45,948 nt of DNA from Fragilaria crotonensis (taxonomy: Eukaryota; Bacillariophyta; Fragilariophyceae; Fragilariales; Fragilariaceae), in contig JAKSYS010000511.1 in the NCBI GenBank assembly GCA_022925895.1, positions 1 through 45,948 on the forward strand. The letters run 5' to 3'. Below, one piece after another: positions 1 through 45,948 of this stretch. Numbering within the stretch: position 1 is the stretch's first letter; the number at the start of each line of letters is the position of its first letter. The translations under genes and the position numbers were made by a program. The notes under the pieces are model-generated. The model saw only the letters and a program-made list of their open reading frames with translations. It did no database searches and was not told the DNA's origin.

Positions 1-1047
1 TCAAAGCCGCGATACAATATGTATTGATGGAGTTATGAGTGGTCTAATTTTATTTTTGAGATTTTTTAAACATAGTACCTGGACTTTCAGTCACTAGTGT
101 AGCAATTGAGTCCTTTTGACAATGTCAAGTTGGAACAAGTTTTTTTCACGTTACAAATATATCACAAGGGCCTATTCTACAATTCTGCCATCTTGAAATT
201 TATGTATTCAGCAATAAATACACTCGGATTGGCATTGAGATGGACAGCAGTAAAATTTAAGTTCGTAATGAAACTCTTGCTTTGTATGCGATTAAATTAG
301 TAGCATGCAATTTTTGTATGAAACATATGGAAAGTGCCGTAGGATTAAAATTGCGACGTTGACGCACTTCAATGTTCAAAATTGACTTTGACCATGTTGA
401 TTTTGCAGTGGCGCCAAAATGCAAAAGTAAGTTATGTGACTGCAAATTTGACCGGACATTAGAATACCGGCATACTAACAAGTAATAACAGTGTCAAAGA
501 AGCACTACTGTCGTTCTTTGCATCTGTTGACATGATACAAAAATGTGCAATTAAATTACGAAGCAAAACTTTACATTCGCCAAAAAAATCCAAAATTTTA
601 ACTCGCCACATCTTTTGAACTGTCCCACCTCACCACAAACAAGCTACAGTAACCCCATATGTTTGAGGGCATAGGACAATTCTCTAGTTACTCAAATGCA
701 CAATCTTCGTGCATGAATGTGATGAAATGAGTGGTTTTAAAATCCGTCCAGCTACTCTCGTAATTTTGGTCGTCCAGATACTATGTTTATGCTTGTACAA
801 CGTACCAGACCGACGACACTACGTCTCGTATATTTTTATTCCATCTTGCTCTCGTCCATCGGTCTTACAGCGTTTTCCAACTCCGATTACTCCAGTACAC
901 TACAGTACTATTCACCTGTACTAACTGTGCCAACAACATCCTCGCAGCAAGCAATTGTTGTTGCTATTGCTTTTGTTGTTGTTTTTGTTGGTTAGTGATT
1001 AATGTTTAGAGATTGGAGATTGGAGAGTGGAGAGTAGAGAAGAATGC
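1..1047. other. Intergenic, 5' flank of first gene
   Basis: No coding region is supported here; the open frames are short and have no recognisable motif. A GTT-rich microsatellite-like tract lies at about 953-992. A GGAGA-rich purine tract at about 1008-1040 directly precedes the start codon of the next gene, so both probably lie in its promoter or 5' leader. Confidence 0.6.
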
Positions 1048-3751
1048 ATGGTTGAAGAACGCAAGAGTACTTCTACGGACATGGACAGCAACGAAAGCAT
1101 CAACAACCAGAACAGCAATATCCGCGGTGTCACTACCTTGTGGCGAGGACACCACTTGGTCCCACAATTTTGGCTTCGAAGCAGAACCAACGGTGGGGTT
1201 CGCCAACGACGGCGAAGTTTGATTCAGCGACGACGAAGTTTCGGAGATGCATCTAAATTTGAAACTGTTCCCCATTGTAAATTGCAAGACGATGATGCTG
1301 CCATTGCAGACCGAGGTTTCGACTCGGATGACCCAGATCAAGGACGGGAGTATTTCTACATGCTTAATGACAATGACAACAGCAATTATGCTGAAAAAAG
1401 AATTCGAGGTCGATGGAGTCTAAAGATGGGAAAAAGTTACAGAAACAATCAGGATTATCTTGATCGAACATATCGAAATGATGAACCAGAGCACCAACAG
1501 CAACCGCAACGGCAACGTCAACGGCACCACCAACAACAGAACGAACAAGCAACACCCAATCCGCTGCTTCAAGAGCCATACTCTACAAGCGAACAACATC
1601 CGCTACCCCATCGTAAATCACAACAATTGCAACAACATTCACAAGTCCAAAAACAGCCACTCTCAGCTGCAGCTACTCCCGCAGGTTCCATGATTCAGGA
1701 CGACTGCAGGAATGCCGCTCTATCGTCGCATCAACGTCCTTATACCGCTAGTAGTAGTGGGAATACCAGCAGTGGTGGTGGAAAAGTCTCTTCTCGCTTA
1801 ATGTGTGTGCCCTCTGCCGAGGCTGCCATGCCAGTATTCCGAAGAGACGACGATATGAAACGCTACCAATCAGTATCCTCAACCTCCACAAAATCCATGC
1901 TTGCTGATGCGGCCGCGACGTCATCTACCCATTCGGGACAATCTACCAGAAGACACATGATGGTACCGAAGGAGCCTTCTCCAGTCCTGCGTCGAACGAT
2001 GTCGTGCCTTGCCATGATTCCATCCGGGTCAACGGACGCGTCGTCGTTAGGCGCCCCTCCTCTTGCGATTCCCATTGTTTCTTCCGAGCCGACGACATTG
2101 ACAACGTCGAATGATGAAAAAAAGAAAAAGAAAAAAAAGAAGAAGAAGAAAAAGGAAAAGGCTTCTGAACCTAAAGTGTTCACTGACTCGGACGATGAAA
2201 GTGGATATTCTAGTGCAAACGGTGACTCGTCGACCATAGCGGCACCGGTACTACAGTTTCTTGTTTCGTCTTCTTCCTCGCAGAATGCAGACCATGTGGT
2301 TGTTCTTGAAAATGCAAGGGCTTTTTCAGATGACCTTCACAATATGAGCCATGACGACAGCGACTTCATCCCAAGCCAACAACACAACAGCAACCACTCC
2401 ACGCAGAATGACGACTCGGAGAAGCAACCGAAGACATGGTCAGATTCTGCAGCTAGTGCGTCGAGAAATAATTCGTCTGCGAATGCCGCCACCACTGTTC
2501 CTCAAAATCATGATGACTTCTCAACACAAATTGCAGATGCAACGGAGCGAAATGGAGCACTGACAATACTGCCCTCGCCAAGTCCGGTCTGGATGCCAGA
2601 TGCAAACCACGCGCCATCTCGAGCCGACGAGTCCCTGCAAGAATCTGGCAGTGCACGTGATCCAGAGGGACAGGCTCCACAAGAGAACGAGAGAAATAAG
2701 TCAGGATTCGGCAGGTGCCACTGGCGCTGTGGACAAATTCGAAAAAAACGTGATTTCACTCAGCGCTCATTTGGACAGATCGTCGAAGTTGAAAACAACT
2801 TCTCGGATGTCCAGATCACTACCAAACAATGGCGGAGGATCATCCAGAGGCCGCCATTCCGAACTGAGTTGCGTTCCTGATGGCGGCCATGCATCGGCTG
2901 CAAATAATCGTCCTGGTGTCCAGTTGCCAGGAGAGTACTTTCGTTCCTACGCATTTCAGGAAGATTCCGACGCTGTCAAGCCCAAGATTCGCCGTCGGGA
3001 CCAGTTCGACGATTGCCGCTCCGCGGCAACGGCATCAGGATCCCGTTCCAGTGTTGCATCGCGGACCAGCATTGCGTCCGTCCTGAGCATGGTCGACACG
3101 CACAGTGTCTTTTCTGTCGGTGGGAATTCGCTTTCATCGTCACACGCGTCAGTCGTGACCCGATCGTCCCTTGGGAGCACGCAAAGCGCTCCCCCGGCGC
3201 CGCCAAATCAGTGGGATGTCGATCGACAGCTCAAGAAATCTGTCAGCCAAAGAAGCATCGAAACAGATACTGATTTTTTCAAATTGGGACCGGCCGCATC
3301 ACAATCGAATGTTGCGACAACATCGACGACGTCAATAGTATTACCACACCGTGGCAAGAATAACAACATCATCAACAGCGATGAAGAAGTGTGGATGGAT
3401 GATGCCAAGGGTGTTCCTCACAATGTATCGATATCATTTCGTCGCTTGACACTGCGATCCAACATGCGCGATCTCAAGGAGCGAATTCACGTGGAGCATT
3501 CCTTGCGAACGAGTACTATGGTGCCACAGACGGTCAACAACAGCAACAACAACCACGCTCCTCCGCGGCCTCCGCTTTTGACACCCCCGACAAATAATCT
3601 GTCGTCATCATCGGCGTTTGCCATCGATATGAAGGGACTCGCGGAACGGCCGTTGTCATTTCAGGACGAAGAAGCAATAATAGAACACGGGTCTGGTGTT
3701 GATGAGGAAAAGAAGAAGAAGAAAAAGAAGAAGGCCAAGTCGAAGAAGTGA
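1048..3751 (+). CDS. Ser/Gln/Lys-rich low-complexity protein, probably two exons
   Basis: Function not recognised. The first usable ATG is at 1048; the frame is open a little further upstream but without ATG. Frame 1 stays open to 2880, but its composition decays after about 2690, while another frame starting inside it continues to a stop at 3751. Removing 2651-2714 (GT...AG, 64 nt) joins the two frames exactly and gives about 879 residues. The product looks largely disordered: Gln/His-rich at about 140-205, Ser-rich throughout, a poly-lysine block at about 357-371 followed by an acidic patch (TDSDDESGYSS), and a second lysine block at the extreme C-terminus. No signal peptide, membrane segment or enzyme motif is visible. 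Lysine blocks and many Ser clusters would fit a phosphorylated nuclear or scaffold protein, but that is inference. The alternative to an intron is a frameshift near 2700. Confidence 0.7.
2651..2714 (+). other. Candidate 64-nt intron
   Basis: Begins GTGCACGTG and ends TTCGGCAG. Its length is 1 modulo 3, exactly what is needed to pass from the frame before it to the frame after it, and the codon rebuilt across the junction is AGT (Ser). It lacks a clear pyrimidine tract, so the splice call is moderate. Confidence 0.45.
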
Positions 3752-5322
3752 TTCCATTACGACATTGCGACAATGTTTGCTGCTGGAGATGCCTTTTGGG
3801 CAACTCATCTCTGCGTTGCGTTGTCTAAAGGAAAATCCTACGACTAGACTTGCCGAGTAAGTTTGAAGCACGTTAATCAACCATGGGCTCAACACTGCTT
3901 AAACTGCTGTGACGCGGTCTGTTATATGCTTCTATTGTCATGACTATGTTCCAACATCCTATGTCTTGTTGTACAATATCATTTTTCGAAATGTTTCTGG
4001 AACAATAATCTATACCAGAGCATACACCAGAATTTCCATACATACGTGGTACGGATGTGCATGGAATGATTCATGATTGTGAACGTAGAGCAAAGTACGA
4101 TAGTGCAGTAGATTCGATAGTTAGAACAACAATTTTGAAAGAATGTGGTGTTTACGACGTATGTATGAGCTGTTGTGTCATGGGAGTCATGGGGTCCTCT
4201 TTTTACGTTACACGGAATAAACAATAAACCACCATCATCGACAAAACGACTGGGGAGTGGGGAGGGAGGAGTTAACGTTGATCTACGATCCGACAACATC
4301 AACGAAATTAGTTTGCAATTGGCAGGTGTTCGTGTTCACAAATGAGCACCAGATATTTTAGTTAACCATGTGCATGGATGGAATATCTGTTTATATTTGT
4401 TTGGTTTTCCTGAATTCACCATGTTCATCATCATCTGTTTTGGTCGCACGTTTACTTGCACGTTTGGGACCAAGTTGGAAACCAAAAAAGATACAAAAGA
4501 TTCAAGTTGACAAGGAGTTGGAGTACGGTAATCGTAATCGGTAACACGCCGACACACCATTCTCCCTACCAACCACCTCATTACTGAAGGACCTGCTGAT
4601 TCAGTTTCATGTTTTATGTGTTTACCGGATCGAACAATCGAACCACACTCACATTTCCGTCACGGCAAGTCGTTTTTGGGGCGCCACCTGAGTTCACAAA
4701 CAACTTGGTCCTAATTCGTGAAACGCGACAAGCGGAACTGTCTTGTCGCGAGTTCCATGGAACGTTTGACGGATTTTATTATCGATTCGAAGTACTGTAC
4801 TCGACGTGTGTGGTTAAACGATTCGAAGGGCCATTCAATTCGATGGTCCTTATCGTGTCTTCATTAGGGAATCAAGGTGGGAGGCATAAGTAGTAAGGAA
4901 ACACTTTCGCACATAGCAATCTAAACAAACCATTTACCGGGGAATCCTACGATGCTCGTGACCAAACTTCTCAAGACGTTCGGGGGAAAATGAACCTATG
5001 TGTAAAGGGAACTCGAGTGTTGTACCATTTACTGTACGTACAAGGAGCTAAACATAGATTTCAATAAGCGAGGCATATGTAGAGATTGCGTTAGGAAGTC
5101 ATTTTTTCTTGCCAAAATTCCCTTCAAATTCAAGGAACTGATAGGTCTTTAAACGTCGTAGCGACAACACTTGAGTCCGGAGTCCAGATGTCCAGATTCA
5201 GGTCCTCTCCTCAGAGAACCAATATTTGGTACATGTACCAGTACTACAAATCTTGAGAATCTGTTATAACCCGAGTGCAAATACAAACAAACGAAAAATT
5301 GCACACAACTCAAGAAGCAGCC
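3752..5322. other. Intergenic region
   Basis: Only short open frames occur, for example 94 codons at 4609-4893, with no motif or composition supporting a gene. Nothing else was recognised between the two plus-strand genes. Confidence 0.5.
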
Positions 5323-6180
5323 ATGAGTATCTCACATGAGCAACAGCAACAACAACATCAAGAAGAGGATCAACAAAGACGGCAAAGGTTGCTGCGTTCT
5401 TCTTCCATGACAAGTGTGTCGTCTGATTCAATCCTGTCCCCTCCGGAATCGCCGCCACTGTCGTTATTGTTAAAACCGACCATGGCACAGGCAACAACGT
5501 CCGCACTACGACTCCGCATGTCCCCTTCGAGTATCATTACAGCACATGACAGCAATTCATCATCAGAATTCTATGCTCCATCACGGAAAAAGCGTGTTAC
5601 ATTTGCAACGGAAGTTGTGTTGAAACCGCCTCCGGTAGAACAGCGATTGCGAGGATTGAGTCTAACTGATCTCGATCATGGAGTGTCGGTATGTCGAGCC
5701 GCGTTCCTTCCCGAATCTGGAGAATCGTATAAATCAATGCGGAAACGGACAACAAAATCATCAACAACAACAAAAAAGTCCAGCAGTAGCAAACCGATTG
5801 AAGTACTGGAAAGGAGGCTGATCAAAATCACTCGAGAGTTGGTGGAAGCATCGTTTGAACTCGAAGTTGGCCAAAATGATGTGGACGAACTCATTCGCGA
5901 AAATGAAGAACTAGAAATGCAATTAACACGGAAAGAGATGACACAAATGGGTTACGATAAGCTGGAAGACTCAGTGGCGGATGTGGAACGCAAAATTCGC
6001 AAGTACACCTCGAAAACAACGAGACTGCGGAGGGCTACGGAATTCTACAATGCCGAGTCTGCACTCATGATCGATCAGTTAAAAGTATCCAAGAGCCTTT
6101 TGAGACGAAATGCAAAGAATGACAAGCTCCCGCTCGAAAGTATTCCAGAGGTTCATAAAACCGCGCCATCGGCGGCGTGA
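5323..6180 (+). CDS. Coiled-coil protein with RVxF-type motif
   Basis: A 285-residue protein of unrecognised family. The frame is open from 5275, but the first ATG is at 5323 in a good context (gcagccATGag), so that start is chosen. In order: a Gln/His/Glu/Arg-rich N-terminus (about 5-25), a Ser-rich stretch (about 26-48), a basic-hydrophobic segment KKRVTFATEV at about 89-98, a Lys/Ser/Thr tract (about 136-158), then a long charged helical region (about 159-255) with heptad-like Leu/Ile spacing that should form a coiled coil. RVTF preceded by basic residues matches the RVxF docking motif used by partners of protein phosphatase 1. A regulatory or scaffolding role is therefore possible, but the motif is short and can arise by chance. 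No membrane or secretion signal is seen. Confidence 0.75.
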   Translation: MSISHEQQQQQHQEEDQQRRQRLLRSSSMTSVSSDSILSPPESPPLSLLLKPTMAQATTSALRLRMSPSSIITAHDSNSSSEFYAPSRKKRVTFATEVVLKPPPVEQRLRGLSLTDLDHGVSVCRAAFLPESGESYKSMRKRTTKSSTTTKKSSSSKPIEVLERRLIKITRELVEASFELEVGQNDVDELIRENEELEMQLTRKEMTQMGYDKLEDSVADVERKIRKYTSKTTRLRRATEFYNAESALMIDQLKVSKSLLRRNAKNDKLPLESIPEVHKTAPSAA

Positions 6181-6836
6181 TCATATTTACGTTGCTACAA
6201 AAAACCGACAGGAGGGCAAATGCCTACTTGATGGTACAACTAGGGCCTGCCGATACTCGGCATGCGTCAGGGTGGCCCACGAGATTTTCACCCATTGTTG
6301 GAAGTACCGAAGAAATATTCGGCACATGGGCGTATGCGAATGGAAAATCATCTGAACTGCCTGAAGATTGGAGATACTGAATAGCATCGCGTACACTACT
6401 GTCACGGCTTTAACGTGTACTACAGTACACTGGACTATCACCTTTATAACATAGTCTGTTATTTGTTATTTGACGTCCTTTCTACATTCTACTCTACTAG
6501 CTAGTAGTAGTGTTAGATGCAACATCTAATATAGAATATAGATCGAGGAGTATCATACTCTGGACTCTGGAGTACAAAACGCGTGGTCTTCAACTGGAGT
6601 GCGTCTGTTTTCAGATTTCGCACTCAAGTTATCGTCGCAAACAAACGAGTGTGTGTGCATGGCATGAACATGCAGCACAGATTTTCAGAATAGGGAGAAC
6701 GCAGGCACCGTTTTCCGTTGCCGCTAATTCATGAGGTCGGCATATCGTCACCAACAACCAACAGACCAACGCACGGGTCGATATTTCACACGTTCAAGAA
6801 AGTACATCGTCGAGGGCACAGTCTCATGACCTGACC
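6181..6836. other. Intergenic, between convergent genes
   Basis: Lies between the 3' ends of the plus-strand coiled-coil gene and the minus-strand DUF6824 gene. No gene or RNA was recognised; it presumably holds both 3' ends. Confidence 0.5.
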
Positions 6837-7444
6837 CTAGAAGTGAGATCGAGAACGAAATGAGCGCGGAATAGATGGCGACCAACTAGTCCCATTGACA
6901 TGAAGGATAAAGGCATTAACGTCCAACTCGAACATGCTGAGGAGGCGATTCCCGTCATGCACGGCGATCGCGGGGCGGAGACTAGCACGGAGATATCGCA
7001 TTCGCTGTCTGATCATACGATGTAGTTCATGATTGTTCCGATTAATATCCGTAAAGTAGTTCCTATCGGAGCGACAATTGGCGAGAAACCTTCCACCAGT
7101 GATCAACACTTCGTTGACGATCATGTTTCGAATCACCGTCTGATGAAATCTTGGGGCTTGCATGTAGTCTCGAAGGTAAAAGGCGCACCTTCGTCCGAAA
7201 AATCGGTTGCCATGGTGCGCATGAAATCTTCTACCACAGAGAACATCGTTTGGCGTAACCTGTGATAAGGGAATAGCTCCTTCGAGTGCTCCATCCTCGT
7301 CCCTTGGAACGTGATCGAGTCTCTCTTGGAAATTCCCACCTTGATGAATCTCATTCACAACACCTGCACAATGAGAGGCATACGAGGTTAGCGTGTGGTT
7401 GAAAGGCATTGTCCTCCTCTTCCAATCAACTCACGTGCGGCCAT
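6837..7444 (-). CDS. DUF6824-domain protein, two exons
   Basis: The proposed model is exon 1 at 7444-7435 (10 nt, Met-Ala-Ala plus one base) and exon 2 at 7363-6837, giving 178 residues. The diagnostic stretch is at residues 41-100: PNDVLCGR, then HHGNRFF, an Arg/Lys-rich helix, NMIVNEV and GGRFL. This is the consensus order of the DUF6824 domain, which occurs in large numbers in diatom proteomes. Many family members also carry transcription-factor-like or disordered regions, but the molecular role is unknown. The domain is nearly full length; the usual aromatic end of the motif is present only as a Tyr after the GGRFL region. Without the intron, an ATG at 7409 would add an implausible N-terminus read from intron sequence. 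Further upstream exons cannot be excluded. Confidence 0.8.
7364..7434 (-). other. 71-nt intron in DUF6824 gene
   Basis: On the minus strand it starts GTGAGTTG, a near-perfect donor, and ends in TTGTGCAG. Splicing joins the ATG at 7444 in frame to the domain-coding exon. The 10-nt coding first exon is unusually short. Confidence 0.65.
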
Positions 7445-8492
7445 TTTACACGTTCAGATTGCAACGACGACCCTTGTCAGACCCTTGTGATAAAGGACTG
7501 TGGAATGCTACTTTCCTGCTCGATGGTTGTTCTTTGTATTTTGTAGTACAACTCCGTATAATTAGCGCAAGTTGCTGAGACCGAAGTACATTCCGTGTAT
7601 GTAGTATGTATGCATACACGTTATCATTTGGAAGTGAATACCAGTGCAAGTACCAGGTAGACTTTGACGTGAGAGAGACATAACGCAACGGAGTTTGTGC
7701 ACTCCTTCGTCCGACGAACGCCTGATTGATATAGTATGCCCCCAATGTGTGTTCGGAATTCGGAATACTGTACGACTAGTACTCCGTGTGTTTGTACTGT
7801 ATGCATAACATGGAACTCTGCCTATATTCTATGCATACGATAACCTGGTGGACTGGTACTAGTACAGGCATACCAGAACCCAGAACTGTCGAAATCAGAT
7901 TTCGTCGCTTTGCTTCTACATACGACAGTATACAGTATATATGATATATTGTTAATACCGGTTGGATAGTAGTATGACAGTATGACAAGTACCAGTAGTA
8001 CCACGCAGAGGTGCCTTGCACTTTGCCAGACCTTCCTTATTTGAGTTGTTCTGTTGCCAAGACTTCATCTCAGATTGACTCGATATCCGATACTACTCAA
8101 ACTCAAGGAGAGAAATGGACTGTGCTAATTCTCTATCGCTTCGAGCTGCGTACGCCACGGTAACCACGTTTTATGCAGGAATTGCAAGCTACGTCATCGA
8201 CATTCGATGGTCCAATGACCAATGATCCATTCATCGAACCATGCTACGATACATTTTAGTCGGCATTTGCTGCGAATTAGCAGCTCCATAGAAGTAGTAG
8301 CTTTCATTCCTAAACTTAATCAGCTAATGTCAACCCAAGGACTCAAAGCACGCAAAATTGTGAGTTGACGAGAAATAGTACATGGCATCGAGTGCGACAA
8401 CACGCGCGTTCCATTCTTCCTCCGGAATCTACAAACCGTGCGCCCGCCTGCGAGTTATCGACACCCAATGCGACAGGTGCGCAGAAATTTCA
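7445..8492. other. Intergenic region
   Basis: No coding region supported. The stretch contains the promoter side of the DUF6824 gene and the 3' side of the next minus-strand gene. Several AT-rich, TAC/GTA-rich tracts at about 7730-8000 look like simple-sequence drift. Confidence 0.45.
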
Positions 8493-8915
8493 TTACGCAG
8501 CGGCAGGGCTTGACAAGAACGGCTCGACAGGATTTGTATTCGTAGAAAGCAGAGATTGCGATGAGTTTGACTTGGTGGTCTGCTTGATATCTCGCCAATC
8601 TCCATTCCTCAAGCGCGCCATGATCTTTTCGTTTCGTTTCACCATCTTGCGCAATACCTTCATTTCACACTCGTACTCCATAATCTCATCTTGTGCATCA
8701 AGAATGTGTTCTTGAAGTCGTACGAGCTCGCCATGGAGTTTCGATTGTGGCAGGTACAGTTGACGCTGCACGTGGAGTTCACAAAGGCGATGGTATCTGT
8801 TGGTGAGCTCGTCCAGTTCTGCGTGTTCTTCCATAACTTTGCTACGAAAGAACTTCACAACTGTCTCAAGGTCATCGTTGCCTTTCTCTGAAGTTACAGT
8901 GTGAATCCTTGACAT
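8493..8915 (-). CDS. Small coiled-coil protein
   Basis: A 140-residue protein starting at an ATG at 8915 in a favourable context (aacaccATGtc) and ending with TAA at 8493. Residues about 12-105 are rich in Glu, Lys, Arg and Leu with heptad-like spacing, predicting one long amphipathic helix or coiled coil. The last 30 residues are Ser/Thr/Pro-rich and probably disordered. No enzyme motif, signal peptide or membrane segment is seen. The frame is uninterrupted and its amino-acid use is protein-like, unlike the opposite-strand frame over the same bases. Family not recognised; a structural or adaptor role is only a guess. Confidence 0.65.
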   Translation of the reverse strand: MSRIHTVTSEKGNDDLETVVKFFRSKVMEEHAELDELTNRYHRLCELHVQRQLYLPQSKLHGELVRLQEHILDAQDEIMEYECEMKVLRKMVKRNEKIMARLRNGDWRDIKQTTKSNSSQSLLSTNTNPVEPFLSSPAAA

Positions 8916-9929
8916 GGTGTTTTGGTTATTGCTGCAAGTGGCAATCGTTCAATGTTACAGCGGCGGTTGTTCGGTGCACTCAGGTGACTTTAATTTGTGT
9001 GTTCTGCAAGCCCAACACAAGACCGAAGTGCATCCTGGTTTGTTGCGTGTGGAGTCGCGAGCGGACATCTACAAACCCACCATCTTCTTGATAATGAAAG
9101 GGGAACGTAGACGCTACATAATTTAACACTGGTTTTCCGGATGCCCGCGATGTCGTCGCAGCTGTCCAGAGTATTACAACGAACCAGTGAGAATATTCGT
9201 CATATTACACACATGATCTTCCCTTATAACGTGTACTATTGAATTACTCTACACCTATACTCCAGTACCTATTAGGACATCGAACGGCTACAATGCACGT
9301 ATTATCAATAGTACAAATATGCAGTATGCATTACTCCGAGTACGATACACCCGATTCTCGATTCCGGAGTATACTGAATAAGGACCCCTCGCAATTTGTC
9401 GACCTGTGTGTGTTGAGAATCCCATGTACACGTTTCGCACGGAATGCAGGTATGATAGTTTTAGCTATATTTGTCAACCATCCTCATTAGAAATGGTATC
9501 TTGCGTGTCGTCATGTCGTCATCGTATATTGATTGTCCTGCGTGGCCGAGACCATGTCTTGTGAAATGCATTCTTGCATCGACGCAGCCCCAATGATTCC
9601 GACATCGGATATACGACATACAATGTATCCTGGGTGACATCGAGCAACGTTCGACGCAAGAATTGCATACATCGGGTTCTGCAAACTTCTAGATTATCGA
9701 CGGCAAGAATTTCAGCTGTTAACTTTATTCGAACTATGACATACTCTACCGTGAAATCGAAACCTTGTCTGCGTAAACGATCTGTACAGTTGCAAGGTTT
9801 CACTTTCAAATTCTTATCGTACAAATCATGTGCGCAGTTGTCCTACACGCACAAATTTCTGTAGTGAAGCTTGTCGCCAAATTTCTGCTCTAGAACTGCC
9901 TCCACAGTCATTACTACACAAAGTGGGCT
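8916..9929. other. Intergenic region
   Basis: Upstream of the small coiled-coil gene. Open frames on both strands at about 9519-9864 have no motif and overlap each other. Nothing was recognised before the transposase relic begins near 9930. Confidence 0.45.
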
Positions 9930-10985
9930 TTCTCCTTCTTCTTCCTTCCTTAATGTTTGCTTGCTTCAGCTCTGAATGGATGAAGCCTCAGTCCAAGTCT
10001 AGTGCACTCCTGTGACCAAGGCTTTCAAAATTCATCCATCTCTGTGTAGAGGACAAGTTCTTGCTTCCGAGCTAGTAAACTTGCGGCATGCAGATTCTCT
10101 TGCTTTCATGCTGGTAAACTTGCGGCATCCAGATTTTCTGTTTCTGTCAAATCTTGTTGCTCCTGCTCCAGATACTAATTGTACATTCAAGTGCATTCCT
10201 CACATGCCCTCACACCAAGCTTTTTAATATTCACTTTTTGAATACCATTTGAGGGGAGGCTTGCTTGTACAGTCTTTCACAAGTTGTTCAAAGTTTTCTG
10301 TGCCACTTTCTCACAAAATCAACCCAGCTGTACTTGTGCACACCTTTGCCTGCAAGTTCTGCAAAGAATTTTTGCATCAGGTGAACAGTCACTCCAAGCT
10401 GAGCCACTAGTAAGTATTGCAGTGACACTGATTTCTCTTCCTTCTTGAAAGCTGTATGATTTCTGAGGATATGTCAAGGCAACAACTGTAGGTCAAGAAG
10501 CAAACTTTCCAGTAGTTGCTAGATCCTTTGTCCATCAAGTGTGCACGTTCAGATGACTCATCAATCAGACCTCTCTCCCGCAGAACTTGTAACAGATCTT
10601 TTGGTTGGCCCTGCCACCTGGTTGGGATAACCATATCTCATCACTGAAAAAGATTACCAACATTGTTGGACCTTGCAAGCTCCTGAAGCAGTTTTCTGTG
10701 TAACTAGCTTCTATGCTGGAAAATTTGCTTCATTTATGTCCAGCTTAAGTTTGCCAGTATGCAATAAACCAAATGACAATGCAATTATTTACACGTTTAC
10801 ACCTTGTCAGTGGTCAGTCATTAAGGTATGTCTTCCAAAGTATCCTTCATCAATGTTTAATGAGAAAAAATGCAACTTCAACTTGCATTTACAACGTTCA
10901 TTTGTGTCGGCAATGTATTGCATGAGGAAAAGAATCATATGTCTTGCCTCCTCGGGAATTTCAGTACTCATGGAGTTTTAAATGG
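9930..10985 (-). pseudogene. DDE transposase relic
   Basis: Reading the minus strand in shifting frames gives a series of segments in the order expected of a DDE-superfamily endonuclease abundant in diatom genomes. They are EIPEEARHM near 10,950; GQPKDLLQVLRERGLIDES near 10,550-10,620; QLGVTVHLMQKFFAELAG followed by a Tyr-Ser-Trp at about 10,330-10,400 (in intact relatives as I recall them this is the stretch around the catalytic Glu); FEQLVKDCT near 10,275; and ALDLD then GFIHSELKQANIKEG near 9,950-10,000. In-frame stops and at least three frameshifts separate them, so it is non-functional. A ~37-bp unit is duplicated in tandem at about 10,070-10,140. The N-terminal part was not found. Identification rests on remembered family consensus. 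Confidence 0.6.
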
Positions 10986-11227
10986 TGCCAGAATTCCAAA
11001 ATGTACCTGTACAGGATTTAAAAATCTACTACAGCCAGCACATGAAAAAGAAATAAACAAAAGCGGTTTGACAAATCTTGAAATCATATATCAACAAGGA
11101 TGAAATAAAGATAGCACACAAACCATGTACATGGGAATGATAAAGATAAGCATTTAATACTGTATGTTCTGTATACAAATAGGCTATGACAAAAGCCCAA
11201 CTTCACTACTAGGTTGATTGAACTTGT

Positions 11228-11476
11228 ATTGGGAACTGTATGATTGTATACTGTACTACTGTCTGTTTTCTGACATGGCTGATACTAAATTATACATTCA
11301 TTTTTTGTTTCTACACAGGTTCTACGTGCATTGAATGATGGAAATCCAACAATTAAATCAAAATATTTATTGCTTCCAACTTGACAAGAAGGAGTATCAT
11401 TGGTAGAGTGTTTGGATTGATCATCCATTTCAATCTATCATACTGTTGCTTTGCCCCTTTTTTGTACTGTTGTTGG
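11228..11476 (+). repeat. Direct repeat copy 1
   Basis: About 250 bp, partner of 12270-12519 at a spacing of 1042 bp. Shared blocks include ACTGTCTGTTT, TGCATTGAATGATGGAAATC, ACAATTAAATCA and TTTTGTACTGTTGTT. The copies have diverged by substitutions and small indels. Confidence 0.8.
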
Positions 11477-11479
11477 TGT

Positions 11480-12300
11480 AGCACCTGCTGTCCCCGTCTT
11501 TTTGCAGTGGATCGAGGAAATTGTGTAATTTGCATTGACGCAGATCATTGTGGTCTCATTAAGACAAATATTGACGGTTTCGTTAAGCAGAGAAGGGACC
11601 ATTGTCACTGGCCCTTCACGGAACAATTTCAGAAAGCCAATTGAAATGGGGTTGTTCTGAATCCAATTGGTGCTGGCATTCAGATATTGAGTCTGACTGC
11701 CCTGAAGTTGCAGGACATCTTGGCTCCGTTTGATGGATTGCAAGATTCTGCCTTGAAGTCCAAAATTGGTCCCATGAGGAGTGTGAAGATCCTTCTGCAG
11801 GTGTGTGGTTTGCTTTGACTGCGGAGGTCCTTGAGGAATTCCGTGCTTTGCTTTGCACCTACCCACAGAACAATCTTTGGGGTGCAACCAAAGGAATGCT
11901 CTTCCCCTTGATTGTACTAATGACCATACTGAGTCGGATACTTCTGATGATTTACCTAAGTCTGATAAAAAGTGTTTTCAGTTGTTGATAAGCACGCTCT
12001 AGTGGGCTATAGCTAAGTCTTTGTCATTTCAATATCCAATGTGATGTCATGACCCTTGTTGGACGTTTTCATGTCGCGCATTGGACATAGTATGCTGCCT
12101 GTCCAGCGCCGCATTTGTGGCTATCTACGCAAGAAGCCTGACTTTTCGTATTGATATTCCTTATACAAAAATCCATGTTAAACCTCCTCATCCGAAGTTC
12201 TCCTTGAGTATCATATCCATCACAGGAGGAGTGACAAAACCCTATTTGACTCTGGTATGGTTGAAGAGGTATTGGGTACTGTATGCTTGAATACTGTTCT
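11480..12300 (+). pseudogene. Ty1/copia-like pol relic
   Basis: Translated fragments resemble the RT-RNase H end of copia elements, but with many stops and frame changes. Near 11,510-11,600 a stretch reads CVICIDADHCGLI then KTNIDGFVK, where copia RT normally has a YVDD box followed by a Lys/Thr-rich connection. Near 11,905-12,005 there is an aspartate-rich DHTESDTSDDLPKSD segment and WAI. At about 12,075-12,140 a segment reads SRIGH then RRICGYLRKKPDF, matching the conserved stretch between RT and RNase H in diatom copia elements. No LTR pair of normal size is identified, although the flanking ~250-bp direct repeats might be remnants of one. Assignment is from memory of family consensus and is moderate. 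Confidence 0.4.
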
Positions 12301-12519
12301 ACTGTCTGTTTCCCGACATGATACTAAATTCAACGCAGATGATATGTTTCTACACAATTTCTACATGCATTGAATGATGGAAATCCTACAATTAAATCAG
12401 ATATTTGTTGTAACAAAATTGATAAGTAGGATCATCAATAGATTATTTGGATTGATCACCCAGCCATTTCAATCTAAAAATACCAGCCACTGCTTTGCCC
12501 CAGTTTTGTACTGTTGTTT
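12270..12519 (+). repeat. Direct repeat copy 2
   Basis: Diverged second copy of 11228-11476 in the same orientation, with the copia-like relic lying between the two. Confidence 0.8.
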
Positions 12520-15500
12520 CCTTGCTGACAAATATGAATTGGGATTTGTATCATCAAATCATGCGAGCTTAAAAGTAAATGAATTCATCGTGCAAATGAT
12601 GCACCACATAATACTGACAGAATTTAAAAATTCAATCCCAAATAAACTTAACATCAGGAATGTATACACACATATACCAAGCTTTCCCGTTGCAAGCGCA
12701 AGACACGGCCAGTATTCAATTACCTGGTGCTGAATCTATACATAAAGTATCTGCTGCAAAGCAAGACATTCCTCACATTGTAGTGAATCACTGATTCCAT
12801 GTGACTAGTAAAAAATGATGCCAATGACACAGAGGCAGCAAAGGAATTCTTTGTTGGCTGTCGACTCATAACTCCTGCTTCTTAAAGAGAATCAATGGGC
12901 AATTTCTTTGATCTCGATACAAGAAACGTTTTGTGGTCTTGTCAGTTTGTCATGCCTATGCAATTTGCTTTGCTCAGGAGATGCATAGAAAGTCATAGAC
13001 TTGATCATGAATGCTAATGACTGAGTGTTGCCAGCATGCAAACAAGTGACTGAGGACATCTTCTTTCAATCTTGTTGAATGTCTCGTGACCAATTTTGCT
13101 ATCCCAGCATAGTTTTTTAGACATGATATGCTGATATGCATCATGCAGCGCCCCATTGCATTTCCGAGCAGTGTGTCCCTTGCTGCAGACTGCAGTCAAA
13201 CAAGAAAAAGAAATTAAAGTTGGGGTCCACATGCTGCTTGTTTTTCCAATAGACAAATACATACATGATTCAAAGGTGAATTTGCATTGCAACATGCATA
13301 CATACAGCACATGGCAATAATTGTTTCTACGTCATGACTCATTGATCTCATCCCGTTGCATCCTACTCTGGGGGTTAGCCCAAACCGGCTTCCTGAAACA
13401 AAACCCCTGACCTATAACATCAAATTGAACCTGTCGTGCCGCCATTCAGGCCCAACCCATTGTTGACTTCAGACTTGAAACTGATTGAAAACACTCTTTT
13501 CCAAAATCACGATCAGTTTTGACGGAGATTCTGGTTTTCTGACTCAAGTTTCCTCCCATGATTTCATTTGCAACTGTGAAAGTGATGATTGTCATTCGAT
13601 CATTATTAAGGCATGAGTATCCTTGGATTCTGAAGGCTTTTCCACATTTCCAGTTCGTTGTTGTTAATCACCTGAATCCACCAATGGTATTGCAGCTCTA
13701 GCGTAGGATAGTTGTTGCGAACCCGATTACTGTGGAACAAAATTTTCTGTCATTCGTTCATTTCAACAAAAATTGTTTTTTTTAGCATCATTGTATTAGA
13801 ATCCGATACATACAACGGCTGCACTTCTTCATAGTCTTCCTTGTTGTTCCTTCATTCTTTGTTTCCTCCTTGCTCGTTATGCATGATGTTGTTGCTTGCC
13901 GCCTCCAGTGCTCCGAAGAATAATCATGTGATTGTTTTTGGCACAGTCAATTGTGAGATCGGGAAGATTCTTGATGCAATTCTGATGCCATGGAATCGAT
14001 ACAGCAGATCTGGAATTGGTTTCTTACGCTTGCAAATCTTTTGGCATGGATTCAGAAAGCGCTTGCAATTTGTCCTCCTCAAGAGAAGAGAATACTTCAT
14101 CACGCAACAGTCCTTAGGTGATTTTGTTCCAGCAGCTTCGACTTCCAACTTACTGCTTTCAAAAATGCATGCCTTTGGCGCTACAATCTTTGACTTTCCA
14201 TGCAGAAATTTATCACCTCAAGTGCAAAGGTGTAGGCTAGTAAGCAAAGAATAGATTATCTGCCTACTGGTAAGATATCAATGGGAGAGCAGAGATTGTT
14301 CTTATCCTATAATCACCTAGATCTCTTCATCTGTTTATGCTTCAGTTGATTTGCTGAAGACATTCAATCCATTCCTCCAGGACTTAAACAGAATTGCAGT
14401 CATCACTAGAAATGCATAGAAACAGTTGCTTTGCTACACAACTGTCCCAGTATATCTTGACAACAATTGTTGCTTATACAGGGTCATGTCTAGGCTTCTT
14501 TGCGTTGTCCTCTGCAGCTTGTCCTACTGGCATTTGAGCTTTCCGTTTGCAGTCGACTTCTTTGATTTCCTTGTTTGTAAAATCCACCATCTCCAGAACA
14601 CTGCAAGCAACACCGTGATGGTATTCATGCTGGTTGAATCTTTCAATCTGACAAGAATCGCTTCTTTCATCCATGCGGTGGACATTCTTTTCAACCCTCC
14701 TGTTAAGCGACAAAGGCCCCATGCTTGCCGTTGGAATGATCCAGTTGCGTTTGAATCATTTAAGTCATTGACTATCAACTCACCACCTTTCAAAATTGCT
14801 CCGACCATGAAAGGTCTATCAAAGCCAAGTGGTGCGAGGCAGAAATGGGTCCTTAAACGCTTGAAAATTGGTTTCATTATGGCCATTTGTCTCAATTAAG
14901 GCCAACCAGCCGGACCTTTCAACTGAGGGGCCTCATCAACTTGACGAAACATCCTTGAAATCAAAGGTCTGACTAATGACAATAGGAGTACAATCAAATT
15001 GTACGTTGCAAGAAGGATGTGGGATCTGAAGAGTCCTACTGGTATTGTGAAGACGACCAGATGATCAATAAGGGGGCCTTTGCGTCGATGCGCGGAGCTA
15101 TCGACAAGGCAAACGAAAAAGGGGCGATGACTCTGATCTTTGTCGGAACAATGATTAGACACCGTAGATGATGAAAACTCGTTGAACTACTTGTTGATAA
15201 AATTGTGAACTAAATTAGATGTAAAATGAATTGGAGTCTTGAAATGAATTAATCACGTGAAACTTGCTTGTTTTGGGTGGGGGTCAAACGGGATCACAAT
15301 TTGGCATCATGATGATACTCAAACCAGTCCGCCAAGCCTGGATATTCGGAGTCGTCACGGAGATGACACCAAAGAAATCCAAAAAACCTCTTGTCAGAAC
15401 AGGCCTTTAAAGTTCTTTGAAAAACCAAGTTGAACCGACCTCAATTTTTCATCGACACATGAGGCCCAACTTTCACAGCATTTTTCGATGAAAAGTTGAT

Positions 15501-16275
15501 ATCTTTTGTATGGAGTCGTGAATCATTGCGCTGTGATGCCCCATACTCTGTACTAGATAGAGTTCCCCTTTTGCCTGATACTTCGAGTACGTTGTTAGTT
15601 GTGCCACGTTGTTGTTGCATCGTTTGAGTAGATGTGTCGAGTGCAATTCATGACAAACACGCAGAACCCAAAATGAGATGTGATGCCACCTGATCCTCTG
15701 GTTGAACTGCACAAGACAAATGCAACTTAAGTTGCGGCTTCAGACAAGGATGAAGATGACCAGCACCAGGAGGCCATTGATTTTGAGCTTGGCATCTCAA
15801 GAATTGCAGTGCCATGTGCCCAATCCGACGAAAAAAATTCATTGCAGAGGAATTACTTCATCGCAGAAATCAGCAACGGTACTACTAGACAGGGCCTGTG
15901 TACATACCACCAGAAGAAAACAGGCGGTCAACAAGGTGAATGCCAAAGCTTGGCTATTGTCCAAAAGAAGGATGTTTCTGCCTAATATCCACATGAAATC
16001 ATGCTTGTGTTGAGCGCAACAATTCTTTTATTGAGTAGCAAGATCAGTGGCATCCGCAGCGCATCTTGGTTTTTGCTATTGGAATGAACGATACCAATAC
16101 CATCCAAAAAACCTGAAGTCTATTTGACATGAAGCAGCTGTGTCTACTACCGAATAGAGGGTGCGACTTACACGAGTGGGCCCTGCACTTGATTGTGCAC
16201 CAGCCACCTGGATAATATATAGCTTTGCTAAGACTGTGCTTGGAAACGGCGAAATACGTTTGAATCAAACGCATT
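12520..16275. other. Decayed sequence, no recognised gene
   Basis: Open frames of 60-157 codons occur on both strands (for example 13841-14254 + and 14426-14899 +), but these start at non-ATG codons and show no family motif. A plus-strand frame at about 14,986-15,172, with a cysteine/tryptophan-rich start (YWYCEDD) and an Ala/Lys-rich continuation, looks protein-like but is isolated and bounded by stops. The stretch is probably old transposon debris. Confidence 0.4.
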
Positions 16276-16590
16276 TCACGCAGTGCTGCCTCGTTGCTTG
16301 ACTCTGCGGTATCTTTCGCAAAAGATTGGGGCGTTGAGTATCAACCAATTATGGAACACCTTGACCGCTTGATTATCGTGATCCTCAACTGTTGGCAATA
16401 ACAAGGCTTGATCGTGCTCCTTGTACATGTTTCGGTTGCAATATATGTTGTTTAACTTCCGACAAACTTCTAGGCGGGCCGCCTCGGCTCGTGACCTCGT
16501 GTCATGTCCGTGGATTTCTTGATTCCTTTGTATCCATAGAAGGTGCCAACGTTCCCAAATAAATTTAATCAAATTTGCTTGCCATGTCAA
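16276..16590 (-). pseudogene. C-terminal tail of non-LTR polyprotein
   Basis: Minus-strand frame with FIWERWHLLWIQRNQEIHG, a Trp-rich helical motif that ends the polyproteins of this diatom element type, followed by an Arg/Glu/Leu-rich helix and a stop at 16276. Its function is not known. It is separated from the RNase H frame by a shift near 16,590-16,950. Confidence 0.55.
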
Positions 16591-16897
16591 ACTTTGTCGC
16601 CGCGTATCCTCTGATGCCCCAGTAATATAGCAAGAAAGAAAACCTTTTTGGTGTAAGCTTCAAGATGTCCTGAATCTTCCGAGGAAAATTTGACCCTAGT
16701 CAATCTTATTCTGCTGATTGATAATGGAGCGCAATGAAGGATGGTAAGCATCCGGTGAAAGTTGAAGGTCAGACTCTGATTCAAATCATAGGCGGACGCC
16801 GTCGAGCAATAATTACTTATCAAGGGAGATGAGTTTGTTAAAGAAGAGATGATTGCTGAGGTTGCAGTGGAAAGTTCGTCGCCATTCTGCGCGGGAT

Positions 16898-17788
16898 TCA
16901 TGCGCACATCGTAGGATGTGATGGAAGTTTTCTCAAGGTTGTAGTGCATACACCAGGATACTGCCTTGTTCCGCCGTCGAACTTATTTGCCTGGGTGTGG
17001 GTCGGAAGAAGATTATGTAATGATTTGACCAGATGAGTGTGGGGAACAGATGTCCTTTTGATGGCCTGTGCATGAGCCTCCAAGTGAACTGCGCACAGTG
17101 TCATCTCAGTCCACGAATGCTGCTTCGTTCGAATGTATTCAAGTAGTGGTCTTGTGGTCCACTCGTGGACTAAAACTTCTTTATACCTGCCGGTCACCGT
17201 GCCGTCTGGGAGGTGAAGGTGAGCTCTTGTGCGGGGTGACATGATGACAAACGGTCGATGAGTACCAAACTCCAGTTGATGATCCCCAGCTTGCTTGTCA
17301 GCGTCCACGTAAGGCTGCGCTAACAGGTCCAGGGCATGGTATGGGCACCTGTCACCTTGATGGCCCTTAACGTGTCTCAATAGCGCATTTGGTAGGCCCT
17401 GTAACGCGGTCTGGATTTCTATAAGTATGTCCCATTCGGAGCGCAGGCAATCCAAGACGACTCTGCCATAATCAAGATCCTCAGGATCACCAACTGCTTG
17501 GATATCTTTATCTCCCATTTTCAATGTATTGAGAACTCCTAGACTGTTGGTAGCAATAAGAACCCATGGTTCATGCATGCCAGTGTACTCTTTAATCGGT
17601 CCTAGAAACCGTAGTAGTGATAAGAGTCCGTATGCTTCTGCTCGATACGAATGCAGAGCTCGTCCACTAGCTGGTCCCATTCCGTAAGCAAGACGTTGCT
17701 CGTCCAGAGAACTAGTCACCCGTCTAAATGGACCGTGTGATTGAAACTTGACAGAACCATCGCTCACTCCCCTAAATCCAGGGGCCAA
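16898..17788 (-). pseudogene. RNase H domain of non-LTR element
   Basis: A 296-codon open stretch without an ATG at its start. It has the RNase H fold order: GVSDGS (first Asp) at about 17,760; SYRAEAYG (Glu) at about 17,640; ATNSLGVL at about 17,550, where the expected Asp of the TDS motif is Asn; HVKGHQGD near 17,360; and DADKQAG (last Asp) near 17,300. RNase H would remove RNA from RNA-DNA hybrids during copying. The Asp-to-Asn change predicts loss of activity. The open frame is the longest left in the element. Confidence 0.65.
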
Positions 17789-17988
17789 GTCGAGGCAGAA
17801 AGATACGGATCAACCTCAAGTTGAACCTAGCGTAAGAGTTCGATTTCCCAAGGTTCCAATGTGTTGATAAACAGATCGAGTGTAGCTGTGACTGATGGTG
17901 GAAGCCCTGGACTTACAAAATGCGGTGACGGCGTTCCTTTAGTCGCCACATCAAGTTCTGGGAGCTGGGTTGCTACGAATTCAGCTTG

Positions 17989-19556
17989 TCAGGCGGCTCG
18001 CTCCACTAGGGAGCTGAGTGCAGGGTCTTGCGGGAGACGTGGAGGATGGCCAAAATATCGGCTGAATGCCATGTTGACGGAAGACAATGTATTGACCATC
18101 CTCTGTACGGACAAGGTGCAGCGGTATGTGTATGCAAAGAACTGAAACCGAAGGTCCGGAAGGGGGTATAACCAGGCGCCAAGCGGACGATGCAGCTTTG
18201 CTTGTAAGTCGCTCCATAATATGTTTGCCACCTGCCACAATCTCCACTCTTTATCCGACGGCCGATCTTGGTTTATTGTGTGCCATGAAGTGCAACCACT
18301 GTAGAGTGACGGTTGTCCAGCCAAGAGGCATGGATCCAAATCTATTCCGTTAGGTTTGGTTATATCCGCAAGTGTAACTGCATTCAAATGCAGTTGACAG
18401 TCATTCAGTTTTGCACTTCCGCAGGTTTGAACCGTCCAGTTTGGATGATTATGTCCATGAGATAACAGTCATGCTTGCGTTGTAAGGCAGGTACGCATGG
18501 ATCATCAAGTTGGATGGAAGCTCTAATGGACATTAGGAATGAGCAAAGACTTGCTATCCATTTAGATTGAAGGTGAGGTAATGACACATCTGTCTTCTCT
18601 AGGACCGAAAATGAGGTTCCCACTCCAAGCTGTATCCATGCGAGTGCACACTTTAACAGTTTACCAACTGATGACTGAGTCCTCCAGTGGTGTAAGAAGT
18701 ACATCATTTGTGCAATGATCCCTTGTTGAACCGTCAAAAGTTTAAAATCAGCTCCTCCGAGTTTGCGAGGACCATAGAAGACTTCCATCTTGGTCCTTCT
18801 GTTAAAGCCACATTTTGCCGAAAAAGCATGGCCTTGGTTTGAACTGACTTCAAGTGATCTTGAGACAAAAAGGAGCTCATAAGTGGTTACTTAACCGCAG
18901 GGATGTAACATGCCTGGTAGTACAACCAGCATGCTTCCTCTCCAATAAAATTAGTTGACCACAAATACTATTGCTCTTGATCTTGGGTTGCCTGTATTGT
19001 GCCTTTTGTAAACCAGATGGATCCTTTTAGTGTCCAAGTGTCTTGTGAGCGGTTGTGGGAGGGAGGAATTCAAGAGTGTGAGTTGTATCTGTGATAGGAT
19101 TGCAAACTTTGAGCGCTGGAATTTCTGATTGGATGCTAGACAAGACTGGAGCCCCTTGAACTGAAAACTTCCAACACAGAACATGGTACAAGCATTTGGA
19201 CACTTCAAGCGCTCCTCCAGTGGCCTGAAAGAACTGGGACCATATAGTGGCATTAGTCCGTGCTTAATAAACCATGGACTGTAGGGTAGCAAGGTTCTCT
19301 TCTACATAGAAAGAATTGACTTCGCCATTACCTTCTGATTCAGCATGTGATGCAACTTGCCGAGTCCCAGCATCAAATTGAAATCTGCTTCGTAGACATG
19401 GATCACTCTGGTTCGGAGGATCTTGTATGCTCCCGGGATCTTTGAATAGAATAGTTTTTGCAATACTCGGCCATCGAGTGTACAAAAAGCCCCAATCCAG
19501 TGCATAGTTAAGCAAGGAAAGGTGTAAGTCGGCCAAGCAATTCTGCATCTCGTCAT
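17989..19556 (-). pseudogene. Reverse transcriptase remnant, palm deleted
   Basis: Two overlapping frames at 19,264-19,556 give the conserved N-terminal RT stretches LLNYALDWGF and RVIHVYEADFNLMLG. Almost immediately (near 19,320-19,345) the sequence continues with NGEVNSFYVEENLATLQ, which in relatives lies just after the catalytic Asp-Asp box. The palm, including both catalytic aspartate motifs, is therefore missing, probably by internal deletion of roughly 200 codons. The post-RT region follows: ALEVSKCLYHVL in another frame near 19,190; FYGPRKLGGADF and LPHLQSKWIASL at 18,405-18,788; and WHTINQDRPSDKEW at 17,989-18,387. The frames are separated by shifts. Confidence 0.65.
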
Positions 19557-19559
19557 ACT

Positions 19560-20135
19560 TGGCTTTTAGTGTTAGCTAGTAAGCGCTTGTGCTCTTGAGT
19601 CTGTTCATCATCTTCTGTTGCATGGTCGTCGAGTGGTGGAACGCGTAAGTATTTGAGTTTAGCAAATAAGGCTTTATAATGGCATAAGTGCATTCCGGAC
19701 GGAGGTGGTGGTTGATTCTCTCCACGCATCGATCATGCCTTTAAACTTTAAATCCTCTATCAAGACGGTAAGATAAGTCATTAAGGAAGAAGTCTCGTGA
19801 GTTAACTTCAGGTGTTGGATAAGGAGATGAACTGACTTGTTTTGCTGTGAGTCAACCTGATGATTACCATGTAACAGCACGGCTTTGGAAGCTGATGTGT
19901 CTCCGCAAAAACCGAAATCTGATGCGAGAGCATTTATTGTGAACGGTGTTCCTTGAGCCTGCCCAAAGTGCTGTTGATTTTGCCTCTGTAAATGCACTAC
20001 TATTTCGGACGTAACATCGATGACTCTCGATTCTGTACAACTCTTGGGATCAGCATCAGGGTGAACAGGAATTTCGATGCGAATGAGACCTTGGCGCTGT
20101 CCTCTTTCGCGAGCACTTGTAACCTTCTGATACAT
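19560..20135 (-). pseudogene. Pre-RT region of non-LTR element
   Basis: The minus strand contains QQHFGQAQGTPFTINAL at about 19,930-19,975 and then a segment with RESTTTS near 19,690-19,715, in the place where related elements have a conserved ERTTTSPSG-like stretch leading into RT. The region joins the endonuclease to RT and lacks catalytic residues of its own. Confidence 0.6.
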
Positions 20136-20699
20136 CCATTCTGTTGCAGTCGGCGCCGAAGAGCAGCATGACTCTTGTCTGCAGATGATACTGATTGTTC
20201 TAATTCTTGTACACGTTTGGTTTGCTCTTGATCCCGCTCTTGGTAACTATTCGCTACTCACTGATTGACTTGCGATTGGGCTGTGTTGATCATGATATAA
20301 CATTGATGCTTCACTTTGACTGCGGTAATTCCATCTCAATGTTGGTACTATCGCGTTGAATGATCTGTAACTGATCAAGTCCATAACGATACCTGCTCAG
20401 AGACATTTACGTAAAATTGCTAGCTTCCTGCGTGCCTAACTCAAAGCGACGGACCGTGCTGGTTCACGAAAATGTTTTGTATAACGCTCGGCTTTGAGTC
20501 TTGCTTTCCAGACGTTCTGCGAATGTATGTCGATTACCTGGCAGTGTCAACTGGGCTGCTCTATTGAATGCATTGCGACTCTCTAAATGTTTGTACTTGA
20601 GTTTAATATGCTATTGGGTCACCTGCTCTGCATTGATAGACTTTAAAATTCTCAATGACAAGGGCGCGAGTGTAAGGGTTTCATTACTGAATAGTCCAT

Positions 20700-21429
20700 T
20701 GGTATCAAAGTCGAAAAAATAGGCTTGGTAATCTGTGGGAAAACTTTCATTGAAAGCTTCATATCTGGCAACATGATTTGTGGCGAGGCCATATTCAACG
20801 CACTCCTTTTCCCCGAGAGTATGTCACTGGCGGAGATTGATGATGACAAATAAGCATAAGGTTTATTAACTGCATATCTGCAGCAACTTGACACATACCT
20901 TTGAGCTCGGATCCCAATACTTCATTGAAGTTGCCAACAACATTCTGATGAAGTAATAGTTTGTCACCTCGAGACCTTCGTTCTTTAAGGATAGTTAAGT
21001 CTCTCTTGAATGCTTTGTGCGGTTTATGTTCAGAGTTGCCAGCTTGGAGAAGAAGACGTTTTTGTTGCAATGCTATTGTTGTCAGTCTGGCATAAGGATT
21101 GTCTGTAAAGACTTGACGAGGTGAAACGTTTCTGTGATACACATTGATCCTGTACATCACATTGTTTGGCTTGTCCATCAACCCCACTTGTCTTTGCTGT
21201 GCGATACGATTTGAGTGTCTCCCATGGATGCAATCATGGTTCCCCTTGGTTTATGGTCAGTGAGGAATGGAGTAGGAGTGGTAGCTACCGTAGCTGATGC
21301 GTGATCGGGACCAGTACTGTCATGCTGTCTCGTGTAGGATGTTGCAAACATTTGGGCGTGTGGTATCAAGGCTGCTGTGCTCCTGACAACATAGAATATC
21401 TGCCTGAACTTCGTTTGAGATTTGCACAA
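20700..21429 (-). pseudogene. AP endonuclease domain remnant
   Basis: Minus-strand pieces resemble the apurinic-type (EEP) endonuclease of LINE elements. One around 21,240-21,380 reads TSYTRQHD...HKPRGTMIASMGD. Another at about 20,850-20,970 reads NFNEVLGSELKGM, which corresponds to the family's GDFNE box with the first residues degraded; it is followed by a TYSRG stretch near the substrate-binding region. In an intact element this enzyme nicks target DNA to prime reverse transcription. Frame changes between the pieces and loss of the GD before FNE indicate inactivity. Confidence 0.6.
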
Positions 21430-21976
21430 CTCATTGAACTTGCCTACCCTTTAATCCAATGAGAGACCATTCACATTTTCAGAATAAAGTCTGGTGATGT
21501 TTGTCAGCTTACTCGCTATCGGATCACCCAATGAATTGTTAGCCCAATGGGTCTCCAGTCTCCACTGTCAGTTTTGACTCCCGTTGTCTCGTCGGGATTG
21601 AATGCTGGCTTACCGCTCGTGCCTGCAATAAGGGTGTTGATTCGCGTACATCGGGATCTCTGCTACTTTTCGAAAATAATTTGTTGCATTCTGCTTGTGC
21701 AATATTTAACCTTTGTGCCGGCGTGCGAGGTGCTGAGACTAAGGGCAGTTGAAGAGGTGTACTGCTGATAGATGCTTCATTGTTTTGGTTAGCAGTGGAA
21801 TAGCTGATTGACGTCGTGTTTTCTCACTCTTGTGCTGTAGTAACAACCTGCGTTCTTCGCGCGACTTCTGCTAATGAGCTCAGGCGTTCCATTAATGAGC
21901 GAATCGGTGCGTATGGTCTGCGTCAATGTTGTTCACTATTTTAACCCTAGCTGTATTTGATGCGGTTGAGTGATTG

Positions 21977-23598
21977 CTACAAATCATCGTCATGTTTGGG
22001 TAAATAATTGTCCCACCACACTGTGAGACGATCCTCGTCAATTGGCACTGGCTTGTTTCTGTCGTCTGCGACTCTAGAGGAAGCGGAATTGTGTTGAGTT
22101 TGTTTGTGCTTGCGACAAGAATCCTTGCAATCCAAACGCTTTTCGCGAGGAAGTTGAGACCTTTCTAGATCATTAGAGAATTGTTGTTTTTGCTCCGCCG
22201 TATTAGTTAAGGTCTGAACCTGCTGACACAATTGAACTACTAACATTGCTGCTTCAAGGGAGGCACTTTTATTTGTCAACTATTCATGATGTGTGTCTTG
22301 GACAGGTTCTGAGTCTATCATGCCAGAGACTTCTTGGTCTGAAATTGTTGCCGCTGCGTACAATGTATATGCTCTTTCAGAGGGACTCGGAGTTGGACTT
22401 GGAGTCTTGGTTGCCGACAATGATTGGCTTTCCCATGCTTTATCCAAATTGCTTGGGAGTATCGGCGTTTGTATTGGCAAGCGTTGCAATCTTCGCGATG
22501 CTTTACTCCATGAAGCTTTTTGTAGAGGAAGTCATCCACGAAGTCTCTCCGCTTGAATAACCATCTGTCCTAGGAGTTGGCACTTCTGTTGGGCCTTCAT
22601 ATTAACCTTCTTTTGGTTTCGCATCATCCGGAATAACATCCAAAAACCATCTGTCAAATTTTCCCAGCAAGTTTTGGCGCACATGGGTTCATCCTTTTTG
22701 TCAACAAGAACGTAGAATTTACCACTTTGTGTTACTTTTTTGTTGGAATGACATCCTGGACCCCGGAAGAACTTGAATGCAATCAGTCAAGTAGTACATG
22801 GCGTCCATCCCTAAGTGGTTGATCATAACCACGTGTCAGTTAGCTATGATATGCTTTTGGTATCTGATAGCACCTTGGCTGGAAGGCATCTGGATTTGTT
22901 GGCGCATCTGGAATGCCACATACTCTTTTGTGTCTTTGTTGGCTACTTCCTTGAGGATCGAGATAAGCTGTGGGACAGAGTGAGTTGGAACTTCGATAGT
23001 AAAGGCCTGGGTAGAAGAAGTCCTCTCTTGATGAAAGATTTTGTGGGTCTTAAAAACCATCTGGTGGAACTTTGAAACTTTGACTTGTGGCTTGCTTGGC
23101 TTTGCATAGGCAAACACTAACAGATGTGGTAACTTTCTTGGGTGTATAGTGCTTTGGATTGTAACCGGTAACAAATCCGTTCTGTTGGACGTCCTATTCG
23201 TGTTCATCCCATATGTATTCTCTTAAAAAACAGTTGTGTTCTTTTAGGAGTTGAAAGGCAGAAGGAAGACGCTTAAGTTGACCGAAAGGAACTCGGACGA
23301 GAATCCGATGCACATTAGGCAATGCAGTCTTCGACTTTCCGGACGGCTCGTAGCCCACGAGCTACTGATGGATTTTGAACTGGTGTTCATGCAAAGTATC
23401 CTTTGCCTTTGTGGGATTCGTGTCGAGATGGAGGACTGGCTTGTTGTTTTTGTTGATAATCTTCACATTGCTACCAGAAGTTGACGCAAATATGCGCAGC
23501 CATTGAGTATGAACGTCGGCGGGATCGATACTATCAATGCGCGTGCCATCTAGTACTGGGGCAAAACTAAAATGGATCGAACTCATGGTCTCCGTCAA
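21977..23598 (-). pseudogene. Non-LTR element ORF1 remnant
   Basis: Fragments in three minus-strand frames align with the ORF1 protein of diatom non-LTR elements as I remember it. They include NVKIINKNNKPVLHLDTNP near 23,430; AFTIEVPTHSVPQL followed by a Lys/Arg-rich stretch and AIRYQKHIIAN at about 22,836-23,000; and SGKFYVLVDKKDEP near 22,690. The expected role is nucleic-acid binding during retrotransposition. No zinc knuckle is visible. Intervening stops and frame changes show it is dead. Confidence 0.55.
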
Positions 23599-23599
23599 A

Positions 23600-25181
23600 G
23601 TTACAAGCCGGTTGGACAGACAAGTTGCTTTCTACATCGGGATTGCGGGTTGGATCACAACCAACAGTATCGATTTGGAAAGACTGGGTTGTCATTGTCA
23701 ATGGTTTCATCGTACAAAGCGTACTACAGATTCACGTAGGATTTTAATGACTTTAAACTTCCTTAGGGTGAAAATTCTATAACAATAACCATACCATCCA
23801 AGTTTTATTTGTATGATGTCAGTGATGCAACTGCAATTGAGTTCAAACCATTGCTGACTGAGGATGCTGACAAGCTCCTCAAAAGTTGAAAGCAACCATG
23901 CAGTTCTATGAGACTGTTTGCTCCCATTGTTTAGGATTCACCGGTCACCCCATTTGTCATGGACTCGAACAAGGTTGTGTTCCATTGAACCACTGAACGA
24001 CTCCTTCATTCTGAGCGGACATTGTTCCAAACATCAAGTCGGATAGCATGATAACAAAATGTTATCTGCAGGCCTAATGGCCATCATCAAGGAGCATTTC
24101 AGTCATAAGGAGAAAGATGGGAGTGATGAATTGCTAGTAATGTACCATTGGTATGGTAGAAATGTTATTTGCAGGCCTAATGGCCATCATCAAGGAGCAT
24201 TTCAGTCATAAAGGGAAAGTCGAGAGTGATGGGGTACCATTGGTATGGTAGAAATTGCAACACTAAGAAGTAAACGTACCCGGAAAACCCAACTTTTCTG
24301 TACTCTCTCGATAAAGGCCGGGTGCAGACAAGCAACATTTTCCAACGAAACAAGTTTGGGGGTCAGGTTTTCATCGCAAATTTTTGCTGCGGTAAAAGGG
24401 AGGGCTTTATTCATATATAAGGCTAAAGGTCGCCAAAATGTTTCGTTGCTTCTATCATACACTACCTGTACTCATAATAATAGAGTGTACTATAATGACA
24501 CACTGTACGGAAATGTCATGTCTGTCATCTGAAGATTCATGAGATTCGACCTCACCGAATTCTTGTCTACAGAATGGCATACACATACTTTCACATCATG
24601 AATGCCAACTATTCATACATAGAGCACAGATATTTCGTAGAACTGTACTGCAAATATGTATGTTAGATGTGGTGAAAAAATGTAGTAGACCCCATTACCT
24701 TTTTTTACATAATTGAACGATAAGCACTCTCAGTATGGCGTATGATATGTATGTCATATACTAACTTACCACTACTAATCTCTAATCTATGCTACGTTAG
24801 GAGTACGCATGTTTTGCACACATGTTCATACATTTTACATCATGCATTCGAGAAGTAGTATGCGACTGGCACATCTGCTTGAGGTGCAAAAATCTAGCAG
24901 ACCCACTTCATTTGAGATAATGATTCAGAGAGACACATGAACAATTTGCGTAACATAAAAACAGATCGATTAACGTTGCAATTGCATGTCTACAGCATTA
25001 ATATTATTATATAGCTGTAGGTAAAAAATATGAATTGACCATGCGGCCGTCGATATAATTATTGACGGATATCCAAAACTTGCTTGTCCCACGTGCGACA
25101 AGGACGAGGAAACAGAATAGAACTCATAAGTCATTAGCTCCTTGCAAATAAAGCTTTTCGACTTCATAACAGCCAACTATC
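23600..25181. other. Intergenic, upstream of secreted-protein gene
   Basis: Holds the 24,061-24,255 tandem repeat and AT-rich sequence. No gene was recognised. The last few hundred bases presumably contain the promoter of the 25182 gene. Confidence 0.5.
24061..24255 (+). repeat. Two-copy tandem repeat (103 and 92 bp)
   Basis: Each unit begins GTTAT(C/T)TGCAGGCCTAATGG and ends GTACCATTGGTATGGTAGAA. The second copy lacks an internal block of about 11 bases. It is a recent-looking duplication at the upstream edge of the non-LTR remnant. Confidence 0.9.
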
Positions 25182-26381
25182 ATGTTCTTCAGATTGTTAA
25201 TCGTTGCTTCATTCTTCACAATGGCGAACGGCCAAGCTTGTTCCGTATGTGGGGAAGGCTTGGCTGTTACTAAGCCTGACGCGATCTTCACATTTCCAGG
25301 TTATAAAGACACTCCTTGTGGAGAGCTCCAACTGAGTGGAGCGCAAGGCAAGATCCCAATTGACAGATGTCAATACCTTCCAGATTTTGTTGATATATGC
25401 GAATGCGCTCCTGGTGCCTTCCCCCCTGCCGCACCCGCTGCAACAAATGCACCAGTCGCCGTTGCACCAATTGCACCGGCTTTGAGCGCCACGCCTGCAC
25501 CAGTCGAGGCACCAACAATTGGTGGCGCTACCACTCCACCCGTCGCTACTGGCTCGTCGGCACCGGTTGCTGCTGGCTCATCGCCACCGGTTGCTGCTGG
25601 CTCCACTCCACCCGTTGCTGCTGGCTCATCGCCACCGGTTGCGGCTGGCTCCACTCCACCCGTCGCTGCTGGCTCCACTCCACCCGTCGCTGCTGGCTCA
25701 TCACCACCCGTCGCTGCTGGCTCATCACCACCCGTTGCTGCTGGCACCAGTGCACCCGTTGCTGCTGGCACCAGTGCACCCGTTGCTGCTGGCTCCACTC
25801 CACCCGTCGCTGCTGGTTCAACTCCACCGGTGGCGGCTGGTTCCACGCCACCCGTCGCTGCTGGTTCCGCGCCACCCGTCGCTGCTGGCTCAACCCCACC
25901 CGTCGCTGCTGGCACCACTCCGCCCGTCGCTGCTGGCACCACTCCACCCGTCGCTGCTGGCACCACTCCACCCGTCGCTGCTGGCACCACTCCACCCGTC
26001 GCTGCTGGCACCACGCCACCCGTCGCTGCTGGCACCACGCCACCCGTCGCTGCTGGCACCACTCCGCCAGTCGCCGCTGGCACCACTCCGCCAGTCGCCG
26101 CTGGCTCCACTCCGCCAGTCGCTGTACCAGTGACGTCGTCGCCGTCATCTTCACCGATCGCGCCTGTCGAACTCATGCCATCCTCTGATCCACCATCAGT
26201 TGCTCCAGTTATCGAGTCTGAGAATGTAGGTGGCATGAAGAGCATGGGATCGAAGAAAGACCACAAGAAGGCAGGCAAAAAAGATAAGAAGAAGAAAGAG
26301 AAAGAGGACGACAAGAAAGAATCCTTGAAGATTGAAAAGGATGGAAAGAAGGGTAAGGGCGGTAAGGGAAAGAAGCTTTGA
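25182..26381 (+). CDS. Secreted Cys-domain protein with octapeptide repeats
   Basis: A 399-residue intronless gene starting with ATG at 25182. Residues 1-18 form a signal peptide (FFRLLIVASFF core, likely cleavage after NGQA), so the protein enters the secretory pathway. Residues 20-76 hold a small cysteine domain (CSVCGEG, PCGELQ, DRCQYLP, DICECA) that I recall from many diatom secreted proteins. Then come a Pro/Ala hinge and about 24 copies of an eight-residue unit PVAAG(S/T)(T/S)P at about 119-312, mirrored by a 24-bp DNA repeat. The C-terminal 45-50 residues are extremely lysine-rich with Ser, Gly and Asp/Glu. The repeat is like hydroxyproline-rich or mucin-like wall proteins and offers O-glycosylation sites; the polycationic tail resembles the lysine clusters of silica-associated peptides. 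A role in cell wall, frustule or extracellular matrix is inference. Confidence 0.9.
   Translation: MFFRLLIVASFFTMANGQACSVCGEGLAVTKPDAIFTFPGYKDTPCGELQLSGAQGKIPIDRCQYLPDFVDICECAPGAFPPAAPAATNAPVAVAPIAPALSATPAPVEAPTIGGATTPPVATGSSAPVAAGSSPPVAAGSTPPVAAGSSPPVAAGSTPPVAAGSTPPVAAGSSPPVAAGSSPPVAAGTSAPVAAGTSAPVAAGSTPPVAAGSTPPVAAGSTPPVAAGSAPPVAAGSTPPVAAGTTPPVAAGTTPPVAAGTTPPVAAGTTPPVAAGTTPPVAAGTTPPVAAGTTPPVAAGTTPPVAAGSTPPVAVPVTSSPSSSPIAPVELMPSSDPPSVAPVIESENVGGMKSMGSKKDHKKAGKKDKKKKEKEDDKKESLKIEKDGKKGKGGKGKKL
25536..26120 (+). repeat. 24-bp coding minisatellite
   Basis: About 24 tandem copies of a 24-bp unit (consensus around CCACCCGTCGCTGCTGGC plus a variable six bases) inside the secreted-protein gene. 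Runs of identical neighbouring units, eight of the Thr-Thr-Pro type in a row, suggest recent expansion by slippage or unequal crossing-over. Confidence 0.95.
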
Positions 26382-28610
26382 GTCTCCCTTGCATCGGATG
26401 CGCAGCCGTATATTTGTGAAAATCGCCATGCTCGATGTTTTGCCAGGAGCGTCATAGGTGTTGTGCAAATTTACTTCATTGTCCATGATGTTTCTAGAAG
26501 AAGAATAATGGCTACTGGAGACTGGAGTACTCCGAGTACTCGCTATTTAGTTACCAACTAATCAAAAAGTATTCCTCTTCCCCTTGGGCTAGAATTTCGC
26601 CTGCAAGCTGTGTTCTAACTCACCTCAATTGAGTTGAGTGAATAGCGCGTAAAATCGACCCAAAGCGCCACGCGCTCCTGGTACTCTGTCATACATATAT
26701 GATTCGCACACAACGGTTGATGAAACAGTATGATACGCGAGGAGAGTCATCGGCTGTGGAAGAGTCGCCATTTCACTCAGTTCGATTATATCATCCATAA
26801 TGTACTTGTTTTCGACGCTTGATAACGCGTTATGATGCAAAGCAATCAAGGAAATGCCGTTCAGACAATTGTCAATGGTTCGTGGAATTGAGGTCATTGT
26901 AATCGACATAGATCTGTCCTTCAAGGTATAGCGCCACAACAGCCTCGATCATCTGCAGCTCCTGCGACCTAATCTTGCGTCTGGTTATTAAAACACCACA
27001 ACGACAAGCGATGGGAACGAATGTTTCATAGTCATGATTGCGCCAACGCAAAACCATGAGGTTTCCCGGCCCATAAGCTTGGGATCAACAATTACGAATA
27101 GTCAGTGTCTGAGGATTTCCGTTTCACAAATAAAACGAAAAGCAATGGATAACACGACAAGTCGACAAGTTGAACATGGACTTTGGTTCAATTCAATGAG
27201 TTGTTGCGAGAAAGGATATAGCCTTCCGTACGTGCACTTCATATTCAATCATGACTTGAGGGAACGTGATCGGAGTAGCGCTGCCAACAGAAATATACCA
27301 GACATACTCACGGCATTTGATTGTGAAAGTCACTGATCACCCTTTATTGTCGCTCTTGCCGAATGGACTCCTGAACTGCGCGAGTCAAGTTTCGATACAA
27401 TCGTCCCGCATCAAGACTTATGCATCACTCTTGACCTCCTGGATGATTGTATTTTAACTGACCATATCCAATGGCGCCACCAAACCTTGAAGGTTAAGGC
27501 AGACATAATCGTTGGTACTTAACTGCATTGCGATGAAACGAATGAATGACAAGATAGCAATCGACGTGGTACTAGTTTAAGCACAGTATCGGGACGAATT
27601 GTTTTCAGGAGAAATGGGACGACTCCAGATTCCATCCGTTATCGATGTATTCATACACTAAGACTTCTCTTTAGCCACCTATCAAACTGGAAGATAACTG
27701 TATTGGGTAGAGATGTTTTGTAGGGTGTTCCGACGTACCAATGGTTTATCGAAAGATATGGCGAGCGGATGTCTGTATGATTTTTTTGTTCAAGCTTGAC
27801 AATTTTTCCTGAAAACAATTGCTCATACTTTGAATGCATCAACCAAGCAAAAGGCTCGGCAAAGCAAGGATTATGATGACTTATGATCCAAAGCAGGGCA
27901 ACAGCAGAAGTTGTACATGAATTAAGATGTTGAGTTTCATGTTGAGACTGTCATCTGAAGCTGCCACTTTGATGTGCGTTTTGATGTCATGTTGCAAACG
28001 AATTTCCTTGAAAATTTTTACGTGTTTCTACTAACATATTGTACTGCTTTTTTTCGCAGTTTATCGGTGGAGAGCAGCTCATTCTGTGGTGGTCATGCTG
28101 GAGGACGAGGAAATGGTATGCATGAGTAGTCATTTGTACCAACTGTGGACCGCTCGTCGTCGTCGGAAAAGACCTGGCCAGGGGAAGCGCAGACTACCGG
28201 CCGAACCTCCTTCTGTTGAGTAAGGGTGATGCCGACCATTAAGAGGAGGTCGTTTTTCACCGAGTTGCAATGCCTTTTGGAAGTTTGATGATTGAAGGAT
28301 CGGGTATGAGGTTTTGGTTGTGGATCCTTTTGATTGAATGGGGAGGAGTTCCTCCATTGGTACCGTGAGGCATTTCTTGTATACTCTGGATCGCAAGTGA
28401 ACAACGTACACACCTTCCAATAACGCATTTTAGAATTGCAGTCATCTAGATGATTGTTTTAGGGAGTAATATTTGGCAAATGGACTCAATTTTACCATGG
28501 TTGTTGCCTTCATTTGCATCATCTTCGATGCCACCAATTGTTTTCAGGATTTTCTTGGTTTGACAACACGGGCAAAGCTAGGTCGTCCCATTACTATATG
28601 TTAAAAAATA
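26382..28610. other. Intergenic, possible decayed ORFs
   Basis: No gene is confidently supported. Two overlapping minus-strand frames at 26,625-27,057 (with IEAVVALYLEGQIYVDYNDL, then IPRTIDNCLNGISLIALHHN after a frame change) have a leucine/asparagine pattern faintly like a leucine-rich repeat protein. Other frames to 28,430 show nothing recognisable. Confidence 0.35.
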
Positions 28611-28726
28611 GGGGAAATTGCTATCGTACCTGTTATCTATTCCAAAAATTGAAAACACCTGATATCGGCAATAATATACCATATACCCCCTCAAATGACA
28701 ATAATAGCATGCTAACTTTTAATATA
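28611..28726 (+). repeat. Outer MULE left TIR, outer piece
   Basis: The first 116 bp of the left terminal inverted repeat, complementary to about 38,255-38,364. It is cut off by insertion of the inner MULE and resumes at 33985. Its last nine bases (28718-28726) are the left copy of the TTTAATATA target duplication. Confidence 0.9.
28718..28726 (+). repeat. Target-site duplication, inner MULE, left
   Basis: TTTAATATA directly before the inner element's GGGG end. It is identical to 33976-33984; nine bases is the usual length for Mutator insertions. Confidence 0.95.
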
Positions 28727-29145
28727 GGGGAATTTGCAATTTAGTCCATAAATAAGTTTAAAGATTATAAAGTAGTAGTACACACTAGAGAATGACCCTC
28801 TATCTAGTTTTGTACACTATTGCAATATAGTACATTATGATTTCACTATTTCAATACAGTACACGTATTTTGGCCATGATTGCAATATAATCCATATTTT
28901 TATTATAACACCCATTTCTCAATTTCCGCGCCCGCCACGCCACGATTCCGCTGCAGACATGGTACCCCGTCGTGTAGACTAAACATAAATCAACCATGGT
29001 CACTACTTTTTCATGGAGCCGTTCTCCATCATTTATTTTCTGATGATAGGGTCATTGGCTACAAACCTTTTCATTCTGACCCTGTCCATCAACTTTAACA
29101 GTGGTCATAATTCACCTTGGTGCGATGCTCTTGTCACATTGTGTG
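28727..29145 (+). repeat. Inner MULE left TIR
   Basis: A 419-bp terminal inverted repeat, complementary to 33572-33975 with a few substitutions and indels. Its inner boundary lies at CTCTTGTCACATTGTGTG. Confidence 0.95.
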
Positions 29146-29867
29146 CTATCCATGGTGTGTCAAAGATCACTGACAAACAATTCAAGTTTAGAACCAGTAT
29201 TGTTCTACACAACTTCTCGTACACAGTAGAGTGGAGGAGATCTTCGTGTTGGAAAGCAGCACACAATGATAATTGTGCAAATTGAAACCAAGTGGCCATG
29301 AACAACTCGACCGTCATGAAGAATAGTATTGGCCGTGAAGATGTTGATTATAGCAAGGAGTCTGGCTGATGAACAAAGACGTGACAATTCCAACATTGAA
29401 GCCAATTACCATGAAGCTGATGAAGACTATGTCATCAAGGAGGATGATGTAGCTTTGGACAACTACGGCAAGGTTGACATGGAAAGAGTCTTTCCAAACA
29501 CTGATCATGACAACCCAGCCAATTGAGTACATCCACACCAGGGACAGGGCTGGTAGCTAGAGTTCTTTTGGTGGCTGGATTTTTGTCTCAAGGTACCTCG
29601 AAACGAGGTGAACTTAATTCACAGTTGCGATGAAAATGGTGGCGTCCTCGTTGATGTGGAATGCCGTTTCAAGAAAACGGAAGAAGATGACATAACACAC
29701 AGCAAGTAACATGGATGCTGCGGGACATGTAACTAGTAGTACTAGTAACGTTACTTTTGTCATTTGCTTATTCTTGTTCAAGAACTTCTCTTTGGTTACT
29801 TGAGTTGTCACTTTCCTCTTCAAGTGCGTCTAGTGCATCTAGAGCGTCTTCATATTGCTCCTCTTCA
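29146..29867. other. Unidentified interior of inner MULE
   Basis: Between the left TIR and the transposase tail. The plus strand has an Asp/Asn/Glu-rich frame at about 29,329-29,526 without ATG at its start and a protein-like stretch near 29,625-29,690. Neither matches a family I recognise. It may be 3' untranslated sequence of the transposase or captured DNA. Confidence 0.4.
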
Positions 29868-30140
29868 CTATGATTGTGTGTTAGTCTTCATGTTGCTTCT
29901 CTTTGCTATGCTCGTAATCAAAGTTTTTGTTGCTTCCATCAGCCTTCGCGTCGGGAAGCAATCTCTTTTCCCGGGCGTTAGGGGCCCGGAATTTGGAAAT
30001 GTCCTCTTATTGTGACCTCGGCGGTCGCAGTTTGAACAGATGATTGGAGAATCTTTACCCAGTTGGTATTTCAGCACTTCGATGCCAAATTCTCTTGGTT
30101 TTGGGGCGCGCAGCTCCACGCTTCTTAACAATTGGCTGGC
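29868..30140 (-). pseudogene. Inner MULE transposase, zinc-knuckle tail
   Basis: Two minus-strand frames give KKRGAARPKTKRIWHRSAE and, after a shift near 30,060, SPIICSNCDRRGHNKRTF. The second is a CX2CX4HX4C zinc knuckle whose last Cys is replaced by Phe. The same arrangement (Arg/Pro/Lys linker then knuckle) ends the outer MULE transposase at 34,515-34,745, which supports the assignment. The upstream part of the gene resumes only after the copia fragment, near 32.4 kb. Confidence 0.7.
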
Positions 30141-30149
30141 GGAAGCATT

Positions 30150-32440
30150 TTGCCATCAGATTTCAAAGAGTCCGTGCTCACCGGAGGAGAACTACCCGGA
30201 TTTGGCCGAAGCATTCAGCGCTTGCAAGTTGGTTGAAGTCAAGAAGGATCCAGAGTTGTGGTTCAACGACTTGGATCATCTCAACATGCGCATCGGGAGG
30301 ATCAACGCAAAGTATGAGAAGGATGAGCTCCAAATGAAGTCACACATCATGAATTCTATGTTGACGGGCTATGACCCTGTGATTGTGAAGTTCCGTGGCG
30401 AGTTGGCGGATACTACGTTGACCAAGCTTCGCAAGGAGATTGTTTTGCAGTGTAAGTCTTTGTTAAAGGTTAAAGGAAAGTCTACCTCGGAATCGGCATT
30501 GATGGCGAACATGAACAAGCATCCCTACAAGAAGTTCAAAGGGATCTGCAGAAACTGTGGAAAGATCGGCCATAAGGCGGCAGAGTGTCGTTCAAAAGCG
30601 GTTGAAGGCAGCGACGAGGTTGGTGGAAAGGGAAAGACCTCTAGCGCCAAGTCAAACGTTACTTGCTACAACTGTGGCGAGAAAGGTCACTACTCGAACA
30701 AGTGCACTAAGCCTAAGAAGAGTAAGGCTACAAGTGATCCTACTTCGGATATGGCTATGTTTGTGGGTGTCACCGGAGTTGTGGAGAAAGAATGGGATGA
30801 AAAGGACAATCAGAAGGAGAGAAATGGCGGTGAAATCAACAATTGGCAGGATTCTGAGTTATTCAGTTTTGAGCAAACTTGTGGAGACATTCATACCGAC
30901 TTTGATGTGGCATTCGAACGTCCTGTGATCATGACCACGACTGCGGAGGATGTCCATACGGAAATTGTCGAATCCACAGCTTTGACTGTTATCAATCACC
31001 CTCGTGGCAATTATGCCGGTCATCAAGTTTCGAACGAATTTGTCGGATCTTCTGGTACAGATAACACGGAGGAATGGCTTCTCGATTCAGGAGCTACGTC
31101 GGGAGTTACATACGATAAAACTCTTATGACCGACATGCGCCCCTCTAATCGGAAAATTGAAATTGGTAATGGAGACATGGTTGAGACGCTCGGACAGGGA
31201 ACAGTGACACTGACGGACAATGACGGAACGCTTGTGTCCTTCACAGATGTGTACTACGCCCCTGCGTTTACCAAGCATATTGTCAGCTTTCGCCAGCTCA
31301 TCGAGAACAATTGGAGCTTAAGCAAAGTTACCCGTAATGAATTTGTCTGGGATACGCCGATGTCTACTGCACCAGTTCGGTTCAAGATAAACGATAAGGA
31401 CAGACTGTGCTATTTTGACGGGACTCGAACGCCCGGACCACATGACAGGGAGTCAGTAAATAATTTAACGGCTTCACCCGTGACTCTCGATATCAATGTT
31501 GCACATGGCTTGTTGGGACATCCTGACACTCGTACGGTGAATGCTATGGCCGCGAAACAAGGTTGGACATTGACTGGGACAGTGAAACCATGTGGTTCGT
31601 GCGCTCTCGCAAAAGCACGCGCCAAGACGGTTCCTAAGTCTACGTTGACAAAGGCCAAGGCTCCCGGAGAACGACTTTTCTTGGACATTTCGGGCCCTTA
31701 TTCGGACTCTTTGAACCAGAACAAGTATTGGCTTCGCATCGTGGACGACCATACAAGATTCAGTTGGGACTGCTTTCTACCAAAGAAGAGCGGTATCCAT
31801 ATTCCGTTGGCAAATTACTTAAGATGAATAAAGCAGCGGGCAAACAATGCAAGTTCCTTCGGTGCGACAATGCAGGTGAAAATGAGTCTTATGTACAGGA
31901 GCTCTGTTCCAAATATGATGTGGAATTGGAAATGACCGCTCCCAACACGCCTCAGATGATGACGGTGTCGATGGCAACGGTGCTATTGTACCACGCGACA
32001 ACACTGCAACTACAAAAACTATCTGTTCGATCGAATCGTGTGATAGCTATGTCCTGGACGATGATGATCTTGGTTGGACAGTTGTGAACAGAGGTTCAAA
32101 CAAGTCCAAGACCAAGACCTGACATAAGGATTTATGCCAAGAGGCTTGCAAGAGTTGGAAAGCCTTTATAGGCATATGTGCCAATGGATCTGGGGTTAGA
32201 TTAACCCAGTGGGATTACTTTCAGCCTTGGAGTTGGTCTTGTTCCAACTTGGACTTAAGGAAAGTGGTCTTGTGTTTGTTCTGCTTGTACTGGATGAGAT
32301 GTGTGGTTAATCTTGGGAGCTTTTGGAGTCCAGGAACAAGATTGGAATAGATCTAGAAAGTGTAATTTCTAGAACTCACAATATTCAAAAACAGGATCTA
32401 GTAGCGTCAAGTTCACTACTGGATAGAGAGTCTACGGTAT
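30150..32440 (+). mobile_element. Ty1/copia fragment without LTRs
   Basis: Plus-strand gag, protease and part of integrase, then the extreme C-terminus of the polyprotein, with RT and RNase H missing. No 5' LTR precedes gag: MULE-derived sequence is readable up to about 30,140. The 300 bases after the stop (32,123-32,440) may be a piece of 3' LTR, but no second copy exists in the window. The fragment lies in the opposite orientation to the MULE transposase that it splits. Junction positions are estimates to within about 40 bases. Confidence 0.75.
30170..32122 (+). pseudogene. Copia gag-pol, truncated
   Basis: An open frame from about 30,170 to 31,827 reads gag (DPELWFNDLDHLNMRIGRI), two CCHC zinc knuckles (CRNCGKIGHKAAEC near 30,547 and CYNCGEKGHYSNKC near 30,664), aspartic protease (LLDSGAT near 31,080), and integrase zinc finger (HGLLGH, then CGSCALAKA). 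The start of the integrase core follows (LFLDISGPYSD, IVDDHTRFSW). A frameshift near 31,800 leads to LRCDNAGENESYV (integrase core). A second shift near 31,960 jumps to an acidic C-terminal tail ending with TGA at 32,120-32,122. The later integrase, RT and RNase H are absent, so an internal deletion of more than 2 kb relative to a complete copia is inferred. Confidence 0.85.
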
Positions 32441-33525
32441 TGGGAATCAGAGATGTTTAACACCTGCTGACAAACAATGGGGCATGCTTCCTTTAGATAC
32501 TTCAACATCTGAACCCAAGTTTGCCAATCCTCATTGCTGGCAATCATGAAACCAATGGGGAATACATTGTTCTTGTCCCCTGGTGTCAGAACAGATGCAA
32601 CATGTAATGTTCCCTTGAATTCACTGCAAAGGTGGGTAGCATCAAGGAAAATCACCGGTCTCACACTTAAGAGCATATTTCACAAATCCACGAAGGAGGT
32701 GAATGCTCTGAATCTCAAAGGTTGGCAAACATGTGAACCCAATCAGCACTGACCCTGGCTTTGTTCTTTCAAGCTCCTCAATGCAAGATCCAACCAGCTG
32801 AATGCTCTTGCAGTCCAACCTTTTGGTTATCAGCCATGGTGGTGTCCCGGTTGACGGCACGCCATAGTGTGTTGGACGAAACGACTTGGGAATCGTCTTT
32901 TTGTTTGCCATTGTCCTCACAACGTGATTTCCTTCCATCAGGCTGCAAGTGGTGCACAATGAACTCCAGCATGGATTGTCTTCATCCTCCTAGAGATAGC
33001 ATACTACATACCATCACTCCTGGTGTGCCTCAAGGCACGAATCCCAAGCAAATGGACAGTTGATGTGTTCCCTGCATTGATAGAACCGAAATTTCCCATT
33101 GATGGAACGCTTGATGCGCAAGATTTTGCCAGTTTTTTGTACATAGATTTCCACGAGAGGGTTGATGTGTTCCATCTTTGCAAAGGAGTCAACGTTGGCT
33201 TCCGCCATCACCTTGTACTAGAAGGTAGTGTCCGACAGGAATCATACACCCGTAAGATCACTTTCCTCCGTCTTGGAAGAAGTGGACACCACTGGGGCAT
33301 TGATGACCAACTCATTGGGAAGTTGTTTTGCCTCAAAATGCTGGTTGACGGCTTCCTGCAACAAATCCTCCATCTCTCCGGACTCGAGGGACACATCGGA
33401 GTCATGATGTCCGTTGTTGCACTCTTTGTGTTCAACGGCTTTCCTGCTGGGGCTCTTCGAAACAACTTTGTCGGCTCCACCTGCTCGGTTTTGCCAGTTT
33501 GATCAATAAGCAACAATATCGGCAT
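32416..33525 (-). pseudogene. Inner MULE transposase, 5' part
   Basis: From its 5' end near 33.5 kb the minus strand encodes a low-complexity start. Then come FAKMEHINPLVEIY and GKFRFYQCREHINCPFAW (33,014-33,211), which resemble the Cys/His N-terminal DNA-binding domain of MULE and FAR1 proteins (WRKY-GCM1 fold). A linker follows, then RPVIFLDATHLCSEFKGTLH with PIGFMIAS (32,416-32,676), the first Asp region of the MULE DDE domain, here intact. Frameshifts separate the blocks. The gene is cut at about 32,440, where copia-derived sequence begins; the rest of the DDE domain and the SWIM finger were not found. Confidence 0.75.
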
Positions 33526-33571
33526 CAGAATCTGATGGATGGTAACCAGCCAGCCCGTAGAATTATTGCAT

Positions 33572-33975
33572 CACACAATGTGACAAGAGCATCGCACCAA
33601 GGTGAATTATGACCACTGTTAAAGTTGATGGACAGGGTCAGAATGAAAAGGTTTGTAGCCAACAATGCCATCATCAGAAAATAAATGATGGAGAACGGCT
33701 CCATGAAAAAGTAGTGACCATGGTTGATTTATGTTTGATCTACACAACGGGGTACCATATCTTCAGTGGAACCTTGGCGTGGCGGGCGCGGAAATTGAGA
33801 AATGGGTGTTACAATTAAAAAATGGACTACACAGCAAACATGGCCAAAACATGTGTACTTTATTGAAATAGTGAAATCATAATGTACTATATTGCAATAG
33901 TGTACAAAGCTAGATAGAGGGTCATTGTACTTTATAATCTTTAAACTTATTAAAGGACTAAATTGCAATTTCCCC
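33572..33975 (-). repeat. Inner MULE right TIR
   Basis: A 404-bp inverted copy of the left TIR. It starts just upstream of the 5' end of the transposase remnant, so the transposase promoter would lie in it. Confidence 0.95.
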
Positions 33976-33984
33976 TTTAATATA
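33976..33984 (+). repeat. Target-site duplication, inner MULE, right
   Basis: TTTAATATA directly after the inner element's CCCC end, a perfect copy of 28718-28726. Confidence 0.95.
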
Positions 33985-34435
33985 TCAATAACACCTATTA
34001 TCTTTTTGCCGTTTTTTCAATATCACCATTTATGTTTTACACAATTTGCAATATCACCTGTTATTATTTGCAATAACACCTGTTTCAATTGTGCCAATTT
34101 CAACTCCACGCAAATTATCATACCCCATAATGTAGAATGCCAACCCATTGACACGCTTTCAAGCGTAAGGATCTCATGCATTGCTTAGCATTATCATGTG
34201 CTTCACACTAATGAAATAAGCTGTGTTATTCCATTGACAAGGCTTGGCGGGTTGGTGTGAGGAAGTATGTGGTCATCTTGTGTGCTCTTGGGTACATTCT
34301 GGTTGCATTGTCATATGTCTTCAGATTTCTTGGGCTTGAGACCGGCCAGTAACAAAAAATCGCTCGTATACAGTGCTGTACAAATGTACATGGACAATCT
34401 TTTATGACACCAAGTGACACAACACAATCTCATCA
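33985..34435 (+). repeat. Outer MULE left TIR, inner piece
   Basis: The rest of the left TIR, complementary to about 37,810-38,255. Identity is high but not perfect; for example TGACACCAAGTGACACAACA is shared near the inner boundary. Confidence 0.9.
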
Positions 34436-34514
34436 TGAAGTAGCTCTTCTTCATGATCAAGAGCAACAGCCACAACACCACATATACATGCAACTTGAAC
34501 TACTTTAAGAGCAA

Positions 34515-34925
34515 CTATTCTTGTTTGTTGTCAGCAACATTTGTAAGGACCACCTTTGGTTTCATTCCACATGTTCGGCGCTTGTGTCCACACTCTCTAC
34601 ATTTGGAACACACAATTGGCGACTTTGATGGGTCAGAGAGTTCACTCCGTCTGCAGTATCTTTTCACTTTTGGTCTACCAGCTTGTCTTTTGATTCTTGG
34701 TGGAGGAGGCTTTGTTTTTCCATCATAAGCAATTGTGTCTAACACACCTGGAACAGTGCCTTGTACTTGTAAAAGTCTGGTATGCCATCGTCTGATTCAG
34801 ATAACAGACTTCTGAATTCCATTCTATCACTCAATTTTTGAAAACATGCCATAAAGTGATGGCACGGAATACCAATATCTTGCCAGAAGCCACAAGTACA
34901 CCACCTTTTCGACTATCCGAGTAAG
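34515..34925 (-). pseudogene. SWIM finger and zinc knuckle of MULE
   Basis: In a frame shifted relative to the DDE stretch, the minus strand gives WCTCGFWQDIGIPCHHFMAC (34,847-34,903), the CXC...CXH signature of a SWIM zinc finger, in its standard place after the DDE domain. After another shift, 34,745-34,515 encode a Pro/Arg/Lys linker and CSKCRECGHKRRTC, a CX2CX4HX4C knuckle, then a short tail and TAG. Confidence 0.8.
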
Positions 34926-35843
34926 GTGTGTTGCATGATCCCCCGAACTAATTTCTTGTGTTTGAGGTGTTACCTTGTATTGCCCTCCTCCACTTGCCAA
35001 CTCGTACACATCAAATCCGGCCGAAGCATCCCTTTCATCTCTCATCCTTTGCCAGACAGCAGCAACAACATTATCTGGATTCTTGTCAACATACTTCATT
35101 CTATTTCTTGAAATGCGACTCGTCATGATGTCAATAATCTTCTCGATTGCTTTGAGCCATGGCATGCTGCGAGGTGCAAGGAACATGCTATTGGCAGATT
35201 TGCTTGTGTTTGATGTGATGATTCCATACCGAGGCGGAAGTCTCATGTTCTCATCCAGCCAGGATGTGTTCTTCCACAATCCATCAATGCTTTCTATGTA
35301 GGTTGCAGCGGCTGGTTGTAGCTTCCGGACTTGATCAATGAAGAATTTCTCCTGCCGTGTAGAGAATGTTCGTGCAATCCGAAAGACATATGCCGCACAT
35401 TGTGCACCAAACCTCTGCTTCACATTGGCTTCAATGTGCTTGACACACAGCACATTTGTGTTGTCTGGGCACACATTAACCAGCGCTGGTTGAAGTCCTT
35501 TGTCACGATCCGATATAAAGATGAAAGGATTCAGCTCAGTTGTTGCATCCCTTTCGCACAAAGAAGGGCAAGCCTGTTTCAGCTTTGTCAGGAAGACTGT
35601 CCATGTTTCTCGGTCTTCATTTCCAGAAGACAGAAGGAAGCCAATTGGATATACCTCGTTACCTCCTGACAATACAGAAGCAATGGAAAGAGTGCCAACA
35701 TGGTCAGCACATTTCATATGTGCCGCATTGAGTGAGATCACGGGGCGTACAAACTTAAGGATGCCATCCATAAATCCCGGAATCACCATAGCCTGTAGCA
35801 ATTCATGATCCTCAATTCTCCCACTCAATGACTGAAGCCGCAT
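34827..35843 (-). pseudogene. MULE DDE transposase domain
   Basis: A 338-codon open stretch. It contains RPVISLNAAHMKC, the place of the first catalytic Asp, here Asn; YPIGFLLSSGNEDRETW, the usual MULE core; FIFISDRDKGL with the second Asp; and CVKHIEANVKQRFG (the conserved C/H helix). A long helical region follows. The transposase would cut and join element ends during movement. The Asp-to-Asn change at the first catalytic position predicts inactivity even without the frameshifts. An internal ATG at 35,843 starts the open stretch, but the domain certainly continues upstream. Confidence 0.85.
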
Positions 35844-37075
35844 TGCCTTTCAGTAGTTCTTGCAGGTATGGAATCATTTGCTGGTTGCCTTCTTTTGCTC
35901 TGTGCTTTGACATTCGTGACTCTTTGTGAAGGCCACAGTAGGCAGCAAAGTAAGCAAGACACGGAATCCCCCTTCAGAAATCCCGTTTTCATCACATCTC
36001 GGGCAGTTGGTATTCCAACCTTAGTTTTAGCAGCCTCTTCAATGTATTCCTGAACTTTCTCAGTGCGCCTCTGTTTCCACTGTCGCCCATCACTTGCTTT
36101 GAGTGGACGACGGACCGTTGTGTGACGCAACACAGATTGCTTCTTGATGACATACTTGCCATCTGATCGTCTTCTCCCAACATGAACCTTGAACACACAG
36201 TTGACGTGCTCAGCGCATTTGTAGACCCGGAACTTGTCCACTTCACTTCAACGAATCACAACCTGACATCCAGACTGCTTCTGGTATTGCTCCATGACTG
36301 GAGTCACATCAGCAAGGCTTTTGAAGGACTCAATTTTGAGTTCCTTCACTAGTTTGGAGAATACAACATCTCCAACATGCTCTTTCGTGTTGGTGTTCGT
36401 TTTGTTATGTGCTTGTAGTGGTTGGCATCCTTGTTGTTCCTGACCTTCACTTTGCATGCTCTGGGAGTCTGTCTTGGCTTGCACAATTACAATACCGCCA
36501 GCAACCTTCTTCTTTTCAGTATTGTTCTTCTTCTCCTCTCCTTCCTCAAATCTCAATATCTTGCCTCCACACTTCTTCATTGCACGGCTTGCCGGTGAGA
36601 TCTTTTCCATGAGAAGCTTAAGCATGCCAGGCGACTGTGTTGCATCCTTTGCTGCTGACTCTTTAGTTGCTACATTCCCATCCACTATACCCTCAATGAC
36701 GTTACATGAGAAGGCTGCGGATGACTCTGCAACATTAGCAGACACATCATTTGTTGTGTCTTTTCCGTCCATGATGACCTCAACTTCAGCAGTTGAGGAC
36801 TCGGCATTTGCTGAGTCCTCTGCATTTTTTGATACTCCAAGAACCACAATGCTGCCATCATAGGTGTCGTCCATGGTGAGCAATGCCGGAAAGCATCCTC
36901 TGATGGCGCTGCAAGGAAGTGGATACTTGGATAAGTTTTCAACAGCGCCAAGGTGAGTTGCCAAATCAGAACATAGTTTTGTCATATGTTCTTGTTTGAA
37001 TGTTTCATTGGTGATTGGAATACTGTCGATGATGTGCAGAACCACACCAATCAAAAAGAGGCCAGCCACAATCAA
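35825..37075 (-). pseudogene. Linker and Cys/His DNA-binding domain of MULE
   Basis: A 275-codon frame (36,248-37,075) continues from the peptidase (LFLIGVVLHIIDSIPITNET). It becomes a disordered Ser/Asp/Glu then Lys/Gln-rich linker and ends at a stop. After that in-frame TGA the same frame resumes at 36,241 with DKFRVYKCAEHVNCVFKV, a Cys-His motif of the WRKY-GCM1-type zinc domain that MULE and FAR1 proteins use to bind DNA. A basic stretch follows (RRPLKASDGRQWKQRR). The homologous domain in the inner MULE has the same KFR..C..H.NC pattern. Confidence 0.7.
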
Positions 37076-37726
37076 TTACATTACCTTGAGTCGGACATGG
37101 GCAGTGCTCGACCTGAGTTTGAGGGCGACCTATCTTAAACTTATCATCACAGACAAAGTAAAGCGCAAATTTGTGAAATTCAGCAAGAAATGCACAAACA
37201 ATATGACTTGCTGCACCTCGTGTCCTTGTCGTAGGTGCACTGCAAAAATCCATCAAGTCATAGTACTCAATACCTTTGTAGAATTCACAACCATGCTTTC
37301 CAGTCAACTCAATCACAAGGACAAAAAATGTGACTTAAGAACCATTGGCACAACAAGCTTTGATCCCCTGGCAAGGGTGGTGGCTTTGTAGCTCTTCAGG
37401 CTTGTTCAAATGATTTCAAGGCTCTTTCGTGACGTTGATGTGAGCACCAGTTCATTTGCCTTCTCAATGAAGAAAGTTGTTGCTAATCCACCAATGTACA
37501 ATGGTGGTACGGATATATCTTCATCCTGAGAGGGAAGCAACGGTGGTGTGGGAGATGGAGCTCCTCTTTGGATCAAGTAGTCCAACAGGTTTGTACTCAA
37601 ATACTTATTCTCCTTCAGCGCCTGCACATCTTCTGCATGTGCCAAGAGAGCAAAAGTGAACCTTGGGTCTCCTGGAAAAAAGCTCTTCTCAACAGCCGCT
37701 CTTCTTGGCTTCTTCTTTGGTGGCAT
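37040..37726 (-). pseudogene. ULP1/C48-like cysteine peptidase domain
   Basis: Three catalytic landmarks appear in the right order and rough spacing: a His at SHF followed, after a T-run frameshift, by VLVIEL (37,310-37,335); an Asp in the EYYD motif (near 37,258); and QGNVIDCG (near 37,075-37,100), where Gln shapes the oxyanion hole and Cys is the nucleophile. Upstream NKYLSTNLLDYLIQRG (about 37,540-37,600) fits the family's N-terminal leucine-rich start. ULP1 enzymes cut SUMO or similar modifiers. In plants, ULP-like domains travel in Kaonashi-type MULEs. The Trp that usually follows the His is absent. This copy is frameshifted and therefore probably inactive. Confidence 0.65.
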
Positions 37727-37809
37727 AATGAGACAAGAAATCAGTGTCAGGGACTGTCAAAAAGGGAAGGGGGAGGGAGAGGGTGATGCTGTTGATGATG
37801 ATGAATGGC

Positions 37810-38364
37810 TGATGAGATTGTGTTGTGTCACTTGGTGTCAAAAAAGATTGTCAATGTACATTTGTACAGCACTGTATACGAGCGATTTTTTGTTACTGGC
37901 CGGTCTCAAGCCCAAGAATCTGAAGACATATGACAATGCAACCAGAATGTACCCAAGAGCACACAAGATGACCACATACTTCCTCACACCAACCCGCCAA
38001 GCTTTGTCAATGGAATAACACAGCTTATTTCATCAGTGTGAAGCACATGATAAAAGCAATGCATGAGATCCTTACGTTTGAAAGCGTGTCAATGTGTTGG
38101 CATTCTACGTTATGGGGTATGATAATTTGCGTGGAGTTGAAATTGGCACAATCGAAACAGGTGTTATTGCAAATAATAACAGGTGATATTGCAAATTGTG
38201 TAAAACATAAATGATGATATTGAAAAAACGGCAAAAAGATAATAGATGTTATTGATATACTAAAAGTTAGCATGCTATTATTGTCATTTGAGGGGGTGTT
38301 TTATAGCCGATAACAGGTGTTTTCAATTTTTGGAATAGATAACAGGTACGATAGCAATTTCCCC
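37810..38364 (-). repeat. Outer MULE right TIR
   Basis: A 555-bp inverted copy of the two left pieces joined together. Being uninterrupted, it shows what the left TIR looked like before the inner element inserted: the bases ACTTTTAGTATATCAAT on the complementary strand match the joined left halves. Confidence 0.9.
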
Positions 38365-38619
38365 TAAAAAAATCGGTACCCGAAATTTTCGACTAAACAT
38401 AACTTCTCGAAAAACGCTCTCGTATCTCCAATATTCTTAGACCAGTCGATCCGTTATGAAATCGCGCATCGATTGATACCCATTTGAGTGTCATACGAGG
38501 GATATTAGGTGTCAATTTTTATTTTTCAACCCACTATTGTGCTTAAACTAGTACAAGTACCCTGTTGACAAGGTCTGAAGAAGTGGCGGTGCGATGAGAC
38601 GGCACAACGCTACAACTTA
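38365..38619. other. Spacer between two elements
   Basis: Sequence between the right end of the outer MULE and the inverted-repeat element. Nothing recognised. Confidence 0.4.
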
Positions 38620-39750
38620 GAGCATGTCTTATCGTGTGGGGTGTAAAAGTAGAATTTTATACCCTCCTGGGTATAAAATTTAGACCCTCGTAAAAAATTA
38701 AAAAACGCAATTCTTATGGTAAACGCCGTATACCCTTGAGCGAAATAGAGAATCGAAGTAGTCGTATGGGTACCGTTGTACGACAGTACGACTACATGTC
38801 AATGAAACATGAAATCACCCTGATGACTTCACCACGAACAAAGTGCACTGTGTCATCACAACTTGTTCTTCATCAATCAAACTCCTTTCATTGATTGAAA
38901 AATTGTCAGTACATTTACTTCTCATCCGCCACCCGGCGCACTGGACATGCAGTACGGTACTCACAAATCACTGCCAGCGCGCCGCTTCTCCATATTCTCG
39001 CTTGGTACCCCACACTACTGCCAATCCCTACAGTGTACCAGCGCTACTACACATCACTACAGAGTGTAATCGGAGCACATCATGTACTCCGCTCACAACT
39101 TACTCTAGCTTAGCTTTTTAACCTCATCTGCATCTTTGCCGGTCGATACGCGATCGTAAAGGTGACAAGGGAACAGCTATCGCTACGGTTCCAGCCTTCC
39201 TCTTCACAGCTAACTCGCCTCACGAACATACAGTATCATCTTGTGTCTCCTTGTGTCGTCTTCTCTCACATCATCGACCAACGAGCAATCCTGATACCTG
39301 TCTTGTGTCTAACTCCGCTCCCCAGCGGGAGTGTCTCGGCGTGCGCCTTGGAAGGTTTGGATTCACAAAAATCATCATTCACAATGGATGATAATGGGAG
39401 TGGTGTCTTGGTGAGGAGTTCCTGGTGGAGTTGCCATCTTGGTTGTGCATTCCTTGTGAATGTGATGAATCACTCGGAATGAAATGGTGACAACAAGCAA
39501 TCTGGTATAATGATGGTGTGAAAATTCATGTAGAAACTGTACATTTTACCACTGGAGCAATGACACAGTACTACTATACCCCGAGAGGTGCAAACATTTA
39601 TACCTAGGTATAAATTTCGAGAATTTATACCTAGGTATAAAAAAAGTCTAAAATTTGACCCCCCCAAAATCCTTGTACCCCCCCATAAGAATTGCGTTTT
39701 TGAAATTTTTTCGAAACACGATTGACTTATAGCCATGATAAGACTTGCTC
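38620..39750. mobile_element. 1.1-kb hairpin-rich inverted-repeat element
   Basis: The ends are inverted copies: GAGCATGTCTTATCGTG on the left against the complement of GATAAGACTTGCTC on the right, and AACGCAATTCTTATGG (38,704-38,719) against 39,683-39,698. Between these blocks both ends contain TATA-rich hairpins. No transposase is encoded, so this looks like a non-autonomous DNA transposon. TTA lies immediately left, and TTTA immediately right, so a TTA duplication (as in PIF/Harbinger) is possible with one extra T; the family is not certain. Confidence 0.65.
39597..39641. repeat. Double palindrome TTTATACCTAGGTATAAA
   Basis: Two identical perfect 18-bp palindromes (39,597-39,614 and 39,624-39,641) separated by nine bases, themselves arranged almost symmetrically about a TCGA. 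A related interrupted hairpin (TTTATACCCTCCTGGGTATAAA-like) is at about 38,654-38,677 in the opposite end of the same element. Confidence 0.95.
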
Positions 39751-40048
39751 TTTAATCGTCCTCCGGTACCGGATACCGTTTGGTAGGAGACAGCACACTA
39801 GTAGTAGAATTCAGGAGAATTGTGGGGGATCACTTCCCGCGGGCTCGGGAGAGACGGAGAGACCCGACCCAACGACACGTCCGTGACGGAACCGATCGGC
39901 AAGTCGCCCCCAACCTCACGATGTATCAACAGGGTAAGGAAGTTGGAGTCAAGTGCCAAAAACACAGGCCTCTCACATTTTCACCGAACAGGTAAAAATT
40001 GTGCAAGCATCATCGCATCATCCTAGTAACTAATTTCTAAAATATTCA

Positions 40049-41227
40049 ATGGCTTCTATCGCTTCCACCTCTTGGACAACCTTCTACGCTAGGAACCGGG
40101 AAGACGAGGGAACCTACCAGAGCTTATTTGACGAAGAATTCGTTGATTTAGTCACCAAAACTGTCAGCTTCCTCGAACAACCAGACACGTTCACTCAGTC
40201 GATCGCGGGGAGCATGCACGGAAACATGATCGTTGTCCCAGCTGAGCCTGGAAAGATGGACATTATCCACCATGGGTTTTTGTGCAACAAACCCAGGGGT
40301 TCTGACTTAGTCTTTATTCAGGGCAACCTTGGCGATAGTTGCTAGCTACTTCAAGGTGCTCGCCAGTGATGATGCTACAGCCCAGCAGATCAAAGTTATC
40401 AATGGCCGGAGAACCACTACGGTGAACTGTCCTACCCTCGAATCAGTGACCGGAGCAACGACGGGAGATGAGTTCGCCTCCCTCGTCTCCCAGGGAAATG
40501 TCATACTCTGCCATAAACCGAACCTCTTCGTTATCCACCCTGCAATTTTTCAGTTGGCAAAGGGGGCACCAACTGTAAGATCCCGTGAATTGGCCATCAA
40601 AATCATCGACGCCCTTCGAGTCGACCCGGAGGAGGATGACAAAGAGGAGGTGGAAAGGAAGCTATCCGACGCGACAAACCTCGAATTGCCTCTGGGAATG
40701 CTTTGGGCATCCGACAACGGAGGCCTGACCGAAGTCAAACTCGCCGACGTTGACGAGAATCCGACACTAAACCACACTATCACGATCATAAAAGGGAAAC
40801 TAAGAGGCGACGGGCAAACCGAAGCCCCAGAGACAAGAGACCGAAGAGGAGGGGGAGACCCCATTGACGACGCCGCTGCACCTTGGGCAGTTTCCTCGCA
40901 AAGCATTGTACGCGAACTGAACCGGATGCACGAGAGCCGCGAGAACGAAATCTCGAAGAAAGAGTCAAATCTGTCCTTATTGAAGGCGCTGGGACCCGAC
41001 CAAAAATGACTCTTCACCGCCTTATGCACAACAAAGATGGGGGATGAGCCAGTCATGTCCGAGTTCATGTTGACTCTGATTATGACCAAAACCCCACAAA
41101 AAGCCATAGGATTACTGAAAGCCGCGGGCCGAGGATGGAGCAGAACCTTCTCCGAAGGTTGTTGCCACTGATTCCTCTCCACCGGATTCCTGTCCCTAGA
41201 GACATATCTCGCGAACGCAGGGGGATT
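40049..41227 (+). pseudogene. DIRS-like gag, 5' part
   Basis: Starts at ATG 40,049 (MASIASTSW) after an A-rich leader. A +1 shift near 40,330 passes into the frame 40,329-41,009, and a TGA at 41,007 interrupts it. The same frame continues (LFTALCTTKMGDEPVMSEFM), and another TGA is at about 41,168. It then reads FLSLETYLANAGGF and is cut by the CACTA element at 41,228. The product is mostly alpha-helical and acidic with no catalytic motif, as expected for a capsid-like protein. Assignment rests on continuity with the downstream zinc-finger gag part and on the RT behind it. Confidence 0.65.
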
Positions 41228-42562
41228 CACTAGAGACCATTCGGCCTCTGAAGCAGTGGCCCGATCCCGCCGGCCTCTCGTTATACCACCGTTAACACTC
41301 TAAAATTTGTATGTGTGAAGAATAGATTCATTACGACAGAGTAGATAACGGTTTTTGAGCTCATGAAATGTGCGATTTCTCCACCAATTCCTTGAACTTC
41401 GATGAGATCGTGCATATTGATGCTCCTTGGGTGGTGGTGCATCAGGAGATGCACGGACGCTGCGAACTTCGGCTTTTTGGTGAAGTCGATTTGCGGCCTG
41501 AAATTGACCTTCCACGTGGATGCACCGTAAAAATCTACTGATTCCCACGTAAGCTCTACGCGAGCGAAATTCTGGATCGCCGAGAATTTCATGCATTTTG
41601 GAGGAAGACACACTTTCAAGCACTGTTGACAATGAACAATCTGTGCATGAGTGCTCATCGGCTATCCTGTTGAGAAAGATGAACAATTTCCATCAAGGAG
41701 GAGACAGAAACCGTGATGAGGTCAGCATAACTGAAGAGTTGATGTGTACTCGTATGGATCAAAGTTTTTTGTTCGTGCAGATTTTATAGCACTACACAAA
41801 TGCAAACGCGGTACGTCTTGATGCTATCGCTCAACCATCCATTATTCTGCTGTCTTGAATGATGTCCTCCGATTGTCTCTTACTTCGTTTGCACCTCTCA
41901 CCTGGCTTTTCAGTTGATGGGTGTCGACTGTCGACACAAATTGCCCAAGGCCCGTCGTGGCATAGTAGTTATTCGACCAGTCAGCAAGCGACACCAAAGC
42001 ACAACTACAAGATGAATTAGGACGAGAGGAGGAGAATGGTTGCAGCCAATGGTGCATTTATCCCGCATCAAGCAAGTCAAGGGCTGGTACAGGCAGTGCC
42101 AACCTAATTTCTCTGACCTCGAAATGATGATGTTTGCACGGTGGCGTGGAGAGTCTTTCTGGTAGTACAAGGCTGAAGTGGATAAAATTCATGTATAGTT
42201 TCTATTAGCTGTGTATTACATTTGCAAGCCCTCTAGTGACTTCAACGTCGTGCTGTTTACTTTAACGACAAAGCGGCGTCATGACTTATCGTCATCGTTG
42301 TTGTCTGCTGTCACCGTACTACTTCTATAATGCTTCATTTGAGAATCGAGAGCATGAACTGAGATTAGCTCGAGAGCTCGAGCGTAGAAAATGCGCGCTG
42401 ATGAAAAATGCTCCAGGCGTGCGATTTACTTAAGTGAATTTTTTATATGTTATGTCTGGTGGATGTATCATGCATAACAGAGAAAACGTTAAAATTAGTG
42501 TCAAATTAGTGCTCATAACCAGAAATCGGGCCACGGCTTCAGAGGCCGAATGGTCTCTAGTG
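41228..42562. mobile_element. CACTA-type non-autonomous element in gag
   Basis: 38-bp terminal inverted repeats (41,228-41,265 and 42,525-42,562) beginning CACTAGAGACCATTCGG, differing at one position. CACTA ends define the En/Spm superfamily. The gag reading on either side joins as GGATTCAC / GGTATTC, so CAC was probably the 3-bp target. The right copy (42,563-42,565) is present, while the left CAC is shared with the element's own first three bases. No transposase is encoded in the 1,335 bp, so it depended on another element. Confidence 0.8.
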
Positions 42563-42565
42563 CAC

Positions 42566-43730
42566 GGTATTCATGTTTCATCCGAAGATAGTGGATATGG
42601 GAGCGCGCGGATTCGACAGTACCACTGCCTCCCTCCGGGAGTACTTCGATATGGACGTATAGGACGATACCATAGCCTACTACGCAAAGCAAGGGTTCTT
42701 CCACCCCACCAACGCTCATGACCTAAAAACCCAACTACAAACGGCTTTCGAAATGCTGGAACTGCTAACCTGCAAGGGGTTGATCGCTACAAGAGGGTTA
42801 GCATACTTACTGGAAACACACTGGTGGAACCGGGCATTTGCCAAGATTCATGACAGGTTCCAAACGGAGGACCGCTTTGGGTCAAAGTTCGTGTATAGTG
42901 TTGACACGGCACTACAAAATTTCTTCGACATGATTACCAGTGCGGGAGAGCTTCCCGACATGGTAGACGAAAACTTGCTAGTCGACAAAGCTAAGAAGCT
43001 TATGGACAAGATTGAGGATGGTGACACACTAACTATTGCACTCCCGGCGGCACTCTCACCTACTCCCAAGAAGGCGGTGAGACCCACTAGTGCAAAGGGA
43101 ACCGAGGAACCATCTACCAAGAGATCAAAGGCCTTGGGAGCTGCCACCACCCTAACTCGGAGTGCCCTTGGAGTCCAGAAGCATCACCCGTCAGATGCAC
43201 ATACCAACAGGGACCCGCACCCATCATGGCTTGTCAAGGAGGGGGTCGATTTCCTGAGCTTGTTCGCGGACAGAGCCCCCGGGACTTATCGATGGCCAAA
43301 GTCCATGGACCCCCGGTTACCGAAGAAAAATAAGCAACCGCGAGCGGCGCCACTTTGTGTCCGCTTCCAAATGATGGCACAGTGCACCTACGGGTGCAAA
43401 CTCGCACATGTTCTCGCGAAGAACATGACCTCGCCGGAGTTCCGACAAGCCGAAAGCATCATGCGCCACGGGAGGTCCACCCACCAACCACACCCGTCAC
43501 CTCGGCAGGACATTGATGGGATCGGCCAGGCGAGGCATTGCCATTCGGCACTCCCGTCGTGCATGTTCTCGCAGCATGTGGCCATCACCAACTCCCCACT
43601 ATTGGGCTTCCCCCCAGTCGCCCCACCGGGGGGACAAACACCCTGCAAGTACGGCGGATTGCACCGCCCGAACCCACCCCTCCCAACCCCGGGCTTACCC
43701 CCAGGCACTGGTGTCCTCCACCAGCGCTGA
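42566..43730 (+). pseudogene. DIRS-like gag, 3' part with zinc finger
   Basis: Gag resumes at 42,566 (VFMFHPKIVDMGARGFDST), has one in-frame TAG near 42,659, and then stays open to TGA at 43,728-43,730. Helical capsid-like sequence (LLTCKGLIATRGLAYLLE, FGSKFVYSVDTALQNFF) is followed by a Pro/Lys/Thr-rich linker. A CCCH-type finger comes next, CVRFQMMAQCTYGCKLAH (C-X8-C-X3-C-X3-H, from about 43,356), likely RNA binding, and then a Pro-rich tail overlapping the start of the next frame. Confidence 0.75.
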
Positions 43731-44635
43731 ACCTTTTGCAAGTACGGGGTACGGCCCCCGAAAGCCCGCCTCGATCCCTGCCCGCACCTCTCAACCCTCC
43801 CGCGCGACCAGACCAGAACTCGCCGTGCGACAACCAACATTCAATGGCGACACTAACGAATGGGAGCCCAGCTTTGCTTGGAACAAACAAACTGGGTCCA
43901 GGGATGCGGAGCACGAGGGCAGAAGCGGAAGCAGCACGCAACAGAAGGCGCAAGTATACCAGGAACACGGCGCGATTGGACTTAGCGGACGAAACGGACA
44001 AGTTAACAACAGGTGAGTTAAAAACCGGCAACAAGCGGGGGGTGCAAGCGGGACACTACCTTCCAAGCAGTGCCGTCAGTTTCTTTGGAGTAGCGGTAAG
44101 AGGGCCCGACGACAATAAGATCGAGATTCCCAGCTGGTTCATTGTCGAGCTGACACGAGCGGCAAGCGGGAAAACGGAGGTACCAGCAAGGTCGCCGATC
44201 CAATTCGAACCAAATGCGAAAGCAGCAGAAACGAACGCGTTGATACTGGAAGAATCAAACTTCAACGTGTCGGAGCTGATCGAAAAATTCTCGGACACAA
44301 TGCTTGGATACGTTTCGGAGTTTAGAACCGTTAATCAGCTCAAACTGATAATTGGAAGGCACCCAAACTTTGACAAGCTGGAGCTGGTACTCACAGGAGG
44401 TATACCCTACGTGTTCAAGACAGAGCTAGACCCGGCCACAAAATCAGCTGAGTTGCGGAAACTGTTGAAACGGGGGAACCACAAGTCGGCGACGGAGTCA
44501 GCGGAACAACTCCAAAAACTCCTGGCAAAGGACGTCATTCACGGCTTCACAATCCCCATTCCGGTGTCGATATTGGAACAAATACCCGGAGCTGCAGTTC
44601 AACCGCTCGGAGTGGTGAAGCAGTGGACAAATTGA
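43538..44635 (+). pseudogene. DIRS-like pol, N-terminal part
   Basis: An open frame overlapping the end of gag in a different frame. The first third is Pro-rich; from about 43,842 (MATLTNGS) it is protein-like, with a basic RNRRRKYTRN stretch, PSSAVSFFGVAVRG, and a helical region leading to FTIPIPVSILEQIPGA and PLGVVKQW. The last is the normal run-in to the RT fingers. A stop at 44,633 is followed by RT in another frame, so at least one base is lost or gained near 44,630. Confidence 0.65.
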
Positions 44636-44639
44636 TGCG

Positions 44640-45163
44640 CACGGGAACAGGGAAATCAAGTACCACATGACACAAGACCTCCTCAGCTTCTCCTCAAACC
44701 AAAATGGTACAGCAACCTCCATAAACAACAGGATTGATATGTCCGAGTACGTTGAAATGATCTATGGATGGTGTCTCCCGAGGATTCTGCACTATATTGT
44801 TGCGGTTCGGTTAAAATTCTCGACGATTCGGATACTGATCAGCAAGTACGATTACAGTGACGCCTACCGAAGGATAGCTCACAGTGGGGAATCAGACCAT
44901 TGCAGTCCACGATGGAATAGCCTACTTGTCCCTGCGACTGATCTTCGGAAGATCCCCGAACCCACCCACATGGTGCCTGTTCTCGGAGATAGTGACGGAT
45001 CTGGCGAACAAAATCTCTCGGTGCAAGGACTGGAACTCGAACGAGCTTCGGAACCCAGCCCAGCCAGAAACTCCGACACCACAGAGAGAGAACGAGTCAG
45101 TCACGATCGCAACTGGTCGGCGGATGGCCGTGGAAGTACCGATGCCCGAGTCAGGCCCAGTAG
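44640..45163 (+). pseudogene. DIRS-like reverse transcriptase, catalytic box lost
   Basis: MTQDLLSFSSNQNG, then MIYGWCLPRILHYIV, then SKYDYSDAYRRIAH (RT motif A with its Asp) occupy the frame 44,667-44,882. After a shift, 44,884-45,160 gives AYLSLRLIFGRSPNPPTWC (motif B). The expected (F/Y)xDD motif C is absent: the sequence goes from PMPESGPVD directly, across another shift near 45,160, to INVFLDTPENC, which in relatives immediately follows it. A small deletion therefore removed the catalytic Asp pair and the enzyme is dead. Confidence 0.7.
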
Positions 45164-45948
45164 ATAAACGTCTTCCTTGACACTCCCGAAAACTGTCAGT
45201 CCCAACCCCACGTAGTCCCGCTTGCTATCCATGTCACGAGCAGCAGGCCTCATGCGAGGGATGACAGGGAACCCATTCCCAGACGACCGCTGCTCTCCTT
45301 GACCAAACTCATCGCCGAAGGGAGCCCAGCAGAAATCCAGATCGTTCCCGGATGGAGACTGGACACGAGACGATTGCTGATTACGTTACCAGACGACAAA
45401 TTCCGAGCTTGGACAGGAGAGATTGATGATATGAGCCGAAAGGGGTACTGCGGCTTCCAAGAGCTGGACCAGTTCGTTGGGCGTCTGAATCACTCGGGTT
45501 ACATCATCATGTTGACCCGCCACTTCTTGGGGAGACTGCGAGGACTCCTCAGCACTCCTCGACAGCACCAGAACAGCAGGATAGTTCGGATACAAGGAGA
45601 AGTGAAAGAAGATCTCCACCCGTGGAAGGCAATACTGGCCAGGGCAAACCAGGGAGTCTCCCTCAACCTGATTGTAACGCGCGAACCAGACAGGATATGC
45701 TGGTCCGACGCTTGTCCCGTTGGGCTGGGAGGTTACAGTCTGTCAGGCCGCGCCTGGAGGATTAGAATCCCTCGTTCCAGCATCATCCATGGTCACAAGG
45801 GAGTCAACAATCTCCTGGAATTTGTAGGGATGATTGTGAACATCTGGCTGGAATGCCTCGACTCAAGTGGAAATCATCCCTGCATCCTCGCCATCGGTGA
45901 CAACACGTCAGCCATTGGGTGGCTATACAAGACCGCAGGCCTTGAATT
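45164..45948 (+). CDS. RT thumb and RNase H of DIRS-like element, partial
   Basis: One uninterrupted frame of 261 codons running off the right edge, without its own start. It begins INVFLDTPENCQSQPHVV and contains GRLNHSGYIIMLTRHFLG (RT connection). The RNase H domain follows with all visible catalytic positions kept: CWSDACPVGLGGYS (Asp) near 45,698, NNLLEFVGM (Glu) near 45,809, and AIGDNTSAIGW (Asp) near 45,893. It is part of the broken polyprotein above rather than an independent gene. Confidence 0.75.
   Translation, partial: MNVFLDTPENCQSQPHVVPLAIHVTSSRPHARDDREPIPRRPLLSLTKLIAEGSPAEIQIVPGWRLDTRRLLITLPDDKFRAWTGEIDDMSRKGYCGFQELDQFVGRLNHSGYIIMLTRHFLGRLRGLLSTPRQHQNSRIVRIQGEVKEDLHPWKAILARANQGVSLNLIVTREPDRICWSDACPVGLGGYSLSGRAWRIRIPRSSIIHGHKGVNNLLEFVGMIVNIWLECLDSSGNHPCILAIGDNTSAIGWLYKTAGLE

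Follow-up and report, generated by a model that had tools for sequence, protein, structure and literature searches.

Peptidases of the Ulp1 or OTU type have been reported from plant MULEs, the MuDR elements of hydra and lancelet, Ginger1, grapevine CACTA, oomycete Cryptons and, in the case of OTU, Helitrons (PMC2836005, PMC3212892, PMC13317346, PMC2528002). In Arabidopsis and other plants, the Kaonashi MULEs (KI-MULE, KIU and the VANDALs with their Ulp1-bearing VANC) carry a C48 Ulp1-like domain, as does the diatom MULE described below. The ULP of KI-MULEs is described as lying in reverse orientation to mudrA (PMC2528002), and SUMO has been considered an improbable substrate of these plant ULPs (PMC6117577). 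A role for the peptidase in the transposon was proposed in the 2010 Ginger paper (PMC2836005); for plant elements, a 2026 review describes what the Ulp1 domain does as unknown (PMC13317346). Among the open-licence PMC papers listed by our searches, we found no report of a fusion of C48 and MULE from a diatom or any other stramenopile.

The window, by which we mean the whole 45,948-nt stretch (contig JAKSYS010000511.1 of Fragilaria crotonensis, positions 1-45,948), carries a decayed MULE on the minus strand at 33976-38365, with long terminal inverted repeats (TIRs), a DNA-binding domain, DDE, SWIM-like and CCHC parts, and a Ulp1/C48-like peptidase in front. We are nearly certain that it is a decayed diatom MULE with a single-polypeptide transposase, made up of an N-terminal Ulp1/C48-like peptidase, a variable linker, a DNA-binding domain, the DDE core, SWIM and a CCHC knuckle. 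The preliminary description had confined the element to 34515-37726, which is too short, as the TIRs lie at 33976-34435 and 37810-38365. Its ordered peptidase motifs (His before VLVIEL, the Asp of EYYD, and QGNVIDCG) are all where it placed them, upstream of the DNA-binding, DDE, SWIM and knuckle parts on the minus strand, but the single continuous coding frame that it assumed is broken in the ORF listing into six consecutive minus-strand open segments. One frame shift falls right after the catalytic His and another right after the Cys; the window copy is dead, a frameshifted remnant.

The minus-strand parts were placed as follows. A start Met at 37726 opens the N-terminal part of the peptidase (FPGDPR.. 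LSTNLLDYL .., 37406-37726), which can be aligned with the corresponding stretch at the N-terminus of P0002, P0005 and P0008, while the frameshifted peptidase domain, delimited with the relatives' profile and by identity to P0012, spans 36839-37678. Its catalytic residues map to 37328-37330 (His), 37257-37259 (Asp), 37086-37088 (Gln) and 37068-37070 (Cys), the last two within QGNVIDCG; the His codon directly precedes FFVLVIEL (37305-37328), but its reading frame is shifted from that of the motif by one base. A variable linker (36374-36838) leads from the peptidase to the Cys/His DNA-binding region of the transposase (35981-36373), for which some relatives give a weak, below-cut-off DBD_Tnp_Mut match. 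The DDE core (34926-35813) includes a PF10551 match at 35427-35693 and the motif SLNAAH at 35715-35735, which reads SLDAAH or SLDATH in relatives. Behind it lie a SWIM-like CxC..CxH remnant (34835-34906), translated by eye and matching P0001 918-941 and P0002 907-930, and the CCHC zinc knuckle CSKCRECGHKRRTC, of the form CX2CX4HX4C (34569-34610). A second minus-strand remnant of the same transposon clade occupies 29991-33307 (DNA-binding part 33050-33307, DDE 32446-32676, knuckle 29991-30141). An Rfam scan of the window returned nothing, and a search for tandem repeats found none, either in this stretch of the window or within the L006, L008 and L016 elements.

The 5' (right) TIR of the minus-strand element, at 37810-38365, is an inverted copy of 33976-34435, and its outer end, ..GCAATTTCCCCT, agrees with the TIR end of relatives, AGGGGAAATTGC. 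The 3' (left) TIR, at 33976-34435, is missing its outer ~100 bases: its alignment to L005, L008 and L017 ends at 33976, and the bases before that position resemble the terminus of another MULE family. Five fetched copies of the window lineage have TIRs of about 490-620 bp. TIRs of at least 40 bases were present in 5 of 17 relative loci, and three of the remaining 12 belong to a second, two-gene family with 36-bp TIRs. MULEs typically make target site duplications of 8-11 bp; the window's own left end is lost, but in the close relative C875 (L008) the 8 bp TATTTGTA, read by eye, lies on both sides.

Pfam PF10551 (MULE) was matched by a window ORF at 29.6 bits (cut-off 27.6) and at 32 bits in a separate search. 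PF02902 (C48) had no match among the window ORFs scanned with Pfam, nor for the window in the genome search, as might be expected if H, D and QxxxxDCG had arisen by accident in a degenerate MULE. That account is refuted by the PF02902 matches of the relatives, by the profile built from them and by a PDB match, and we give it practically no weight. The relatives' profile recovered the peptidase region of the window at 189.5 and 87.4 bits in two frames, and the region was 77% identical to P0012 over 36080-37678 and 93% over 37065-37331. Members of the family to which the window's close relatives belong matched PF02902 at 28.7-29.6 bits (cut-off 20.7). Because relatives 77-93% identical to the window belong to a family exceeding the PF02902 cut-off, the window region is itself C48-like. 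Overall, 9 of the 10 relatives' proteins scanned met the C48 profile (28.7-35.4 bits against the same cut-off), and six of the ten (P0001, P0002, P0005, P0006, P0007 and P0009) held C48 and MULE, both above cut-off, in one open frame. In the window itself, the Pfam check proposed in the preliminary description matched MULE and not C48, and the SWIM-like part was recognized by alignment to relatives; the proposal made there of a C48/Ulp1-like peptidase ahead of a MULE transposase in a diatom element is borne out by the relatives, which match the C48 profile and hold both domains in one frame.

Across the genome, 30 of 60 C48 matches lay 1.0-1.6 kb upstream of a same-strand MULE match, 5 lay near a MULE match on the opposite strand, and 25 had no Pfam MULE within 6 kb, a class largely explained by later analysis. 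Against these counts, a simple random-placement estimate for 53 C48 matches was 0.08, and the pairing is not due to chance. Seven of the 60 matches are host genes; of the remaining 53, 52 go back to the window lineage, and C93:90324 was not placed in the transposon clade. Transposase matches in Pfam were to MULE and Transposase_mut, with no integrase family among the matches of the window and the relatives' proteins. No relative was confirmed among viral contigs, which were scanned with both the peptidase and the full alignment, or among contigs of prokaryote genomes. The genome also holds 19 silicon-transporter matches, 18 of them over the cut-off, from which we read the host as a diatom.

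The preliminary description had offered ancient association and repeated capture as two histories for the pairing. In a MULE tree that took in 42 of 91 matches, namely those inside fetched loci, the ULP-paired MULEs formed one group with a support of 0.97; C330 and C32 were joined to this group after the tree was seen. The peptidase was found in all non-window members of the group except C32. Peptidase and transposase distances were congruent (Mantel r 0.94, 0 of 2000 permutations, 20 loci kept of the 21 offered). Moreover, the family peptidase profile, at E 1e-3, matched none of four host ULP loci, a comparison made by profile only, and on this ground recent capture of a host ULP was rejected. 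Because the MULEs form one group, the distances are congruent and the family profile matches no host ULP locus (0/4), a single old association fits better than repeated capture. Within this genome, the sequences fit a pairing that is real and old, a single old fusion rather than recent cargo.

Selection was estimated from omega. Peptidase values ranged from 0.06 to 0.37 in the 12 pairs tested and transposase values from 0.10 to 0.14 in 7 pairs. C873 compared with C131, C87, C305, C707 and C65 gave peptidase values of 0.11-0.17, and at low divergence C131 against C305 and C707 gave 0.10 (95% 0.03-0.27). Constraint was weaker for C131 versus C65 (0.28) and C509 versus C651 (0.37). A further analysis, restricted to pairs with peptidase dS under 2, gave 0.34-0.36 for C329 versus C509 and C631, and 0.34-1.03 for near-identical or decaying copies. 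Most between-family dS values were near saturation (1.6-2.7, with one capped at 5.0). These values show signs of purifying selection on the peptidase between families, with a constraint much like that on the transposase. The 'cargo' of the preliminary description, likened there to Kaonashi, thus gives way to an N-terminal transposase domain that appears about as constrained as the transposase itself. MULEs are reported to take up host genes, in plants ULP sequences particularly (PMC13317346, PMC2528002), and the peptidase could be a captured fragment carried without function (transduplication), with which an omega as high as 1.03 in near-identical copies would agree. We consider such passive carriage very improbable in view of the selection between families, the one-frame fusion, the near-universal presence of the peptidase in its MULE group and the failure of the family profile at all four host ULP loci.

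We next consider whether the peptidase retains what catalysis requires. In a PDB search, a profile of 7 peptidase domains hit SENP1 (E 1.5e-6), and His, Asp, Gln and Cys lined up between the two. All four residues are invariant across the 7 rows of the family alignment. Among loci with the column covered, His was kept in 33/33, Asp in 30/33, Gln in 32/32 and Cys in 32/32, counts that require at least one aligned fragment per locus; sister copies and the sequences that went into the profile are counted as well. The residue following the catalytic His was Phe in 32/32 loci and Trp in host C460, C15 and C493, so that the substrate choice of the transposon peptidase may differ from that of host ULPs. 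The N-terminal half of the domain has diverged. This divergence, together with Phe in place of Trp, would suit a catalytically idle adaptor, a C48 fold kept just to bind SUMO or a partner without cutting, but an idle fold would have no need of four catalytic residues that are invariant in the alignment and kept in 30-33 of 32-33 loci, and we regard the adaptor as improbable.

The position of the peptidase, N-terminal to the transposase and separated from it by a variable linker of 80-165 aa, also raises self-processing, whereby the peptidase would cleave the fusion protein to which it belongs within the linker and so release the transposase, like the proteases of viral polyproteins. No Gly-Gly site was common to the linkers, of which three of six had one GG each at differing places and three had none (only GG sites were examined), and the two-gene family keeps the catalytic residues with no DDE core to be freed. 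Self-processing thus appears unlikely, if somewhat less so than the idle adaptor.

That second MULE family has 36-bp TIRs and carries the peptidase and DNA-binding parts, without a DDE core, as a reverse-strand gene in an 8.55-kb element. The catalytic residues of its peptidase are kept despite the absence of the core. The unit is common to C20, C137 and C579 at about 97-99%, with shared ends, and the suggestion that it is merely two nested elements was rejected on this ground; because the three copies share the whole unit and its ends, it is now mobile as a single unit, although an insertion may have created it. Sequence 71-79% similar to the window TIR lies 5' of the split ULP gene; an inverted partner on the gene's 3' side was not found. 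None of the two-gene copies examined had an intact, single-frame peptidase-DNA-binding gene, and a target site duplication was looked for in these copies and not found. In C20 a tandem array of a 31-base unit (6.4 copies) lies beside the split gene.

As to function, the peptidase would be a working isopeptidase acting on SUMO or some related ubiquitin-like modifier. It would be carried to the TIRs by the DNA-binding domain of the transposase itself. The proteins stripped of their tags there would be those of host silencing or of the transposase complex, and tag stripping would either keep the element expressed or aid strand transfer and repair. This mechanism builds on the domain order, the one-frame fusion in relatives, the catalytic residues, the purifying selection, the joint inheritance of peptidase and transposase, and the host's SUMO-like genes (12 PF11976 matches); enzymatic activity, substrate, TIR targeting and an anti-silencing effect of the peptidase are predictions from sequence. 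In its favor, the second family keeps the peptidase and DNA-binding parts without the DDE core; against it stand the Phe after His, the published view of plant KI-MULE ULPs as improbable SUMO peptidases (PMC6117577), the pairs of weaker omega, the near-saturated dS, the broken two-gene frames and the dead window copy. Taken together, the identity of the element and an isopeptidase that strips SUMO-like tags for its benefit have, in our estimate, a probability of roughly 0.4.

A broader reading, which we consider doubtful, would join both families. Guided by sequence, the peptidase and DNA-binding part would take SUMO-like tags off proteins and thereby lift silencing of the element; it would have arisen once as a domain of the diatom MULE transposase, been split off by DDE loss and then been acquired as a second, convergent gene by an unrelated MULE, so that the KI-MULE/VANDAL layout was reached independently in diatoms and plants. 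The 31-base array beside the C20 split gene is a hint in this direction, since VANC targets are said, in a section heading, to evolve by tandem repeats (PMC5735166). Against this reading, the split gene was not whole in one frame in any copy seen. If true, the 8.55-kb element would be a stramenopile counterpart of VANDAL anti-silencing. Whether such a peptidase benefits a transposon at all is a long-standing question, and a transposase-fused peptidase under purifying selection, in forms with and without the DDE core and in a lineage far from plants, offers clean constructs for testing tag removal in transposition or anti-silencing.

How, then, does the window lineage compare with described systems? 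In contrast to KI-MULEs, its peptidase is fused in frame to the transposase N-terminus on the same strand, and whereas KI-MULEs are defined by the lack of TIRs, the window lineage has long TIRs and the second diatom family 36-bp TIRs. We therefore rejected KI-MULE membership for the window lineage, its ULP not being reversed and its TIRs being present. The second family, with its ULP gene reverse to the transposase, resembles the KI-MULE layout as described in PMC2528002, a likeness judged on gene layout. The MuDR elements of hydra and lancelet with Ulp1, and MuDR-6_HM with an OTU gene, likewise link a cysteine peptidase for ubiquitin-like tags to a MULE, as reported in PMC2836005 and PMC6446971, although in hosts other than diatoms. 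CryptonF and CryptonS of oomycetes place a C48 peptidase in a stramenopile transposon, but in a tyrosine recombinase element, the CryptonS peptidase being described as an additional protein (PMC3212892). The MULE-Diatoms, group 37 of Dupeyron et al. 2019 (PMC6446971), are likewise diatom MULEs with SWIM; compared by description only, they have 123-124 bp TIRs with no other motif or ORF given, and the terms ULP, SUMO, peptidase and protease are absent from the main text of that paper. Ginger1, with its C-terminal Ulp1 or OTU, likewise unites a transposase and an Ulp1 peptidase in one protein (PMC2836005). Ginger1 membership was rejected, the transposase here matching MULE and Transposase_mut and no integrase family: as described there, Ginger1 combines a Gypsy-integrase-like transposase with a C-terminal peptidase, whereas the diatom element combines a MULE transposase with an N-terminal one.

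The Mutator-like element (MULE) of the window lies on the minus strand at 33976-38365 and is bounded by terminal inverted repeats (TIRs), inverted copies at 33976-34435 and 37810-38365. In coding order from 5' to 3', the start Met at 37726 is followed by an Ulp1-like domain (37678-36839), delimited with a profile built from relatives, a linker, a Cys/His DNA-binding part recognized by similarity to relatives (36373-35981), the DDE core (PF10551, the Pfam MULE profile, at 35427-35693), a SWIM-like remnant (34835-34906) and, as the 3'-most coding part, a CCHC knuckle (34569-34610). All four catalytic residues (His, Asp, Gln, Cys) were found in the peptidase of this copy. The preliminary description had placed His, Asp and Cys motifs in order on the minus strand ahead of the transposase, and this arrangement held; its claim of one continuous coding region did not, since the frame changes once between His and Asp and again after Cys. 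The DDE motif reads SLNAAH, versus SLDAAH or SLDATH in relatives, and the outer ~100 bases of the left TIR are missing, the alignment ending at 33976. The window copy is dead. Sequence at 33952-33975 (..GGACTAAATTGCAATTTCCCC) resembles the terminus of the MULE family on contig C49 and truncates the left TIR; by this resemblance, the left end seems to record the insertion of one MULE-like element into another. A second remnant of the same ULP-MULE clade, comprising DNA-binding part, DDE and knuckle, was observed at 29991-33307, and appears to be split by a copia-like pol fragment on the plus strand (31638-32122, identified by eye). A 32-base inverted repeat pair adjoining the element (38688-38719 and 39683-39714, 963 bases apart) possibly delimits a small non-autonomous transposon.

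Since neither a Pfam scan nor a genome search gave a PF02902 (C48) match in the window's own ORFs, C48 identity was judged from relatives. Protein P0012, translated from contig C329, is 77% identical to the window over 36080-37678 and 93% identical over 37065-37331. Together with P0005 and P0007, also of the window family, it matched PF02902 at 28.7-29.6 bits (cut-off 20.7). Conceptual translations of relatives bore out the peptidase proposed from the window, 9 of the 10 proteins scanned exceeding the cut-off (28.7-35.4 bits). Against solved structures, a 7-domain peptidase profile matched SENP1 (E 1.5e-6) with catalytic residues aligned, and after it, among 17 distinct sequences, SENP2, Ulp1, SENP7, Ulp2 and SENP5; P0002 alone as query gave no more than two matches, both weak (E 0.74 and 0.94). 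Among loci in which at least one fragment covered the column, the catalytic residues were kept in 33/33 (His), 30/33 (Asp), 32/32 (Gln) and 32/32 (Cys); the counts are not independent, since sister copies are numerous among these loci and seven of the rows went into the profile itself.

The pairing with a transposase was likewise found in frame elsewhere in the same genome. C48 and MULE exceeded Pfam cut-offs in a single open frame in 6 of the 10 proteins scanned, namely P0001 (C509), P0002 (C873), P0005 (C54), P0006 (C49), P0007 (C875) and P0009 (C636), and C165 and C631, outside that scan, also pair both domains in one frame. SWIM was matched too in P0002 and P0006. P0008 (C131) combined a C48 match with a sub-threshold MULE match; P0010 and P0012 carried C48 and no MULE, and P0011 MULE and no C48.

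The single genome covered comprises 62.1 Mb in 881 contigs, and all counts are lower bounds. PF02902 gave at least 60 matches (E up to 0.1), seven of which were assigned to host ULPs (two each on C460 and C52, one each on C15, C493 and C232); C460 resembles SENP1 (E 5e-14) and C493 resembles SENP8 (6e-14), the assignment rests on sequence for C15 and C52 and solely on match shape for C232. For 45 of the 53 non-host matches, a DNA-binding/transposase part of the clade lay within 2.5 kb downstream on the same strand, three of these (C137, C313 and C20) being of a two-gene family discussed below. The C4 peptidase has a clade transposase downstream, the two-gene family accounts for the matches on C346, C579, C193 and C91, and those at C651 and C873:61316 are fragments of the peptidase from these MULE families. 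Thus 52/53 were traced to the ULP-MULE lineage; the remaining one, C93:90324, is followed 1.6 kb downstream by a MULE recognized by Pfam. The genome also gave at least 19 silicon-transporter matches, 18 above cut-off, and is read on this basis as that of a diatom; C97:29749-33762 holds a 1456-aa open frame with three such domains, and C771 a 1008-aa frame with two.

We next consider selection. Comparison of C873 with C131, C87, C305, C707 and C65 gave peptidase omega values of 0.11-0.17 (dS 1.6-2.4, near saturation), and transposase values with the last four of 0.10-0.12. At low divergence (C131 versus C305/C707), omega was 0.10 for the peptidase (95% 0.03-0.27) and 0.12-0.13 for the transposase. 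Peptidase values were 0.14 for C509 versus C636 and 0.09 versus C4 (both saturated), 0.34-0.36 for C329 versus C509 and C631, and still below 1 for C131 versus C65 (0.28, 0.15-0.47) and C509 versus C651 (0.37, 0.23-0.57); the 0.06 of C131 versus C87 reflects too few changes for judgement. Near-identical or decaying copies ranged from 0.34 to 1.03 (window, 0.77), values that mix few changes, frame breaks and decay. No between-family alignment of at least 70 codons was found for the three linkers tried; therefore, the peptidase is conserved next to a drifting linker. In C131 versus C305/C707 (loci L009 versus L010/L034), the same copies gave a dS of ~0.10 in the peptidase but 0.32-0.34 in the transposase; the difference hints at inter-copy recombination or conversion.

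Ancient association and repeated capture had both been raised as origins. In a tree restricted to the MULE matches within fetched loci (42 of 91), a single group of 19 (support 0.97) united the 16 Pfam-paired ULP-MULEs with the window, C330, which likewise has the peptidase, and C32, matched just in the transposase part from aa 474 onward. Peptidase and DNA-binding-DDE distances were correlated across 20 loci (r 0.94; 0/2000 permutations as high), and the family profile matched none of the host ULP loci C460, C15, C52 and C493 at E 1e-3. Taken together, these findings argue for a single old association within this genome, rather than recent or repeated capture.

In the two-gene family, a unit of 8.55-9.0 kb with 36-bp TIRs is common to C137, C20 and C579 (~97-99% identity); C313 is a fourth copy, judged from its ends. 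One strand encodes P0011, a MULE transposase belonging to a different clade, and the opposite strand carries a gene with peptidase, DNA-binding part and knuckle from which the DDE core is gone (P0010). No copy examined carries this split ULP gene intact in a single frame. In C20, a 502-aa frame extends from the catalytic half as far as the knuckle, and the N-terminal part lies in a different one; in C137, a 382-aa frame covers the entire peptidase but breaks off within the linker. A search for the 36-bp TIR (up to 3 mismatches) returned 33 ends, some of shorter derivatives, versus 0 for the reversed control; no target duplication was found at the two-gene copies. The split gene has on its 5' side sequence with 71-79% similarity to the TIR of the window and, in C20 (L013 7289-7486), a tandem array with a 31-base unit in 6.4 copies (or 62-base, 3.2), and therefore probably derives from a fused ULP-MULE after core loss. 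The array could be a candidate binding-site array. Further reverse-strand ORFs of 129-274 aa occupy 5889-7879 (minus) of the C20 unit. C40:67082-68347 is another core-less derivative, its peptidase and linker joined to the knuckle. No TIR of at least 40 bases was found within the stretch read in 12 of the 17 first-fetched loci, element ends being known for some families only.

The persistence of peptidase and DNA-binding part together after loss of the DDE core suggests, without proving, that the putative peptidase has a role other than in strand transfer, for instance in relieving silencing. In the simplest reading, the transposase's DNA-binding part would deliver a tag-removing peptidase to the element. 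The host has at least 12 matches to SUMO-like genes (PF11976), as well as SENP-like enzymes; however, some evidence is against a simple SUMO-directed role, as the residue following the catalytic His is Phe in ULP-MULEs versus Trp in host ULPs, and the available text of PMC6117577 judges KIUs, the ULPs of plant KI-MULEs, unlikely to act on SUMO. Self-processing of the fusion by its peptidase is less likely than targeted tag removal, since the linkers examined contain no shared Gly-Gly.

According to the available parts of the sources, Ulp1 domains occur in plant, hydra and lancelet MULEs (PMC2836005, PMC2528002, PMC13317346, PMC6117577, PMC6446971) and in Ginger1, grapevine CACTA and oomycete Cryptons (PMC2836005, PMC3212892, PMC13317346); the literature covered also included PMC5735166, PMC8277862 and PMC13359780, the last with no hit for six terms looked for. 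No Ulp1 fusion in a MULE of a diatom or other stramenopile was among the matches listed from openly licensed PMC papers. For VANDALs, PMC13317346 describes an Ulp1 domain in some VANC genes and connects these genes with sequence-specific hypomethylation. In KI-MULEs of plants, as far as the available text of PMC2528002 describes them, ULP and transposase point in opposite directions, and the two-gene diatom family resembles them in this respect, its ULP gene lying on the strand opposite to the transposase.
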